Under the pieces are notes generated by a model, which saw nothing but the letters and a program-made list of their open reading frames with translations, made no database searches and was not told the origin of the DNA. From Dissulfurispira thermophila (GTDB lineage Bacteria > Nitrospirota > Thermodesulfovibrionia > Thermodesulfovibrionales > Dissulfurispiraceae), in contig NZ_AP022873.1 of the NCBI RefSeq assembly GCF_014701235.1, forward strand, positions 992,001 to 1,056,000: a stretch of DNA of 64,000 nt, read 5' to 3'. Both the position numbers and the translations under genes were made by a program. Positions 1-64,000 of this stretch are shown one piece after another (position 1 is the first letter of the stretch; every line of letters starts with the position of its first letter).

Positions 1-1
1 T

Positions 2-286
2 TATGTCATGATAGGACCTGGTGTGACAATAACAACATCTGGGCATTCTTTTAATAATAAGGAGATAATGCGGTTTCAGAAGGATACTTACAAGAAGATT
101 GTTATAGAGGATGATGTCTGGATAGGGGCAAATGCAGTGATTTTGCCTGGTGTAACAATAGCTAAGGGAACTGTTGTGGGAGCGGGTAGTGTAGTTACTA
201 AAAATACCGAGCCGTATAGTATTGTAGTGGGTAACCATGCCAAGGTAATAGGTTATAGGGGTGAAACGGAGCAGTGCATATCATGA
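2..286 (+). CDS. Hexapeptide-repeat acyl/acetyltransferase, 3' part only
   Basis: The reading frame is open from the first bases, so the 5' part lies outside the window. The visible 94 or so residues carry left-handed beta-helix hexapeptide repeats (IEDDVWIGANAVILPGV, then IAKGTVVGAGSVV) and end in the usual VVGNHAKVIGYR tail of the maltose/galactoside/NeuD-like O- or N-acetyltransferases. Such enzymes transfer an acetyl group from acetyl-CoA to a nucleotide sugar. The stop overlaps the next start as ATGA, so it belongs to the surface-sugar operon. The exact substrate cannot be told. An internal ATG at 8 is unlikely to be the true start because the fold would be truncated. Confidence 0.85.
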   Translation, partial: YVMIGPGVTITTSGHSFNNKEIMRFQKDTYKKIVIEDDVWIGANAVILPGVTIAKGTVVGAGSVVTKNTEPYSIVVGNHAKVIGYRGETEQCIS

Positions 287-1464
287 AGTGTCCAATCTGT
301 AACCATGAAAAGATGAATAATGTATATTCGATGGAACGAATGCCTTATAGCGTCTTCTGGCAGGATGACAAAATAATTCCAACAATCGATTTAGTGGTGT
401 CCATGTGTGATACTTGTTCCCTTCTGTTTCAGAGCTCAGCTTATGCAGACAATGAATATGACGCTGTTATGCAGAAAGTTTACAATGCTTACCAGCTAAT
501 GGACAGCAGCATAAGGCCTTTCCCCATTTCCGAGGATTCCATAGGATATGCTTTGAAGTTTTTATCAGATACTGTTGATTTTTCCCATATCGTAAATGTT
601 CTCGAAGTCGGTTCTAACAGGGGAGATTTTCTTTATCATCTAAAGTTTCGATTCAGCCATATTAATATTATCGGAATAGAACCATCAAATCTTGATTTTG
701 TCGGGGTGCCAACAGTCAGGGCATTCTTTTCGAGGAATATTTTTTTAAACAAATTCGACCTTGTGATTGTTAGACATGTGCTTGAGCACATAAAACATCC
801 CGTTAATTTTTTAAGTGATATAAAAGCTATTCTTGCTGACGAAGGAAAATTATTTATAGAGGTGCCTAATACCATGAATGACCTTATGGAAAAAATAGAG
901 GTGTTCAATCCAGACCATGTCTGTTATTTTACAGCCCAATCAATGAATAGACTGGTTGAAGAGTCTGATATGAGTTTGTTGACGATAGGAGATGAAGACG
1001 GTGTTCCTCTTATGGTGCTCATGAGCAATGCTGTAACTATGAGAACTCATAATTCATATGACAATAGCAAAGAGATAAAAGCGCTGATTGGTGAATACAG
1101 AAAATCCATGGATGACACTGTTCGCTCTGTCAAAGAATTGATAAATAAAGGTTATAAGATAATATTTTACGGGTCAAAGAACACCTTTCTCTGGTTCTAC
1201 AATGCCCTTGATGTTAGCATTGTTCATACCCCTTTGAAAGAACATGTTTTGGCAGTAATCGATGATTCCGCGGAGAGAATCGGGAAAAGGGTATCGGGAT
1301 TTTCTGTGAAGGATTTTGGGTATCTCAATGCCATAAAGGATGAGGAAATAGTATTTATCCTCTGCGCGGCCAGAGACAATGCTAAAGCAATGATTAATAA
1401 AATAAAAAAATTGGGTTTGAAGGATTATAAAATAATCCTGCCATGGATTGGCGAAGTGGTATGA
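283..1464 (+). CDS. Zn-ribbon class I SAM methyltransferase (sugar C-methyltransferase-like)
   Basis: A protein of 393 residues. An N-terminal zinc ribbon (CPICNH and CDTC) precedes a SAM-binding Rossmann fold (VLEVGSNRGDFL, then VRHVLEHIKHP). The C-terminal third (IIFYGSKNTFLWF, VLAVIDDSAERIGKRVSG) resembles the C-terminal domain of NDP-hexose C-methyltransferases. This three-part architecture is known for enzymes that methylate deoxysugar carbons, so a nucleotide-sugar substrate is inferred. An in-frame GTG at 274 is possible, but the ATG at 283 has GGAG at 268-271 and overlaps the previous stop as ATGA. Confidence 0.8.
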   Translation: MKCPICNHEKMNNVYSMERMPYSVFWQDDKIIPTIDLVVSMCDTCSLLFQSSAYADNEYDAVMQKVYNAYQLMDSSIRPFPISEDSIGYALKFLSDTVDFSHIVNVLEVGSNRGDFLYHLKFRFSHINIIGIEPSNLDFVGVPTVRAFFSRNIFLNKFDLVIVRHVLEHIKHPVNFLSDIKAILADEGKLFIEVPNTMNDLMEKIEVFNPDHVCYFTAQSMNRLVEESDMSLLTIGDEDGVPLMVLMSNAVTMRTHNSYDNSKEIKALIGEYRKSMDDTVRSVKELINKGYKIIFYGSKNTFLWFYNALDVSIVHTPLKEHVLAVIDDSAERIGKRVSGFSVKDFGYLNAIKDEEIVFILCAARDNAKAMINKIKKLGLKDYKIILPWIGEVV

Positions 1465-2474
1465 ATGAAATTTATAAGATAGATGATGTTCAGTATATGG
1501 TCTCTCTTTACTGTCCCGGCAGGTGCAGAAATTGTAATGTATGGCAGAGAAAAAAGGAAGAAGTTACAAAAAATGAAATGGAATTGCTCTTACTTGAAAA
1601 GGCACTTCAGAGCAAGACTCTATGCAAAACAACGCACTTTGAACTTACAGGTGGAGAATCGCAGTTGTCTCCTAAATATATAGATGTTGTCAAATTAATA
1701 GCTCAATATAAACCTGATGCAATTATACATACAAATATCAGTGGCTGGTATCCTAAAAGACACTTTGAGGTTGTAAAGGAATGTATCCAGTATGTAATGC
1801 CTTCAAATTTCAAGATTGATATTTCTCTCGATGGCCGCCCTGAGAATTATAAGTCTATCAGATTTGTTAAAGATGGTTTTTATAAAGCAGTAGAGACCGC
1901 AAGGCTTCTCAAGCAATTAAATATTCCTATACGATTTATAATGACTACATTCAGGGAAATCTATAGAGATATAGAGTGGTTTGTTGATTTTGCAAAGGAA
2001 ATGGGTGTTGGTTATTATATAGGTTATCCACGGATTTCTTCTTTTTATTTTAATAATTCAGATAAAGAATTCAACTTTACAAAGGAAGAAATCGAAGAAA
2101 TAGAAAATCTTCTGAATAGGGTTGGATGGCTTACTGAAAGACGGCTTGGAAACTGGTTATGGGCAAAAAGTGTATATGAAAGAAATATTCCCTTTTTTGA
2201 ATGCTATATGGGAAGGATGTCTATTGTTATAGATCCTTACGGAAATGTGTACCCATGTAATGAGCTTCTTCCGGAGCTATTTATGGGCAATTTAAAGGAA
2301 TTTGGTGGTTATATTGATATACTGTTATTATCAGAAAAAGCAATAAAAGTAATTGAGTATGTGAAAGACAAAAGGTGTCAGCCATGTGGAATGCTTTGTG
2401 CTCTAAAAATTGAGTTTCCTTGGGGAAAGCAGGCAGGATTGATACCGGTGGGAAAAGATGAATTACATAAATAA
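1461..2474 (+). CDS. Radical SAM protein with C-terminal SPASM-like cysteines
   Basis: About 337 residues. The radical-SAM cluster motif CPGRCRNC (CX3CX2C) lies near residue 18, followed by the TGGESQL glycine motif typical of a TIM-barrel radical SAM fold. The C-terminal region has further cysteines (YPCNELLP and CQPCGMLC) like a SPASM/auxiliary-cluster domain. The start is taken as the ATG at 1461, which overlaps the upstream stop as ATGA; an ATG at 1443 would add six residues. In a glycan island it may modify a sugar or a peptide, but the reaction cannot be assigned. Confidence 0.75.
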   Translation: MNEIYKIDDVQYMVSLYCPGRCRNCNVWQRKKEEVTKNEMELLLLEKALQSKTLCKTTHFELTGGESQLSPKYIDVVKLIAQYKPDAIIHTNISGWYPKRHFEVVKECIQYVMPSNFKIDISLDGRPENYKSIRFVKDGFYKAVETARLLKQLNIPIRFIMTTFREIYRDIEWFVDFAKEMGVGYYIGYPRISSFYFNNSDKEFNFTKEEIEEIENLLNRVGWLTERRLGNWLWAKSVYERNIPFFECYMGRMSIVIDPYGNVYPCNELLPELFMGNLKEFGGYIDILLLSEKAIKVIEYVKDKRCQPCGMLCALKIEFPWGKQAGLIPVGKDELHK

Positions 2475-2523
2475 TATGAAGCACTGGAAATACAGGGATT
2501 TATAATATGGAGATAAAGACTAA

Positions 2524-3561
2524 ATGACAAGCAGGGATGAAATAATCTGGTTTGATCTTGGCACCCCAAAACAGGTTACATTTTTTGAGCCAATAATAAA
2601 AGAAATACAAAGTAGGGGTATAGACTGTTTAATAACTACACGCAAATCAGAAGACTATACAGAGCCAGTAAAACTACTCGAACTAAAAAAGTTACAATAT
2701 TATTCTATTGGAGAGTATGGTGGAGAAAAACTTAAATCAAAATTATCCAGTGCATTAAATCGTCAAATTGCGTTGAACGAATTTATTCAGAATTTTCCAA
2801 TTAAAAAATTAGTGAATCTTGGCTCTGTTGACGGCTGCAGAGTTGCATTCGGTAACGGGATAGAGATCGTGAGTTTTTTCGATATCCCGAGCAGAGGAGT
2901 AGATGATAATCTGACACCTATTGCAAAATTGACACTCCCTTTGTCCAACAAAATATTTCATCCCTTTGTCGTGCCGAGAGAATATTTTACCAGGTTTGTT
3001 AAGGAGGCTGATGTTTATACTTATAATTTTCTCGATCCGATTATTTATCTTCAATATCAAGAAGCAGACGGTAGTTTTTTTGAAAGACTTCCGGTAGATA
3101 AAAATAAAAAAACGATACTTTTTAGAGAAGAAGAATACAAGGCATCTTATGTCTCTGATAAAAAGGTGTTTGTGTATAATGCCCTGAAAAGTATAGATGC
3201 AAACCTGATAATAATACCAAGATATAAGTCAAACTATCTAAAAGACGAGTTTCCCAATGCGATTGTTATTGAGGAAAAGATGGATCTGTCAAAGTTGCTT
3301 CCTTTTGCTGACATATTTATAGGAGGTGGAGGGACCATAAATATAGAAGCCTGTTATTGGGGAACACCTGTAATTTCGACAAGGTCGTTTGTTTCGCATT
3401 ACGATAGATTTCTAATAGATAATGGCTTAATGTTTCCGGCAAAAACAGAGGATGAGATTATAAGGTTATATAATAAATATGCAGGTAAAAGACTTGCGAA
3501 TAATATTTTAAAAGAACAATGCGCTGATGTTAAATCATTGGTTGATGAGGTAATAAAATAA
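2524..3561 (+). CDS. DUF354 family protein (GT-B-like, UDP-GlcNAc 2-epimerase-like fold)
   Basis: 345 residues starting IIWFDLGTPKQVTFF and RGIDCLITTRKSEDY, the signature of the DUF354 family, which has a GT-B/2-epimerase-like fold. The C-terminal half holds a glycine-rich loop (IFIGGGGTINIEACYWGTPVIS) that in this superfamily binds the nucleotide sugar. DUF354 genes are common in archaeal and bacterial polysaccharide clusters, but no reaction has been firmly established for them. It is followed by an acetyltransferase whose ATG overlaps its stop (TAATG), so the two are probably translationally coupled. Confidence 0.7.
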   Translation: MTSRDEIIWFDLGTPKQVTFFEPIIKEIQSRGIDCLITTRKSEDYTEPVKLLELKKLQYYSIGEYGGEKLKSKLSSALNRQIALNEFIQNFPIKKLVNLGSVDGCRVAFGNGIEIVSFFDIPSRGVDDNLTPIAKLTLPLSNKIFHPFVVPREYFTRFVKEADVYTYNFLDPIIYLQYQEADGSFFERLPVDKNKKTILFREEEYKASYVSDKKVFVYNALKSIDANLIIIPRYKSNYLKDEFPNAIVIEEKMDLSKLLPFADIFIGGGGTINIEACYWGTPVISTRSFVSHYDRFLIDNGLMFPAKTEDEIIRLYNKYAGKRLANNILKEQCADVKSLVDEVIK

Positions 3562-4097
3562 TGGGGTGCATTTATATAAGAGGTGAAAGAATTGATGTGT
3601 CTAATGATAGACCTATTGATTTGATTTTGCCGGAATGGAACATAATCATCAAGGATACTGTTATCGGCCATGGGGTATGGATATGGTCTAATTTGAATAT
3701 CTATGGCGCAGAAATTGGTGACGATTCGAGCATTGCTACTTTTGTGGAGATTGGCAAAAATGTTGAAATTGGTTCTAATACGAAAATACAGTCATGTGTA
3801 TTCATACCTGAAGGTGTCAAGATTGGCAATTGTGTTTTTATTGGGCCAAATGTCTCTTTTACAAATGATGTTTATCCAAGGGCATGTGATGAGAGAGGTA
3901 AGAGAAAATTAAAATTTGAAGTAATACAAACAATGGTAGAAGATGGTGCAAGCATTGGGGCTGGCAGTGTGATAAGATGCGGTGTAAGAATCGGGAAAAA
4001 AGCAATGATAGGAATAGGAAGCATTATTACAGAGGATGTTGGTGATGGAGAAATATTTTATGGAACCAAGGCAAGTAAAAAGGGGAGTATAGTGTAG
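3561..4097 (+). CDS. Hexapeptide-repeat N-acetyltransferase (WbpD/WlbB-like)
   Basis: 178 residues with long runs of hexapeptide repeats (VIGHGVWIWSNLNIYGAEIG, VEIGKNVEIG, VKIGNCVFIGPN, then ASIGAGSVI and IGKKAMIGIGSII). The order and the FTNDVYPR segment resemble the UDP-3-amino-sugar N-acetyltransferases WbpD/WlbB. It would make a trimeric left-handed beta-helix enzyme acetylating an amino group of a UDP-sugar. It directly follows the DUF354 gene and precedes the amidotransferase, supporting a role in making an acylated amino sugar. The substrate is inference. Confidence 0.75.
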   Translation: MGCIYIRGERIDVSNDRPIDLILPEWNIIIKDTVIGHGVWIWSNLNIYGAEIGDDSSIATFVEIGKNVEIGSNTKIQSCVFIPEGVKIGNCVFIGPNVSFTNDVYPRACDERGKRKLKFEVIQTMVEDGASIGAGSVIRCGVRIGKKAMIGIGSIITEDVGDGEIFYGTKASKKGSIV

Positions 4098-4116
4098 AAA
4101 TGGAGGTTTTGTCTTT

Positions 4117-5973
4117 TTGTGTGGAATATTTGGTGTATTTTCAAAGAAAAAGATAAATAGAGAAAATTTTGATTCTGCCTTAAAATTAATTCGCCACAGG
4201 GGACCTGATAACAGTGGTATATATTTAGATGATTTTATCATACTTGGCCATAATAGACTATCAATAATCGACCTATCAAAACATGGAAGACAACCCATGT
4301 CTGATTTTGACGGGAATATATGGATAACCTTTAATGGAGAGATTTACAACTTCAAAGAGATAAGGAGTGATCTAAAGAGGTATTACCAATTCAGAAGCAA
4401 TACAGATACGGAGGTTTTAATTTATGCGTATAAGCATTACGGACTGGATTTTTTTAAGAAGATTAATGGAATGTTTGCATTTGCAATATGGGACAGAGAA
4501 AAAAATATATTCCTCTTAGCAAGGGACAGATTCGGGAAGAAACCGCTCTATTATACTTTTCAGAATGGGGAATTTATATTTTCCTCAGAGATAAAGGCGA
4601 TCTTGCCTTTACTTGACAGAATGCCTCAGATAAACAAGACAGCATTCCTTCAATATTTGAGTTTTTTATCGAGCCTGCCCCCTAACACCATGTTTGAAGG
4701 CATAAATAAGTTGCAGGCCGGGCATTACCTGATATTTGATGGGAAAAGAATAAAGATAGAGGAGTATTATGACATTCTGGATAATGTGCAGCCCTACAAG
4801 ATAAAAAATCTAAATGAAGCATTAGAGGAAATAGAGAGCATTCTAATAGACAGCGTGAGGCACAGGCTGATAGCAGATGTTGAGGTAGGCAGCTTTTTAT
4901 CAGGGGGCATAGATTCCTCACTCGTGAGTGCCATATACAGTCTGCAAAAAGATAGCCCGATACATACTTTTTCTATAGGATATAATGATTATAAGCAGTA
5001 TGATGAGCTTGTATATGCAAACAGTGTTGTCAGCCATATCGGCTCTGTTCATCATACTAAATCCGCATCCAAAGAAGATTTTATCGATGCTATTGATGAT
5101 GTCATATATCATCTGGATGAGCCGGTAAATGATTCAGCGTGCATCCCTACATATCTTCTGTCTCAGCTTGTCATGGAAAATAATATAAAGGTTATTTTGA
5201 CAGGAGAGGGAAGCGATGAAGGCTTTTTAGGATATGATTTTTATTTTGAGATGCTCAGATATTACAGCTTGCAGAACCAATTGAACGAAAAGGAGTTTCT
5301 TCTGTCTTACTTCCTCAACAATTTTAATCTCTCAAAGAGGTGGGAATACTTTAAGAGAAGTTTTGGCGATTTGCCGATATATAGAACTATTGGAGAAAAC
5401 TTCACTGACAGACAGAAAAAGCTGCTGCTTGATGAGGATGTCTTTAAAGACCTTTGTGATGATATGTCCTGCGAGTTTATTGAAGGACATTGGAGAAAGT
5501 TTAAGAATTCTGAATTGAAAGAGCCTTCTTACTGGCTCTCATACATAGATTTTAAGATATGGATACCGGAAGTCTTGATGATGAAAGTCGATAAGATGAC
5601 CATGGCACATTCGATAGAGAGCAGGGCTCCGTTTCTTGACCACAGGCTTGTAGAGATCGTATTTAGCATTGACTGCAAATTAAGAGAGGGATGTCAGACC
5701 AAGTCATTATTGAAACCTATTGCTGAAAAATTTATCCCCAATGAAATTGCTTATAGGCAAAAAAAGGGGTTTTCGAGTCCATTTATGGAGTGGTATTACG
5801 AACATTATGGAGATAAAATCTTGAAAGAGTGGTTTGATATGAATAAAGAGTTAGGGTGGTTTAATGATGAATTTCTTGAATTTCTTTATAATGAAGGAAG
5901 TAGAGGGATGTTTAAACAGCATGTCTGGTCATTAATTGTATTTTCAAAATGGATGAGGATATATGGCTTATAG
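4117..5973 (+). CDS. asnB: Asparagine synthetase-type glutamine amidotransferase
   Basis: 618 residues. The start is TTG at 4117 with GGAGG at 4102-4106; this puts Cys at position 2, where it must be the N-terminal nucleophile of class II glutaminases (CGIFGVF after Met removal). Domain 1 (1-210) is the Ntn-type glutaminase (RHRGPDNSG, NGEIYN). Domain 2 has the pyrophosphate loop SGGIDSS near residue 262 and the IESRAPFLDHRLVE motif of the synthetase domain. The family makes asparagine from aspartate and glutamine. Within sugar clusters the same architecture often amidates uronic acids or related glycan precursors, which is as likely here as housekeeping synthesis. It is the last gene before a repeat-rich gap. 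Confidence 0.85.
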   Translation: MCGIFGVFSKKKINRENFDSALKLIRHRGPDNSGIYLDDFIILGHNRLSIIDLSKHGRQPMSDFDGNIWITFNGEIYNFKEIRSDLKRYYQFRSNTDTEVLIYAYKHYGLDFFKKINGMFAFAIWDREKNIFLLARDRFGKKPLYYTFQNGEFIFSSEIKAILPLLDRMPQINKTAFLQYLSFLSSLPPNTMFEGINKLQAGHYLIFDGKRIKIEEYYDILDNVQPYKIKNLNEALEEIESILIDSVRHRLIADVEVGSFLSGGIDSSLVSAIYSLQKDSPIHTFSIGYNDYKQYDELVYANSVVSHIGSVHHTKSASKEDFIDAIDDVIYHLDEPVNDSACIPTYLLSQLVMENNIKVILTGEGSDEGFLGYDFYFEMLRYYSLQNQLNEKEFLLSYFLNNFNLSKRWEYFKRSFGDLPIYRTIGENFTDRQKKLLLDEDVFKDLCDDMSCEFIEGHWRKFKNSELKEPSYWLSYIDFKIWIPEVLMMKVDKMTMAHSIESRAPFLDHRLVEIVFSIDCKLREGCQTKSLLKPIAEKFIPNEIAYRQKKGFSSPFMEWYYEHYGDKILKEWFDMNKELGWFNDEFLEFLYNEGSRGMFKQHVWSLIVFSKWMRIYGL

Positions 5974-6010
5974 TCCATCACTTTATTTTATGTTATAATG
6001 ACATCAAATA

Positions 6011-6136
6011 GAAGATGGAAGATGGAAAATGGAAGATGGAAAATGGAAGAGGGAAAATGGAAGATGGAAGATGGAAGAGGGAAAATGGAAGATGGAAGAT
6101 GGAAGATGGAAGATGGAAAATGGAAGATGGAAGAGG
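6011..6136. repeat. Tandem array of 18 heptamers
   Basis: Eighteen uninterrupted 7-bp units made from only three variants: A = GAAGATG, B = GAAAATG, C = GAAGAGG. The order read along the plus strand is AABABCBAACBAAAABAC. The variants differ at unit positions 4 and 6 only. It lies between asnB and a methyltransferase gene and codes for nothing convincing. It is the longest of several 7-bp-period arrays in the window. Confidence 0.97.
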
Positions 6137-6435
6137 GATGATAAAATGATTTGGTGAGGCTAAAATAATCAGCACATATAGTGTATAGGACGTAATATCA
6201 CATTGTATGGGTTACCCGATGGAATTGGTGAAGATATAAGTAAGAGTAAGATATGTCGAGATGCAAGGAAAGGAAGATACAGGACAAGTGGAGCTTGAAT
6301 TATAAAAGCACCACGCATGTAAAGGGTATCTATGAGATCAAGGACAATTTTAAAAACCATTGAAACGATAGAAAGCTATCTGGACAAGATCGGCTAATGA
6401 TAAATGGATAGCGAGCGTATTGTCTTGAGAGCTGG
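6137..6435. other. Gap with no recognised gene
   Basis: About 300 bases between the heptamer array and the next methyltransferase. All frames carry stops. A 36-codon stretch near 6180-6290 reads like protein but has no start signal and no recognisable family, so it may be gene debris. No promoter or RNA element is recognised. Confidence 0.5.
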
Positions 6436-7821
6436 ATGGCTGATAATGAGGAGAAAATAGGGATGGAAGATGTTGCCTGTGAAATATGTGGTTCCAACCA
6501 GTACGATATTCTTTTGAATAAATTATGGCTTTGTGAGAAAAACAACTGGGAAAAAAAAGGCAGAGTGCTGTTCTTTAATGGTGTTCCTCATAATTACAGG
6601 AATGTCTGTTGCAAACAATGCGGTCTAGTGTATGTAAATCCCCGAATGAGTGATTGGGAGCTTATTGTGTTTTACCAGAAGCAATATAGGGAGCTTTGCA
6701 GCATAAAAGATAAGGAAGGCAATATAGGTAACTCACACTACGGCATTGAAATTTATAACGCTGTGACACGCTATGACTTCCTAAAGAGATTAGGATACAT
6801 AAAAGCAGGGATTTGCACGCTTGACATTGGCTCATCACTGGGGGCACTGCCTGCATACCTGCATGCAAAGGGATGTTCTGCATATGGAGTCGAACTATCA
6901 CCTTATGCAAGCTATACAAAAGAATTGTTCGGCATAGATACTATCTTCAGAATGCCTTTTGATGCCCTTGAGACAGACCTGCGATTTGACATAGTAACAA
7001 TCTGTGACGCCCTTGAGCATTTCTCACATCCTAAAAATGTGTTGCTGAAGATACGGAATTTGCTCAAGGATGAAGGCATAGTGCTTATAGAGATTCCTGA
7101 TATTTTTAAGCCACATAAATCTGTATTAGGTTTTTTCTCCAATGCCCATTTATTTACTTTCAGCCCCAATAGCATCAAAAATCTGCTGGATATAACTGGT
7201 TTTGATATCGTGCATTTTGAATACGGTGGTTACTGCAAAAATATGCGCATTGTTGTAAAAAAAGGGGACATCCGGGTTCCGTCGCTGAAGGATGACTTCC
7301 ACGATATTAAGGATTTTATATTGAGGTATAACAGAGTCTATACCGCCAAGGAATTCTTCATGCAAACAAAGATTTCTTATGATGAGGCACAAGAAATTGT
7401 CAAAGAAAATATCCCTGCATATATCGTAATTAAAGTAATCGAGGCGCTCCGCCGTTATGATAGTGGGGATGTCCTTAAGGCGATAGAACTTCTGCGGGAA
7501 TGTCTTGATTCGGACTTTAACGAAGAAGATATATCATTACAGGAAGGTAATATACAAGGTCTGCTTGCTATTATGAGCGCAAACATAGGGGATTGGCAGA
7601 GTGCGAGGGTCTTTATGGAAAAGGCATTTGTATCGCTCCCAAAACTCTTTGATTTTCCTTATTTAGCTAATCTGAAAGAAAGAGGAATTTTTGATATTGA
7701 AAGATTTATAATGGAAAGGCGGCTCTGCTACATTGAACTTTTCAAGCTGAAGGATTTGCTCGAAAAGAATAGGTTAAATAAACATGCAGGTAATATTAAA
7801 CAAAAAAGTAAAAATCGGTAG
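6436..7821 (+). CDS. Zn-ribbon SAM methyltransferase with C-terminal helical extension
   Basis: 461 residues. The N-terminus has a zinc-binding region (CEICGSNQY and CCKQCGLVYVNPRM). Residues 110-260 form a class I SAM methyltransferase (TLDIGSSLGALPAYL, ICDALEHFSHPKNVL). The last 150 or so residues are predicted helical (KAIELLRECLDSDF, IQGLLAIMSANIGDWQSARVFMEKAF), resembling TPR repeats. No strong Shine-Dalgarno precedes the ATG, so the start is tentative. The 3' end overlaps the NeuB-type gene by 38 bases in another frame, implying coupled expression. It likely methylates a sugar or glycan; the TPR-like tail could dock on a partner. Both points are inference. Confidence 0.75.
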   Translation: MADNEEKIGMEDVACEICGSNQYDILLNKLWLCEKNNWEKKGRVLFFNGVPHNYRNVCCKQCGLVYVNPRMSDWELIVFYQKQYRELCSIKDKEGNIGNSHYGIEIYNAVTRYDFLKRLGYIKAGICTLDIGSSLGALPAYLHAKGCSAYGVELSPYASYTKELFGIDTIFRMPFDALETDLRFDIVTICDALEHFSHPKNVLLKIRNLLKDEGIVLIEIPDIFKPHKSVLGFFSNAHLFTFSPNSIKNLLDITGFDIVHFEYGGYCKNMRIVVKKGDIRVPSLKDDFHDIKDFILRYNRVYTAKEFFMQTKISYDEAQEIVKENIPAYIVIKVIEALRRYDSGDVLKAIELLRECLDSDFNEEDISLQEGNIQGLLAIMSANIGDWQSARVFMEKAFVSLPKLFDFPYLANLKERGIFDIERFIMERRLCYIELFKLKDLLEKNRLNKHAGNIKQKSKNR

Positions 7822-8812
7822 CAAAACTATTGGTGCCGGGAATCCTGTTTTTATAATAGCAGAAGCAGGAGTTAATCACTTCGGCAGCATCGAAATTGCA
7901 AGACATCTGGTTGACATGGCTGTTATAGCACGGGCTGATGCTGTGAAGTTTCAGATATTTAAGACAGAGAACCTTGTTTCCTCTGTTGCCCATGACTGGA
8001 TAGAACGGCTCAAGCCAAAGGAACTGCCGTATGATGCATTTAAAAATCTCAAGGAATATTGCGAGAAAAAGGGAATAATGTTTCTTGCCACAGCCCATGA
8101 TGATGAGAGCCTTGATTTTTACGAATCTCTTGAGCCGATTGCATATAAGATCGGCTCTGGTGAGCTGTCTAATACGCCATATTTGAGAAAAATCGCAAAG
8201 AAAAAAAAGCCTGTAATCCTCTCAACAGGTATGTATGACATAGGTGATGTAAGGGATGTGGTTAATATTTTTCTTGACGAAGGCAATACCAATCTTATTC
8301 TCCTTCATTGCATAACCTGTTACCCTCCTGTGCCTGAAGATATAAATTTAAGGGCAATTAATGCGATGCAAAAGGAATTCAAATGTCCTGTGGGATATTC
8401 AGACCATACCATAGGCAATGATATAGTGCTTGCAGCAGTTGCTATGGGAGCTTCTGTTATAGAAAAACATATTGCTGTGAGCAAGAATACACCGGGTTCT
8501 CAGGACTGCCCTGTGTCATGCGATGAGAGAGACCTTATAGAGCTGATAAACAGCATTAGAAAAATAGAAAAGGCAATTGGGACAGGCATTAAATCTCCTT
8601 CTGAACGAGAACTTAAAAGCAAAGAGTGGGCAAGGAAGAGCATTGTTGCTAAAGTTGATATTAAAAAAGGCGATTTAATAACAGAAGATATGCTGACATT
8701 TAAAAGACCGGGTACAGGCATAAGCCCAGAGGACATTTCAATGGTGATTGGACGCAAGGCAAAGAGAGATATTAAAATAGACTCGATCATAAGATTTGAC
8801 TATTTGCAATAG
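7784..8812 (+). CDS. neuB: NeuB-family nonulosonic acid synthase (sialic/legionaminic/pseudaminic type)
   Basis: 342 residues. The TIM-barrel synthase domain shows FIIAEAGVNHFGS, KFQIFKTENLV, YKIGSGE, STGMYD, GYSDHT and EKHI in the family order. The C-terminal 60 residues are an SAF/antifreeze-like domain (ARKSIVAKVDIKKGDLITEDML). The family condenses phosphoenolpyruvate with a 6-carbon amino sugar to make a 9-carbon nonulosonic acid in the cytosol. Located next to glycosyltransferases and a few kilobases upstream of flagellin, it fits flagellin O-glycosylation, as in Campylobacter-type systems. NeuB, LegI and PseI cannot be separated by eye; NeuA/NeuC-type partners are not in this window. 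Confidence 0.9.
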   Translation: MQVILNKKVKIGSKTIGAGNPVFIIAEAGVNHFGSIEIARHLVDMAVIARADAVKFQIFKTENLVSSVAHDWIERLKPKELPYDAFKNLKEYCEKKGIMFLATAHDDESLDFYESLEPIAYKIGSGELSNTPYLRKIAKKKKPVILSTGMYDIGDVRDVVNIFLDEGNTNLILLHCITCYPPVPEDINLRAINAMQKEFKCPVGYSDHTIGNDIVLAAVAMGASVIEKHIAVSKNTPGSQDCPVSCDERDLIELINSIRKIEKAIGTGIKSPSERELKSKEWARKSIVAKVDIKKGDLITEDMLTFKRPGTGISPEDISMVIGRKAKRDIKIDSIIRFDYLQ

Positions 8813-8820
8813 GAGGGCAG

Positions 8821-9366
8821 ATGAGTTACGAGGCAAACTTTAATTCAGCATTGACTTATATGAAACTTGGACAAAAAGAGTTGGCGATAGATTCACTGAA
8901 AAGGGCAATGGCTCAGATTCCTGATAATGAAAAGACAAAAGAAAACGCTGCATATCTTAAGATGCTTGTAATGATTGCAAAATTTAATTTTGAAAAGAAA
9001 CAAGGAGAAGAGGCAATAAAAAATATAGAAGAAGGGCTTAAGATAAAAGACGACCATTCAGACCTGTTATTTTTAAAAGCGCTGTATTTGCTGGACAATA
9101 AAATGTTTGATGAGATGTTGGTAACCCTTATAAATTATTTGTTGACGATTTCAGATGCAGAATCGAAGAAATATGATTATGAGTTTGTTGGAGAAAAGGC
9201 ACTTAATGAGGTCTTCTCTAATCTTATCCCTCTATCATACAAAAATTCAGTGCAGCATAAAAATATCAAAGATATAGTTAAAAAGATGGTTGATGTATCT
9301 CAGAATGAAAATATAAAAAGGGCATATGATTTAATGAATGAAATCGATGAAAAGAGAGCAAAATAA
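8821..9366 (+). CDS. TPR-like protein of the glycan island
   Basis: 181 residues with at least two tetratricopeptide-like helical hairpins (NSALTYMKLGQKELAIDSLKRA near residue 8, and KIKDDHSDLLFLKALYLL near 75). It has no signal peptide or membrane segment, so it is a cytosolic adaptor candidate. AGGAGG sits 6 bases upstream of the ATG. It is in line with neuB and two glycosyltransferase-like genes. A scaffold or acceptor-recognition role for the glycosylation enzymes is possible but unproven. Confidence 0.65.
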   Translation: MSYEANFNSALTYMKLGQKELAIDSLKRAMAQIPDNEKTKENAAYLKMLVMIAKFNFEKKQGEEAIKNIEEGLKIKDDHSDLLFLKALYLLDNKMFDEMLVTLINYLLTISDAESKKYDYEFVGEKALNEVFSNLIPLSYKNSVQHKNIKDIVKKMVDVSQNENIKRAYDLMNEIDEKRAK

Positions 9367-9367
9367 T

Positions 9368-10549
9368 GTGAGTAAAAGTATCGTTGGCAAAAAAATATTA
9401 TTTCTTGTAGGTGACAAGGAATTTGCTTCAGTTCAGGAGAGATTATTTCACATCCCATCTAAACTTGCAAAGAATGGTTTTTTAGTAGATGTAGTTACAT
9501 ATAATGAAGATGTCTATGAAAAAGCAAAGGTTTTTTTTAAAGGTGTAGATAATATTAACCCAATATTACTAAAATCAACACCACTTATATGGTCTCCTCA
9601 GCAGAGAGATGATTTTGTCAGGATATATATAAGGCACACCTTTGACCTTTTTATCCCGGGCACTGATTTAAAATATTGGAAGACATCTGCATTTGATGAT
9701 TTCAGGGGACATATTGCTTCTCATTCATTTTCAGGAATTGAGATGGACTATAATCTATTATTGATGCCGATCCCATCCTTTGATGAACCACCGTCAATAG
9801 TGTGTGATGTTTTTTATACAACATTTATTTTTCATGCAAAAGAAAAAGGAATTCCTGTTGCAGGATTACAAATATACCCTGTGCTGCATACCCCTGTTCT
9901 TTATATGAAAATCATGGATTATTTTATTGTTAGGGCTTTATTCGAAAAAGAGCACTACGAAAGGAATGGTGTAGAAGGGAGTAAGATCTTTATCTTGGAC
10001 ATGCCTTATGAAAATTATTGTATATCCACTATAGAGGATACATATAAAAATCTTATGTTTGATAAGCAATTTGACATACAAGATGATGAAATCGCTATAT
10101 TGATTGTAAATCACGCAAAATACAGGCAGCAGATAAATGAAGTGTTGCAGGCTCTGTCAAAGATAGATATTAAAAAGACACTATTTTTTTACAAGAGGGG
10201 GTATCATGTTCGTGAGCTTTCAGAAGATGAGATAATCGAAGAGATAATTAAGCCATATCTTGAAAGAGTAGGAGGCAAACATTATATAGTTCATGAAGGT
10301 TCTATTGCCAAGCTCATTATGCTTTGTGATGTGATTATAGCTACAACTTATATTGTTCCATTGACATTTGCTGCCCAATATCAGAAGGTTGCTGTTGTTT
10401 ATAATCCTTTGAAGAAGGCTGCAACCTTTGAAGATGGTGTTTCTTTTCTAAATGATAGTAATACATTGAGGCATATTGTGAAAGAACGATTCTTTAAGAA
10501 GAAGAGTTATAATTCCATAGACGAGATTGTTAAAGGGATAGCAAAATGA
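9368..10549 (+). CDS. Uncharacterised GT-B-like protein of the glycan island
   Basis: About 393 residues from GTG at 9368, two bases after the previous stop; an upstream ATG at 9338 would overlap the previous gene by 29 bases. The protein alternates alpha/beta segments (KKILFLVGDKEFASVQERL, IAILIVNHAKYRQQ, KKTLFFYKRGYHVREL) with a late segment about a fixed resource (MLCDVIIATTYIVPLTFAAQYQK) that resembles the nucleotide-sugar end of GT-B enzymes. No family was recognised with certainty. Its stop overlaps the next start (ATGA). Confidence 0.55.
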   Translation: MSKSIVGKKILFLVGDKEFASVQERLFHIPSKLAKNGFLVDVVTYNEDVYEKAKVFFKGVDNINPILLKSTPLIWSPQQRDDFVRIYIRHTFDLFIPGTDLKYWKTSAFDDFRGHIASHSFSGIEMDYNLLLMPIPSFDEPPSIVCDVFYTTFIFHAKEKGIPVAGLQIYPVLHTPVLYMKIMDYFIVRALFEKEHYERNGVEGSKIFILDMPYENYCISTIEDTYKNLMFDKQFDIQDDEIAILIVNHAKYRQQINEVLQALSKIDIKKTLFFYKRGYHVRELSEDEIIEEIIKPYLERVGGKHYIVHEGSIAKLIMLCDVIIATTYIVPLTFAAQYQKVAVVYNPLKKAATFEDGVSFLNDSNTLRHIVKERFFKKKSYNSIDEIVKGIAK

Positions 10550-12591
10550 GACTAAAAGGGAAGCGAATAGCCTGTTTTGTTGCTTTGCCTCACCATACAA
10601 GATTTCTTTTGCCTGTAACAGAGACTGCCAAAAAATATGGTGCTGATATACTATTTTTCCTTACCACATCAGATTATCCGTTTGAAAGAGACCTTTTCAA
10701 GAAAAAGATAGCCTATAAATATCTAAACGAATATATGAATGATGAGATAAGAGATAAAATCGAAAATTCATTCAATATGTTTTTGAATCAGTGGTCAGAA
10801 AAACTTTTTTACTGGGATGGTTTCAGACAGTGGACTTTTCTGGAACAAGAAAGGATGATGAGCAGTTGTTTTGAAGAATACTTTTGTCTTGAAGAATTTA
10901 TAAGAAAAGAAAGACCTGATGTTTTTATTGCCTTGCACGAAAGAAATAGGTGGGGAAAGATTATAGGGCATCTGTCATATAAATATGCTATTCCATTTAT
11001 TACCTTGCAGGAAGGAGATTATCACGAAGACCGCTTGAGCTTTAGTGCGCATAATGAATACTCCATTGTCAATCTTCTGTGGGGAGAAGCCACAAAAAAT
11101 ATGCTTGTGAGGCATAAATGTCCTGAAGATAAAATAATACTTGTAGGCAATACACATCTTGATAATGCCAAAAAGATTTATTCTGAACCAGCAAAGATAA
11201 AGCAAATAAAGCATGAGTTAAAAATACCATCAGATAAAAGGGTCTTGTTCTTCCTGATTGATCTCGAATGGGGTGCTGTTATGGATGGATGGGTATGGGA
11301 GACATTCTTGAAGGGGTTAAGAGAGGACATAGTTGCAGTTTTCAAATGGCATCCAAATGTATCTCACGGGACATACTTAAAGATAGAAGAAAATATTAAA
11401 AATGTGGCTCCATCAGCTATTGTGCTGCATACATATGACCCATATGCCTTGCTTGGCATTGCAGATTATTGTGTCACTCTTGGAAAGACGACCCTTGCTC
11501 TTGAGGCTGTTGCATTTGGCAAGCCGCTTTTTGCAATACCGAGCAGGGATGGCACAAAGGATTATTATGTGCAGATGGGAGTTGCCCAATCCGTATCACC
11601 TCCTGGAAACTGGAAGGCATTGTATGACACCATAGAAAATGGAGTGCCTGAGGATATAAAGAGAAATGCAGATGAATACCTGAGAAAATCATTTTACAGA
11701 CTTGATGGCAGAGCAGTTGAAAGAGCTATTGAGGTAATAAGTTATATCCTTGAGTGCAGAATGGATAAAAGGGCAAAAGAGCAAAAGTGTAACAGTGTAA
11801 CAGCACAGAAGGAATTGCAGAACAGCAGGGTGAGTTTTATTATTCCTTCTGGAAATGATGCAGAAGCACTCTTATCAACCCTCACATCCCTATCACAGAA
11901 TGTTAAATATCCCGACTGGGAAGTTGTGATTGTAATAAATAGTGAAGATGTAAAAGAGATACTCTCAGGCATTTCAGGTGATGTAAAAATTGTCGAATCT
12001 CATGGTGATGATCTCTCTTTACTTTATAACAAAGGTGCAGAGGCAGCCTCAGGGGGGCATCTTATATTTATGAAGCCCGGAATTGTCTATTTTAAAGATG
12101 ACGGTCTGCTTGATGCAATGAAAGACAGCATAGCAGGCATGGCATTGAGGAATCCAGATATGACGCCATATTGTCTTGGAATAGGATTTGATTTCAACTT
12201 TGCACCATATTTTATAAAGGAAGAGCATCAGGGCAGTACACCAACAGACCAGCATATTACCCATTCACTACCTCATGCTGTAGGCGGTGGATTGCTTGGT
12301 ATGTATAGAGATATTTTTGAAGAGATTGGTGGTTTTGATGAAGGGATTGCAAATCATTTGATAGAGGCAGATATTTGTCTGTCTGCAAAGGCTCATGGAT
12401 ATTCCATTACATATTTGCCTGATTGTCTATCTATTGTTTATAAAGAGACATTTGTTCAGAAGGCAGGAGACAGAGGACAGACCACAGAAGAAGATTGGAA
12501 GAGGAGAATCAAGTTTTTTGCAAAATGGTGGGGAAAATTGCCAAAGGATGATGACTATATAAAATTTGCAGGCGATTTGTTGAAAGTCTAA
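10546..12591 (+). CDS. Two-domain protein: GT-B/CDP-glycerol-transferase-like plus GT2-like
   Basis: 681 residues. Residues 1-400 look like a GT-B or CDP-glycerol-transferase-like fold (RVLFFLIDLEWGAVMDGWVWETFLKG, VAVFKWHPNVSHG, YCVTLGKTTLALEAVAFGKPLFAIP). Residues 425-680 resemble a GT-A family 2 domain (VSFIIPSGNDAEALLSTLTSL, WEVVIVINSED, VGGGLLGMYRDIFEEIGGFDE). The classic GT2 DxD is not clear. A lysine/glutamine-rich linker (about 405-424) joins the halves and is encoded by short tandem repeats. It is the last gene of the island before the flagellar region. A glycan polymerising or transferring role is inferred. Confidence 0.6.
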   Translation: MRLKGKRIACFVALPHHTRFLLPVTETAKKYGADILFFLTTSDYPFERDLFKKKIAYKYLNEYMNDEIRDKIENSFNMFLNQWSEKLFYWDGFRQWTFLEQERMMSSCFEEYFCLEEFIRKERPDVFIALHERNRWGKIIGHLSYKYAIPFITLQEGDYHEDRLSFSAHNEYSIVNLLWGEATKNMLVRHKCPEDKIILVGNTHLDNAKKIYSEPAKIKQIKHELKIPSDKRVLFFLIDLEWGAVMDGWVWETFLKGLREDIVAVFKWHPNVSHGTYLKIEENIKNVAPSAIVLHTYDPYALLGIADYCVTLGKTTLALEAVAFGKPLFAIPSRDGTKDYYVQMGVAQSVSPPGNWKALYDTIENGVPEDIKRNADEYLRKSFYRLDGRAVERAIEVISYILECRMDKRAKEQKCNSVTAQKELQNSRVSFIIPSGNDAEALLSTLTSLSQNVKYPDWEVVIVINSEDVKEILSGISGDVKIVESHGDDLSLLYNKGAEAASGGHLIFMKPGIVYFKDDGLLDAMKDSIAGMALRNPDMTPYCLGIGFDFNFAPYFIKEEHQGSTPTDQHITHSLPHAVGGGLLGMYRDIFEEIGGFDEGIANHLIEADICLSAKAHGYSITYLPDCLSIVYKETFVQKAGDRGQTTEEDWKRRIKFFAKWWGKLPKDDDYIKFAGDLLKV

Positions 12592-12684
12592 TTTGCCCAC
12601 TTTGCTCTCTCTGTGGCAAGCTATATGGAATTTAATGTAAGGAATTTTTTTATTACATTCGCTCGCTTGACACTCGCTGTCCAT

Positions 12685-12768
12685 TTAATATTCAAATCTT
12701 TTGTCATCAGGGGTTTTTAGATAGTCTTCATAGGTGAATTTTTTCTTTTCAATGGTCAATGTCGTCAT
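12685..12768 (-). pseudogene. Truncated Uma2 (DUF820)-like N-terminus
   Basis: Only 27 codons: the peptide contains KFTYEDYLKTPDDKRFEY, matching the opening of Uma2/DUF820 family proteins (a PD-(D/E)XK nuclease-like family), then meets a stop. The remaining roughly 160 residues are missing. AGAGG lies upstream of its ATG. It follows the frameshifted DUF1640-like gene by 9 bases on the same strand, so it was probably the last gene of that small operon before a deletion. Confidence 0.6.
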
Positions 12769-12777
12769 ATAAAACCT

Positions 12778-13052
12778 CTATTTGAAATAAAGCTTTAGCA
12801 TTGCAAATATTATTCCTGAAAGCACTCCTATCTGCCCAAGCCAGAAGATGAACATCCATTTCATAAGTTCCGATTTAATGCTTGCTATTTCTACCTTTAA
12901 ATTAGCAATATCTTCTTTTGTTGCAAGCATCTCTTTTTTCTTTCTGTGTCGGCTTCAATTGCTGTGTTGATTGCTCTTGTAATAGTCTTTGCCTGATCTT
13001 CAGGAAGGCTTGTTGTTAGAATCTCATAAATTTTCAATGTATCAACACTCAT
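12778..13052 (-). pseudogene. Frameshifted small coiled-coil membrane protein (DUF1640-like)
   Basis: Starts at 13052 behind GGAGG and runs MSVDTLKIYEILTTSLPEDQ, then loses frame in a run of A (12934-12939 on the plus strand). Adding one A restores EMLATKEDIANLKVEIASIK and a C-terminal membrane helix ending AMLKLYFK with a stop at 12778. The length of 275 bases is one short of a whole number of codons, consistent with a one-base deletion. The build (amphipathic start, coiled coil with ATKEDIA, terminal membrane helix) matches the two neighbouring DUF1640-like genes. A sequencing error in the homopolymer is the alternative. Confidence 0.7.
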
Positions 13053-13065
13053 AATGACCTCCTGC

Positions 13066-13416
13066 TCAGAGTTTCAGCAGTCCTTTGATTATCTCAGCAG
13101 CAACAGGATTCATGAGTGTAATTGCGATTATCATGAGGATAATGAGGAAATTTAGTTTTATATGGAGTTCTTTTATCCTGCCTTCAAGTCTTGTTTCTAA
13201 TGCCTCTATTTCTAATCTGATAGCCTTCATTTCGCCTGCAAATTCTGTCTTGGTGACAAGCTCGTCTTTAAGTTCTTCTTTGACCGAGATTTTTACAGAG
13301 GCACGAATGGATTCTGCAGTTTGTTCATACAGTTTAACAACCTCTGCAGCGGTTTCTTTTCCAACCCTATCTTCGAGAATTTTGTATAGCTCTATTGGTA
13401 TAGTTGTTGTTGCCAT
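13066..13416 (-). CDS. DUF1640-like coiled-coil protein with C-terminal membrane helix
   Basis: 116 residues. A helical N-terminus (IPIELYKILEDRVGKETAAEVVKLYEQ) leads into a long charged coiled coil (LVTKTEFAGEMKAIRLEIEALETRLE) and ends in one membrane helix (LNFLIILMIIAITLM). This plan is shared with bacterial DUF1640/MCUR1-like proteins of unknown function. There is no Shine-Dalgarno; the ATG sits exactly where transcription should start from the promoter at 13417-13451. It heads an operon with the frameshifted paralogue (13 bases downstream) and the Uma2 remnant. Confidence 0.75.
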   Translation of the reverse strand: MATTTIPIELYKILEDRVGKETAAEVVKLYEQTAESIRASVKISVKEELKDELVTKTEFAGEMKAIRLEIEALETRLEGRIKELHIKLNFLIILMIIAITLMNPVAAEIIKGLLKL

Positions 13417-13451
13417 ATCTGTATTATAGGGTAGAAAATTTTAGGTGTCAA
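13417..13451 (-). promoter_or_regulatory. Consensus sigma-70 promoter, predicted leaderless
   Basis: Read on the minus strand: TTGACA (13451-13446), 17-base spacer, TATAAT (13428-13423), then six bases and the ATG. Both hexamers are perfect. Position +1 is expected seven bases after the -10 box, that is, at the A of ATG. The same block, 39 bases long including the first bases of the gene, is repeated at 13792-13830. Confidence 0.85.
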
Positions 13452-13498
13452 CATTTACGAATGTGAAGGAGACTATCCCCTTATTGTCCCTTATATTA

Positions 13499-13795
13499 TT
13501 ACATGAGCTTTACGAGGGCGGCGATAACTACAGCCTGTGCTACGAGCATGCCTGCTACCCATTTGATGATATCTGCTTTAACCGATGACTCAAGTTCCTT
13601 TAATCTAATTTCGAGCCTTTTTTCGAGTTCATCGATATCTTTTTTAAGCCCAGCAATATCTCTTTTTGTCGCTAACTTGTCCTCTACAATTTCAGCAAGG
13701 GTAGAGGCCTGCACTTCTGCCTGCTCCTCGGTAAAACCTACTGCCTTAAGCCTTTTTACATATGCATGAGTGTCAAATATTATGGCTGTTCCCAT
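13499..13795 (-). CDS. DUF1640-like coiled-coil protein with C-terminal membrane helix
   Basis: 98 residues. An N-terminal segment (FDTHAYVKRLKAVGFTEEQAEVQASTLAEIV) is typical of DUF1640, followed by a coiled coil (LATKRDIAGLKKDIDELEKRLE) and a C-terminal membrane helix (WVAGMLVAQAVVIAALVKLM). The gene uses a duplicated perfect promoter and no Shine-Dalgarno. Its closest relative in the window is the damaged gene at 17957. Function is unknown; a membrane-tethered coiled-coil scaffold is a guess from structure only. Confidence 0.8.
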   Translation of the reverse strand: MGTAIIFDTHAYVKRLKAVGFTEEQAEVQASTLAEIVEDKLATKRDIAGLKKDIDELEKRLEIRLKELESSVKADIIKWVAGMLVAQAVVIAALVKLM

Positions 13796-13830
13796 ATCTG
13801 TATTATAGGGTAGAAAATTTTAGGTGTCAA
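13796..13830 (-). promoter_or_regulatory. Consensus sigma-70 promoter, duplicate copy
   Basis: Minus strand TTGACA (13830-13825), 17 bases, TATAAT (13807-13802), six bases, ATG at 13795. Identical to the copy at 13417-13451, including the spacer. Predicted leaderless. Confidence 0.85.
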
Positions 13831-13835
13831 TGCCC

Positions 13836-13926
13836 ATAATCCGTAGCGAAAATTTCTAATACTGAATAATAACCCAAAAGATCGCAGATTTTTTGGGGAC
13901 CCTTGCTATCCATGATTACGGATTAT
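13836..13926. repeat. Small inverted-repeat segment (10-bp arms)
   Basis: ATAATCCGTA at 13836-13845 is mirrored by TACGGATTAT at 13917-13926, with about 70 bases between. The 12-mer ATTACGGATTAT recurs near 22139-22150. It could be a short interspersed repeat or a protein-binding palindrome between the DUF1640-like gene and the flagellin promoter. Confidence 0.45.
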
Positions 13927-13950
13927 AGTCATTTACTTTTAAAAAAGTGT

Positions 13951-13977
13951 TAAAGTTTTAAAAATCTTTTCCGATAA
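13951..13977 (+). promoter_or_regulatory. Sigma-28 (FliA) promoter of flagellin
   Basis: TAAAGTTT (13951-13958), 11-base spacer, TCCGATAA (13970-13977). This matches the FliA consensus TAAAGTTT-N11-GCCGATAA at 15 of 16 positions. It implies a flagellin leader of roughly 140 bases. Confidence 0.92.
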
Positions 13978-14078
13978 ATAAGACAAGCATATCAGGTATT
14001 GTGCAAAACTGCCAGAGAGGAGGTGAAAATAGCTTATAGCTCATGGGTTATTTAAAGCACAGTGCTTGATGCTTAAAA

Positions 14079-14091
14079 GGGCAGGAAGCCC
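14079..14091 (+). promoter_or_regulatory. Possible CsrA-binding hairpin in the flagellin leader
   Basis: GGGC (14079-14082) pairs with GCCC (14088-14091), presenting AGGAA in the loop. A GGA in a hairpin loop is the preferred CsrA target. Other GGA motifs occur upstream (GAGGAGG near 14017-14023) and in the Shine-Dalgarno (AAGGAGGA, about 14113). CsrA control of flagellin translation is established in other flagellates; no csrA or fliW is seen here. Confidence 0.4.
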
Positions 14092-14124
14092 GAAGAGACT
14101 CAGAAGACATTCAAGGAGGAAAAT

Positions 14125-15633
14125 ATGGCTCTATCGATTAATACTAATCTATTTGCTCTGAATGCTCAGAGAAACCTGAGAAAATCAGAGACACCTCTTG
14201 CAACAGCAATGCAGAGGCTTTCGTCAACCTTAAGAATCAACTCAGCAAAGGATGATGCAGCAGGCCTTGCTATTGCAACAAGAATGACCACACAGATTAA
14301 TGGTCTTTCTGTTGCAATGAGAAATGCTAATGACGGAGTATCATTCTCACAGACTGCTGAAGGTGCAATGGACGAGATGATCAATGCCCTTCAGAGGATC
14401 TACGAACTTGCAAACCAGGCATCGAGTTACAACACATCAGCAGACAGAAGCTCTCTGAATCAGGAAGTGCGCCAACTTGTTTCAGAATTAAACAGAATTG
14501 TTACCCAGACAAAATATAATGGTGAGCAATTCCTGAATCAGGCAAAGAGCATCAATATCCAGGTCGGTGTTGATGTCAATGAAACAATCAACATATCCAC
14601 AGCAAGCGTAACACCGACATCAATGGGTGTAGCAACCAGTTATTCGCAGAGTTTGACAGGTGCAGATGTTGCAAATGCAGCGCGTGTTGCTTATGAGAAT
14701 ACCGTAGGACTCGGAGCCAATGCTACATTGGAGGGTATTGACCTTGGTGATGCTATTACAACTCCATCAGATTATAGAAACAATAGCATCAATATTATCA
14801 ACCGTATTAACCAGTACACATCACAGACTGGTGTAACCGCATTTAGCTTTGGTAACGCACTGGTTGGTTCTGCTGCAATAGTTGGTGGTACAACAGGTTT
14901 AGTAGTTGATTCAGGCTACATTACTATCAATGGAGTTGCAATAGGAAGTTTTACTATTTCATCTACAGCATCAAATATGCATGCAAATATAGCAAACGCT
15001 ATAAATGCAAAAACAGCTACTACAGGTGTTACAGCTTATATAGCATCGAGCATTGGCGGGTCAGATGGAAGACTTATACTTGTAAATACAACTGGTGCAG
15101 GTATTGATGTAAGTATAGATACAAATGCTGCAAATGCAAGTCAGATATCAACCCATCCATTTGATAGCGGTACAACATCTGTATCTGCTGGACAAAATGG
15201 TAAGATCATCTTTAATGCAACACTTACAAAGACATCGCTTTCTTTTGATAGCAGTGATACAGGAGCGGTCTTTGGAGTAGGTTCTCAAAATACAAGTGTA
15301 TCTCTGACTGCAAATTCTGTAAATGCTGTTTCTGTTACAGATGTTGGTCTTGCCAATGTTACCATGCTGGCAGCAAAACAGGCTCTTGATACAATTACCG
15401 CTGAAAAAGCAAAACTTGGTGCTATCCAAAACAGGCTGGCATCAACAATTGCAAACCTTGACAATGTTCGTGAGAACATTACAGCAGCCCGTTCGAGAAT
15501 CATGGATGCTGATTTTGCAGTGGAAACAGCAAATCTGACAAAGGCATTGATAATGCAGCAGGCAGGTATATCAGTGCTGAGTCAGGCTAATACACTACCT
15601 CAGAATGTGCTTGCACTCCTGGGAGGAAGGTAG
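14125..15633 (+). CDS. fliC: Flagellin
   Basis: 502 residues. The N-terminal D0/D1 domain (MALSINTNLFALNAQRNLRKSE by parts, LSSTLRINSAKDDAAGLAIATRM, QRIYELANQAS) and the C-terminal D1/D0 helix (NLTKALIMQQAGISVLSQAN, ending NVLALLGGR) are classic. The central 250 residues are Ser/Thr/Gly/Ala-rich and variable, exposed on the filament and a natural target for O-glycosylation by the upstream island. It is exported by the flagellar type III apparatus and polymerises under the FliD cap. AAGGAGG lies 8 bases before the ATG; expression is expected from the sigma-28 promoter at 13951. Confidence 0.97.
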   Translation: MALSINTNLFALNAQRNLRKSETPLATAMQRLSSTLRINSAKDDAAGLAIATRMTTQINGLSVAMRNANDGVSFSQTAEGAMDEMINALQRIYELANQASSYNTSADRSSLNQEVRQLVSELNRIVTQTKYNGEQFLNQAKSINIQVGVDVNETINISTASVTPTSMGVATSYSQSLTGADVANAARVAYENTVGLGANATLEGIDLGDAITTPSDYRNNSINIINRINQYTSQTGVTAFSFGNALVGSAAIVGGTTGLVVDSGYITINGVAIGSFTISSTASNMHANIANAINAKTATTGVTAYIASSIGGSDGRLILVNTTGAGIDVSIDTNAANASQISTHPFDSGTTSVSAGQNGKIIFNATLTKTSLSFDSSDTGAVFGVGSQNTSVSLTANSVNAVSVTDVGLANVTMLAAKQALDTITAEKAKLGAIQNRLASTIANLDNVRENITAARSRIMDADFAVETANLTKALIMQQAGISVLSQANTLPQNVLALLGGR

Positions 15634-15638
15634 TAAAT

Positions 15639-15683
15639 GGCAAAGTGCAAAGGGCATAGGGCAAAGAGTCCTTATGCCCTTTG
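15639..15683 (+). terminator. Hairpin with heptamer repeats after flagellin
   Basis: Four tandem 7-mers (GGCAAAG, TGCAAAG, GGCATAG, GGCAAAG) at 15639-15666 lie just behind the fliC stop. CAAAGGGCATA (15648-15658) pairs perfectly with TATGCCCTTTG (15673-15683). No U-run follows, so it may stabilise the flagellin mRNA or act as a weak terminator before flaG. Confidence 0.6.
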
Positions 15684-15710
15684 TCTCAATAATTTGATTG
15701 AGGCAGGAAA

Positions 15711-16088
15711 GTGAAGATTGAAGGTATAATACAAAATATAAATACTCCTGTGGTCAGGGAGCAGATAGAAGGCACAGCAAATAACAGTGCTGATGTGAAC
15801 AGCAGGACAGCGGGTAATAATATATCTTCATTAATTCCTGTGAGTGCTGAGTCTATAGTGAGAAATAGACAAAAGGCAGGAGAGCAGAAGAATTTAAGAG
15901 TAGAAAATGTCAATAATGAAATCTTTAATTTAAAGGCTGTTTTTGCAGTTGATAAGGAAAAAAATGTTGTTATAAGATTTTTAGATAAAAAAGGTAAAAT
16001 AGTCAGGCAGGTGCCGCCTGAGGAATATATAAATATGGTTAAAAAATTCAGGGAAAATATTGAAAGCCTCTTTAGCAAAGAGGTGTGA
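15711..16088 (+). CDS. flaG: FlaG family flagellar protein
   Basis: 125 residues from GTG at 15711, preceded by AGGAAA. The N-terminal 75 residues are low complexity. The C-terminal 50 (FNLKAVFAVDKEKNVVIRFLDKKGKIVRQVPPEEYINM) form the conserved FlaG domain. FlaG lies between flagellin and the cap gene in many flagellates and influences filament length. The order fliC-flaG-fliD-fliS supports the call. Confidence 0.88.
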   Translation: MKIEGIIQNINTPVVREQIEGTANNSADVNSRTAGNNISSLIPVSAESIVRNRQKAGEQKNLRVENVNNEIFNLKAVFAVDKEKNVVIRFLDKKGKIVRQVPPEEYINMVKKFRENIESLFSKEV

Positions 16089-16105
16089 ATTAATAGAGGT
16101 GTGAT

Positions 16106-17530
16106 ATGGCAATAAATCCATTGGGAACATCTGGCTCAGGTATAGATACAAATGCAATAGTGCAGCAGCTTATGCAGGTCGAAAGCCAGCCTCTTACAAA
16201 GCTTAAACAAAAAGAGGCCGACTATCAGGCAAAGGTGAGTGCATATGCAACACTGCTTAGCAGTGTGTCAAGTCTTAGGAGTGCTGTAAATGCATTAAAA
16301 GACTCAAGCCTTATAGGTATGAAGGCGAGTGTATCTGATACAACATTTCTTTCAGCAATTGCCTCGAGTTCTGCGTCAGCAGGCACATATAATATAATGG
16401 TCAATAATATAGCAACCTCGCAGAGCATATATTCAGGGGCATTTACTTCAGAAAATAGCGAGGTTGCGGATCTGACAACTTATGCTACACAGAAGCTAAA
16501 GATTCAGGTTGGTAGCAGCACTGCTACGGAGATAACGATTAATTCATCAAATAACACACTTTCGGGCATAAGGGATGCCATTAATAATGCAAATGCAGGT
16601 GTAAAGGCATCCATAGTGAATGACGGCAGTGGCTATAGGCTTGTGTTGTCTGCTAATTCAACAGGTGCATCAAACAGGATTGTGATTCAGGTTGATGAAA
16701 ATAACAATGGCATATATGAAGAGGCCACAACTGAAACAGATACAACAGGTCTTTCTATGCTTGCATTTAATGCAACATATGATGCAAATGGCAATGTTAC
16801 AGGCGGCATTACAAATATGACGCAATCACAGGCAGCAGTAGATGCAAAGCTAAAGGTTGACGGACTTGAAATTACAAGGTCAAGCAATACGATTAGTGAT
16901 TTAATCACAGGTGTTACTATAAACCTAACAAAAGGTGATAGTTATGCCTCTAATATTGTGCTTACAGTTGCCCAGGATACAAGCACATTAACAGCAAAGC
17001 TGACTTCGTTTGTCTCTGCATATAATCAGGCAATGAGCACAATAAGGTCTCTGAGGGGAAACGGGGTGTCAGCAGGCATTTTGAGTGGAGATGCAACATC
17101 TTTAAGCCTGCAAAATGAACTCCGCGCAATAACAACTCGTACATTCAATAATACTAATTTAGTGTCTTTAGGGCTGACGCATGATAAGTATGGAGTTTTA
17201 AGCCTTGATAGCTCTACATTAAGTAGTGCTGTATTGAGTGACCAATCAGGTGTTATTACAACCATAAATACAATGGCAGATGCCCTTTATACATCACTTG
17301 GTGATTATGTAAATACAATTATCCCTGCTCGACAGAACGGTTATCAAGACACAATAAAAAATATCCAGAAAAATGAAGAAAATTTGCAGAGAAGGCTTCA
17401 AATTACAGAGGCAAATCTTAAAAAGAGGTTTATAGCACTTGATACGCTACTGAATCAATTGCAGGGTACAAGTGATTATCTGACCCGTCAGATGGATATG
17501 CTCGGCAAGACATTTGGAGGTAAAAAATAA
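16106..17530 (+). CDS. fliD: Flagellar filament cap protein FliD (HAP2)
   Basis: 474 residues. The N-terminus (GTSGSGIDTNAIVQQLMQVE) and the C-terminal coiled-coil domain (YQDTIKNIQKNEENLQRRL, RFIALDTLLNQLQGTSDYL) are diagnostic of FliD. It forms the pentameric or hexameric cap that folds flagellin subunits at the filament tip. AGAGGTG precedes the ATG. The stop overlaps fliS by one base, giving a coupled flaG-fliD-fliS unit. Confidence 0.95.
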   Translation: MAINPLGTSGSGIDTNAIVQQLMQVESQPLTKLKQKEADYQAKVSAYATLLSSVSSLRSAVNALKDSSLIGMKASVSDTTFLSAIASSSASAGTYNIMVNNIATSQSIYSGAFTSENSEVADLTTYATQKLKIQVGSSTATEITINSSNNTLSGIRDAINNANAGVKASIVNDGSGYRLVLSANSTGASNRIVIQVDENNNGIYEEATTETDTTGLSMLAFNATYDANGNVTGGITNMTQSQAAVDAKLKVDGLEITRSSNTISDLITGVTINLTKGDSYASNIVLTVAQDTSTLTAKLTSFVSAYNQAMSTIRSLRGNGVSAGILSGDATSLSLQNELRAITTRTFNNTNLVSLGLTHDKYGVLSLDSSTLSSAVLSDQSGVITTINTMADALYTSLGDYVNTIIPARQNGYQDTIKNIQKNEENLQRRLQITEANLKKRFIALDTLLNQLQGTSDYLTRQMDMLGKTFGGKK

Positions 17531-17910
17531 TGGTTAATGCAGCATATGCAGTGAATGCATATACACAGACAAAAGTAACAACAGCCTATAATCCTGTTGA
17601 CTTGATAATAATGCTCTATGACGGTGCTACAGATTTTTTAGAAAAGGCTGCTACTGCCATAAAAATGAAGGAAGTGGTAGTAAAGATAAAGTATATAGAT
17701 AAAACAATGGCAATTATAGAGGAACTCCTTAAAGCCCTTAACTTCGAGGTTGGGGGTGAGATTGCCTTAAATCTCCAGAATTTATATCTTCATATGATGA
17801 GAGAGCTTGTCCTTGCCAATGCAAAAAATGATATTAACAAGATTAATCATGTAATCAGCCTGCTCAGAAATTTGAGAGAGGCATGGGTGCAGATTAGAAA
17901 TCAGGTCTAA
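17530..17910 (+). CDS. fliS: Flagellin export chaperone FliS
   Basis: 126 residues, the usual FliS length. It shows the N-terminal AYAVNAYTQTKVTTAYNPVDLIIMLYDGA signature (in parts) and four predicted helices. FliS binds the flagellin C-terminus in the cytosol and prevents premature polymerisation. Its ATG shares one base with the fliD stop. Confidence 0.95.
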   Translation: MVNAAYAVNAYTQTKVTTAYNPVDLIIMLYDGATDFLEKAATAIKMKEVVVKIKYIDKTMAIIEELLKALNFEVGGEIALNLQNLYLHMMRELVLANAKNDINKINHVISLLRNLREAWVQIRNQV

Positions 17911-17921
17911 GCCCACATTCC

Positions 17922-17956
17922 TTGCAAACGAGTCATTTCTGTGATAATATAACTGC
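17922..17956 (+). promoter_or_regulatory. Sigma-70-type promoter, predicted leaderless
   Basis: TTGCAA (17922-17927), 17-base spacer, TAATAT (17945-17950), six bases, ATG at 17957. The same TATA-N6-ATG geometry as upstream of the other DUF1640-like genes. Confidence 0.65.
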
Positions 17957-18215
17957 ATGAAAAGTATTGCCTTTGATGCACACATGTATGTCAAAAGACC
18001 GAAGGCAGTTGGTTTTGCAGAAGAACAGTCAGAAGTGCAGGCTGAGACCATTGCTGAGATAGTTGGAGATAAACTTGCTACAAAATTAGGTCTGAAAGAA
18101 CTTGAAATAAATCTGCGTGGTGAGGTTGCTGAAACTAAAGCAGATATTATTAAATGGGGTAGGCATGCTGGTTGCTCAGGCTGTTATAATTGACGCATTT
18201 GTTAACCTCCTGTAA
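17957..18215 (+). pseudogene. Frameshifted DUF1640-like coiled-coil protein
   Basis: The first 65 codons match the gene at 13499-13795 closely (FDAHMYVKRPKAVGFAEEQSEVQAETIAEIVGDKLATK), though the coiled coil is shorter. At 18156-18159 a fourth G shifts the frame and the protein would end at 18193 as RHAGCSGCYN. Removing one G restores IKWVGMLVAQAVIIDAFVNLL and a stop at 18213-18215, matching the membrane helix of the paralogue. As written, the product lacks its membrane anchor. It is recent damage, programmed frameshift or a sequencing error. Confidence 0.8.
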
Positions 18216-18237
18216 AAAATAAAATTATAATTTAATT
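18202..18237 (+). promoter_or_regulatory. Sigma-70-type promoter of motA, predicted leaderless
   Basis: TTAACC (18202-18207), 18-base spacer, TATAAT (18226-18231), six bases, ATG at 18238. No Shine-Dalgarno precedes the start. Confidence 0.6.
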
Positions 18238-18996
18238 ATGGATATAGCAGCTTTTTTAGGAATCATTATAGGCATAAGTGCAATTGTTGCTGGAAACATT
18301 ATCGAAGGCGGCAACACTGCTCACCTTATTCAAGCTGCTGCAGCTCTTATTGTTTTTGGAGGTACATTTGGCGCAACCCTACTCAGTTTCTCTATGAGGG
18401 ATGTGTTTAATGCCTTTAAAGCACTCGGAATGGTTTTTGGAGGAAGGTCTTACACACCATCTGAAATAATACAAGATATCCTTGCCATTCTTGTCAAGGC
18501 AAGAAAGGCAGGTCTAATTGCCCTTGAATCAGACATTAAAAATATAGAAAATCCCTTTCTGAAAAAAGGATTGACATTTGTTGTTGACGGCATGACACCA
18601 GCAATGATAAAGGATGTGCTTTATCAGGAGATTGCTACATATGAGGAGAATATGAAAAATGCAGCAGATGTGCTAGGAGCTGCTGGTGGATATGCACCTA
18701 CTATAGGAATACTCGGGGCTGTATTGGGTCTTATTCAAGTTATGAGAAATGTCTCTGACCCTTCAAAGATAGGTAGTGGTATTGCTGTTGCTTTTGTTGC
18801 AACCATATACGGTGTTGGTTCTGCAAATCTTATATTTTTGCCAATGGCAAGAAAGATTATGAATAAAATAAAAGAGGAAGTATTTATAAGAGAATTGATT
18901 ATAGAGGGCATAATAGGTATTGAAAGCGGTATGAATCCTTATTTTCTTAAGACGCGATTAAATGCATTTCTATCAGAACACGAAAAGAGTGAGTAA
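18238..18996 (+). CDS. motA: Flagellar stator subunit MotA/PomA (first pair)
   Basis: 252 residues, the length of the PomA-like class. Four membrane helices are visible: MDIAAFLGIIIGISAIVAGN, AAALIVFGGTFGATLLSF, PTIGILGAVLGLIQVM and GIAVAFVATIYGVGSANLIF. The cytosolic loop (KARKAGLIALESDIKNIENPFLKKGLTFVVDG) contains the family's conserved charged residues. With MotB it forms the ion channel that drives rotor torque. Whether it uses H+ or Na+ is not visible. The motB gene follows after 13 bases. Confidence 0.93.
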   Translation: MDIAAFLGIIIGISAIVAGNIIEGGNTAHLIQAAAALIVFGGTFGATLLSFSMRDVFNAFKALGMVFGGRSYTPSEIIQDILAILVKARKAGLIALESDIKNIENPFLKKGLTFVVDGMTPAMIKDVLYQEIATYEENMKNAADVLGAAGGYAPTIGILGAVLGLIQVMRNVSDPSKIGSGIAVAFVATIYGVGSANLIFLPMARKIMNKIKEEVFIRELIIEGIIGIESGMNPYFLKTRLNAFLSEHEKSE

Positions 18997-19009
18997 ATAG
19001 GAGAAATAG

Positions 19010-19657
19010 TTGAGGAAAAGACGCAAAACTCATTTTGAAAGGCCAAGCCATGAAAGGTGGTTAATATCTTACGCTGATTTTATAACCCTCATGTTTACTT
19101 TTTTTGCAGCCCTTTATGCCCTTTCATCTGTTGATAAGGCAAAGGTCGAGAGCTTTTCTGGGTCATTGAAGCATGCATTTAAGGTGATGGAAGAGCCGAT
19201 TCCATTGTATGAAGAAAGAACAAAGATGCTTGTTCAGGATATAAGTAAAAGTATACAGGGTATTGAGGGCATTAGTGTGAAGACAGATCCAAGGGGTGTT
19301 GTTGTAACATTTTCTGATGCCGTGCTTTTTGCTTCAGGTTCGGCTGATATTAAGTCAGAGGTGTTTAATGCTTTAGATAAGATTTCAAAAGTTATTAAAG
19401 ATGTGCCGGGACGAATTACCATAGAAGGACATACTGATAATGTGCCTGTATCAGGAGGTAAATATACTTCTAATTGGGAGCTTTCAACAGCAAGAGCAGC
19501 AAGCATTTTACATTTTTTTATTCAAAAGGGAGGACTCGACCCCAACAGATTTTCTATTGCAGGTTATGGAGAATACAGACCTGTAGCGAGTAATGAAACA
19601 GAGGATGGGAGGGCAAAAAATAGAAGGGTAGAGCTTGTTATAAGCGGTAGTCAATAG
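19010..19657 (+). CDS. motB: Flagellar stator subunit MotB/PomB (first pair)
   Basis: 215 residues from TTG at 19010 with AGGAG seven bases upstream. One membrane helix carries the essential ion-binding Asp (ISYADFITLMFTFFAALYAL). The rest is an OmpA-like peptidoglycan-binding domain (ITIEGHTDNVPVSGGKY, NWELSTARAASI, GYGEYRPVASN, RAKNRRVEL). It anchors the stator to the cell wall. It is compact, lacking the long linker of the second MotB. Confidence 0.93.
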   Translation: MRKRRKTHFERPSHERWLISYADFITLMFTFFAALYALSSVDKAKVESFSGSLKHAFKVMEEPIPLYEERTKMLVQDISKSIQGIEGISVKTDPRGVVVTFSDAVLFASGSADIKSEVFNALDKISKVIKDVPGRITIEGHTDNVPVSGGKYTSNWELSTARAASILHFFIQKGGLDPNRFSIAGYGEYRPVASNETEDGRAKNRRVELVISGSQ

Positions 19658-19702
19658 CTATAATTATAACTTGCTAATATGTTAAGGTTAAGGAGAAAAA
19701 AG

Positions 19703-20236
19703 ATGCGGAAGGATGAAAATTATATGAGGATGAGGGAATTTTCAAGGGTAGATGCTTATGTGCCTTTTGCTGTTCGTCTTGTTCCTCCTGAAGAACGGCC
19801 TAATATAAAGTCTAAAATATCAGGCGAGGCTGTTTTAGCTGAGTTTCAGACATTAACTGATGTAGAAGATAAGGTTCTTTCTGACTGGTTAAAGATGCTC
19901 AATGCGAAACTTGATTCGATTATCAGTATGCTTACTTTTCAGAGAGAGGGATTTGGTTCTCTTCCTTTTGAGCAGATAAATATCAGTGGAGGTGGATTGA
20001 GTTTCAGTTCAAAAGATAGATATAAAATAGGTGATGTCCTTGAGATAAAGATGTTAATACCCATGATGCCCCCTGTTGCTCTTTATATTTATGGTGAGGT
20101 AGTAAAAGTTGAGCCGCAAGCTAATAGCTGTGTTACTGGCGTTAAATTTATTGCAATGGATGAAGATATAAGAGATGAAATAGTAAAATTTGTTTTCAGA
20201 AGGCAGCGAGAGATGCTGAGGGAAAAAAGGAGGTAG
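19703..20236 (+). CDS. PilZ-domain c-di-GMP receptor
   Basis: About 177 residues from the ATG at 19703 (AGGAG seven bases before); an ATG at 19679 would add eight basic residues. The RxxxR motif (REFSR) and the later NISGGGLSF match the two c-di-GMP-binding motifs of PilZ. A helical insert separates them. Lying between two stator gene pairs, it may couple c-di-GMP to motor braking or stator choice, as YcgR and FlgZ do elsewhere; that is inference. Confidence 0.85.
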   Translation: MRKDENYMRMREFSRVDAYVPFAVRLVPPEERPNIKSKISGEAVLAEFQTLTDVEDKVLSDWLKMLNAKLDSIISMLTFQREGFGSLPFEQINISGGGLSFSSKDRYKIGDVLEIKMLIPMMPPVALYIYGEVVKVEPQANSCVTGVKFIAMDEDIRDEIVKFVFRRQREMLREKRR

Positions 20237-20246
20237 CTGTAATCAA

Positions 20247-21104
20247 ATGTTTGCGATAATAGGAGCAGTAGTTGTCTTATCTGCAGTTATAGGAGGGTAT
20301 TTATTAGAGCATGGTAATCTTAACGTGCTTTTTCAGCCCGCTGAAGTTGTTATAATCTTTGGTGCTGCAGTTGGCGGATTTATTATTGCCTCTCCGATGA
20401 AAGTTATAAAGGCTGTTATTTCAGGAGTTCTTCGGATATTGTCAGGCAAGGCTTATTCTAAAGCAGACTATATGGACGTACTTCTTTTACTCAGTGAAAT
20501 ATTTTCTAAAATAAGAAAAGAGGGGCTTGTCTCTATTGAGGCAGATGTTGATAACCCACATGAAAGCAAGATTTTCAGTAATTATTCAAAATTTCTTAAA
20601 AATCATCATGCAGTGGCTCTTGTTGCAGATACATTGAGGACTGTTATGACTACAAGTATTGCACCGCATGAATTAGAGTCTTTGCTTGATAATGAGCTCG
20701 ATGCACATCATGAGGAGTTGATGATACCTTCAAAAAGCATTGCTAATGTTGCTGAGTCTTTACCGGGGCTTGGTATTGTTGCTGCTGTCTTGGGTGTTGT
20801 TATTACTATGGGTAAGATAAACGAGCCTCCAGAAGTTTTAGGGCATAGTATTGGCGCTGCATTGGTTGGAACATTTATGGGTGTTTTGATGTGTTATGGA
20901 TTTGCAGGCCCTGTGTCAAAAAATCTGGAATATATAGCAAACGAAGAAAAGGAGTATATGAATGTTATAAAGGTAGGACTCGTTGCATTTGTGGGAGGTG
21001 CTGCCCCCCAGATAGCTGTGGAATTTGCAAGAAGGGTCATTCCCGGCAATGTAAAACCAACCTTTGTAGAGGTTGAAGAGGCAATAAGAGGACTCAAGAA
21101 ATAG
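20247..21104 (+). CDS. motA: Flagellar stator subunit MotA (second pair)
   Basis: 285 residues, the enteric-type MotA length. It starts MFAIIGAVVVLSAVIGGYLLEHG and has PAEVVIIFGAAVGGFIIASP, GLGIVAAVLGVVITMGKI and the C-terminal IRGLKK tail found in H+-type MotA. It is divergent from the 252-residue copy upstream, so this is not a recent duplication. The start follows GGAGG closely after the PilZ stop. Confidence 0.93.
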   Translation: MFAIIGAVVVLSAVIGGYLLEHGNLNVLFQPAEVVIIFGAAVGGFIIASPMKVIKAVISGVLRILSGKAYSKADYMDVLLLLSEIFSKIRKEGLVSIEADVDNPHESKIFSNYSKFLKNHHAVALVADTLRTVMTTSIAPHELESLLDNELDAHHEELMIPSKSIANVAESLPGLGIVAAVLGVVITMGKINEPPEVLGHSIGAALVGTFMGVLMCYGFAGPVSKNLEYIANEEKEYMNVIKVGLVAFVGGAAPQIAVEFARRVIPGNVKPTFVEVEEAIRGLKK

Positions 21105-21146
21105 GTGTCGTGCGATTAACCCTTGACGTCTGACGCGCAGAGAGTT

Positions 21147-22103
21147 ATGGCAGATAAATCAAAATCCATAATCATTAAAAAAGTCAAAAAAGGCCATGAA
21201 GGACATCATGGTGGTGCATGGAAAGTAGCTTATGCTGACTTTGTGACAGCTATGATGGCATTCTTCCTGCTCATGTGGCTCCTTGCAATGGTGTCACCTG
21301 AAAAAAGGGCTGCTCTATCAGAATACTTCAAGCATTTCAGTATTTTTGAAAAAGGAGGTCAGTCTTTTATGATGGAAGGACAGCAGCAGGTGCTTGAGAA
21401 AAGTGGCGGGGAAATGAAAACATTTGATTTTGGCGAAGGCAAGGCAGCTTTATCTCCTGAAGATTTAAAAGAAAAGTTAAAAGAAGCTATAGAAGAAAAG
21501 TTAAAAGAATTGAAGGACCAGACAGTTGTTGATATTTTTGAAGGAGGTGTAAGAATACAACTTGTTGATTTAGAAGGGAAGTCAATGTTTCAACCGGGCA
21601 GTGCCCAACTTACACCGAGTGCAAAGGAGATATTGAAAATAGTCAGTGAAAACATAAAAGACTTGCCTAACAAGATTGCAGTTGAAGGTCATACAGATGC
21701 CTCTCCTTTAAAGGCAGGAAGAATTACAAACTGGGAGCTTTCTACAGATAGGGCATCTTCTGCGAGAAGGGAACTTGAACTAAATGGTATAGATTCTGCA
21801 AGAATAGCAAGGGTTGTTGGATATGCTGATACAGAGTTATTAATAAAGGATAATCCTTATGATCCAAGAAACAGACGAATAAGCATAATATTGCTGCAAT
21901 CAAAAGTTGAACCAAAAGCACAGGAACAGGTTCAGCAGCCGTCTCAACCACCTGCACCCCCTGCACCTGTGGCTAATCCAGTGCAACCACCGCCACCACC
22001 CAAGCCTGAAGAGGTAAAAAAACCTGCACCAAAACAGGAACAAAAAAGGATATTTGAGCCTAGTGTACAGCCGATAAAACCTCTCGAGCCTATTGGAAAA
22101 TGA
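21147..22103 (+). CDS. motB: Flagellar stator subunit MotB (second pair)
   Basis: About 318 residues from ATG 21147; an upstream TTG at 21123 is less likely. KVAYADFVTAMMAFFLLMWLL is nearly the H+-type MotB membrane helix with its Asp. A plug/linker region is followed by an OmpA-like domain (IAVEGHTDASPLKAG, NWELSTDRASSARREL, NPYDPRNRRISI). The last 60 residues are a Pro/Lys/Gln-rich tail (QPPAPPAPVANP, PPPPPKPEEVKK) not usual in MotB. The gene ends in a strong terminator. Confidence 0.93.
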   Translation: MADKSKSIIIKKVKKGHEGHHGGAWKVAYADFVTAMMAFFLLMWLLAMVSPEKRAALSEYFKHFSIFEKGGQSFMMEGQQQVLEKSGGEMKTFDFGEGKAALSPEDLKEKLKEAIEEKLKELKDQTVVDIFEGGVRIQLVDLEGKSMFQPGSAQLTPSAKEILKIVSENIKDLPNKIAVEGHTDASPLKAGRITNWELSTDRASSARRELELNGIDSARIARVVGYADTELLIKDNPYDPRNRRISIILLQSKVEPKAQEQVQQPSQPPAPPAPVANPVQPPPPPKPEEVKKPAPKQEQKRIFEPSVQPIKPLEPIGK

Positions 22104-22138
22104 AACACTCATGCCGACAAGTCGGTATGAGTGTTTCA
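22101..22138 (+). terminator. Strong hairpin overlapping the motB stop
   Basis: A 17-bp stem (22101-22117 with 22122-22138, one G-U pair) closed by CAAG begins at the motB stop codon itself. It is followed only by ATTACGG, so it may act in both directions or as an mRNA-stabilising end. Confidence 0.75.
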
Positions 22139-22257
22139 TTACGGATTATGGTAATAAGTAATAGGCAGAATGAGTGAATGTTATTCTGATATGTGCAAAC
22201 AGGCACCAGAGTGTCTTAGTGTCAGAGCATCAAAGTATTAAAGCTCAAAGTTCAAAC

Positions 22258-22285
22258 CTTGAATTTTAAATCTTGAGTTTTGAAT
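22258..22285. repeat. Heptamer array of CTTGAAT type
   Basis: CTTGAAT, TTTAAAT, CTTGAGT, TTTGAAT in tandem. Related 7-bp-period sequence continues to about 22336 (GGCTTTG, AACCTTG, AGCCTTC, AGCTTTG). It occupies the otherwise empty stretch between motB and the small redox genes. Confidence 0.75.
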
Positions 22286-22371
22286 TACCAAAGACGATAG
22301 CCTTTGGCTTTGAACCTTGAGCCTTCAGCTTTGATCTGTGCCTGCTTGCATAAAATCGCTCGGATCAGATT

Positions 22372-22557
22372 TTAATGTGCTCCGTGTATCAATATCGGAA
22401 GGCATCTGGCACAAACCAGTTTTTCCTCTCCTTCATGAATACAATGAAGATAAACCCTGTTTTTGTCGCCTGCTCCACAAACAAAACATTTGGGCATAAG
22501 TGGGACTTCGTCCCCCTTACAAGAACCCCCTGATTTTACATCTGACTCTTTTGACAT
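22372..22557 (-). CDS. Small zinc-ribbon-like protein
   Basis: 61 residues from the ATG at 22557, behind GGAGGAGA; a longer reading would overlap the gene upstream. Cys pairs CFVCG and CARC with HCIHEG between them suggest one zinc or cluster site. The tail IHGAH adds a further His. It follows the DUF1858 gene by one base, so both are co-expressed. No family recognised. Confidence 0.6.
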   Translation of the reverse strand: MSKESDVKSGGSCKGDEVPLMPKCFVCGAGDKNRVYLHCIHEGEEKLVCARCLPILIHGAH

Positions 22558-22558
22558 G

Positions 22559-22771
22559 TTAGTTCTCCTCCAGTTCATTAATCTCTTTTACCACTTTTTC
22601 TGGGTCAACATTGTGCATCATAGCGCCAAATGAAATTGATTCAACCTTTATTCCAGGGCAGGTAAAGCATCCATTCCCAAAGTATTTTTCGATGACTTTT
22701 CTTGCGTCAGGGTCATTGATTATTTCCCCTATCACAGTATCTTTTGTTACTTTCTTTTTTGTTGCTTCCAT
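22559..22771 (-). CDS. DUF1858 redox-disulfide protein (hybrid-cluster-protein-associated type)
   Basis: 70 residues. KVTKDTVIGEIINDPDARKVIEKYF and GNGCFTCPGIKVESISFGAM match DUF1858/the hybrid-cluster-protein-associated redox disulfide domain, with its CxxC active pair. Members occur in anaerobes and are thought to act in thiol redox or nitrosative-stress chemistry. GGAGG precedes the ATG. With the zinc-ribbon gene downstream it forms a two-gene operon. Confidence 0.85.
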   Translation of the reverse strand: MEATKKKVTKDTVIGEIINDPDARKVIEKYFGNGCFTCPGIKVESISFGAMMHNVDPEKVVKEINELEEN

Positions 22772-22949
22772 TGTAATCTCCTCCTTTAAATGTTTTTCTT
22801 ATTTTTAGAATACACGAAATCAAATGTTTAGTTTATGATGATGGTCATATGAAACAGAAATCAGGCTCCAGACTCTTATTTGGTGAATTGGTGAATAGTG
22901 GTGAAGTGAAACTCTTCACCTATTAACCTCTTTACCGTTTTCTAAAAGT

Positions 22950-22977
22950 CTGTTCTCTGTCTTCTGTCCTCTGGTCT
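22950..22977. repeat. Heptamer array of CTGTCNT type
   Basis: CTGTTCT, CTGTCTT, CTGTCCT, CTGGTCT in tandem within the 280-base gap before the oxidase-like gene. A looser TGGTGAA repeat lies at 22880-22908. Confidence 0.75.
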
Positions 22978-23056
22978 TTATGACTTCTGTCATAGCATTA
23001 ATCATTATTTTGGTTTATTATATTTCTTAAAATATCAAACTTTCAGGAGGAGAGTT

Positions 23057-23464
23057 ATGGATAGGTTTGTAAAAAACTTTATAGTAATGAGTATTGTGTA
23101 TCTGGTGCTGGCAGCATTTTTTGGGATTGTTATGCTTGCTAACCCCTCTTATCTTTATCTAAAGTTTGTTCATTCGCATCTTAATATGCTGGGATGGGTA
23201 TCTATGATGATATACGGGGTGGGTTATCATATACTGCCAAGATTTGCAGGGAAAAGGTTAAAGAGCGTAAAAATGGGCGAAGTGCAGTTCTATCTTGCTA
23301 ATGCAGGATTGATTGGAATGCTGTTGTCCTATACTATGCAGACAAGTATGCCAGAGGTTACATTGTATAAGGGACTTTCAGTTGCCTTTGGTCTTATGGA
23401 AGTTCTCTCTATAATTCTTTTCTTTTATAATATGCTTGCTACTTTTTTTTCCAAAGAGGAGTAA
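23057..23464 (+). CDS. Four-helix haem-copper-oxidase-subunit-I-like membrane protein
   Basis: 135 residues with four predicted membrane helices. KFVHSHLNMLGWVSMMIYGVGYHILPRFAG (in parts) resembles helices II-III of cbb3/NOR-type subunit I, including His residues in the HSH and YHILPR positions. It is far too short (a catalytic subunit needs 12 helices) and lacks the copper site, so it is not an oxidase by itself. AGGAGGAGA precedes the ATG. It may be a small haem-binding membrane protein; function unknown. Confidence 0.7.
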   Translation: MDRFVKNFIVMSIVYLVLAAFFGIVMLANPSYLYLKFVHSHLNMLGWVSMMIYGVGYHILPRFAGKRLKSVKMGEVQFYLANAGLIGMLLSYTMQTSMPEVTLYKGLSVAFGLMEVLSIILFFYNMLATFFSKEE

Positions 23465-23580
23465 TGTTTTTTTTGTGATTTTGTTGTAAAATTAGTTAGA
23501 TGAATTTACGACAATAAAAACTATAGGGAGATTTTATAGGGGGGACAAAAGTCCCTTCTATATGCCCGAAGGAGGTTATC

Positions 23581-23811
23581 ATGAAGGAAGAAGAAGTCGT
23601 GGAGGCATTAAAAAAGGAGAACGAGGAATTTAGACGCATTTACCAAGAACATAGAGAACTCGATAGTCAGTTGTTAGAATTTAATAAAAAGCCCTACCTT
23701 ACACCTGAAGAAGAAATCGAGATGCACAGAATTAAAAAGGAAAAACTCTATAAAAAAGATAAGATAGCCGAGTTGATAAGAGAATACAAAAAGCATCATT
23801 CGATGAATTAA
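23581..23811 (+). CDS. DUF465/YdcH-like small coiled-coil protein
   Basis: 76 residues. The pattern EEFRRIYQEHRELDSQL, LTPEEEIEMHRIKKEKLYKKDKI is typical of the DUF465 family, helical hairpins of unknown function. GAAGGAGG precedes the ATG. A small GGGGAC/GTCCC hairpin lies at about 23541-23557 in the leader. Confidence 0.85.
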   Translation: MKEEEVVEALKKENEEFRRIYQEHRELDSQLLEFNKKPYLTPEEEIEMHRIKKEKLYKKDKIAELIREYKKHHSMN

Positions 23812-23865
23812 AAATTAGGGTTTACAATCTTTGACTTGCACTTTAAAAATTGAAAGGGGATTTAT

Positions 23866-25524
23866 ATGTCCAAAAGGAGCAGGATTATAAAAGAAGGTCT
23901 TGAAAGGGTTCCACACAGAGCACTTCTTTATGCAACAGGCATTCCAAAAAGTGAGATGAACAAGCCTTTTATTGGTATTGCAACAAGCTTTACAGATATT
24001 ATTCCGGGTCATGTAGGGATGAGGGACCTCGAGAGATTTATAGAAAAAGGTATCCATACAGGCGGAGGTTATCCGTTCTTTTTTGGTATTCCGGGCATAT
24101 GTGACGGGATTGCAATGGGACATAGAGGAATGCATTATTCTCTTCCTTCGCGAGAGCTTATTGCAGATATGGTAGAAACTATTGCAGAGGCGCATCAACT
24201 TGATGGTCTCGTGCTTCTTACTAACTGCGATAAGATAACGCCGGGTATGCTCATGGCTGCTGCAAGATTGAATATACCGAGTATTGTAGTTACTGCAGGA
24301 CCAATGCTTTCAGGACATTACATGGGCAGAAGACTGAATCTTACAAGTGATACATTTGAGGCTGTAGGTAAGTATAAAAAGGGGTTGATAAGGGATAATG
24401 AATTGCAAGCACTTGAAATGTGTGCATGTCCCGGTGCAGGTTCATGTCAGGGTATGTATACTGCCAATACAATGGCATGTGTTACAGAGTCCATTGGGAT
24501 GAGTCTGCCTGGTTGTGCAACATCTCCTGCTGTTTTAGCACAAAAAAAGAGAATAGCCTTTGAAAGCGGTGTAAAGATTGTGGAATTAATAAAAAAGAAT
24601 ATCACACCAAGAAAGATAATGACAGATAAGGCTTTCAGGAATGCAATAATGGTTGACCTTGCACTTGGCGGCTCTACAAATACTGTTTTACATATACCTG
24701 CAATAGCTCACGAGGCTAAAGTCAGGCTATCATTAGATGTATTTGATGAATTAAGCAGAAAAACACCCCATATAGCCAATATGATTCCATCAGGGCAGCA
24801 TTACATGGAAGACCTTGATTATGCAGGAGGGATCCCTGCTGTTTTAAAGAGGCTGAAAGACATGCTTTATCAAAATCCAACTGTTTCGGGTAAAAACATT
24901 CTCGATATTGCTGAACAGGCAGATATAATGGATGAAAATGTTATTAGACCACTGAATAAGGCTTATCACAAAGAAGGCGGTATTGCCATATTAAAGGGAA
25001 ATCTTGCTCCTGATGGGGCTGTTGTGAAACAGACTGCAGTGAATAAGAATATGATGAAATTCGAAGGCGTAGCAGTAGTTTTTGATTCAGAAGAAGATGC
25101 AATGAAAGCTATACTGAGCAGCAGTATAAAAGCAGGTGATATTGTTGTTATCAGATACGAAGGCCCGAAGGGCGGACCCGGCATGAGAGAGATGCTTTCG
25201 CCTACATCAGCAATTGCCGGCATGGGACTCAGCGAATCTGTTGCCCTTATAACCGATGGCAGATTTTCAGGAGGCACAAGAGGTCCGTGTATAGGCCATG
25301 TCTCTCCAGAGGCAATGGAAGGAGGTCCTATAGCAATATTAAAAAATGGCGATAGAATCAGAATAGACATTCCAAAAAGAAAGATAGATGTTTTACTTTC
25401 TGACGAAGAGATTAAAAAGAGGCTTTCTCAATGGAAACAGCCAATGCCCAAAATAAGACACGGTTATCTTGCGAGATACGCAAAGCTTGTTAGCTCAGCA
25501 GGCAGAGGGGCGGTGATGTACTGA
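23866..25524 (+). CDS. ilvD: Dihydroxy-acid dehydratase
   Basis: 552 residues, normal length. Cluster-ligand motifs NCDKITPGM and [18 protein letters not shown], and the C-terminal [20 protein letters not shown] are all present. It dehydrates dihydroxy-isovalerate and dihydroxy-methylvalerate in branched-chain amino acid synthesis, using an Fe-S cluster. Preceded by GAAAGGGG. Its last 35 bases overlap the convergent bioB gene. Confidence 0.97.
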
Positions 25525-26512
25525 TCTTTAATCCGTATTGCTCTATAAGCCTGATGTCGTCTTTATATGTCCTGCCAGTGGTTGTGAGATAATTCCCTGT
25601 AAGCAGTGCGTCTGCACCAGCCATAAAGACCATTGAATTGAATTCCTCAAGCACCTGCATTCTACCACCGCAAACTCTTATCTCTTTTGTAGGCAGTATA
25701 AACCTGTAAATACTTATTATTGTAAGGGCTTCAAATGGGTGGAGGGAGGTCATTTCAGCCATTGATGTGCCTTTAACTGGTATCAAGAAATTAATTGGCA
25801 CAGAATCTATATTGAGTCCTTTTATTGCAAATGCCATATCTATTCTATCTTGCCATGTCTCTCCCATGCCAAAAATACCACCTGAACATATGGAGAGGCC
25901 TGCAGATTTAGCAGCATTTATTGTTTTTATCTTGTCAGTATATGTATGAGTCCTACAAATTTCAGGGAAAAACCTTTCTGATGTTTCAAGATTATGGTGG
26001 TATCTTTCAAGACCGCTTTGTTTTAGGTATGATAATTCATTATTATTCAAGAGTCCTAATGTTGCACATGGAAGAAGACCAATGCCTCGTATGTCTTCAA
26101 TCATAGAAGCTATCTCTTTGAGTTCTTTTTCTCCTACCTTTCTACCGCTTGTAACAATGCAGAATCTTCTGACGCCGGCTCCTTTTGCCTCTTTAGCCTT
26201 ATCTATTACAATATCTTTTTTAACAAGTGGATAGATAGAAATATCTGTTTTGTTTTTTGACGATTGTGCACAGTAAGAGCAATCCTCAGAACATGCACCT
26301 GACTTGGCATTAATGATGGCACATAGGTCAACGGAGTTTTTTCTAAATGTTTCTCTTATTTGATTTGCAGCGGCAAAAAGATCAAAAATAGGCTGAAGGC
26401 TATAATTTTTTTTGCCCAACGCTTGGAGTTCCATGCTCCACACTAATTGTAGTGCTTCTTCCTTAGTTATTGAATGTCCATTTAGTATCTTGTCTGTCAG
26501 GTCGTTGATCAT
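25490..26512 (-). CDS. bioB: Biotin synthase
   Basis: 340 residues. The radical SAM motif [11 protein letters not shown] and the downstream conserved residues ([39 protein letters not shown]) identify BioB, which inserts sulfur into dethiobiotin with a [4Fe-4S] and an auxiliary [2Fe-2S] cluster. No other bio genes lie nearby. It overlaps the ilvD 3' end by 35 bases tail-to-tail. No clear Shine-Dalgarno is seen, so the start ([10 protein letters not shown]) is only likely. Confidence 0.96.
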
Positions 26513-26529
26513 AGCTATCTTAAATTTAA

Positions 26530-26611
26530 CGATAAGGATAGGTCTTTTTTATTAGCGCGGAAGATTTGAACTATCTTATACGAAAAGTTTAACATGGTTC
26601 AAATAGTTCAA
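26530..26611 (-). promoter_or_regulatory. Upstream region of bioB with inverted repeat and motif shared with nadA
   Basis: TTGAACTAT (26566-26574) and ATAGTTCAA (26603-26611) form a 9-bp inverted repeat with 28 bases between. Nearer the gene, minus-strand CTTCCGC is followed after about 13 bases by AGAC and TATCCTTA; the same pair of blocks occurs before nadA near 38994-39027. A biotin repressor site is possible but does not match the known BirA operator. Confidence 0.4.
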
Positions 26612-26629
26612 CTCCTTCCGAGCAGGGTA

Positions 26630-26905
26630 TTAATATCGAATTGTGAAATCATTGAAGTTTTCTAAGTGATTTTCCCATATTATATCAATGTGGGTAACAT
26701 TTGCATAAGGCGGTCCCTGTTTGCACATAGATATGGCTTTTTCAATGAGTTCCTTTTCTCCCTCAAAAACTGCCTCTACTCTTCTATCAGGGAGATTTCT
26801 GACCCAACCCTTTAGCCCCAGTGAGTTAGCAACTTCTTGTGTAAATACCCTGTAATATACGCCCTGAACTCTTCCTGATATATAAAGATGTACCCTTGCT
26901 TTCAT
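26630..26905 (-). CDS. acyP: Acylphosphatase
   Basis: 91 residues. The phosphate loop GRVQGVYYR with the catalytic Arg and GWVRNLPD with the catalytic Asn are intact; the C-terminus ends FTIRY as is usual. It hydrolyses acyl phosphates such as acetyl phosphate or 1,3-bisphosphoglycerate. GAGGTG precedes the ATG. The inverted-repeat element at 26922 starts only 17 bases upstream of the start, so its promoter may lie inside that element. Confidence 0.95.
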   Translation of the reverse strand: MKARVHLYISGRVQGVYYRVFTQEVANSLGLKGWVRNLPDRRVEAVFEGEKELIEKAISMCKQGPPYANVTHIDIIWENHLENFNDFTIRY

Positions 26906-26921
26906 ACTATTTCACCTCGAA

Positions 26922-27168
26922 ATTGCCGATAGAAACGAAGTGATAGAGGAGAAACACTTTTAATTAGATGGCAGACACTGCGAAAAAGACTTTAACTTGG
27001 CACTTGCAGATACATTTATCTTGTATCCATCACCACCTATTAGTGGATACTTGTTGAGTAATACATTTATAGTCTTCTCATATACACTTGAATTAACACT
27101 TTTTAAAGACTTTGAGCAGTGTCTGCCATCTAAACCTACAGAAATAGTTTTCTATTTCTATCGGCAAT
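26922..27168. mobile_element. MITE-like nested inverted-repeat element, copy 1 (uninterrupted)
   Basis: 247 bp, no coding capacity. Outer 14-bp perfect inverted repeats: ATTGCCGATAGAAA (26922-26935) and TTTCTATCGGCAAT (27155-27168). Inner 16-bp perfect inverted repeats: AGATGGCAGACACTGC (26966-26981) and its complement (27116-27131), enclosing a 166-bp core. The two outer arms differ: the left is 44 bp, the right 37 bp with its own AGAAATAG-TTTT-CTATTTCT hairpin. A second copy at 53849-56557 has the same core orientation but swapped arms. It fills the gap between the acylphosphatase and NlpC genes. Confidence 0.9.
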
Positions 27169-27184
27169 ATTTGTTCACAATCCA

Positions 27185-28090
27185 TTAGTTTTCTTTTTTG
27201 GGTAGTTCAATTGCCTTAACTTCTTCTTCAGGGATAAGCCTTTTTGCACCAATAAATCTCTTGACATAATAAGGTTCTTCAAGACTGTCTATCGTTACCT
27301 TTCTTGACCTTGTTGAAGCGTGGATAAAAAGATTATTGCCGAGATAGATACCAACATGAGATGGAAAAGATGCATATGTCCTGAAGAATACTAAATCTCC
27401 TATTGCAAGTTCTTCTTTGTCAACTGTGTCTCCAATCTTGAACTGCTCTCTTGCACTCCTTGGTAATTCGATTCCTGCTATGCTATAGACTTTCTGTACA
27501 TATGCTGAGCAGTCAAGTCCAAATGAACCATTGCCGCCAAACTTATACGGTAGATGCAGCATCTTTTTTGCAAATAGTATAAGCCTTTCTTTTATGCTCA
27601 TCTTTGAAAGATCATCCGAAGTAGAAAACTTTTTTACCTCTTCTATCTTTGCTGATGTTATTATAGGAGTTGTTTTTCTGTCATAGTTTGCCTTTATGGA
27701 TTCTATATCATTTAGTTTTTTGGGTTCATCTATTGCTTTTGATATGATAAGTCTCTGGCCAATTTTTAATGAATTGCCAGTTAGGTCATTCAATTCTTTT
27801 AACTCGTCTTCTTTTAAATTAAACCTTTTTGCAATTCGATGGATGGTATCTCCTTTTTTAACAGTATAGACATTTTCCTTATCAGTATCCTGATTTGTCT
27901 TGTTTTTGTAAAATATCTTGCGGGAGTTTTCTATCCCCCTGATTGACTTTTTGGTGTTTTTGCTTGTCTTTACTGCACTCTTTTTTTGCCGTGTGTCTTT
28001 TTTTACTGCAGTGTTTTTTGCAAAGGCATCGGTATTAATATTAATGAATATCAGACAACAACTGACTAATAGCAATAAAAATCTCATCAT
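27185..28090 (-). CDS. LysM plus NlpC/P60 cell-wall peptidase, exported
   Basis: 301 residues. A signal peptide (FLLLLVSCCLIFININTDAFA) precedes a Lys-rich linker, one LysM domain (YTVKKGDTIHRIAKRFNL, about 77-120) and an NlpC/P60 domain with catalytic Cys in LDCSAYV, His in SHVGIYLG and the third residue near FIHAS. Such enzymes cleave peptide stems (D-Glu-mDAP bonds) of peptidoglycan in the periplasm. Its start overlaps the scpB stop by four bases, an unusual pairing. Confidence 0.92.
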   Translation of the reverse strand: MMRFLLLLVSCCLIFININTDAFAKNTAVKKDTRQKKSAVKTSKNTKKSIRGIENSRKIFYKNKTNQDTDKENVYTVKKGDTIHRIAKRFNLKEDELKELNDLTGNSLKIGQRLIISKAIDEPKKLNDIESIKANYDRKTTPIITSAKIEEVKKFSTSDDLSKMSIKERLILFAKKMLHLPYKFGGNGSFGLDCSAYVQKVYSIAGIELPRSAREQFKIGDTVDKEELAIGDLVFFRTYASFPSHVGIYLGNNLFIHASTRSRKVTIDSLEEPYYVKRFIGAKRLIPEEEVKAIELPKKEN

Positions 28091-28650
28091 GCTGCCTCAT
28101 CTTTTAAAAAGTCATTAATTGGTGGTAAATCACTTAAATTTTTGAGTCCAAAATACTGCAGGAATTCTTTTGTTGTACCGTAAAGAAATGGCCTGCCCGG
28201 TGTTTCTTTTTTACCGACAATTTTGATAAGTCTCTTATCCAGCAGGCTTTTAACTGCACCATCAGAATTTACACCACGCAGTTGTTCTATTTCTAATTTA
28301 GTTATCGGCTGTTTATAAGCTATGATTGCCAGCGTTTCAAGTGCTGGAGGGGATAGCTTATTTGACTGATTTATATTCTTGAATTTTTTTACCCACATAG
28401 AAAAATCAGGATTTGTAACCATCTGATAACCATCTGCAACCTCTACTATCAGTATGCCTGAATGTTTTCCCCTATAATCTGATATTAGCTCTTCCAATAA
28501 TTTTTTAATTTCAGACTCGGGCAATTCTGTTGCTTTGACAATGCTGTTAATTGTCACAGGCTCTCCAGCAACGAACAGCAGTGCCTCAATGGCTGATTTT
28601 TGTATATGCCTGTTGTCTGATGCCGATACAGATACCACTGATTCTTCCAT
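28087..28650 (-). CDS. scpB: Segregation and condensation protein ScpB
   Basis: 187 residues. KSAIEALLFVAGEPVTINSIVKA, LETLAIIAYKQPITKLEIEQLRGVNSDGAVKSLL (in parts) and GRPFLYGTTKEFLQYFGL are diagnostic. ScpB binds ScpA and SMC as the winged-helix subunit of condensin. scpA is not upstream here. TATAAT lies eight bases before the ATG with no Shine-Dalgarno, so the mRNA probably has almost no leader. Confidence 0.95.
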   Translation of the reverse strand: MEESVVSVSASDNRHIQKSAIEALLFVAGEPVTINSIVKATELPESEIKKLLEELISDYRGKHSGILIVEVADGYQMVTNPDFSMWVKKFKNINQSNKLSPPALETLAIIAYKQPITKLEIEQLRGVNSDGAVKSLLDKRLIKIVGKKETPGRPFLYGTTKEFLQYFGLKNLSDLPPINDFLKDEAA

Positions 28651-28763
28651 TGCAAAAGATTATAACAAAAAATACCTTGCAATTCAAAGGAAAAGTTATT
28701 TATTATAAAAACAAGTCAAGGTTAAGGGAAATAATTAATTGATTTGTCAAAAGGAAAGAAACC

Positions 28764-29561
28764 ATGCATAAATTTAGATCACTTGTAATAATTTTTATTG
28801 TTTTTTTATTCTTAACTTTAACATCAACATTAACCTATTCGTTTAGCAAAGCAGGTTGTGAAGGTGATTGTAAGAAATGTCATTCTTTGAGCACACAAGA
28901 AGTTAATAACATCCTGAAGAAGATGAATCTTTCTCATGCAAAGACTCTGGATATACGGTTGAGCCCTGTGAAAAGCCTCTGGGAAATACATATAGACGAT
29001 AATGGCAAAAAAGGTATCTTTTATGTGGATTTTTCAAAGAAATATCTTCTGCCAGGTCCTATTATTGAGTTAGATACAGGTTCTAATAAGACCGCAGAAA
29101 GTATCCAAAAGATTCCTATAGGCCATGCAGATGTTTCGAAAATACCGCTAAATAATGCATTGGTTATGGGTAATGCTAATGCATCCAAAAAGGTGATTGT
29201 ATTTACTGATCCTGATTGACCGTACTGTGGCAGACTTCATCAGGAGATGAAGAAGGTTTTAGAAAAGAGAAAGGACATAGTGTTTTATATAAAGTTATTT
29301 CCGCTTAAAATGCATAAAGATGCATACTGGAAATCTAAAAGTATTGCGTGTAATAATTCTATGAAAATGCTCGAGGACAATTTTGAAAAAAAATCAATAC
29401 CTAAAGATGACTGCGATACAAAAGAGATAGATGATAATATAAAACTCGCAGAATCTCTTGGCATTACAGGCACACCTGCATTGATAATGCCCGATGGCAG
29501 GATTTATTCAGGTTTAATGCCTGCTGATAGACTCATAGAGATTATCAACAGGAGGAAATGA
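28764..29561 (+). CDS. Putative selenoprotein: DsbC/DsbG-like thiol-disulfide protein with in-frame UGA
   Basis: 265 residues if UGA at 29217-29219 is read as selenocysteine (position 152). The frame continues unbroken from FTDPD through UGA to PYCGRLHQEM, exactly where DsbC/DsbG proteins have CPYC, giving a UxxC active site. A 7-bp hairpin (CTTCATC 29235-29241, loop AGGA, GATGAAG 29246-29252) lies 15 bases downstream with G at the second loop base, fitting the bacterial SECIS rule. The N-terminus has a signal peptide, then GCEGDCKKCH, a CxxCH motif, and a DsbC-type dimerisation-like region. The C-terminus has the cis-Pro TPALIMPDG. Its true stop overlaps the kinase start (ATGA). The alternative is a nonsense pseudogene. 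Confidence 0.82.
29235..29252 (+). promoter_or_regulatory. Candidate bacterial SECIS hairpin
   Basis: Seven perfect base pairs closing the tetraloop AGGA, located 15 bases after the UGA at 29217-29219; the loop begins 22 bases after it. Known bacterial SECIS elements place the apical loop about 16-37 bases from UGA and need a G in the first two loop bases. Both hold. Confidence 0.65.
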
Positions 29562-30448
29562 AAGCCGACACTTATACCTCTCCTGATATTGTTATTATTT
29601 TCCTGACAGTCTCTATTTTTCTAATATTGCTCTTTATTGTTGTGATATTTTTACCCCGCCTCTTTAAGAAGCATGAAATAAAAACAGAAAATGCGGATAT
29701 GAATACTCTTGTGAATGCATTCAGTGCACTTGGAAATGAAATAAAATCCCTCAAGGACCAACTTGTGATAAAAGAAAGACTTGCTGCATTAGGAGAGGTA
29801 TCAGCAGGAATAGCCCATGAATTCAGAAATCCCATGGGTGTGATAACAGGATATGCAAGACTTCTTTTAAAGAGCCTTGATGAAAATGATAAGAGAAAAG
29901 AAATTGTTCAGGGTATTCTCAAGGAAATTGAAGATATGAATCATATTATGGAAGAATTGCTTAAATTTTCAAAATCAGAACCAATAAAGAAAACTGATAT
30001 AAACCTTACAAAATCTATAAGAGATGTTGTTCAGGATATTGACAGCTCAGGACATAAGATAGACTTCAAATGTAGTGAAGAGGTCTTTATAAAAGGTGAT
30101 GAAATATTGTTGAAACAGGCAATAAGAAATATCATCATGAATGCTGTGGATGCAGGAAACAAAGTATGGATAGATGTAGAGCGTGAAGCACATGATATGG
30201 GGCATCAGGCAATGAATGTGGAAATTCAAAGAGATGGCGTTTATATTAATGTCATGGATAACGGGGCAGGTATTGCTGAAAAAGATATTGATAAAATATT
30301 TATGCCATTTTATACAACTAAACAAGGTGGCATAGGAATAGGCCTTGCACTTGTGCAGAAGATAGTAACAGAACATGGTGGGAATATTACTGTAAAAAGT
30401 AAAGAAGGAGAGGGCAGCACTTTCAAGGTGTTTTTGCCGATGGAGTAG
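29558..30448 (+). CDS. Membrane sensor histidine kinase (PilS/NtrB-like)
   Basis: 296 residues. One membrane helix (IVIIFLTVSIFLILLFIVVIFLP, 11-33 region), a short linker, then HisKA with the phospho-acceptor His in GIAHEFRNPMG and HATPase boxes (NIIMNAVDAG, VMDNGAGI, GGIGIGLALV). No large sensor domain is present, so the signal may enter through the membrane or a partner. It follows the selenoprotein with a 4-base overlap and precedes a sigma-54 activator, suggesting a redox-linked signal. Partner assignment is inferred from adjacency. Confidence 0.9.
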   Translation: MKADTYTSPDIVIIFLTVSIFLILLFIVVIFLPRLFKKHEIKTENADMNTLVNAFSALGNEIKSLKDQLVIKERLAALGEVSAGIAHEFRNPMGVITGYARLLLKSLDENDKRKEIVQGILKEIEDMNHIMEELLKFSKSEPIKKTDINLTKSIRDVVQDIDSSGHKIDFKCSEEVFIKGDEILLKQAIRNIIMNAVDAGNKVWIDVEREAHDMGHQAMNVEIQRDGVYINVMDNGAGIAEKDIDKIFMPFYTTKQGGIGIGLALVQKIVTEHGGNITVKSKEGEGSTFKVFLPME

Positions 30449-30469
30449 AACAATTAGGTACTTATAACC

Positions 30470-31819
30470 ATGCAAACAATCCTGATAGTTGAGGACAAAA
30501 AAAGTATGGCAGATATGCTATCCAGAACCTTCGAATCCCAAGGATTTGTTGTTAAAACCGCATATAATGTCAAGGAAGGGGTGTCTTTTCTCTCATCTGA
30601 CTTGAGTGCTGTAGTTACAGACCTGAAATTGCCTGATGGAGACGGCATAGAGATTGTGAAGACAATAAAGGAAAATTATCCATTTATACCTGTGATTCTA
30701 ATGACTGCATATGGAAGCATAGAAACTGCTGTAAGAGCAGTAAAAGAAGGTGCTTATGATTTTATTACAAAGCCATTTGATCCTGACCATCTTTTGTTGA
30801 TAGTCAAAAGGGCAATAGACGAAAAAGGCATGGAGCGGGAAAACATTATACTAAAAAAAGAGTTTTCAAAGTTTCTCAAAATGCCAGAGATAATAGGGGT
30901 GAGCAGACACTGGAATGAGATAATGGAAGGGGTGAAAAAGATTGCCCGACTTAAGACCACTGTGTTGATACTTGGAGAGAGTGGAACAGGAAAAGAGCTT
31001 ATAGCAAAAGCAATACACTACCTAAGCCCAAGGGCAAAAGAACCTTTTGTTGCTGTTAATTGTGCAGCGATTCCAAAGGACTTGATAGAGAATGAAATCT
31101 TCGGGCATGAAAAAGGTGCATTTACAGGTGCAGGTGAAACAAAGATAGGGAGATTTGAGCTTGCAAATAGAGGAACTATTTTCCTTGATGAAATAGGGGA
31201 TATGGAAATGCCCTTACAGTCAAAGCTTTTGAGAGTGCTGCAGGAGAATGAATTTGAAAGAGTGGGTGGGACAAAGACAATAAAGGTTGATGTAAGAGTT
31301 ATTGCAGCGAGCAATAAAAATCTTCAGAGAGAGGTTTCCGAGGGACGTTTTAGGGAAGACCTGTTTTATAGACTGAATGTGTTTCCAGTAGTTATACCGC
31401 CATTAAGGGAGAGGAGAGAAGACATTATTCCTCTTGCATGCTATTTTATTTCACAGTTTTGTCGGGATATGAATAAAAACGAGCCTTCTATTTCTATAGA
31501 GGCAGAGAGAATTCTCATGGGACATGACTGGAAAGGCAATGTAAGGGAACTAAAGAATGTGATAGAGAGGGCTGTTATCCTGTGCGATGGCGAAACCCTT
31601 TTACCCGAACATCTGAGTTTTGGTGTGGAAATGAAAGAGAAGATTGATTCAATTACTTCACTACATGAGGTTGGTGAGTCCGCAGCAAAATCTGCTGAAA
31701 AGGCACAAATAGAGGCTGTCTTGATGCAAACAAAAGGAAATAAGAGCAGGGCAGCAGAAATCTTGAAGGTCAGTTATAAGACGCTTTTGAACAAGATAAA
31801 GGAATATGACATTGGCTGA
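30470..31819 (+). CDS. Sigma-54-dependent response regulator (PilR/NtrC-like)
   Basis: 449 residues: receiver domain (LIVEDKKSMADML, phospho-Asp in VTDLKLPDGDG), AAA+ domain with Walker A GESGTGKE, the sigma-54 contact loop GAFTGAGE and Walker B FLDEIGD, and a Fis-type HTH (GNKSRAAEILKVSYKTLLNKI). It activates sigma-54 promoters; a good sigma-54 site occurs 105 bases downstream before the minor-pilin operon, so PilR-like control of pilus genes is likely. Confidence 0.93.
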   Translation: MQTILIVEDKKSMADMLSRTFESQGFVVKTAYNVKEGVSFLSSDLSAVVTDLKLPDGDGIEIVKTIKENYPFIPVILMTAYGSIETAVRAVKEGAYDFITKPFDPDHLLLIVKRAIDEKGMERENIILKKEFSKFLKMPEIIGVSRHWNEIMEGVKKIARLKTTVLILGESGTGKELIAKAIHYLSPRAKEPFVAVNCAAIPKDLIENEIFGHEKGAFTGAGETKIGRFELANRGTIFLDEIGDMEMPLQSKLLRVLQENEFERVGGTKTIKVDVRVIAASNKNLQREVSEGRFREDLFYRLNVFPVVIPPLRERREDIIPLACYFISQFCRDMNKNEPSISIEAERILMGHDWKGNVRELKNVIERAVILCDGETLLPEHLSFGVEMKEKIDSITSLHEVGESAAKSAEKAQIEAVLMQTKGNKSRAAEILKVSYKTLLNKIKEYDIG

Positions 31820-31923
31820 TATGTAATGGACTACATATCACTATGAATTCAGTTACATAAAAACAATAAGCCTGTATTTAAAACTGCTTTGAAAATAAAA
31901 GAAAAACTCAATTTATAGCCTTA

Positions 31924-31939
31924 TGGCATTTTAATTGCT
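31924..31939 (+). promoter_or_regulatory. Sigma-54 promoter of the minor-pilin operon
   Basis: TGGCAT (31924-31929), five bases, TTGCT (31935-31939): consensus TGGCAC-N5-TTGCW with one mismatch and the required GG/GC spacing of ten. Transcription should begin near 31950, which argues for the ATG at 31965 rather than 31950 as the first gene's start. Confidence 0.75.
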
Positions 31940-31964
31940 ATAATTTTTAATGGATGGGGCGTGT

Positions 31965-32459
31965 ATGAAAAGAATAGGGCAAAAAGGCTATTCACTTGTT
32001 GAGGCGTTGGTGGTTATTGCAATTATAGCAATTGTGGCTGCGATTGCAATACCAAATCTCCAGAGATATGCTGCTAATTCAAGGCTGAAAAACGCAGCGA
32101 GGGACATTATGGGTGATATTTTTCTTTGTAGAGAAAGGGCGATATCTGAGAATGTACAATACAGAATACAATTCAATATAACTAACAATAGCTACACAAT
32201 CGAACAACCTGCAGGCACAGTTATTCAAACAAAGAGTCCCTCGAGTTTTGCTGATAATATTAGGCTTATACAAAATATTCCAACTGCATGCTATGCAGGT
32301 GCGAGCACTACTTTTAATGTTACAACGGTTGACTTTCAGACACGAGGGACAATGAATCCAACAACCGGCACAATATTGTTAACAAATAATCGAGGGTCAA
32401 CAGCCACTATAACTTATAACATAACAGGGAGAACACATGTGTGCTTTCTTATGCAATAA
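31965..32459 (+). CDS. fimT: Type IV prepilin-like protein (FimT/GspH type)
   Basis: About 164 residues from ATG 31965 (GGGG seven bases before). The short leader KRIGQKG is followed by YSLVEALVVIAIIAIVAAIAIP: a prepilin peptidase site G|Y with Glu at +5. The C-terminal GspH/FimT domain is beta-rich (TVDFQTRGTMNPTTGTILLT). Minor pilins prime type IV pilus assembly in the inner membrane. It overlaps the next gene by 23 bases. Confidence 0.85.
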   Translation: MKRIGQKGYSLVEALVVIAIIAIVAAIAIPNLQRYAANSRLKNAARDIMGDIFLCRERAISENVQYRIQFNITNNSYTIEQPAGTVIQTKSPSSFADNIRLIQNIPTACYAGASTTFNVTTVDFQTRGTMNPTTGTILLTNNRGSTATITYNITGRTHVCFLMQ

Positions 32460-32925
32460 AAATGGATGGAGAGGCAACAGTGGTTTGAGTATGATAGAGG
32501 TACTTATAGCACTATTTCTGACTATGATTGGCGTTATGGCACTTATCTCTATGCAGACTCAGGGATGGTTATTATCAGGCAAGTCTGATTATCTGGGTAG
32601 GGCAGCAGAGATTTTGCATAAAGAATTAGAGACAAAAGAGGCATTAATAATGAATCCATGCAATATAGTTACAGTGGGGACATTTAATAAGAATATTTTT
32701 GCAAGTGGTTCTGCTGGAGGAGCAGGTGCAGGAGATGCAACACTTTCTATTCAGACTACTATTACTTTAATCACCACTAACACATGGCGATTAACTATCA
32801 GAGTTACATGGCCCGGTAATAATGCAGGAATAAGAGAGAGCCTCATAGTAACAAGGCAGGAATATTTCAGGTCTCCTGCAGGTTGTGCTGATAATTCACA
32901 GGCACTGAATTGGGGTGTATTATGA
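32437..32925 (+). CDS. pilV: Type IV minor pilin PilV-like
   Basis: 162 residues. After a 15-residue leader, G|LSMIEVLIALFLTMIGVMAL is a prepilin N-terminus. The remainder is a short beta-rich pilin domain (LRLTIRVTWPGN-like segment near 125). Second in the minor pilin order fimT-pilV-pilW-pilX-pilY1. Overlaps pilW by ATGA. Confidence 0.85.
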   Translation: MCAFLCNKNGWRGNSGLSMIEVLIALFLTMIGVMALISMQTQGWLLSGKSDYLGRAAEILHKELETKEALIMNPCNIVTVGTFNKNIFASGSAGGAGAGDATLSIQTTITLITTNTWRLTIRVTWPGNNAGIRESLIVTRQEYFRSPAGCADNSQALNWGVL

Positions 32926-33710
32926 ATATAAAAAACTCGCTGCGCATTACATATTGCTCGTTACTTAACAAAAGAGGCTTTACTCTTGTAGAAATACTAT
33001 TTGCTGTGACAATTGGTTTACTCTTGTTGAGTGCCATTTATATAGCAGTCAATTCAGGACAGAGGTCATCTGTTGCCATAGAGGCAAAGACTGCTGCACA
33101 GCAAGATGTGAGGGCAGCACTTGATTTGATGGCAATGGAGATAGGCATGGCATCATATAATCCAACATTTGCTTCAAATGACTTTATATGGTCAGACCTT
33201 TCTACTACATCGGGTCAAGGCTGTGGTGTAAATGCTTCAGTAACAAACCCAACATGGAAGGGAATTGTTGAGGCATCTTCTACTTCACTTACAGTTGAAG
33301 CTGACATCAATGGAGACGGTGTTGTGGGGAGCACTAATGAACCAAATGAAGTTATAAGATATGTATATGTAATAACTGGAGGCGAGCAATATATCACAAG
33401 ATGTTCTTGTTGTACTACATCTACGAATGGATCTGGTGGACAGCCTTTCTTAGGAGATTTAAGCACATCTGGAAGACCAAGGGGAGTGAGGGTTGTAAAT
33501 AATGTTAACAACATGCCAATTTTTCGATATTTTGATGGTAACGGTGTAGAGATATTTCCCGATGCGAATCCGTCAGTTATTCCAAATATTCGGCGCATAG
33601 ATATAACCATTGCAGTTGACACAGATAGCATTGACCCAAACACAGGGCAGAGGAGAAGGATGATTTATTCAACAAGCGTTATACCGAGAAATCATGCAAT
33701 CAGTCAATAA
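32922..33710 (+). CDS. pilW: Type IV minor pilin PilW-like
   Basis: About 262 residues from ATG 32922, which overlaps the pilV stop. Prepilin site RG|FTLVEILFAVTIGLLLLSAIY, then KTAAQQDVRAALDLMAMEIGMA, typical of PilW. Contains a Cys cluster (CSCCTTSTN, about residue 165). Part of the tip-priming complex with PilV/X/Y1. Confidence 0.87.
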   Translation: MNIKNSLRITYCSLLNKRGFTLVEILFAVTIGLLLLSAIYIAVNSGQRSSVAIEAKTAAQQDVRAALDLMAMEIGMASYNPTFASNDFIWSDLSTTSGQGCGVNASVTNPTWKGIVEASSTSLTVEADINGDGVVGSTNEPNEVIRYVYVITGGEQYITRCSCCTTSTNGSGGQPFLGDLSTSGRPRGVRVVNNVNNMPIFRYFDGNGVEIFPDANPSVIPNIRRIDITIAVDTDSIDPNTGQRRRMIYSTSVIPRNHAISQ

Positions 33711-33726
33711 ATATAGGAGTCCAGTT

Positions 33727-34176
33727 ATGAAGGGATTAAAAGTAAAAAATAAAAAAGGTTTTGCCATGATTGCTGCATTGCTTGCGATTTTAATGCTTAC
33801 AGCAGTTGGGGTTCTTGTTTTTACTGTAACAACACGAGATATAAGGGTAAGTGCAAGGGTTACAGGTGAGAAGAAGGCACTTTCTGCTGCAGAGGCGGGC
33901 ATTCATCAGGTAATACAGAATTTTGCTGTCGGAGGCACAGCCAGCAATGTACAGGTTGACACTGCCTCGGACCTTGATACAAGATATTCATATGCTATAG
34001 GGGCATCTTCAAGCGGCTGCACTCCGCCACCAGCAGGTTTTGATATTGAAAAATGGAGCGAGGATATGTATGTTGCCAATGTAACAGGAACTAACACCCG
34101 ATATGGTAGCTCAGTTCAGATAGATGTGGGGATTGGTCTTTTTAAAAGTGGAACATGTGCAAAAACTACTGATTAG
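33727..34176 (+). CDS. pilX: Type IV minor pilin PilX-like
   Basis: About 149 residues from ATG 33727 with AGGAG eight bases upstream; an earlier ATG at 33694 would overlap pilW. KKG|FAMIAALLAILMLTAVGVLVF lacks the Glu at +5, as is usual for PilX, followed by the KKALSAAEAGIHQ motif of the PilX N-terminal family. The first member of the pilus tip sub-complex to contact PilY1 in known systems. Confidence 0.85.
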   Translation: MKGLKVKNKKGFAMIAALLAILMLTAVGVLVFTVTTRDIRVSARVTGEKKALSAAEAGIHQVIQNFAVGGTASNVQVDTASDLDTRYSYAIGASSSGCTPPPAGFDIEKWSEDMYVANVTGTNTRYGSSVQIDVGIGLFKSGTCAKTTD

Positions 34177-34191
34177 AAAGGAGGCATACCT

Positions 34192-37182
34192 ATGTTTAAG
34201 ATTAAGATGATAAATGCAGTTTTTTTATTTGTCATAATTCTCTGTCTTATTTTTTCAGGGAATGTTTATTCTGATGAGACTGCACTTTTTACAACTGTTG
34301 CACCTGATGCGATTATAGTCCTTGATTTATCCGGCAGCATGAACTGGAATCCTGCTGGAGGCACTGCTACCTCTACAAGCCTGCCATGCACAAGTTCATC
34401 ATGCAGCCGTCTTGCTATTGCAAAAACAGCGATTTTTAATATATTGGATGACAACAACAACGGCACTATAAATAGCAGTGATGAAAGCAGCCTTAATATA
34501 AGAATCGGATATATGAGATTCAGAGATGGAAACGATACAGGTGGTAATTATGCAAGCGGCTATATTCGATTGATATGGGGAATTGGTTCGAGATATAGTC
34601 GTATATACTGTAATAACGCAACGAGTTGTACAATTACCACTAATGCAGGGGAAAGCAGCAGCGCCACATGGATAAGCGGTGAAAGGGCAAATGGAGGAAC
34701 ACCCCTTGCATCTGCATTAAATGAAGCAAAGCTTTATCTCGATGCCAATAAGGCATCTGATTCTGCCGGAGCCTGCAGACAGAAATTTGTCATACTTATT
34801 ACAGATGGTGCAGATACCTATGCATGCAGCGGGGATGGTTCAGAAAATCAATCCGATATGTACAAAAGGAGAAGGGAGACAGTTGCAAAGGCAAAGGCAC
34901 TGGCAGATGCTGGATATAAGGTCTTTGTAATCGGTTTTGGCGCAGATATGCCCACCTGTCTCAAAAGGACACTTAACTGGGCGGCTTATTATGGTGGTAC
35001 TGATAATCCACTTCAGGCAAATTCTGGGAGCACAAGTGGATATAATATTCCTGAGGGCAGTCTTTATCCATCTGGCGTATCAAGCTGTTCTACAGATTCA
35101 ACGAGTGTTAGCAGCAACATATGTGGTAAGGGTGGGGGAACTGGTGATAGAGTGGCAAACTCCAATGACCCTGCTACTGCTCCACTTGATGGATATGCCT
35201 TTTTAGCAACAAATGCTGATGAATTAACTACTGCTTTGCGACAGGCAGTAAATATTATTAGAGAGGCAAACTATGCATTTTCAGCAGGAGCAGTTGCATC
35301 AACACGGACACAGGATGAGAATCATATTTATGAGGCATCGTTTCAGCCTGTTAATAACGATCCATTCTGGCTTGGACATTTAAAGAAATATACCATAAAT
35401 GCTGATGGCAGTGTTGGCAGTGCTGTATGGGATGCTGGAACTCAGCTACAGGCAAAGTCCGCTGCAAGCAGGAATATTTACACATATAAATCAGGCTCAA
35501 TGGTAGTCTTTAATACAGCCAATATCACAACAACAGATCTTGGGGTTTCAACTTCTGCAGAAAGGGATGCTATTGTTGGATATATCAGAGGTGAAACTAC
35601 ATATAATCAAGATAACTGGAAACTTGGTGATATATTTCGTTCAAATCCTGTTTTAATAGGAACCCCGCTAACATATTTCAGTGACTTCAGGGATGTAAAT
35701 AATGCCTTTTCCACATTCAGGACAAATAATCAAAGGACATCTTCAAATGGATTGATGATTGCTGCTGCGGGTGCAAATGATGGGCAGTTCCATGCCTTTA
35801 AGACATCAGACGGATCAGAGGCATGGAGCTTTATACCACCTAATCTTTTGCCAAAATTAAAACTGATAGCACACACTACCCATCCAACAGGACTTACACA
35901 TCAGTATTTTGTTGATGGTCCTGTGACATATGCTGATGTGTGGCTCGGCACAGGTGATGGAACCAGCAAGAGTGCTAACGACTGGAAGACCCTTGTTGTA
36001 TTTGCAGAGGGCAGAGGTGCTATTTCATATTTATGGAGTTCATCGGACTCATGCGACTCTGGATTTAACTCGACATATACATCAACATACAAATATTATT
36101 GCGGGTATCATGCACTGGATGTTACGAATACATTGAGTCCATTATACAACTGGAATATTGTTCCGTCTTCAACAAATGCCCCATATTTAGGCGAGCCGTG
36201 GAGCAAGATGTCCATAGGAAGAGTAAAGATCAGTGGCAACGAGAAATGGGTTGGTTTTATCGGAGGTGGTTATAATGCGTCTGACTGTGCAGGTGGTGGA
36301 AGTTGTGATACAAGAGGAAAGGGATTTTATGTAATAGATATGAGTGATGGAAGTGTCTTATGGAGCTATACAAGGGCTAATAATTCAAGCATGAATTACA
36401 GTCTCCCAGCACCACCTGCTGCATTGGATACAGACAATGATGGATTTATTGATACAGTTTATATTGGAGATTTAGGTGGGAATATGTGGAGATTTAAACT
36501 TTGCTCATCAAGTGATAATAGCTCATGCAATACTTCAACATGGACATCGAGAGCAGGATTTCTGTTTCAGGCATCTTCAGGTGTAATAAGACCTATTTAT
36601 ACAAAGGCTGTTGCTGCAAAAGACGTGAGTGGTAACATGTGGGTGTACTGGGGCACAGGTGATAAAACTGACCCTACATCATCATCAGCACAGGAAAAGT
36701 TTTATGCCTTAAAAGATGGTGGAGATAGCTATAGTATTAATGACATGGAAAATTTGACTGCATCTGGAAGCACATATAGCGGCGTTAAACAGGGCTGGTA
36801 TATAAATCTTGCTGGAAGCGGTGAAAAGATACTGGCAGAACCTGCTGTTTTTGGTGGTGTTGTTTATTTTACTACTTACACACCTGCTACAGGGGGAAAC
36901 GTATGTGAGCAGGCAGGAACTCCAAAACTTTATGCAGTAGGCTATACAAGTGGCGCTGGAGCATTAACAGGTGGTACAAGGGCTACTACACTGCCCGGCG
37001 TAGGCATACCCTCTGCTCCAATTATTTCACTGAGACCTGATTCCGGAACACCTGACCTTTATGTAACTACAAGTGGAGGTGCAGGGACAGATGCAAATAC
37101 AGGGAAACCGCCAGGTGTTAATCCACAAGGACTTTCACAGACGAGAAATATAAAATACTGGAGAGATAGGAGATTACAATAA
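34192..37182 (+). CDS. pilY1: PilY1-like type IV pilus tip adhesin with VWA domain
   Basis: 996 residues with a signal peptide. A von Willebrand A domain (about 38-245) has the MIDAS DLSGS and FVILITDGADTY. The C-terminal half is a PilY1 beta-propeller (LMIAAAGANDGQFHAFKTSDGSEAW, WVGFIGGGYNASDC, ALDTDNDGFIDTVYIGDLGGNMWRF with a DxDxDG calcium loop). PilY1 caps the pilus tip, mediates adhesion and mechanosensing. Many Cys residues suggest disulfides, so a periplasmic Dsb system such as the upstream selenoprotein could matter. Confidence 0.93.
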   Translation: MFKIKMINAVFLFVIILCLIFSGNVYSDETALFTTVAPDAIIVLDLSGSMNWNPAGGTATSTSLPCTSSSCSRLAIAKTAIFNILDDNNNGTINSSDESSLNIRIGYMRFRDGNDTGGNYASGYIRLIWGIGSRYSRIYCNNATSCTITTNAGESSSATWISGERANGGTPLASALNEAKLYLDANKASDSAGACRQKFVILITDGADTYACSGDGSENQSDMYKRRRETVAKAKALADAGYKVFVIGFGADMPTCLKRTLNWAAYYGGTDNPLQANSGSTSGYNIPEGSLYPSGVSSCSTDSTSVSSNICGKGGGTGDRVANSNDPATAPLDGYAFLATNADELTTALRQAVNIIREANYAFSAGAVASTRTQDENHIYEASFQPVNNDPFWLGHLKKYTINADGSVGSAVWDAGTQLQAKSAASRNIYTYKSGSMVVFNTANITTTDLGVSTSAERDAIVGYIRGETTYNQDNWKLGDIFRSNPVLIGTPLTYFSDFRDVNNAFSTFRTNNQRTSSNGLMIAAAGANDGQFHAFKTSDGSEAWSFIPPNLLPKLKLIAHTTHPTGLTHQYFVDGPVTYADVWLGTGDGTSKSANDWKTLVVFAEGRGAISYLWSSSDSCDSGFNSTYTSTYKYYCGYHALDVTNTLSPLYNWNIVPSSTNAPYLGEPWSKMSIGRVKISGNEKWVGFIGGGYNASDCAGGGSCDTRGKGFYVIDMSDGSVLWSYTRANNSSMNYSLPAPPAALDTDNDGFIDTVYIGDLGGNMWRFKLCSSSDNSSCNTSTWTSRAGFLFQASSGVIRPIYTKAVAAKDVSGNMWVYWGTGDKTDPTSSSAQEKFYALKDGGDSYSINDMENLTASGSTYSGVKQGWYINLAGSGEKILAEPAVFGGVVYFTTYTPATGGNVCEQAGTPKLYAVGYTSGAGALTGGTRATTLPGVGIPSAPIISLRPDSGTPDLYVTTSGGAGTDANTGKPPGVNPQGLSQTRNIKYWRDRRLQ

Positions 37183-37190
37183 GACAAAAA

Positions 37191-37955
37191 TTGTCTACAA
37201 CAAAAATAAAGAAGACAAAGAAACAAAGGCAAGGTTATGTCTATATATTGCTTGGTATTATAGCTCTATCCCTGCTTTTTTATCTTTTTTTACGAAAACC
37301 TGTTGACAAAAAAATGAGTGTAGGAGAACCTCCTAAATCTTCTCCGTCTATTTTAGAGATAATTGCAGGAAAAGATACTGGTAAAGGTATGCCTGCACGC
37401 GTTTTAGAAGAGATAAAACCTTCTATTATAAAATCCGTAAGATTTACTCCTGAAGATCCTAATATTCTTGACAGCATAAAGGCAGAGGTATCAACTGACT
37501 ACGATCATGGAAATATTATTTATGAATATCTGTGGGAAATAAATAATAAACTTGTGACAGATATTAAAGGTGATACTTTACCAGCGGGAATATTTAAAAA
37601 AGGCGATGCCATCAGGGTTTTTGTTACACCTTTTGTAGATGGGATTAAAGGGCATACTTACGAAAGCAGATTTGTAGTCATTCATAGCGCTCCGCCATCT
37701 CTGGACTTGATAGAAACAAAGCAGAAACTGAATAATACAATTGAACTACAACTCGTAAGTAAAGATCCAGACAATGATAAAGTGACTTTCTCTCTTGAAG
37801 AACCAGTGATCAAAGGAATGAGCATTGATAAAGAAACAGGTAAAATAATATATAAACCTGAAAAGAAAGAAAAAGGAACTTACAAATTCAGGGCATCAGC
37901 TACTGATATAGACGGAGCAAAGATAACAAAGACTTTTGAATTCAAGATAGATTGA
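37191..37955 (+). CDS. Membrane-anchored protein with Ig/cadherin-like domain
   Basis: About 254 residues. A basic N-terminus and one membrane helix (YVYILLGIIALSLLFYLFL) precede an extracytoplasmic part; residues 165-254 (LVSKDPDNDKVTFSLEEP, IDKETGKIIYKPEKKEKGTYKFRASATDIDGAKITKTFEF) form a cadherin/He_PIG-like Ig fold with calcium-type DPDND. The start is uncertain: TTG at 37191 is 18 bases from AGGAG, while the better-spaced codon is ATA at 37179. It ends the pilus operon and may be an accessory pilus or surface protein. Confidence 0.65.
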   Translation: MSTTKIKKTKKQRQGYVYILLGIIALSLLFYLFLRKPVDKKMSVGEPPKSSPSILEIIAGKDTGKGMPARVLEEIKPSIIKSVRFTPEDPNILDSIKAEVSTDYDHGNIIYEYLWEINNKLVTDIKGDTLPAGIFKKGDAIRVFVTPFVDGIKGHTYESRFVVIHSAPPSLDLIETKQKLNNTIELQLVSKDPDNDKVTFSLEEPVIKGMSIDKETGKIIYKPEKKEKGTYKFRASATDIDGAKITKTFEFKID

Positions 37956-37961
37956 GTTAAA

Positions 37962-38036
37962 TGGTAGGCACGAGGGGTATCGAACCCCTGACCTCTACCG
38001 TGTCAAGGTAGCGCTCTCCCACTGAGCTACGCGCCT
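37962..38036 (-). tRNA. tRNA-Val (anticodon GAC), CCA encoded
   Basis: Read on the minus strand: 7-bp acceptor AGGCGCG with CGTGCCT, D-stem GCTC/GAGC, anticodon stem CTACC/GGTAG with loop TTGACAC, T-stem AGGGG/CCCCT with TTCGATA loop, discriminator A and genomic CCA at 37964-37962. Anticodon GAC reads GUC/GUU valine codons. Confidence 0.96.
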
Positions 38037-38194
38037 ACATAATTAAGATATTCATTAAAACCAAAAAGGCATGTTTTTGTCAACTATACCCAGTACCGAG
38101 TAAGAAAAAAGCTAACAGCAATATTTGTTTATTATACTAATTTTCAAAAGAGGATTCCGTAAAGGGAACAAAGTTACCATTACAGTTAAAATGC

Positions 38195-38232
38195 TTGAAT
38201 GAAGACATGTTTGCATGGTATGATTTGAACAA
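38195..38232 (+). promoter_or_regulatory. Sigma-70-type promoter of the transglycosylase gene
   Basis: TTGAAT (38195-38200), 18 bases, TATGAT (38219-38224), eight bases, ATG at 38233. The predicted leader is one or two bases, and no Shine-Dalgarno is visible. Confidence 0.5.
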
Positions 38233-38943
38233 ATGATTATTTTATTGGTCATAATGTTTGTATTATTTTCAGGATTAGAATCAGGTGCCGATATTTATAA
38301 ATATATGGCGAACGACGGGACAATATGTTTCACCAATGTGCCGATGGACAGAAATGGCAGTATTGTGATGAAAGAAAAAAGGTCTTATCAAAAATCTAAT
38401 AGAGACTACAGTAATGTTTATGTTGATAAAGAAAGTTTTCATAATATTGCAGAAGAAAAAGCGAGGCGGCATAATATCGACCCGCGGCTTGTAAAGGCTG
38501 TAATAAAGGTTGAATCCAATTGGAATCCTAATGCTGTCTCTCCAAAAGGTGCACAAGGTCTTATGCAATTGATGCCTTCAACTGCGTCTATTATGGGTAT
38601 CAATGATCCATTTAATCCTGATGCAAATATAGAGGGTGGAGTGCGATATCTTAAATACTTACTTCGTAAGTTTAATGGTAATATTAGTCTTGCACTTGCT
38701 GCATACAATGCAGGACCAAAGCTAGTGGAGAGAATAAAAAGCGTACCACCTATTCCTGAAACTATTACATATGTTAAACAGGTTATTAATTACTACTTGA
38801 GAAGCAATGGATCAATAGTAAATACAGATTTTCCTGAAATAAAAAGCAGGGAAGTAAAAAGAGATCCAAGAATTCAAAAAATAGTGTTAAAAAATGGCAC
38901 GGTGCTTTTTACCAATTCATATTTTGTTATTTTATACGAATAA
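38233..38943 (+). CDS. Lytic transglycosylase (SLT) with DUF4124 N-terminus
   Basis: 236 residues. A signal peptide, a DUF4124-type segment (IYKYMANDGTICFTNVP), then an SLT domain (about 75-195) with catalytic Glu in VIKVESNWNPNAVSPKGAQGLMQLMP (in parts) and the AAYNAGP motif. It cleaves the glycan strands of murein in the periplasm. Such enzymes often assist pilus or flagellum assembly. It is preceded by a near-leaderless promoter. Confidence 0.93.
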   Translation: MIILLVIMFVLFSGLESGADIYKYMANDGTICFTNVPMDRNGSIVMKEKRSYQKSNRDYSNVYVDKESFHNIAEEKARRHNIDPRLVKAVIKVESNWNPNAVSPKGAQGLMQLMPSTASIMGINDPFNPDANIEGGVRYLKYLLRKFNGNISLALAAYNAGPKLVERIKSVPPIPETITYVKQVINYYLRSNGSIVNTDFPEIKSREVKRDPRIQKIVLKNGTVLFTNSYFVILYE

Positions 38944-38961
38944 TAAGAATCCTAAATCCAG

Positions 38962-39030
38962 CGATAGGAATGGGTCTCTTTTATTAGAGCTATAGACTTC
39001 CGCTATGTTCTTAAGAGACTTATCCTTAAT
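38962..39030 (+). promoter_or_regulatory. Structured leader upstream of nadA
   Basis: GTCTCTT (38974-38980) pairs with AAGAGAC (39013-39019) around a 32-base loop with a further ATAG/CTAT stem; flanking AGGA and TCCT can extend the helix. It lies 24-90 bases before nadA. The 3' half shares CTTCCGC...AGAC-TATCCTTA with the bioB upstream region. It may be a repressor site, a regulatory RNA or a short repeat. Confidence 0.4.
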
Positions 39031-39053
39031 TGCATGATATCGGAGGATTTTAA

Positions 39054-40028
39054 GTGTCTGCAATAATAGAAGAGATTTTAAAATTAAAAGAACAAAGAAA
39101 TGCTATAATTCTTTCCCATAATTATCAAAGGGATGAGGTTCAGGATATTGCTGATTTTATTGGAGACTCACTTGAACTATCAAGAACCGCAGCAGAGATA
39201 GACTGTGATGTAATAGTCTTTTGTGGTGTCCATTTTATGGCTGAAAGTGCTTCGATACTTTCACCTGATAAGACGGTGCTTTTACCTGAACTTGGTGCAG
39301 GATGTCCTATGGCAGACATGATTCAGGTGAGTTCTCCAAGAAAGGTATGGAAGACATTCCCTGGATATGAGACTCAGCCAACTTTTGTATTTCCTCATGA
39401 ATTCACTCTGAGGGATATAAAGGCAAAATATCCGGGTGTACCTGTTGTTGCATATGTAAATACGACTGCTGAGGTAAAGGCAGAAAGTGATATATGTTGT
39501 ACCTCTGCAAATGTTGTGAAGGTAATAGAATCCCTACCTGATGAAAAGGTGATATGCATCCCTGACAGGAATCTCTCTATGTGGGCACAGAAGAATACCA
39601 AAAAACAAATAATTGCTTGGGATGGGTTTTGCCATGTACATGACAGGATTACAAAAAAAGATGTTTTAAAGGCAAGAGAGGAATATCCGAAAGCTGTTTT
39701 CATGGCACATCCTGAATGCAGGCTTGAGGTGTTAGAACTTGCAGATTATGTGACAAGTACATCAGGGATGTTAAGATTTGCGAAATCATCGGATGCAGGG
39801 GAATTTATCGTTGGAACAGAGATAGGTCTTATGCATAGGCTGAAAAAGGAAAATCCTGACAAAATATTCTATCCTCTGAGAAAAGATATGATTTGCCCCA
39901 ATATGAAAAAGACTACGCTTAACAGTGTTCTGTCTGCATTAAAAGAGATGAGGAATGTCATAAAAGTTTCTGAAGATATAAGGATTCCAGCCAAAAGGGC
40001 ACTTGACAGAATGCTTGGAATAAAGTAG
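39054..40028 (+). CDS. nadA: Quinolinate synthase A
   Basis: 324 residues from GTG 39054 with CGGAGG. Starts EEILKLKEQRNAIILSHNYQRDEVQDIADFIGDS (in parts) and has the three cluster Cys in VFCGVHFMAESA, CCTSANVV and ICPNMKKT. NadA condenses iminoaspartate and dihydroxyacetone phosphate to quinolinate with a [4Fe-4S] cluster. nadB/nadC are not adjacent. The stop shares a base with the next GTG. Confidence 0.97.
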   Translation: MSAIIEEILKLKEQRNAIILSHNYQRDEVQDIADFIGDSLELSRTAAEIDCDVIVFCGVHFMAESASILSPDKTVLLPELGAGCPMADMIQVSSPRKVWKTFPGYETQPTFVFPHEFTLRDIKAKYPGVPVVAYVNTTAEVKAESDICCTSANVVKVIESLPDEKVICIPDRNLSMWAQKNTKKQIIAWDGFCHVHDRITKKDVLKAREEYPKAVFMAHPECRLEVLELADYVTSTSGMLRFAKSSDAGEFIVGTEIGLMHRLKKENPDKIFYPLRKDMICPNMKKTTLNSVLSALKEMRNVIKVSEDIRIPAKRALDRMLGIK

Positions 40029-41176
40029 TGTCTTCCCTCAAGCAAAAAATCATAGAAAAAATCAGATCAGAAGGTCCCATAAATTTTGAGACATTTATGG
40101 AAATGACCCTTTATTATCCATGCCTCGGCTATTACACAAAGGATTCCGCAAAGATAGGCAGGACAGGTGATTTCTACACAAGCCCGCATCTACATTCCAT
40201 ATTCGGCGCAATGATAGGCAAACAGATGATGGAAATGTGGGAGTTAATCGGGAGGCCTGAAATATTTCATGTCGTTGAAATGGGTGCAGGAATGGGCTAT
40301 CTTGCAAAGGACATGCTGGAATACTTAAGTGGCTCAAAAAGCAATGATAAAAGACAAAAGGATATTTTTGAACATCTCAAATATACCATTGTTGAGTTGA
40401 ATTTAGCAGTAAAGACAAAACAGCAGGAGTTGCTTTCAGAATTTATGGATAAGGTTAACTGGATTTCTAATCTGAATGAATTGGAATCCGTTACAGGCTG
40501 TTTTTTGTCCAATGAGCTTCTGGATGCCTTCCCGGTAAGGTTGGTGGAAATGGATAACGAAATTAAAGAAATTTATGTGTCCCTAAATGGAGATGACTTT
40601 GTAGAGATAAAGATGCCATGCACCAGAGAAGTCGAGGAATATTTCAGAGAATTTGGCATTGAATTGCCTAAGGGGTTCAGAACAGAAGCGAACCTTAAAA
40701 TTAAAAGCTGGCTTAAAGAGGTCAGCAATAAACTTTTTAAAGGCTTTGTTTTAACTATTGATTATGGCTATCCTGCAGAGGATTATTATATCGAAGACAG
40801 AAACAGGGGAACCCTTCTTTGTTACCATCAGCACCAAATAAACGAGAACCCTTATCAGAACATTGGCGAGCAGGATCTGACAGCCCATGTAAATTTTTCG
40901 TCATTGAAAAAATGGGGAGATGAATTGGGATTGAAGACTATCGGATTTTGTCCGCAGGGAACTTATCTTGTCTCTCTTGGAATTGATGAGGTTATTAATG
41001 AGATTTACGGCGATTCCCCTGATTTCTTTGAAATCGCAAAGATTAAAGGCTTGATTTTACCACAGGGTATGGGAGAATCGCATAAAGTAATGGTTCAATA
41101 TAAAGGAGACGGCGAGCCAATATTAAGGGGATTTGCCTTAAGGAATCAGAAGGGGAAGTTGGAAATTTATGATTAG
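40028..41176 (+). CDS. MidA/NDUFAF7-type SAM-dependent methyltransferase
   Basis: 382 residues. INFETFMEMTLYYPCLGYYT, DFYTSPHLHSIFGAMIGKQM and VVEMGAGMGYLAKDML are hallmarks of the PF02636 family (MidA in mitochondria, methylating an Arg of complex I). LLCYHQHQINENPYQNIGEQDLTAHVNF (in parts) is the conserved C-terminal region. The bacterial target is unknown. Coupled to nadA by a one-base overlap (TAGTG). Confidence 0.88.
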   Translation: MSSLKQKIIEKIRSEGPINFETFMEMTLYYPCLGYYTKDSAKIGRTGDFYTSPHLHSIFGAMIGKQMMEMWELIGRPEIFHVVEMGAGMGYLAKDMLEYLSGSKSNDKRQKDIFEHLKYTIVELNLAVKTKQQELLSEFMDKVNWISNLNELESVTGCFLSNELLDAFPVRLVEMDNEIKEIYVSLNGDDFVEIKMPCTREVEEYFREFGIELPKGFRTEANLKIKSWLKEVSNKLFKGFVLTIDYGYPAEDYYIEDRNRGTLLCYHQHQINENPYQNIGEQDLTAHVNFSSLKKWGDELGLKTIGFCPQGTYLVSLGIDEVINEIYGDSPDFFEIAKIKGLILPQGMGESHKVMVQYKGDGEPILRGFALRNQKGKLEIYD

Positions 41177-41493
41177 CAGACAATAGCCCTGACGATCTTT
41201 AAGATAAGTCTCAAGCCCTCATCGTCAGTCTTTTTGAGTAATTTATTTATATTTTTGTTTAGCTCTTTAGTTGTTGTGTGATGTATAAATTCAAAAAGCT
41301 CTTTTATTTCTACATCTAATGCCATGGCAATTTTCTCTAATGTATCAAGGGATGGGTAACTTTTACCCACCTCGATGCGACTAAGATGTTTTGGGTCTAT
41401 GTTTATCTTCTCCGAAAGTTGCTCCTGTGATAGTCTTTTTGCCTTTCGGAGTTCCTTTATCCTTGCACCTAACAACTCCTTTGTCGTTTTCAT
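41173..41493 (-). CDS. XRE/Cro-CI family transcriptional regulator
   Basis: 106 residues. The N-terminal HTH_3 domain (LGARIKELRKAKRLSQEQLSEKINIDPKHLSRIEVGKSYP in parts, then LDTLEKIAMALDV) is followed by a short helical tail. GAGGAGG precedes the ATG. The convergent midA-type gene overlaps its 3' end by four bases. The target is unknown; two TTATAAGTAATCA direct repeats lie upstream. Confidence 0.88.
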   Translation of the reverse strand: MKTTKELLGARIKELRKAKRLSQEQLSEKINIDPKHLSRIEVGKSYPSLDTLEKIAMALDVEIKELFEFIHHTTTKELNKNINKLLKKTDDEGLRLILKIVRAIVC

Positions 41494-41505
41494 AAACCTC
41501 CTCTT

Positions 41506-41564
41506 TTATAAGTAATCACCAAGATCCATCTTTATCGCTGGATCTGGATAATTATAAGTAATCA
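41506..41564 (-). promoter_or_regulatory. Direct repeats upstream of the XRE regulator
   Basis: TTATAAGTAATCA at 41506-41518 and 41552-41564 (46-base period), flanking a small hairpin GATCCA/TGGATC. The first repeat lies just upstream of the gene's Shine-Dalgarno (minus strand GAGGAGG), so these are candidate autoregulatory operators. Confidence 0.45.
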
Positions 41565-41720
41565 ATTTTTAGGAGTACTTTTGAAACAACATTTAATAAG
41601 GAAAATACTTGATAGATTCTGTAGATCGTAAAATACAATTGACCCCTGATCGGCATATAAAAATGACCCCCTGCAATACTATAATCTCCTTTCAAATAAA
41701 CAGGGAAAGGAGAAGAAGGG

Positions 41721-43214
41721 GTGATAAGCATGTATAAGTGGCAGCAGGTAAGGGTATTAAGGCAGAAGGGTGAGACCATTAAGGGGATAGCGAGGCAGTT
41801 GAAGCTATCGAGGAACACGGTGAGGAAGTATCTGAGGAAGGATGAACCTCCGCAATTCAAAGCAAGGCAGTATGAAAGGCTACTTGACCCTTATGAGGAA
41901 GTGATAAAGGAAATGCTCAAAAAGGGCTTCATTGGCACGAGGATATACAATGAGCTCAAGGAACAGGGCTACGGAGGCTCTCTTTCCTCTGTGCATCGTT
42001 ATCTGTCAGGGATAAGGGAAGGAGAACGGGTCAAGACCCTGGCAACAACGAGGGTAGAGACCTCCCCTGGCAAACAGATGCAGTATGACTGGAAGGAATG
42101 GATGCTTCCTGTAAATGGCAGACCTGTAAAGGTCTACATCCATGAGATAATCTTAAGCTACAGCAGGAAGAAATATTATTGCAGTTCCTTAAGCATCACC
42201 ACAGCGGATATAATCAGGGCGATAGCGAGTGCAATAGAGTATTTTGGGGGCATTGCTGAAGAGATTGTTATAGACAATCCCAGACAGATGGTCATTGCTC
42301 ACAACAACAACGGTGTTATTCGGTATAACGATGAGTTTTTGAGGTTCTGCGGACTTTATGGTATTGATACAGTCCCGTGCAGACCCTATCGGGCAAGGAC
42401 AAAGGGGAAGGTAGAGAGGCCCTTTTATTACATTCAGGAGCATCTTCTCAAGGGACTTGAGGTAGAAGGCATTGCACGGTTTGATGGGCTTCTGTATGAC
42501 TTTACAGAAAGATACAATAAAAGGACACACAGTGACCTCGGAGAGAGCCCTGAAGAGAGGTTCATGCGTGATGAAAAACCTCTTCTAAGACCGATACCTG
42601 AGGTAGAGCCTGCTGAAATCTTCCCGAAGGAGATACGGAGCGTAACGAATGACGGCTACATAAGCTGGGCTGGTGCATTATACCCTGTGCCCATGAAGCA
42701 TTGTCTCAGGCAGGTAAAGATAGAGACCCTTTTTGGAAAGACCCTTAAGGTCTATTCAATGGATGGCAGTATCATAGCAGAACATGACATAAGGGTAAGT
42801 GACAGGCACAAAAGGCCTGTACATCCAGAACATGAACAGCTCAACAGGGAATATAGGGAGAGGAAAGGGGCATACAGGTCTGAAACTCTTAAAAGATTCA
42901 AAGAGGCATTCAAACAGCAGGGAGAGGTCTTCATAGAAGGCTTAAAGAAGACAGTCAGTGCCAACATGTACTGGCATATAGAAGAGATACTGAAACTCAC
43001 AGAGATTTACACTGCCGAGGACATAACAGCCGCCATGAAGGAGTGCATTGAATGCGGCTCATACCACAAAAACAGCATAAAGAGGCTTCTTAAAAGCAAG
43101 ACCCCTGGAGAACCTCTAATAGAGAACATAAACAACCCCTGTATTGCACGCTCCATTAACATAACGAGACCCCTTTCAGCATACAGGGTTATGGAAAAGG
43201 AGGTTCTGGCATGA
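41721..43214 (+). CDS. istA: IS21 transposase IstA (copy 1)
   Basis: 497 residues (GTG 41721; ATG 41730 also possible). An N-terminal HTH (IKGIARQLKLSRNTVRKYLR), then an rve integrase core with acidic residues in MQYDWKEW, EIVIDNPRQMV and KGKVERPFYYIQEHLL. It catalyses strand cutting and transfer. Differs from copy 2 at residue 116 (Pro here, Thr there; codon 42066-42068). Overlaps istB by ATGA. Confidence 0.96.
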   Translation: MISMYKWQQVRVLRQKGETIKGIARQLKLSRNTVRKYLRKDEPPQFKARQYERLLDPYEEVIKEMLKKGFIGTRIYNELKEQGYGGSLSSVHRYLSGIREGERVKTLATTRVETSPGKQMQYDWKEWMLPVNGRPVKVYIHEIILSYSRKKYYCSSLSITTADIIRAIASAIEYFGGIAEEIVIDNPRQMVIAHNNNGVIRYNDEFLRFCGLYGIDTVPCRPYRARTKGKVERPFYYIQEHLLKGLEVEGIARFDGLLYDFTERYNKRTHSDLGESPEERFMRDEKPLLRPIPEVEPAEIFPKEIRSVTNDGYISWAGALYPVPMKHCLRQVKIETLFGKTLKVYSMDGSIIAEHDIRVSDRHKRPVHPEHEQLNREYRERKGAYRSETLKRFKEAFKQQGEVFIEGLKKTVSANMYWHIEEILKLTEIYTAEDITAAMKECIECGSYHKNSIKRLLKSKTPGEPLIENINNPCIARSINITRPLSAYRVMEKEVLA

Positions 43215-43960
43215 CAGAGCTGAACAGACAGATAGAGAGTCACATGAGGTCATTGAAGCTCAAAGGCATGATAACTGCCTACAGAGACCTCTCAGAGAGG
43301 GCATCAAAGAGCAACCTCAGATATGAAGAATACCTTGCCCTGTTACTTGAGGCAGAGGTAAAGAGGAAGACAGAAAGCTCAATAAAGGCAAAGATGGCAA
43401 AGAGCAGACTTCCCTACATAAAGACCATTGAGGAATTTGACTTCAGCTTCCAGCCGGGCCTCAGAGACAAAGAAGTAATAAAGCTCAGCAGCCTTGAATT
43501 CATAGCTCAAAAGGCAAATGTGATATTCCTCGGTCCTCCCGGGGTAGGCAAAACCCATCTCTCCGTAGGGCTTGCCATAAAGGCATGCACAGCAAGGCTC
43601 AGGGTGCTCTTTATGACAGCCCAGGGACTCATAGAAGACCTCATGCTCTCAAAGAGACAGGGAAACCTTGTAGAAAGACTCCTCTTTTACTCAAGGCTCC
43701 ACCTGCTGATAATAGATGAACTGGGCTACATGCCGATAACGAGAGAGCAGGCAAATCTCCTGTTTCAACTCATCTCAATGAGATACGAAAAAGGCTCAAT
43801 AATCCTTACAAGCAACTACAACTTTGACGAATGGGGAAAGGTATTTGAAGACCCTGTTGTAGCCTCAGCCATAATAGACAGAGTTGTGCATCATGCAAGC
43901 ATATTCTATATAAGTGGAGAAAGCTACAGACTGAAGAACAAATTGAAGAAGGCAAATTGA
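43211..43960 (+). CDS. istB: IS21 helper ATPase IstB (copy 1)
   Basis: 249 residues, AAA+ ATPase of the DnaC/IstB type: Walker A GPPGVGKTH, Walker B LLIIDELGYMP, sensor ILTSNYNFDEW. It regulates target selection by IstA. The protein is identical in both copies. Confidence 0.96.
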   Translation: MTELNRQIESHMRSLKLKGMITAYRDLSERASKSNLRYEEYLALLLEAEVKRKTESSIKAKMAKSRLPYIKTIEEFDFSFQPGLRDKEVIKLSSLEFIAQKANVIFLGPPGVGKTHLSVGLAIKACTARLRVLFMTAQGLIEDLMLSKRQGNLVERLLFYSRLHLLIIDELGYMPITREQANLLFQLISMRYEKGSIILTSNYNFDEWGKVFEDPVVASAIIDRVVHHASIFYISGESYRLKNKLKKAN

Positions 43961-44072
43961 ATGGATTGGAAGAAGGGCAGAAAAGTTAAGAAATCAAATA
44001 GTGCCGTTTTTAACGGCAAAAGGGGGTCAATTTTATTTGCATAAAAGGGGTCAAATGTGTTGACAATCTACA

Positions 44073-44519
44073 AGATTCTATATTTTATATAGAATATTTT
44101 GCATAAGGCATAGAACTACATAACAAAATCCATTTTAAAAGTAGAGCAGATAAGAGTAACTGCAATATTCTGATAGAGAAGGCAAAAGTATTATTTAGGC
44201 TATGAGAAGCTACAGATATGAGGGAATAAACTGGTTTGCAATGAAAAAATATTTCGGAAATATTTCTTTTTTTGACTCCACTGGAGATATTGATTAAGCT
44301 GAAAAAAACTAAAAGTAGATGGCTTCAAAATAGGGTTGTCCTATTTGTTAAAGTCAACATGTTACAACAGATAGGAAAAGAGGTTAAATTGAGTTGTTCA
44401 ATGAATAAAAGGAGGTGGTTTTTATATGTGATTGTTTTTTTATTCAGCGGCATAATTCCAGCAGAGGTTTTCCGTTTTTTATTACTTAAAATACTTAAAA
44501 GGAGAAGGAGGTTTTTAAT
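44073..44519. other. Gap after IS21 copy 1, little content
   Basis: About 450 bases. A perfect 9-bp hairpin ATTCTATAT-TTT-ATATAGAAT starts at the IS boundary (44075-44095) and was split from its upstream side by the insertion. A 40-codon frame from 44401 encodes a hydrophobic peptide (FLYVIVFLFSGIIPAEVF) with a basic tail, without a clear Shine-Dalgarno. No known gene is recognised. Confidence 0.45.
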
Positions 44520-45035
44520 ATGAAAAACAAATTATTTAAAATGATGGTAAGTTTACTTGTTTTGACTACACTTATTAGCTGTGCGACAATTATGGGTAAG
44601 AGTGGACCGGAAACTTTGAATGTTCGCAGTACTCCTGATCAAGCAAATGTTACTATTATTGATGAATTGGGCACCAAAATCTTTGAGGGAAAAACTCCTG
44701 TTGCTTTACCTTTAGAGAAAAAGAAAGGCTATTTCAAAGGGAAAAAATATACTGTAAAAATCCAAAAAGAAGGTTATGCTGAACAGACTGTTACTGTAGA
44801 TACAAGACTAAACGGGTGGTATATTGGTGGTAACATAATTTTGGGTGGTCTTATTGGTTGGCTTATTGTTGACCCTGCAACAGGAGCAATGTGGACACTG
44901 GATAGCAATGAAATCAATGTAACATTAGAAACATCAAAGCATGGGGCAATAATAGAGCCTAATAAAATAGGGGTTGTTCTTTTACAAGATGTTCCACTGT
45001 CACTGCGTGATAAAATGGTTAAGGTTTCACAATAA
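44520..45035 (+). CDS. PEGA-like lipoprotein
   Basis: 171 residues. Signal peptide with lipobox LISC (Cys near 21). Residues 38-85 look like a PEGA domain (LNVRSTPDQANVTIIDELG, YTVKIQKEGYAEQTVTVDT), then a hydrophobic Gly-rich segment (GWYIGGNIILGGLIGWLIVDPATGAMWTL) common in small outer-membrane lipoproteins. AAGGAGG stands nine bases before the ATG. Function unknown. Confidence 0.8.
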   Translation: MKNKLFKMMVSLLVLTTLISCATIMGKSGPETLNVRSTPDQANVTIIDELGTKIFEGKTPVALPLEKKKGYFKGKKYTVKIQKEGYAEQTVTVDTRLNGWYIGGNIILGGLIGWLIVDPATGAMWTLDSNEINVTLETSKHGAIIEPNKIGVVLLQDVPLSLRDKMVKVSQ

Positions 45036-45070
45036 AGTCTGTTTTAAATTTTAAAATTGTTTTATCAATT

Positions 45071-45112
45071 GTTCATGGTTCATTGTTGATTAATCAATAA
45101 TGAACCATGAAC
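45071..45112. repeat. Palindromic heptamer array
   Basis: Exactly six 7-mers: GTTCATG, GTTCATT, GTTGATT, AATCAAT, AATGAAC, CATGAAC. The last three are the inverted complement of the first three (one G-U pair in RNA), giving a 21-bp stem with no loop. It may terminate transcription of the lipoprotein gene, but no U-run follows. Confidence 0.85.
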
Positions 45113-45234
45113 GAACACAAATAAACAAACTAAGATTGATGATAAATTAATAGGTTGAATGCATTTGTACAAAGATAAGATTGCTCATCTTTTGCTTTAC
45201 TAAGGACTTCGATTCACGTGCTCGTAATGACAAA

Positions 45235-46011
45235 TTAAGAGATGACAATACCTTGTTGTATATATCCTTTTATCCTTTCAATACTCTTCAACACATTTTC
45301 TTTTGTATGTGCTTCGATTGTATAGATACAATTGTTATTTTTTAATTCAGAAAATAATGTCTGAAAATCAAAGTTTCCCTCTCCAATTGAAAGGTGTTGG
45401 TCAGCGCTTTTGTTATTGTCATGGAGATGAAGTTCAATAATATAGGGTTTGATAGCCTTAAGCCATTCTTTTAAAGAGACCTTTGAAAATAAATTGCAGT
45501 GTCCTGCATCAAAACAGATTCCGAAATTGTCAGAATTTATGCTCTCCACCAACATTTTGAGATTTGTTGGTTCGTCCTCAAATATGTTTTCGATTGCTAT
45601 CTTTATTCCAAGATTTTTTGCCCTGTCATTTAATGGCTTCCATGTCTCGATGCTTTTTCCCAGCCAGAGATCTATTTTTAGGGCATACTTCCATTTCTCA
45701 TAACCTGAATGAAAGACAATGGTTTTAGGTTTGAGGATTTCAGATATATCGAGGATATGAGTGAATCTCTCAATAGTGGCATTTCTCACTTTTGAGTCAA
45801 TTGCACCGGGGCTGAGGTCCATAAATGGTGCGTGAAAAGAAAGTGAAGGATTGTAATCAAGGATATCTTTGAGCTTGAGTATAGAATCAGTGTCAATAGA
45901 ATCGAGAGCATTTGAATTGAAGTAGATTTCAAGATTCAATTTATTCTGTTTGATAAATTGTATGTAGTCCCCTATTTTTTCATAGGGGACATGGATATGT
46001 GGGGATAGCAT
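45235..46011 (-). CDS. Sugar phosphate isomerase/epimerase-like TIM barrel protein
   Basis: 258 residues from ATG 46011, one base after the stop of the upstream gene; a much longer reading (to 46122) would overlap that gene. It shows LSFHAPFMDLSPG, KTIVFHSGYEKWKY, IKIAIENIFEDEP, FGICFDAGHCNLF and IELHLHDNNKSADQHLSIGEG, the metal ligands and order of AP-endonuclease-2/xylose isomerase-like enzymes. The substrate cannot be told. Operon with the FmdB-like gene. Confidence 0.82.
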   Translation of the reverse strand: MLSPHIHVPYEKIGDYIQFIKQNKLNLEIYFNSNALDSIDTDSILKLKDILDYNPSLSFHAPFMDLSPGAIDSKVRNATIERFTHILDISEILKPKTIVFHSGYEKWKYALKIDLWLGKSIETWKPLNDRAKNLGIKIAIENIFEDEPTNLKMLVESINSDNFGICFDAGHCNLFSKVSLKEWLKAIKPYIIELHLHDNNKSADQHLSIGEGNFDFQTLFSELKNNNCIYTIEAHTKENVLKSIERIKGYIQQGIVIS

Positions 46012-46012
46012 A

Positions 46013-46291
46013 TTATTTTGCAGCAACTGCTTCCTTTTTTGTCTCAGATTTTGTTTCAGAGGATTTTTTTTCTGAAGTGCCTTTCTCGGAATCCATTGCC
46101 TTTTTTCTTTCTGGTGAGGCATAATCAGTCACATACCAGCCGCTTCCTTTTAGCACAAAAGAGGTGTTAGATATTAATTTTTTCATATGGCCGCCGCAAT
46201 CAGGGCACATGCTCAAAGGGGCATCACTGAATTTCTGCATTACCTCATGATTTTTTCCGCACTGCAAGCATTCGTATTCATATATCGGCAT
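46013..46291 (-). CDS. FmdB-family zinc ribbon regulatory protein
   Basis: 92 residues from ATG 46291 (AGGAGG nine bases before). [21 protein letters not shown] and [14 protein letters not shown] carry the CxxC pairs of the FmdB/CxxC_CxxC_SSSS family, named for the formamidase regulator. The C-terminal 35 residues are a Lys/Ser/Glu-rich tail. Divergent from rplU with about 110 bases between. Confidence 0.88.
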
Positions 46292-46400
46292 AGGTAGTCC
46301 TCCTGAAAATTGATGATTAACATATAAATATAACCGAGCTTGATTAAATAGGTCAAGAATTGGTAATATAATTTCCCTAAGTAATTTGGAGGTGATATTT

Positions 46401-46712
46401 ATGTATGCAATTATACAGGCTGGCGGAGAGCAAGTAAGGGTTTCTGCTGGAGACAAGATTTGTGTAGAAAAGATCAAAGGAGATGTTCAGTCAGAGGTAT
46501 TACTGGATAAAGTATTGGTGGTCTCAAAAGATGATAAGATAGTCTTTGGCAGACCATATGTGAATGGTGCAAGTGTAAAGGCAGAAATTGTAGAAACAGG
46601 CAGGATGCCAAAGGTGCTTGTTTTTGGGCCAAGACCTAAAAAGGCTCACAGAAAGTTAAAAGGGCACAGGCAGCAATATACGACTTTGAAAATTAAAGAA
46701 ATAATAGCATAG
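46401..46712 (+). CDS. rplU: 50S ribosomal protein L21
   Basis: 103 residues from ATG 46401 with [27 protein letters not shown] and the C-terminal [21 protein letters not shown] (in parts) are diagnostic. Forms the common rplU-rpmA-obgE unit. Confidence 0.98.
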
Positions 46713-46725
46713 GTGGAGGATAGAG

Positions 46726-47007
46726 ATGGCACATAAAAAAGGGGTTGGAAGTTCAAGAAATGGTCGCGACAGCGAGTCAAAAAGACTTGGTGTCAAAAGA
46801 TTTGGTGGACAGATTGTTCGTGCTGGCAATATACTCGTAAGGCAGCGTGGGACAAAATTTCATCCGGGTAATAATGTTGGCAAGGGGGCTGATGATACAC
46901 TTTTTGCGTTGATAGATGGCATTGTTAGATATGAAAGAAAAGACAAGACAAGGATGAAGGTAAGCGTATATCCCGTGGAAGTATCTGCAGCATCAGTTAA
47001 TGTGTAG
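46726..47007 (+). CDS. rpmA: 50S ribosomal protein L27
   Basis: 93 residues. [22 protein letters not shown] with the full N-terminal tail that reaches the peptidyl-transferase centre; no cleavable extension. GTGGAGG precedes the ATG. Confidence 0.98.
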
Positions 47008-47034
47008 TTAAAAAAATAAATAAAGAAAGGACTT

Positions 47035-47066
47035 AAAGGCGGTCTACAAGGTGGACTGCCTTTTTT
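47035..47066 (+). terminator. Terminator/attenuator between rpmA and obgE
   Basis: AAAGGCGGTCTAC pairs with GTGGACTGCCTTT around an AAG loop (two G-U pairs), followed by a T-run (47061-47066). The T-run ends only five bases before the obgE ATG at 47071, so the hairpin must be read through, or a promoter lie inside it, for obgE expression. Confidence 0.85.
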
Positions 47067-47070
47067 GTTT

Positions 47071-48081
47071 ATGAAATTCATTGATTATGTAAAGATATAT
47101 GTAAAGGCAGGAGATGGCGGCAGAGGCTGTGTAAGCTTTCGAAGGGAAAAGTATGTTCCAAGAGGCGGACCTGATGGTGGAGACGGCGGCAAGGGGGGAG
47201 ATATTATTATAAAGGCAACAAAGGAATTAAATACACTCCTTGACTTGAGATACCAGAGGGAATATAAGGCTCAAAGAGGAGAGCATGGAAAAGGAAGCAA
47301 TAAGCATGGTAAAGATGGAGAAAGCAGGATAATCATGGTTCCTGTTGGTACGCTCATTAAAAATAAAGAAACAGAAGAGATTATTGCAGATTTAGATTAT
47401 GATGGAGCCGAGATTATTGTTGCAAAAGGCGGTAGGGGAGGACTTGGTAATGCACATTTTGCAACACCTACACGTCAAGCTCCGAAATTTGCACAGCCGG
47501 GTGAAAAGGGTGAAGAGAAGTGGCTTGTGCTTGAACTAAAACTCCTTGCTGATGTTGGTTTAATAGGCCTTCCAAATGCAGGCAAATCAACATTGATCTC
47601 TGTTATATCATCTGCAAAGCCGAAGATAGCAGATTATCCATTTACTACACTTGTGCCTAATCTTGGTGTTGTAAAAATGGAGGACTTCAGGAGTTTTGTT
47701 GTTGCTGATATACCGGGCCTTATAGAAGGGGCGCATAAGGGTGCAGGACTTGGATTTCAGTTTCTCCGTCATATTGAGAGGACATCTATTTTACTTCATC
47801 TTGTGGATGTCTCTGATATTCTGACAACAGATCCTGTAGAAGACTTTGAAAAGATAAATAGGGAATTAGTATTATACAGTCCTAAACTTTTGAATAAGCC
47901 TATGGCAGTAGCAGGCACAAAAATCGATATGGCACATGATAAAATCAGATTAAACAGGCTTGAGGAATATTGTAAGAACAAGAGAATAGACTTTTTCCCT
48001 GTATCTTCTGTAACAGGAGAAGGAGTAAAAGAATTGGTAATATATTTGTCGAAAAAAATGGAAGAGGGTTTAAAGAAGTGA
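47071..48081 (+). CDS. obgE: GTPase ObgE/CgtA
   Basis: About 336 residues. The glycine-rich Obg fold (DYVKIYVKAGDGGRGCVSFRREK in parts, GGDGGKGGDI) is followed by the GTPase domain with GLPNAGKST, ADIPGLIEGAHKGAGLG and GTKID. It acts in late 50S assembly and stress control. No Shine-Dalgarno stands at normal spacing; the preceding terminator hairpin occupies that place. The stop overlaps proB by GTGA. Confidence 0.96.
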   Translation: MKFIDYVKIYVKAGDGGRGCVSFRREKYVPRGGPDGGDGGKGGDIIIKATKELNTLLDLRYQREYKAQRGEHGKGSNKHGKDGESRIIMVPVGTLIKNKETEEIIADLDYDGAEIIVAKGGRGGLGNAHFATPTRQAPKFAQPGEKGEEKWLVLELKLLADVGLIGLPNAGKSTLISVISSAKPKIADYPFTTLVPNLGVVKMEDFRSFVVADIPGLIEGAHKGAGLGFQFLRHIERTSILLHLVDVSDILTTDPVEDFEKINRELVLYSPKLLNKPMAVAGTKIDMAHDKIRLNRLEEYCKNKRIDFFPVSSVTGEGVKELVIYLSKKMEEGLKK

Positions 48082-49187
48082 GTAGGATAGTTATAAAAAT
48101 AGGCAGTAATATTCTTACTGATATAAAAGGCGGATTGAATCAAAAGAGGATTTATTCTATTGCAAAAGACATATCCGATGTGTGCGAGGCAGGACATGAA
48201 ATTGTGATTGTATCGTCAGGTGCTGTTGCTGCTGGCATGAAAAAGCTTGGCTTAAAGGAAAAGCCAAAGGATATACGACTCAAGCAGGCAGCAGCAGCTG
48301 TAGGACAGTCTTCATTGATGTGGGCATATGAGAAGAGTTTTAGTGATTTCAAGAAGAAAGTTGCACAGGTGCTGCTTACAAGGGAGGATTTCTCTGAAAG
48401 GAGCAGGTATCTAAATTCAAAAAATACTATTATCACTCTTCTTTCTTACGGGATAATACCAATAATCAATGAGAACGATACAGTTGCTACTGATGAGATA
48501 AAATTTGGAGACAACGACCATCTTGCTGCACTTGTATCAGGATTAGTAGATGCAGAGAGGCTTATTATACTATCTGATGTTGAAGGTCTTTATTCGTCTG
48601 ACCCAAATAAAAATCCTGATGCAAAAATAATCCCTTTTGTAAATGAGATTACTTCTGAGCTTGAGGCAATGGCAGGAGGAGCAGGAAGCATTGTTGGTAC
48701 AGGTGGGATGTATTCAAAGATACTCGCTGCAAAAAAGGCTGTGTCTTATGGAATAAAGGTCAACATTATAAGTGGCAGGAAAAAGGGGCTCATAGTATCA
48801 CTTCTTAGAGGTATTCATTATGGTACTGAATTTAAGCCGCATTTGAAAAGAATATCTTCAAGAAAAGGCTGGATAGCTTATGCAATAAAACCAAAGGGAA
48901 GCCTTATTATTGATGATGGTGCTGTCAATGCTATCTTAAAGGCAGGCAAAAGCCTTCTTCCCTCTGGTATTGTGAAGGTAGATGGTGTCTTTGATATCGG
49001 TGATGCTGTTTATTGTGTTGATATTCGCGGCAAGCGAATTGCAAAGGGAATAGTGAATTATTCATCTCATGACACAGAAAAAATAAAAGGCAAAAAGACC
49101 TCTGAGATAGAACCAATCCTCGGCTACAAATATTCCGATGAGGTAGTGCATCGGGATAATCTTGTCTTATTAGCATCTATACCATAA
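48078..49187 (+). CDS. proB: Glutamate 5-kinase
   Basis: 369 residues from GTG 48078. Amino acid kinase domain (VIKIGSNILTD, IVSSGAVAAGMKKLG, IINENDTVATDEIKFGDND, GTGGMYSKILAAKKA) and a C-terminal PUA domain. Phosphorylates glutamate in proline synthesis. proA is not adjacent. Confidence 0.96.
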   Translation: MSRIVIKIGSNILTDIKGGLNQKRIYSIAKDISDVCEAGHEIVIVSSGAVAAGMKKLGLKEKPKDIRLKQAAAAVGQSSLMWAYEKSFSDFKKKVAQVLLTREDFSERSRYLNSKNTIITLLSYGIIPIINENDTVATDEIKFGDNDHLAALVSGLVDAERLIILSDVEGLYSSDPNKNPDAKIIPFVNEITSELEAMAGGAGSIVGTGGMYSKILAAKKAVSYGIKVNIISGRKKGLIVSLLRGIHYGTEFKPHLKRISSRKGWIAYAIKPKGSLIIDDGAVNAILKAGKSLLPSGIVKVDGVFDIGDAVYCVDIRGKRIAKGIVNYSSHDTEKIKGKKTSEIEPILGYKYSDEVVHRDNLVLLASIP

Positions 49188-49227
49188 TCCGGAAAGATAC
49201 ATATCCTCCATGTATTCCATGATGTCT

Positions 49228-49245
49228 ATATGATATGAATCATAT
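49228..49245 (+). promoter_or_regulatory. CRP/FNR-family operator upstream of the HAO-like gene
   Basis: Perfect inverted repeat ATATGAT-N4-ATCATAT, the half-site spacing of CRP/FNR/DNR regulators. Its centre (49236.5) is 41.5 bases upstream of 49278, the start predicted from the -10 box TATTAT at 49266-49271: the class II activator position. Confidence 0.6.
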
Positions 49246-49406
49246 GCGTGTTGAAATTTTCTCGTTATTATAGGATGTTTAAAAATAAAATCAGTTTTTA
49301 TCACATTTTTGGGGAGAGTAAATCAGTGGCAGAAAGGAGGGATTGCATAAAGAAAAAGATTTTGTATTGTTTTTTCTAATTAAAATTGAAAAAGGAGGAA
49401 AACGAT

Positions 49407-50639
49407 ATGAAATATCTCAAAATAGTGCTTGTATTCGTAATCGTTCTACTATTCAACAGCTTATCGTTTGCAGCAGGCGCTAAAAGTATGTGTATTGACT
49501 GTCATAATAAGGTGACTCCAGGTGTTGTTAAACAACATCTTGAAGGCAAAATGTCAAAGAAAGGAGTTGATTGCTCATCATGCCACGGATCAGAACATAA
49601 AAAAATGGATGATGCAAAATTAGCAAAAATGCCAACTCCTGAGACATGTGCTGGATGCCACAAGAAGCAGGTAGATCAGTTTAAATCAGGGAAACATCAT
49701 TTGGGCTGGATTGCATCAAGTGCAATGCCCATGTGGGCACATCAGCCAAAGGCAGTTGTGGGTGAGGGGTACAAGGGATGTTCAAGTTGTCATAAGATAG
49801 GAGTAAAATCAGATGTCGAGAAGACTATGTACCGCTATGGAAATGCCCAGTGTGACTCATGTCATACAAGGCATTCATTCAAGAAGTCTGAGGCTCAGGA
49901 TCCAAGGGCATGTCAGACATGTCATATGGGATTTGACCACCCACAGTGGGAGATGTGGTCAACATCAAAGCATGGAACTATCTGGCAGATAGAAGGCGCT
50001 AAAGGCAAAAGGGCTCCAACATGCCAGACCTGTCATATGCAGGATGGAAATCATGGAGTTATGACAGCATGGGGCTTCCTTGCATTGAGGCTTCCTGAGG
50101 ATGACAAAGACTGGTTGAATGACAGAGTTACAATTCTTCAAGCTCTTGGAGTTCTTGACGAAAAAGGGAATCCCACGGCAAGGTTAGATGTTGTAAAGGC
50201 TGGCAAAGTTGCACGTCTTACAAAAGAAGATTTTCAGAAGGAAAGGGACAAGATGATCAATGTCTGTTCAAAATGCCATGGCGCTTCCTATGCCAAAAAG
50301 CAGCTTGAGGCAGGAGACATGGTCATAAAGGATGTGGACAAGGTATTTGCAACCGCTATCAGAGTAGTACAGGGCCTTTACAGGGATGGTGTGCTTCAGA
50401 AGCCTGCTGATTGGACATTTGCTCCAGACCTACTCCAGTTTTATGAAGCAAAAAGTTCTATAGAACAAGACCTCTATCTCATGTTCCTTGAATACAGGAT
50501 GAGGACATTTCAGGGAGCGTTTCATATGAACCCAGATTACATGCACTGGTATGGCTGGGCACCAATGAAAGAGACATTGCAGAAGATTAAGGACGAAGCT
50601 GTAAAATTAAGAGCAGAAAAGACATCTGCAAAACAGTAA
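49407..50639 (+). CDS. Octahaem hydroxylamine-oxidoreductase-like cytochrome c
   Basis: About 410 residues from ATG 49407 (AAGGAGG upstream). A signal peptide (IVLVFVIVLLFNSLSFAAG) precedes eight CxxCH haem sites: CIDCH, CSSCH, CAGCH, CSSCH, CDSCH, CQTCH, CQTCH, CSKCH, the HAO/eHAO layout. The C-terminus has NPDYMHWYGW (about 375-384), where the cross-linking Tyr of true HAO may lie. Family members oxidise hydroxylamine or hydrazine, or reduce nitrite/hydroxylamine to ammonium. Direction cannot be settled by eye; in an anaerobe reductive use is likely. Monocistronic with its own terminator. Confidence 0.88.
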   Translation: MKYLKIVLVFVIVLLFNSLSFAAGAKSMCIDCHNKVTPGVVKQHLEGKMSKKGVDCSSCHGSEHKKMDDAKLAKMPTPETCAGCHKKQVDQFKSGKHHLGWIASSAMPMWAHQPKAVVGEGYKGCSSCHKIGVKSDVEKTMYRYGNAQCDSCHTRHSFKKSEAQDPRACQTCHMGFDHPQWEMWSTSKHGTIWQIEGAKGKRAPTCQTCHMQDGNHGVMTAWGFLALRLPEDDKDWLNDRVTILQALGVLDEKGNPTARLDVVKAGKVARLTKEDFQKERDKMINVCSKCHGASYAKKQLEAGDMVIKDVDKVFATAIRVVQGLYRDGVLQKPADWTFAPDLLQFYEAKSSIEQDLYLMFLEYRMRTFQGAFHMNPDYMHWYGWAPMKETLQKIKDEAVKLRAEKTSAKQ

Positions 50640-50642
50640 TTA

Positions 50643-50682
50643 AAAAAAGACAAGGGGATGTTGTCATCCCCTTGTCTTTTTT
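50643..50682. terminator. Bidirectional terminator between the HAO-like gene and glyS
   Basis: A perfect 18-bp stem (50643-50660 with 50665-50682) closed by TTGT, with A6 on one side and T6 on the other, so it serves both convergent genes. Confidence 0.95.
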
Positions 50683-50698
50683 ATCTGCAATTTTAATG

Positions 50699-52873
50699 TC
50701 AACTTAACTTTGAAAAGTCTGCAATCTGTAGTGCGAGCATCTGTATGCTCTTAATCAATGAAAGACGATTCTGTTTTATATCTTCATTTTTATCCATGAC
50801 AAGCACCTTGTCAAAGAACCTGTTTATGGATTCTTTGAGGCACGATAAAAGCTTGATCGCATCATAATATTTATTTTCTGCAATAAATGAATTTATATCA
50901 GGAGTTAATGATTCCACATCTTTATGAAGAATTTTTTCTTCTTCCTGTATGAACATATCCGTATTTACAGGAGGTAATTCATGTTTTGGAGCGATATTAT
51001 TAATCCTTTTGATAGCAAGGAGAAATGATTCATAACCTGAATCTTCTTTAAACTTCTGTATGGCATTGAGCCTTTCTTTTAGTGTGTAAAATGGGCTGTT
51101 TTTAACAAAATTCATGACAGCAGATATAGAGTCAAGTGGATAGCCATATGACTGAAATAGAGGTTCTATTCTCTGTTCAAAAAATTCGATCAGGGCATTA
51201 AATATATTTTCTGTCTTTTGTTCCCTGACCTCTTCTCGCTGACTCTTTAATGCTGCATCTAAAAGTTCAGAGATATTTATATTATATCTTTTGTCAATTA
51301 GTATGGAAATGATACCAAGAGCCTGTCTTCTCAATGCAAACGGATCTTCTGTACCTGTAGGTGTGAGCCCAAGCAAAAAGAACGATGCTAAATTGTCAAG
51401 TTTATCAGAGAGACTTAATATAGCACCTATTGTGGTTTCTGGCAGCCTATCCCCTGAAAATCCAGGCAGATATTGCTCTGACAATGCCTTTGCAATGTTT
51501 TCATTGTAGCCATCATTTAGTGCATAATAACCTCCCATTATTCCCTGTAATTCAGGGAATTCTCTTACTGTACCGGAAATAAGATCTGTCTTTGATAAAA
51601 GTGCTGCAGTGTGAACATCTTGTTTAAACTGCTCGAAGTGTTCAAGCTGCTGGCAGCATTTATTTGCTATAAAGTCTGCAATTGATGCAATACGCATACT
51701 TTTGTCATAAAGACTACCGAGTTTGTCATGATAAATAACCCTTTTCAATTCTTCAATTCTTTTAGTAAGATGGATTTTTTTGTCTTCCTCGTAATAAAAA
51801 CGTGCATCTTCGAATCTTGCCTTTATGACTTTTTCTGCTCCTTTTTTTACAGTTTCTGCATTTTCGATTTTAGTATTGCTCACAATGATGAAATAATTTG
51901 TGAGTTTGCCTCTATCATCTTGAAGGGCAAAATATTTTTGGTGACCTTTCATTACAGTTATAAGCAGTTCATCTGGCAGATACAGATATTCAGAAGGAAA
52001 TGTGCCAAGTATAGGCACGGGGTATTCAACAAGATATGTTACATGTTCGAGCAATGTATTGTCTTGTATTAGAGATGCATTCACAGTTGATGCAAGTTTT
52101 TGTGATCCCTCTAATATTATTTTTCTTCGTTCATCAGGGTCGAGAATAACAAAATTATTTCTAAGAAGGTTAATATATGTCTTGCAATCCTTTATTTCAA
52201 AAGCTGCAGGAGAAAGAAATCTGTGTCCTCTTGTCATATTGCTGCTTTTCAGTCCATCTATTTCGAAGATGACCCTCTGGTTGTTATAAGTTGATAGTAT
52301 CCAATGAATTGGTCTGACAAATCTAAGACTGCCATTCCCCCATCTCATTGACTTTGGAAAGTTCAAAGATAATACCAGTCTTTGTAATACATCAGGCAGT
52401 AGATCTATTGTTTGTTGAGAGGTTTCTCTAATAACTGCTACAACATAAGTTCCTTTGCCTTTTTCTTTTTTCAGTAAGTCTTTAATGTGCAGCCCATATG
52501 TCTTTGCAAAGGCCTCTGCTGCCTTTGTGGGCATTCCGTCCTTATCAAAAGCAGCATTCACAGGAGGTCCCCATACTTCTTTTTCTGCTGCCTCTTGCAC
52601 AGGAGCCACCTCTGCAATCATGGATAGCCTTCTGGGGGTGGCATATGTTTTTATGGATTTGTAAATAAGTCTGTATTCGGAGAATATTTTTTCAGCATTT
52701 TCTTTTAGTTTTATAATGGCACTTGGAAGAAATCGTGCGGGCACCTCTTCTGTTCCTATTTCTAAAAGCAATAATGAGTCACATCCAGCAGGTGATAAAT
52801 TATTAAGACGATTTTTACCAACTGCCCCAGCTTTTTTTTGTTCGTTGTTATCTTTTTTTATTTTTTCCATCAT
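50699..52873 (-). CDS. glyS: Glycyl-tRNA synthetase beta subunit
   Basis: 724 residues. LLLEIGTEEVPARFLPSAI, KSMRWGNGSLRFVRPIHWIL and the HD-like central domain (HTAALLSKTDLISGTVREF) with the C-terminal anticodon domain are typical of the bacterial alpha2beta2 enzyme. A 30-residue Lys/Asn-rich N-terminal extension precedes the usual start. Eight bases downstream of glyQ. Confidence 0.97.
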   Translation of the reverse strand: MMEKIKKDNNEQKKAGAVGKNRLNNLSPAGCDSLLLLEIGTEEVPARFLPSAIIKLKENAEKIFSEYRLIYKSIKTYATPRRLSMIAEVAPVQEAAEKEVWGPPVNAAFDKDGMPTKAAEAFAKTYGLHIKDLLKKEKGKGTYVVAVIRETSQQTIDLLPDVLQRLVLSLNFPKSMRWGNGSLRFVRPIHWILSTYNNQRVIFEIDGLKSSNMTRGHRFLSPAAFEIKDCKTYINLLRNNFVILDPDERRKIILEGSQKLASTVNASLIQDNTLLEHVTYLVEYPVPILGTFPSEYLYLPDELLITVMKGHQKYFALQDDRGKLTNYFIIVSNTKIENAETVKKGAEKVIKARFEDARFYYEEDKKIHLTKRIEELKRVIYHDKLGSLYDKSMRIASIADFIANKCCQQLEHFEQFKQDVHTAALLSKTDLISGTVREFPELQGIMGGYYALNDGYNENIAKALSEQYLPGFSGDRLPETTIGAILSLSDKLDNLASFFLLGLTPTGTEDPFALRRQALGIISILIDKRYNINISELLDAALKSQREEVREQKTENIFNALIEFFEQRIEPLFQSYGYPLDSISAVMNFVKNSPFYTLKERLNAIQKFKEDSGYESFLLAIKRINNIAPKHELPPVNTDMFIQEEEKILHKDVESLTPDINSFIAENKYYDAIKLLSCLKESINRFFDKVLVMDKNEDIKQNRLSLIKSIQMLALQIADFSKLS

Positions 52874-52881
52874 TCAGTTTA

Positions 52882-53766
52882 TTATCTGTTAATTGTTGCT
52901 GTTTTTAGTAGCGGAAAGCCCATTTCCTCGCGCTGCTTTAGAAATGCTTCTGCACATAGCTTTGCAAGTGCTCTTACTCTGGCGATATAACCTGTTCTTT
53001 CTGTTACAGAGAGGACTCCACGCGCATCAAGTAGATTGAATGTATGCGAGCATTTCAGGCAATATTCATATGACGGTAATACTAATCCTAATCTGTTCAT
53101 ATCCTTTGATTCTTTTTCGTATGAGTCAAACTGATTTATAAGTAATTCTATATTTGCGTGATCAAAATTGAATTTTGAAAACTCTATTTCTTCTTGTTTG
53201 TGTATCTCGCCATATTTGATTCCTTTACACCACTCTATGTCAAAGACATTGTCTATTTCCTGCTGATACATTGCTATTCTTTCGAGACCATAGGTTATTT
53301 CTACAGAAATAGGTTTCAAGTCTATTCCTCCAACCTGTTGGAAGTATGTGAACTGTGTTATTTCCATTCCGTCGAGCCAGACCTCCCATCCAAGCCCCCA
53401 CGCACCTAATGTCGGAGATTCCCAGTCATCTTCGACAAAGCGAATATCATGTATCAGAGGATCTATGCCAATATACGAAAGACTTTCGAGATAGAGTTCT
53501 TGGCTATCAATAGGGGATGGTTTTAGTATTACCTGGTACTGATAATAGTGTTGAAGTCTGTTCGGATTTTCTCCGTATCTTCCGTCCGTGGGTCTCCTTG
53601 AAGGTTCTACATAAGCTGTTCTCCACGGTTCTGGACCAAGCACCCTGAAGAATGTAGCGGGATGAAATGTACCGGCACCAACCTCTATGTCATAGGGTTG
53701 AAGAAGGATGCAGCCCTTCTTTGACCAGAATTCATGCAATTTTAAAATCAAATCTTGAAAGTACAT
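52882..53766 (-). CDS. glyQ: Glycyl-tRNA synthetase alpha subunit
   Basis: 294 residues. [37 protein letters not shown] (in parts), [20 protein letters not shown] and [10 protein letters not shown] are diagnostic. The minus-strand TTGACA/TATAAC about 16 bases apart near 53805-53832 is a likely promoter. No Shine-Dalgarno is obvious. Confidence 0.97.
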
Positions 53767-54043
53767 ATATTTTTTTTGATTTAAGTAAAATAAATAGAAA
53801 TGTTATATAAAACCCTGTTCCTTTGTCAAATGAAAGGTGATTCCTAAAATTGTCGATAGAAATAGAAAACTATTTCTATAAGTTTAGATGGCAGACACTG
53901 CGAAAAAGACTTTAAACTTGGCACTTGTAGCTGTAGATTGTCAACACATTTGACCCCTTTTATGCAAATAAAATTGACCCCCTTTTGCCGTTAAAAACGG
54001 CACTATTTGATTTCTTAACTTTTCTGCCCTTCTTCCAATCCAT

Positions 54044-54793
54044 TCAATTTGCCTTCTTCAATTTGTTCTTCAGTCTGTAGCTTTCTCCACTTATATAGAA
54101 TATGCTTGCATGATGCACAACTCTGTCTATTATGGCTGAGGCTACAACAGGGTCTTCAAATACCTTTCCCCATTCGTCAAAGTTGTAGTTGCTTGTAAGG
54201 ATTATTGAGCCTTTTTCGTATCTCATTGAGATGAGTTGAAACAGGAGATTTGCCTGCTCTCTCGTTATCGGCATGTAGCCCAGTTCATCTATTATCAGCA
54301 GGTGGAGCCTTGAGTAAAAGAGGAGTCTTTCTACAAGGTTTCCCTGTCTCTTTGAGAGCATGAGGTCTTCTATGAGTCCCTGGGCTGTCATAAAGAGCAC
54401 CCTGAGCCTTGCTGTGCATGCCTTTATGGCAAGCCCTACGGAGAGATGGGTTTTGCCTACCCCGGGAGGACCGAGGAATATCACATTTGCCTTTTGAGCT
54501 ATGAATTCAAGGCTGCTGAGCTTTATTACTTCTTTGTCTCTGAGGCCCGGCTGGAAGCTGAAGTCAAATTCCTCAATGGTCTTTATGTAGGGAAGTCTGC
54601 TCTTTGCCATCTTTGCCTTTATTGAGCTTTCTGTCTTCCTCTTTACCTCTGCCTCAAGTAACAGGGCAAGGTATTCTTCATATCTGAGGTTGCTCTTTGA
54701 TGCCCTCTCTGAGAGGTCTCTGTAGGCAGTTATCATGCCTTTGAGCTTCAATGACCTCATGTGACTCTCTATCTGTCTGTTCAGCTCTGTCAT
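54044..54793 (-). CDS. istB: IS21 helper ATPase IstB (copy 2)
   Basis: 249 residues, identical to copy 1 (Walker A GPPGVGKTH, Walker B LLIIDELGY). Overlaps istA by four bases. Confidence 0.96.
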   Translation of the reverse strand: MTELNRQIESHMRSLKLKGMITAYRDLSERASKSNLRYEEYLALLLEAEVKRKTESSIKAKMAKSRLPYIKTIEEFDFSFQPGLRDKEVIKLSSLEFIAQKANVIFLGPPGVGKTHLSVGLAIKACTARLRVLFMTAQGLIEDLMLSKRQGNLVERLLFYSRLHLLIIDELGYMPITREQANLLFQLISMRYEKGSIILTSNYNFDEWGKVFEDPVVASAIIDRVVHHASIFYISGESYRLKNKLKKAN

Positions 54794-56283
54794 GCCAGAA
54801 CCTCCTTTTCCATAACCCTGTATGCTGAAAGGGGTCTCGTTATGTTAATGGAGCGTGCAATACAGGGGTTGTTTATGTTCTCTATTAGAGGTTCTCCAGG
54901 GGTCTTGCTTTTAAGAAGCCTCTTTATGCTGTTTTTGTGGTATGAGCCGCATTCAATGCACTCCTTCATGGCGGCTGTTATGTCCTCGGCAGTGTAAATC
55001 TCTGTGAGTTTCAGTATCTCTTCTATATGCCAGTACATGTTGGCACTGACTGTCTTCTTTAAGCCTTCTATGAAGACCTCTCCCTGCTGTTTGAATGCCT
55101 CTTTGAATCTTTTAAGAGTTTCAGACCTGTATGCCCCTTTCCTCTCCCTATATTCCCTGTTGAGCTGTTCATGTTCTGGATGTACAGGCCTTTTGTGCCT
55201 GTCACTTACCCTTATGTCATGTTCTGCTATGATACTGCCATCCATTGAATAGACCTTAAGGGTCTTTCCAAAAAGGGTCTCTATCTTTACCTGCCTGAGA
55301 CAATGCTTCATGGGCACAGGGTATAATGCACCAGCCCAGCTTATGTAGCCGTCATTCGTTACGCTCCGTATCTCCTTCGGGAAGATTTCAGCAGGCTCTA
55401 CCTCAGGTATCGGTCTTAGAAGAGGTTTTTCATCACGCATGAACCTCTCTTCAGGGCTCTCTCCGAGGTCACTGTGTGTCCTTTTATTGTATCTTTCTGT
55501 AAAGTCATACAGAAGCCCATCAAACCGTGCAATGCCTTCTACCTCAAGTCCCTTGAGAAGATGCTCCTGAATGTAATAAAAGGGCCTCTCTACCTTCCCC
55601 TTTGTCCTTGCCCGATAGGGTCTGCACGGGACTGTATCAATACCATAAAGTCCGCAGAACCTCAAAAACTCATCGTTATACCGAATAACACCGTTGTTGT
55701 TGTGAGCAATGACCATCTGTCTGGGATTGTCTATAACAATCTCTTCAGCAATGCCCCCAAAATACTCTATTGCACTCGCTATCGCCCTGATTATATCCGC
55801 TGTGGTGATGCTTAAGGAACTGCAATAATATTTCTTCCTGCTGTAGCTTAAGATTATCTCATGGATGTAGACCTTTACAGGTCTGCCATTTACAGGAAGC
55901 ATCCATTCCTTCCAGTCATACTGCATCTGTTTGCCAGTGGAGGTCTCTACCCTCGTTGTTGCCAGGGTCTTGACCCGTTCTCCTTCCCTTATCCCTGACA
56001 GATAACGATGCACAGAGGAAAGAGAGCCTCCGTAGCCCTGTTCCTTGAGCTCATTGTATATCCTCGTGCCAATGAAGCCCTTTTTGAGCATCTCCTTTAT
56101 CACTTCCTCATAAGGGTCAAGTAGCCTTTCATACTGCCTTGCTTTGAATTGCGGAGGTTCATCCTTCCTCAGATACTTCCTCACCGTGTTCCTCGATAGC
56201 TTCAACTGCCTCGCTATCCCCTTAATGGTCTCACCCTTCTGCCTTAATACCCTTACCTGCTGCCACTTATACATGCTTATCAC
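54790..56283 (-). CDS. istA: IS21 transposase IstA (copy 2)
   Basis: 497 residues, identical to copy 1 but for Thr116 (ETSTGKQ instead of ETSPGKQ). All catalytic regions (YDWKEW, VIDNPRQ, KVERPFYY) are intact, so the element is probably still active. Confidence 0.96.
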   Translation of the reverse strand: MISMYKWQQVRVLRQKGETIKGIARQLKLSRNTVRKYLRKDEPPQFKARQYERLLDPYEEVIKEMLKKGFIGTRIYNELKEQGYGGSLSSVHRYLSGIREGERVKTLATTRVETSTGKQMQYDWKEWMLPVNGRPVKVYIHEIILSYSRKKYYCSSLSITTADIIRAIASAIEYFGGIAEEIVIDNPRQMVIAHNNNGVIRYNDEFLRFCGLYGIDTVPCRPYRARTKGKVERPFYYIQEHLLKGLEVEGIARFDGLLYDFTERYNKRTHSDLGESPEERFMRDEKPLLRPIPEVEPAEIFPKEIRSVTNDGYISWAGALYPVPMKHCLRQVKIETLFGKTLKVYSMDGSIIAEHDIRVSDRHKRPVHPEHEQLNREYRERKGAYRSETLKRFKEAFKQQGEVFIEGLKKTVSANMYWHIEEILKLTEIYTAEDITAAMKECIECGSYHKNSIKRLLKSKTPGEPLIENINNPCIARSINITRPLSAYRVMEKEVLA

Positions 56284-56572
56284 CCCTTCTTCTCCTTTCC
56301 CTGTTTATTTGAAAGGAGATTATAGTATTGCAGGGGGTCATTTTTATATGCCGATCAGGGGTCAATTGTATTTTACGATCTACACTTGTAGCTACATTTA
56401 TCTTGTATCCGTCACCACCTATTAGGTGGATACTTGTTGAGTAATACATTTATAGTCTTCTCATATACACTTGAATTAACACTTTTTAAAGGATTTAAGT
56501 AGTGTCTGCCATCTAATTAAAAGTGTTTCCATCTATCACTTCATTTCTATCGGCAATTTCGAGTGATTTTTG

Positions 56573-56602
56573 TTGACACAACAATATAGGTAAGCATATA
56601 CT
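56573..56602 (+). promoter_or_regulatory. Sigma-70 promoter of the deaD leader
   Basis: TTGACA (56573-56578), 18 bases, TATACT (56597-56602). Transcription should start near 56609, only about 18 bases before the hairpin at 56627. Confidence 0.7.
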
Positions 56603-56626
56603 AAACAAATATAAGTTTCATTTAAT

Positions 56627-56663
56627 CCCTCAGAGGATTTAGAAACCCTGAGGGTTTTTATTT
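56627..56663 (+). terminator. Leader terminator/attenuator upstream of deaD
   Basis: CCCTCAG (56627-56633) pairs with CTGAGGG (56648-56654), followed by TTTTTATTT. It lies between the promoter at 56573 and the helicase start at 56693 with no gene between, so it would cut off a roughly 55-base leader RNA. Confidence 0.75.
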
Positions 56664-56692
56664 GGAATAAAAATTAAGTGAGGTTAGAAAGA

Positions 56693-58267
56693 ATGAAGTT
56701 TGAAGATTTTTCTTTAAGCAAAGAGACATTGAAGGCTATATCTGAAATAGGATTTGAGGAACCAACGCCAATTCAAGTCTCTGCAATACCATTACTGTTA
56801 AAGGGATTGGATGTTGTTGGGCAGGCTCAGACTGGCACAGGCAAAACTGCTGCATTTGGGGTCCCTATTGTTGAGAAGTGCCAAAGGGGTAAAAATCCTT
56901 TTGCCATAATACTCGAGCCAACGAGAGAGCTTGCAGTGCAGGTGTCACAAGAGATTAATAAAATAGGAAAATTTAAGAAGATTAATGTGCTGCCTGTTTA
57001 CGGGGGGACATCAATTGAAAGGCAGATAAAGGCACTTAAGCGAGGAGTGGATGTTATAGTTGGGACTCCTGGGAGGATTATAGACCATATAAATAGAAAA
57101 ACTATTTTCCTTTCGGATGTAAAAATTGTGGTTTTAGACGAAGCAGATGAGATGCTTAATATGGGTTTTATTGAAGATATAGAGACAATTCTTAGGACCA
57201 CACCACAAGATAGACAAACCCTTTTATTTTCAGCAACAATGCCTCAGCCTATAATGAGTATCGCTAAGAAATATATGAAAAATCCTGAAAAGATAAGGGT
57301 TAATACAAAGGATGTTGTTGTTCCTAAAATAAAGCAGATATTTTATGAAGTAAGAGAAGAGGACAAGATAAATGCACTTTCGAGATTGATTGATGTAGAA
57401 GATCCACAACTTGCTATTGTATTTTGTCACACAAAGCGCGAGGTTGACGATGTTTCTACAAAACTCGTCCAGATGGGATATAATGCAGGAGCCCTTCATG
57501 GAGACTATACACAGGCGCGAAGGGAAGAGATAATGAAAAAATTCAAAGAAGGCAGGCTCGACATACTTGTTGCAACTGATGTAGCAGCAAGGGGGCTTGA
57601 TATACAGAATGTAACACATGTAATAAATTACAGCATCCCCCAAAATCCTGACAGCTATATACATAGGATTGGAAGAACAGGAAGGGCAGGAAAGTCAGGC
57701 ATGGCAATTACTTTTGTTACACCGAGGGAATACAGGCATTTAAGGCTTATAGAGAAGACTGCAAAGACAGTGATAGACAGGAAAAGATTGCCCTCTCATG
57801 CAGATGTTATTAGGGCAAAAGAAAAAAATATTGCTAAAGATATAGAGGAAATAATAAGAGAAAACAAGCATACAGACTATATTTCTGCTGTGAGGGAATT
57901 GTCTGAGCAGTTCAGCTTTGGTGATATTGCAGCAGCAGCGCTTTATGCTGCCTATGGAGAGGTCAAAGAAATGCCTGTTGAAGAAAGTTATGAAAAGGTT
58001 AAAACTAATGATATGCCAGAGGCAGGCATAGTTCGCCTATTTATGACAATAGGCAGAAGAGATAAGATAAAAGTGCCAGATATTGTAAAATCAATAGCAT
58101 CAGAGGCAAATATTCCATATAGTAAGATTGGCAATATTGCTGTCTTTGATAAGTTTACTTTTGTTGAGGTCCCTGAAGAACTTGCTGATAGGGTAATACG
58201 CTCTGTGGATGATATGATGATGAAAGGCAGAAGGATTAAAGTCCAAAAGGCTAAGGCAAGGACTTAA
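56693..58267 (+). CDS. deaD: DEAD-box RNA helicase DeaD/CsdA
   Basis: About 524 residues. All helicase motifs are present: Q motif (PTPIQVSAIP), AQTGTGKT, PTRELAVQ, GGTS, TPGR, DEAD, SAT, ARGLD and HRIGRTGRAGK. The C-terminus (VRLFMTIGRRDKIKVPDIVKSIASEANIPYSKIGNIAVFDKFTFVEVP in parts) is the DbpA-type RNA-binding domain. It unwinds RNA in ribosome assembly and cold adaptation. A promoter with a short terminated leader precedes it. The 3' end overlaps the thioredoxin-like gene by 17 bases. Confidence 0.95.
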   Translation: MKFEDFSLSKETLKAISEIGFEEPTPIQVSAIPLLLKGLDVVGQAQTGTGKTAAFGVPIVEKCQRGKNPFAIILEPTRELAVQVSQEINKIGKFKKINVLPVYGGTSIERQIKALKRGVDVIVGTPGRIIDHINRKTIFLSDVKIVVLDEADEMLNMGFIEDIETILRTTPQDRQTLLFSATMPQPIMSIAKKYMKNPEKIRVNTKDVVVPKIKQIFYEVREEDKINALSRLIDVEDPQLAIVFCHTKREVDDVSTKLVQMGYNAGALHGDYTQARREEIMKKFKEGRLDILVATDVAARGLDIQNVTHVINYSIPQNPDSYIHRIGRTGRAGKSGMAITFVTPREYRHLRLIEKTAKTVIDRKRLPSHADVIRAKEKNIAKDIEEIIRENKHTDYISAVRELSEQFSFGDIAAAALYAAYGEVKEMPVEESYEKVKTNDMPEAGIVRLFMTIGRRDKIKVPDIVKSIASEANIPYSKIGNIAVFDKFTFVEVPEELADRVIRSVDDMMMKGRRIKVQKAKART

Positions 58268-58694
58268 TCATATCAAGGTATTTCACAAACTGTTCAGTAT
58301 CAATGGTTTCAGCAAAGCAGAATCTCTTGCCTGAAGGGTCTTTTATTACATCGCCATTATGGTCAAGGAACAGGAGCAGACAGTCGTTTTTAAAGTCGTA
58401 TTTATTGCCGAGTTCCTCCTCTTCTTTGGTAAGTTTTTTAGTGAGGTCAACCTTTACTGGAATGAAGTCATCCATAACCTTTTTTGCAATGGCTGGATTT
58501 CCATAAACAGATTTCTCAAGCACCTCGCATCTTGGACAACCCTTGCCATAGAAGAAATCAACAATTATGGGCTTCTTCTCTGTCTTTGCCCTTTCCATGC
58601 CTTCTTTTAATGAAAGCCATTTTATTTCTGAAGCAAAACCAATGTTTGACAGGGTTAGGATAAAAATTATTAATAGGATCTGCAATCTCTTCAT
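58251..58694 (-). CDS. Exported thioredoxin-like protein (DUF255/Thioredoxin_7 type)
   Basis: About 147 residues from ATG 58694, which starts directly with a signal peptide (LQILLIIFILTLSNIGFA); a TTG at 58733 would add 13 residues. IIVDFFYGKGCPRCEVLEKSVYGNP has a CPRC redox pair, and the fold continues through FIPVKVDLTKK and LLLFLDHNGDVI. Likely a periplasmic thiol reductase; substrate unknown. Tail-to-tail with deaD. Confidence 0.82.
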   Translation of the reverse strand: MKRLQILLIIFILTLSNIGFASEIKWLSLKEGMERAKTEKKPIIVDFFYGKGCPRCEVLEKSVYGNPAIAKKVMDDFIPVKVDLTKKLTKEEEELGNKYDFKNDCLLLFLDHNGDVIKDPSGKRFCFAETIDTEQFVKYLDMIKSLP

Positions 58695-58756
58695 TCTAAA
58701 CAATAGTCTACCACTTAATTTGACATTTTTCAATTTGTTACTTTATAGTTTAAATA

Positions 58757-58852
58757 TCCCTGGGGGAGGCTAAATGCCTGAGAGTTTCCTGAGCAATGGA
58801 AAGACCCCACGAACCTGATCCAGATAATTCTGGCGTAGGGAATGGGAATTTA
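58757..58852 (+). promoter_or_regulatory. TPP riboswitch (THI element)
   Basis: Conserved parts are in order: GGGGGAGGC, the pyrimidine-sensing CTGAGA, GACCCC, GAACCTGATC, and CTGGCGTAGGGAATGGG. Thiamine pyrophosphate binding controls the thiSGEC operon downstream through the terminator at 58867-58905. Confidence 0.97.
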
Positions 58853-58866
58853 GAGATAAATTACAG

Positions 58867-58905
58867 ATCCTCTATTCCTCTCAGGGATAGAGGATTTTTT
58901 ATTTT
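58867..58905 (+). terminator. Riboswitch expression-platform terminator
   Basis: ATCCTCTAT pairs with ATAGAGGAT (inner CC/GG pairs also possible) and is followed by a T6 run. Formed when TPP is bound, it would stop transcription before thiS at 58923. Confidence 0.9.
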
Positions 58906-58922
58906 GCATTTGGAAGGTTGAA

Positions 58923-59153
58923 ATGAAACTCAGAATAAACGGTGAGTATAAAGAGACGCAGAGTAAGACTATTTCTGAATTATTGAAGGAATTGGATATT
59001 ATTCCTGAAAGGGTTGCTGTTGAGGTGAATCTTACGATTATCAAAAGGCAGGAGTTTGAGAATTATTACTTAAAAGATGGTGATACCATAGAGATAGTTA
59101 ATTTTGTTGGAGGGGGAGGCTTAGAATTTAAGATTTCAAATTTGAAATTTTAG
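58923..59153 (+). CDS. thiS: Sulfur carrier protein ThiS with C-terminal extension
   Basis: 76 residues. The ubiquitin-like fold (LRINGEYKETQSKTISELLKEL, VAVEVNLTIIKRQEF, DGDTIEIVNFVGGGG) is standard for about 66 residues. ThiS must end in Gly-Gly to be adenylated, but here the reading continues LEFKISNLKF for ten residues before a stop. That tail is encoded by five tandem heptamers (59121-59155). Either a protease trims it, or the carrier is impaired. No thiF is in the window. Confidence 0.88.
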   Translation: MKLRINGEYKETQSKTISELLKELDIIPERVAVEVNLTIIKRQEFENYYLKDGDTIEIVNFVGGGGLEFKISNLKF

Positions 59154-59155
59154 AT
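59121..59155. repeat. Heptamer array at the 3' end of thiS
   Basis: TTAGAAT, TTAAGAT, TTCAAAT, TTGAAAT, TTTAGAT: five 7-mers of pattern TTNNNAT. They start immediately after the codons for the Gly run and supply the ThiS tail and stop codon. Confidence 0.85.
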
Positions 59156-59165
59156 TGGAGGAGCT

Positions 59166-59936
59166 ATGGAGGATAAATTAGTAATCAAGGGCATTGAGTT
59201 TAAATCAAGGCTCTGGGTAGGGACAGGGAAGTACAAGGATTTTGAGGAAACTGCCCGTGCTGTTGGGGCATCAGGTGCAGATGTTGTGACAGTGGCAGTA
59301 AGAAGGGTGAATATTGTTGACAGAAAATCAGAAAATCTTCTTGATTATATAGATCCTAAGAAATATAAGATACTCCCCAATACTGCAGGGTGCTATACTG
59401 TTGAAGATGCATTAAGGTATTCAAGATTGGCAAGGGAGGCTGGTGTCTCAGATATGATAAAGCTTGAGGTTATAGGTGATGAAAAGACATTATTTCCTGA
59501 TGTAATAGGTCTCCTAAAGGCAACAGAAATACTCGCAAAAGAGGGTTTTATAGTCTTTCCTTATACAAATGACGACCCAGTGATGGCAAAAAGGCTTGAG
59601 GATGCAGGCGCTGCTGCTGTTATGCCTCTTGGAGCACCAATAGGTTCAGGGCTTGGAATAAGAAATCCGTACAACATTAAGATAATTCTTGAGGCAGTAA
59701 AGGTGCCTGTAATTGTTGATGCAGGTGTTGGGACTGCCTCTGATGCTACTATTGCAATGGAGCTTGGATGTGATGCTGTTCTAATAAATACGGCTATTGC
59801 TAGTGCAAAAGATCCTATAGCTATGGCAGAGGCAATGAAATACGCGGTGGCGGCTGGAAGGCTTGCATATAAGGCAGGACGAATACCAAAGAAGCTATAT
59901 GCAACAGCAAGCAGCCCGATAGAGGGAATGCTTTAA
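59166..59936 (+). CDS. thiG: Thiazole synthase
   Basis: 256 residues, TIM barrel. Lys in [10 protein letters not shown] forms the imine with deoxyxylulose phosphate; [43 protein letters not shown] (in parts) and [11 protein letters not shown] are diagnostic. It makes the thiazole of thiamine using ThiS thiocarboxylate and dehydroglycine. GGAGGA precedes the ATG. Confidence 0.97.
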
Positions 59937-59944
59937 AAATAGTT

Positions 59945-60628
59945 ATGAGTCAGAGGTCAGAAGTCAGAAGTCAGAAAACAGGAAATAAAAAACAGGGTTT
60001 AGATTTTAGACTTTATTTAATTACAGATAGAAAGATTGTTACTCATTATCCATCACTCATAACTGCAGTTGAAGAGGCGCTTAAAGCAGGGGTGAAGGCT
60101 GTTCAGTTAAGGGAGAAAGATCTGCCAACAAGGGAATTACTTGATATGGCATATAGAATGAGAGATTTAACAACTAAATATAATGCAAGGCTTTTTATCA
60201 ATGACAGGATTGATATTGCAATGTGTGTAAATGCAGATGGTGTGCATCTTGGGCAATCGAGCATACCTGCTTATGCTGTCAGAAAGGCTGTTGATGGTTC
60301 ACGGTTTTTTATTGGAGTCTCGACCCACAATCTTGAAGAGGCTTTGGCAGCAGAAAGAGAAGGTGCTGATTTTATAACATTTGGACCGATTTATCCGACT
60401 TACTCAAAACTTAAGTATGGCAAACCTGTTGGAATAGAATCCATGAAGATAGTTATAGAAAATGCTTCTATTCCTATTTTTGGTATTGGAGGAATAAAGC
60501 CTGATAATGCTAAAGATGTTATAAATGCTGGTGCTTATGGGATTGCAATGATAAGCGGTATTCTGGGTGAAAATGATATAAAAAAGGCTACAGAAAATTA
60601 TTTGAAAATATTAGGAGAGACATTATGA
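59945..60628 (+). CDS. thiE: Thiamine-phosphate synthase
   Basis: 227 residues. LYLITDRK, VQLREKDL, LFINDRIDIAMCVNADGVHLGQ (in parts), FGPIYPTYSK and IFGIGGI are the ThiE motifs. It joins the pyrimidine and thiazole phosphates. The only available start is ATG 59945, which lies at the edge of a heptamer array, so residues 2-11 (SQRSEVRSQK) are repeat-encoded and unlike other ThiE. No Shine-Dalgarno; translation is probably coupled to thiG. The stop overlaps thiC as ATGA. Confidence 0.93.
   Translation: MSQRSEVRSQKTGNKKQGLDFRLYLITDRKIVTHYPSLITAVEEALKAGVKAVQLREKDLPTRELLDMAYRMRDLTTKYNARLFINDRIDIAMCVNADGVHLGQSSIPAYAVRKAVDGSRFFIGVSTHNLEEALAAEREGADFITFGPIYPTYSKLKYGKPVGIESMKIVIENASIPIFGIGGIKPDNAKDVINAGAYGIAMISGILGENDIKKATENYLKILGETL
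59950..59977. repeat. Heptamer array in the 5' end of thiE
   Basis: TCAGAGG, TCAGAAG, TCAGAAG, TCAGAAA in tandem starting two codons into thiE. Unit sequence differs from the array at the end of thiS. Confidence 0.85.
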
Positions 60629-61911
60629 CAAGGATAGAATTAGCTAAAAAGGGCATTATTACGGATGAAATGAAGGCTGTTGCTCAGGCAGAAGGCATAT
60701 CTCCTGAAAAACTCGCATCAGATATTGCTCAGGGATTGACTGTTATAACAAGAAATAATCTCCATGATATTGCTCCACTGGGTATTGGCAGGGGGCTTAA
60801 AACAAAGATAAATGCAAACATAGGCACATCAAAAGACAGGGTTTCTTATGATGAAGAGATACGAAAGTTGGAGGTCCTTGTTAAATATGGCGCTGATGCA
60901 GTAATGGATTTATCAACAGGTGGTGACATCAAAGGCTTAAGAAATACACTTATCAAGAAATCTCCTATTGCTGTGGGCACAGTGCCGATTTATGAAGCTG
61001 TGGTAAGGACTACCGAGAGGCATGGACATATTGCGAAAATGACACCTGATGATCTGTTTGATATAATCGAAGAACATGCAAAAGATGGTGTTGATTTTAT
61101 TACAGTTCACTGTGGTGTTACTCAAAAGGCAATAGAAAGATTAAGACATGACAGGAGAATCCTTGATGTTGTAAGCCGTGGAGGGGCATTTCTTCTTGAA
61201 TGGATGATTTATAACAATAAAGAGAATCCTCTCTACGATCAGTATGACAGACTACTTGAACTCGCAAAGAAGTATGATTTGACATTAAGCCTTGGAGATG
61301 GATTTAGACCGGGCTGTCTTGTAGATGCAACTGATAGGAGTCAGATAGAAGAATTGGTTACACTTGGAGAATTAAGGGATATAGCGATTTCTGAAGGTGT
61401 CCAGACAATTATAGAGGGACCTGGACATGTTCCATTAAATCAGGTGGAGCTTAATATCAAGATTCAAAAAGAGATATGCAAAGGTGCTCCATTTTATGTC
61501 CTTGGTCCCCTTGTGACAGATATTGCAATGGGTTATGACCATATTGCAGCAGCTATAGGTGGTGCAATTGCAGGTGCTGCAGGTGCTGATTTCCTATGTT
61601 ATGTCACCCCTGCAGAACATATCAGGCTTCCAAATATCGAAGATGTAAAAGAAGGTGTTATTGCATCAAAGATTGCAGCACATGCCGCTGATATAGCAAA
61701 GGGGATTCCGGATGCAATAGAGAAAGATAGAAAGATGGCGCAATACAGAAAAAACCTTGATTGGGAAGGCCAGGCATCTTTAAGCTTTAATCCCGAAAAG
61801 GTGAAGGAGTGGAGGAGTCAGATTCCTCCAACTCTGAACGAGGTCTGCAGCATGTGTGGAGAGTTCTGCGCAATAAAGACTGTGGAGAGGGCGCTACAGA
61901 AGAAATCTTAG
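60625..61911 (+). CDS. thiC: Phosphomethylpyrimidine synthase (short anaerobic type)
   Basis: 428 residues, lacking the N-terminal extension of enteric ThiC. NANIGTSKDR, DLSTGGDI, SLGDGFRPGC, EGPGHVPLNQ and DFLCYVTPAEH are conserved. The C-terminal cluster motif is CSMCGEFC (CX2CX3C). It rearranges AIR to HMP-phosphate by radical SAM chemistry. The paralogue BzaF (hydroxybenzimidazole synthase) looks similar, but the TPP riboswitch and thiSGE context favour ThiC. Confidence 0.94.
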   Translation: MTRIELAKKGIITDEMKAVAQAEGISPEKLASDIAQGLTVITRNNLHDIAPLGIGRGLKTKINANIGTSKDRVSYDEEIRKLEVLVKYGADAVMDLSTGGDIKGLRNTLIKKSPIAVGTVPIYEAVVRTTERHGHIAKMTPDDLFDIIEEHAKDGVDFITVHCGVTQKAIERLRHDRRILDVVSRGGAFLLEWMIYNNKENPLYDQYDRLLELAKKYDLTLSLGDGFRPGCLVDATDRSQIEELVTLGELRDIAISEGVQTIIEGPGHVPLNQVELNIKIQKEICKGAPFYVLGPLVTDIAMGYDHIAAAIGGAIAGAAGADFLCYVTPAEHIRLPNIEDVKEGVIASKIAAHAADIAKGIPDAIEKDRKMAQYRKNLDWEGQASLSFNPEKVKEWRSQIPPTLNEVCSMCGEFCAIKTVERALQKKS

Positions 61912-61921
61912 AGTTGTGTTA

Positions 61922-62731
61922 CTAACTACCATCAACTAAATCACAACCCCATTGTCTAAGTTTTTTTGTGATAAATTCTATTGTAATTAGATGCTCCTCT
62001 GTACCTCTGTCTTTAATATATAAAGGCTCTCCAAATGCGAAATAGACTTTTTTTGTAGGGTCGATTTTCCCAAAATCCTTTAGGATTTTGCCATTACCCC
62101 ATGCATCTGTTTTCAGTGCTACAGGGACTATAGGAACATTTGCCCTGTGGGCTAATTTTATGCCAATGGTATTGAATTCCTCTGAATTGAAGGTTACTGT
62201 TCTTGTGGTTTGCGGGAATATGACAATAGATTTACCTGATTTTAGTCTCTGAATTCCTCCTTCCATTACTGACTTGAAATCATCTCTGGGATTTGTCCTC
62301 GTCACAATAATCGGATCTCTTGAACGCATTACATGTTTAAACACAGGGTATTCGACAAGGCTTTTTTTTACGACAAATGTTACATCTCTAAAAGGCTGTA
62401 TTATTACAGGAAGAACAAATGTTTCAAGTGTGCTCATATGGTTTCCTATAAATATACAGGGGGTATCGAGATTTTTGAAATAATCAATGCCTGTTATTTC
62501 TATTTCAATACCTACGCTTTCAAGTGTGCAGAGCACATCAAAACTACTTTTAGCCCATTCAGCATTACCATATCTTGCTCGCTTTGCACTGGAACTCGCC
62601 TTAAATACTATTGGCAAAAGTTTGCAATAGAAGATGAACGAAGGAAATATCCTTGCAAGTAATGATATGCTGATATTGCCTGTTTTGTACGAACCATTTT
62701 TAAAATCAAGAAATTCCAGAAAATCCTCCAT
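61922..62731 (-). CDS. PlsC-type lysophospholipid acyltransferase
   Basis: 269 residues. The acyltransferase blocks are present but altered: IFIGNHMSTLETFVLP carries H-x4-E where H-x4-D is normal, and IVIFPQTTRTVTF replaces the usual FPEGTR. NVPIVPVALKTDAWGNGK follows. It may acylate a glycerolipid or another acceptor at the membrane. GAGGTAAG precedes the ATG. Convergent with thiC. Confidence 0.78.
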   Translation of the reverse strand: MEDFLEFLDFKNGSYKTGNISISLLARIFPSFIFYCKLLPIVFKASSSAKRARYGNAEWAKSSFDVLCTLESVGIEIEITGIDYFKNLDTPCIFIGNHMSTLETFVLPVIIQPFRDVTFVVKKSLVEYPVFKHVMRSRDPIIVTRTNPRDDFKSVMEGGIQRLKSGKSIVIFPQTTRTVTFNSEEFNTIGIKLAHRANVPIVPVALKTDAWGNGKILKDFGKIDPTKKVYFAFGEPLYIKDRGTEEHLITIEFITKKLRQWGCDLVDGS

Positions 62732-62757
62732 CTTACCTCAACCTCAACTTATTCTTT

Positions 62758-62799
62758 CTTAACCTTAACCTGTCTTTATAAAGACAGGCTAAGGTTAAG
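62758..62799. terminator. Long hairpin between the HD gene and the acyltransferase gene
   Basis: A 21-position stem: CTTAACCTTA-A-CCTGTCTTTA pairs with TAAAGACAGG-C-TAAGGTTAAG (one mismatch), no loop. It contains the stop codon of the HD gene. Direct TTAACC/CTCAAC repeats surround it. Confidence 0.7.
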
Positions 62800-63352
62800 G
62801 TTGAGATGGTTCTTTAAAAAATATAAGCCATTCATCGAACTGTTTTAACTTATCTTCCCCAAACTTTGCAATTATTTCTCTGATTTCTGATACAGACTTT
62901 TCTTTTCCAAGACTGTTTTGTTTTTTTGAATAAAACTTATCTGCAAAACATATTATTTTTTCTTCTAGAGTCTTTGGTGTCATATCTCTTTTAGGTAGAG
63001 GTAAATTATTCATCTCTATGTCTTTCACTGTCAAACCAACTCCTACATGTGTTTCACATACAATGGCATGTCTTGGAAATCCCTCTCTTTCGAGTATTTC
63101 TCTGCCAAGATAACCATGGCAGATATAAGGATGATAACCAAAACAGCCAATCTTTGGGGCATAGGTCATAAAGATGCCTATATCGTGTAAAATCGAAGCC
63201 TCTTCTATAAATTTAATATCTGGATTTAAATCTATTACTCTTTCAGCAACCTGCAGTGCCTTTTTTGCAACGAGCATGCCGTGATGAACCAGAAAGTGAT
63301 AAGCCTTTGAGTCAGGCTCATAATATTTTTCTATTATCTTTAGAACATCCAT
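62795..63352 (-). CDS. HD-domain phosphohydrolase-like protein
   Basis: 185 residues. FLVHHGMLVAKKAL, ASILHDIGIF, YHPYICHGYLGREIL and IICFADKF give the H...HD...D metal ligands of the HD superfamily. Close to short bacterial HD proteins annotated as phosphohydrolases; substrate unknown. TATAAT lies five bases before the ATG, so the mRNA is probably leaderless. Divergent from nrdJ with only 24 bases between the two starts. Confidence 0.82.
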   Translation of the reverse strand: MDVLKIIEKYYEPDSKAYHFLVHHGMLVAKKALQVAERVIDLNPDIKFIEEASILHDIGIFMTYAPKIGCFGYHPYICHGYLGREILEREGFPRHAIVCETHVGVGLTVKDIEMNNLPLPKRDMTPKTLEEKIICFADKFYSKKQNSLGKEKSVSEIREIIAKFGEDKLKQFDEWLIFFKEPSQP

Positions 63353-63364
63353 CTTATATTATAG

Positions 63365-63376
63365 TATAATTTTCAT
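63365..63376 (+). promoter_or_regulatory. -10 box of nrdJ, predicted leaderless
   Basis: TATAAT (63365-63370), six bases, ATG at 63377. The -35 region (near 63341-63347) is weak. No Shine-Dalgarno can fit in the 24-base divergent space. Confidence 0.5.
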
Positions 63377-64000
63377 ATGGAACTCACAGAAAATGCATTA
63401 AAGGTATTGCATGCCCGTTATCTACTCAGAGATGAAAAAGGCGTGTGTTTAGAAACACCCGAGGACATGTTCAGGCGAGTTGCTCGAAATATAGCCGGGG
63501 CAGAAAGACTTTATGGCGAGGATGCATCATATTGGGAAGATAGATTTTATGAATTGATGACATCACTTAAGTTTCTTCCGAATTCCCCTGCATTGATGAA
63601 TGCTGGAAAGTCTATTGGACAGCTTGCTGCGTGTTTTGTTTTGCCTGTTGAAGACTCTATGAAGAGCATATTCGATACTTTGAAAAATGCTGCATTGATA
63701 CTTCAAAGCGGAGGTGGGACAGGTTTTTCTTTTTCGAGGCTCAGACCTCGAGCAGATATTGTGAGGTCAACAGGCGGCATTGCAAGCGGTCCTGTATCAT
63801 TTATGAAGATTTATAATACTGCTACTGAAGTGATAAAACAGGGTGGTGCAAGGCGCGGGGCAAACATGGGTATTTTAAGAATAGACCATCCTGATATCAT
63901 CGAATTTATTAGAGTAAAGAGAAGAGAGGGAGAATTGACTAATTTTAATATCTCTGTAGCAGTAACAGATGAATTTATGGAAGCATTGAAAAATGAAGGA
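63377..64000 (+). CDS. nrdJ: Adenosylcobalamin-dependent (class II) ribonucleotide reductase, 5' part
   Basis: 208 codons from ATG 63377, open to the window end. [43 protein letters not shown] (in parts), [16 protein letters not shown] and [13 protein letters not shown] match class II NrdJ. It reduces ribonucleotides with coenzyme B12 and works with or without oxygen. The active-site radical cysteine and the C-terminal thiols lie outside the window. Confidence 0.93.

Follow-up and report, generated by a model that had tools for sequence, protein, structure and literature searches.

The window analysed here, a stretch of 64,000 nucleotides of the Dissulfurispira thermophila genome, contains a dsbC-like gene whose product is almost certainly a selenocysteine (Sec)-containing enzyme of the DsbC type, with the in-frame UGA at codon 152 predicted to be decoded as selenocysteine. 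That degree of confidence covers the Sec-DsbC identity; the haem, substrate and pilus steps discussed below lie outside it. The selenoprotein reading is strongly supported because the genome carries the sel genes, homologues have cysteine in the UGA column and a downstream hairpin is kept only in UGA genes. In the proposed mechanism, SelB and tRNA-Sec would read the UGA as selenocysteine, with Sec insertion directed by this hairpin.

Table 1. Positions of the dsbC-like selenoprotein gene, its elements and the genes that follow it (window numbering)
Feature	Position	Strand	Remarks
dsbC-like selenoprotein gene	28764..29561	+	265 aa including Sec152; active site UPYC
Putative c-type haem attachment site CxxCH (C36-H40), past the signal peptide	28869..28883	+	His conserved after CxxC
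In-frame UGA (Sec152), at the first position of UxxC	29217..29219	+	TGA/TGC/TGT column in homologues
Bacterial SECIS hairpin CTTCATC-AGGA-GATGAAG	29235..29252	+	All seven pairs formed in 75/75 UGA and 2/127 Cys genes
Histidine kinase (HisKA + HATPase_c) with a single TM helix and lacking a sensor domain	29558..30448	+	ATGA overlap with selenoprotein gene
NtrC/PilR-type response regulator, sigma54-interaction domain	30470..31819	+	PF00158, 243 bits
sigma54 -24/-12 promoter-like site TGGCATTTTAATTGC	31924..31938	+	Present in 7/7 genomes with linked pilus operon
Pilus operon: GspH/PilV/PilW/PilX-like minor pilins and PilY1	31950..37182	+	Candidate regulon, possible substrates

Reading frame and homologues

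A preliminary description, made from the sequence alone, proposed a frame open across one UGA, and this proves exact to the base: the only TGA triplets interrupting the frame are that of Sec152 and the terminal stop (29559-29561). Read with Sec, the product begins with a signal peptide followed by GCEGDCKKCHSL; the DsbC_N domain comes next, and then a thioredoxin domain with the active site FTDPD-U-PYC. It is the terminal stop that overlaps the start of the next gene as ATGA (29558-29561), as had been described, and the Sec UGA is not involved. The open-reading-frame caller divides the gene into two.

Homologues were matched in 29 of 31 genomes of the same taxonomic family and in 148 of 396 genomes of a phylum sample, and a scan of named genomes adds others from Nitrospirae, Deltaproteobacteria, Syntrophaceae, Nitrospinota and Desulfuromonadales records. 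Across 202 distinct homologous sites the codon in the Sec152 column is TGA in 75, TGC in 79 and TGT in 48. The UGA had been described as replacing the first cysteine of a CPYC motif, with an alignment of homologues as the suggested check, and cysteine indeed occupies this column at 127 of the 202 sites. All but one of the 75 TGA genes retain the resolving Cys155. On the family tree, the state switches between Sec and Cys at least 24 times.

A miscalled TGC or TGT codon, or a true premature stop in a pseudogene, could in principle account for the UGA, since TGA differs from either cysteine codon by a single base and the gene is split by the caller. This explanation retains practically no probability: across many genera and independent assemblies, 75 homologous sites have TGA at this very codon, always with the hairpin and with frames otherwise intact, and the kinase gene still overlaps as ATGA.

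One divergent UGA homologue (L057; G017:C20:5304-5723) has UGVS in place of UxxC; its hairpin is intact, and it has neither the resolving cysteine nor the CxxCH. Tandem pairs also occur (L277, L284 and L285), in which a Cys copy with the motif CEEDCMKCH lies close to a Sec copy; CxxCH was not found in the Sec copies of these pairs, which suggests that the haem-motif and Sec forms divide labour.

The SECIS hairpin

A 7 bp hairpin with an AGGA loop, matching the bacterial SECIS distance and loop-G rule, had been placed at exactly the coordinates in Table 1. It begins 15 nt past the UGA, and a 7 bp Watson-Crick stem with a 4 nt loop occurs at only ten of 63,982 positions in the window. All seven Watson-Crick pairs are present at the same spacing in every one of the 75 TGA genes, compared with two of the 127 Cys genes, and the G at loop position 27 (counting from the U of UGA) is found in every Sec gene, in agreement with that rule.

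Constraint on the encoded peptide could have produced the same hairpin, as the stem encodes LH..MK and the Cys genes have a similar peptide there. This possibility was rejected: Cys genes with a similar peptide break the stem, and it is only in Sec genes that synonymous sites have become fixed. Third codon positions beneath the stem are fixed at 97-100% in Sec genes versus 41-64% in Cys genes. Where the residues are identical, nearly all Sec genes use CTT, CAT and AAG, which is not so in Cys genes (Fisher tests 1e-13, 4e-8 and 6e-10, on the first 115 sites with relatedness ignored). The codon bias does not rest on one clade, because of the repeated switching of state on the tree. The covariation suggested as a check on the hairpin was obtained in part: a compensatory change from T-A to C-G is seen in two genes (L242 and L265), but, since the stem hardly varies, there is little covariation besides.

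Two Cys genes, L193 (TGT) and L130 (TGC), retain a perfect SECIS hairpin. These are probably fossil SECIS elements left by a recent change from Sec to Cys; the genome of L193 (G150) retains selA.

Selenoprotein machinery

The assembly of D. thermophila is a complete genome of 2.37 Mb, and the search for sel genes that had been proposed as a check recovered the full set: selA (630 bits), selB (378 bits), tRNA-Sec (65 bits, anticodon TCA) and selD (327 bits). The selD gene (L018 1501-2415; G000:C1:665512-666426) has an in-frame TGA of its own and is itself a selenoprotein gene (VRAAG-U-AAK), with a GC-rich hairpin, GGTCC-GTC-GGACC, downstream of the UGA.

Loss of the Sec machinery was considered as the origin of the Cys forms and rejected for the taxonomic family, in which selA is present in nearly all genomes sampled. 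At E <= 1e-60, selA is without a match in two genomes that have UGA forms (G163, at L240 and L255, and G232, at L277), perhaps owing to incompleteness or stray contigs.

Fold and predicted activity

The DsbC-like fold named in the preliminary description is borne out by several comparisons. The protein matches PF13098 (Thioredoxin_2; 70.9 bits, cut-off 27) and PF10411 (DsbC_N; 30.6 bits, cut-off 25), and a profile of 32 relatives searched against the PDB ranks DsbC structures first (E 4e-25). The AlphaFold model (pLDDT 89) is matched by Foldseek to DsbC over most of its length (E 6e-14). Full-length Foldseek matches to DsbC have a high rmsd; the catalytic domain alone fits at 2.4-2.7 Å, so that the high value may come from the two domains being arranged differently. 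Since it scores far below the cut-off of the NCBIfam DsbC equivalog (PRK10877; 77.9 bits versus 215), the protein is said to work like DsbC and is not filed as DsbC.

These matches point to a secreted thiol:disulfide oxidoreductase/isomerase of the DsbC type. The mature periplasmic protein would reduce or isomerise the disulfides of proteins that the cell exports, with Sec152 as the attacking and Cys155 as the resolving residue.

The N-terminal CxxCH motif

The CxxCH that had been noticed near the N-terminus is present as C36-K-K-C-H40. A CxxC followed by histidine is the signature of c-type haem attachment, and its occurrence in an exported protein corresponds to the sequence definition of a c-type cytochrome. 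Among the 184 homologues having CxxC at this position, 183 have the histidine, and the genome encodes cytochrome c assembly genes. The motif is thus probably a c-type haem site, and the haem that it would carry may link the active site with cytochromes of the periplasm. It is possible, if less likely, that the motif is instead a metal site or a second redox pair without haem, the enzyme then being a plain Sec-DsbC. Many members have an extra cysteine (C32 here) ahead of CxxCH, Syntrophaceae and some Sec copies have lost the motif and the AlphaFold model is poorly defined around it, all of which favour this alternative; the near-invariant histidine and the assembly genes argue against it. The protein combines a Sec disulfide active site with a c-haem motif, a pairing for which we know of no precedent, and its gene stands in a regulatory operon for pili.

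Genomic context

The PilS/PilR-like pair and the PilY1 pilus operon of the preliminary description correspond to genes for a histidine kinase and a response regulator that activates sigma54, followed by those for minor pilins and PilY1. The kinase is the next gene in 18 relatives as well as in the window, and the regulator also follows in 15 of these 18 and in the window; dsbC-like gene, kinase and sigma54 activator thus form a conserved operon shared by 16 genomes of that taxonomic family. Only one part of the dsbC-like family shows the kinase linkage, and the linked genes cluster on the tree except for L042, and most Sec-family members elsewhere have no adjoining kinase. The linked genes include both Sec (11 of 19 kinase-adjacent genes) and Cys forms (eight of 19), and a requirement of Sec for the linkage was rejected on this count.

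The pair had been likened to PilS/PilR, which holds for the regulator, with its sigma54 domain and conserved site, but not for the kinase. One transmembrane helix and no sensor domain are found in 17 of the 18 kinases read, the remaining one having been read from an internal start, and the H-box of the kinase in the window lies at residue 87 (83-89 in relatives read from the full start). The promoter-like site in Table 1 lies between the regulator and the pilus operon and has canonical -24/-12 spacing, and a TGGCA[TC]-N5-TTGC site is present in all six relatives with linked pilus genes. Because this site is conserved ahead of the pilus genes, there is good evidence for regarding the regulator as PilR-like and as a predicted controller of the pilus operon. 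The dsbC-like gene is probably co-transcribed with the kinase/PilR-type pair, which would activate the sigma54 pilus operon that follows. A cysteine-rich PilY1 pilus operon had been described; PilY1 is present but only moderately rich in cysteine (17 in 996 residues). Surface sensing in Pseudomonas depends in part on a cysteine in the vWA domain of PilY1 (PMC9210963). PilY1 and other pilus-tip proteins with disulfides are plausible candidate substrates of the enzyme. Elsewhere in the window, a TPP riboswitch (Rfam RF00059, 70.4 bits) lies at 58752-58859.

The further proposal of a selenium-dependent redox input to pilus expression goes beyond what the sequences show, as Cys forms share the operon and kinase and most Sec members lack an adjoining kinase; a direct selenium or redox input is attractive but unproven. 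It could take the form of a selenium-gated operon, an added role on top of Sec coding and not an alternative to it, by which pilus expression reports the selenium or redox state. Under selenium shortage, ribosomes would terminate at the UGA, some 340 nt short of the kinase start, giving less of the translationally coupled kinase, and the DsbC-like protein itself may serve as periplasmic input to the kinase, which lacks a sensor domain. The ATGA overlap in 12 of the 18 kinase neighbours, the single helix and missing sensor domain in 17 of them, the conserved gene order and the conserved sigma54 site are compatible with such gating, which we nevertheless consider unlikely: the same overlap and kinase occur in Cys relatives, so that translational coupling is independent of Sec, and the kinase gene has its own AGGAGG site. 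The fullest version, in which a haem-bearing Sec-DsbC would be the periplasmic sensory partner of the sensorless kinase, and selenium supply (acting by read-through of the UGA and by translational coupling) together with periplasmic redox state would set expression of the sigma54 pilus-tip operon, is speculative and quite improbable.

Comparison with known systems

Dsb-type selenoproteins with a UxxC motif have been listed since 2005 (PMC1088965, PMC1794560, PMC13188914). One is the DsbG-like selenoprotein NF041057, or Rcas_1661 family (PMC1088965, PMC13188914), which likewise has UxxC in a Dsb-type thioredoxin fold. Filing the present protein there was rejected, as the NF041057 model matches neither this genome nor this protein. 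Another is a 'thiol:disulfide interchange protein' (PF13098, UxxC; WP_011366075.1) of Geobacter metallireducens, G. uraniireducens and Syntrophus (PMC1794560, PMC13188914); compared by description only, it shares the PF13098 domain and the UxxC motif and may be a relative of the present family. The order to which the Geobacter locus L157 belongs was covered by 141 genomes, and in these no active-site TGA was found among the listed matches to the present family and no TGA within the listed PF13098 matches. The DsbC/DsbG of G. metallireducens is Gmet_2250 (PMC2700814). No Sec-DsbC from Nitrospirota was found in the literature covered, from which subscription papers are mostly absent, and no model specific to the Sec-DsbC family is present in the NCBIfam release searched.

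The family thus appears to be a large, unlisted lineage of full-length Sec-DsbC proteins with a CxxCH motif, a variant of the known UxxC Dsb-like selenoproteins. Standard annotation would split or truncate at least 75 genes of this type. With its many Sec/Cys exchanges on one tree, the family is a good natural experiment on the causes of Sec gain and loss, and it is also suited to timing how quickly SECIS elements decay.

The protein resembles Escherichia coli DsbC (1eej, 1jzd) in its two-domain architecture, the position of CxxC, the signal peptide and the conserved Thr-Pro loop of the thioredoxin fold, and differs in having Sec for the first active-site cysteine and an additional N-terminal CxxCH. 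The operon resembles that of PilS-PilR in Pseudomonas (PMC6058289) in placing a kinase and a sigma54 activator beside a sigma54-controlled pilus operon. Unlike Pseudomonas PilS, which has several transmembrane helices and a sensor region, the kinase here has a single helix and lacks a sensor region; the genes likely to be targeted are those of a minor pilin/PilY1 operon, and a dsbC-like gene stands first in the operon of the kinase and regulator.
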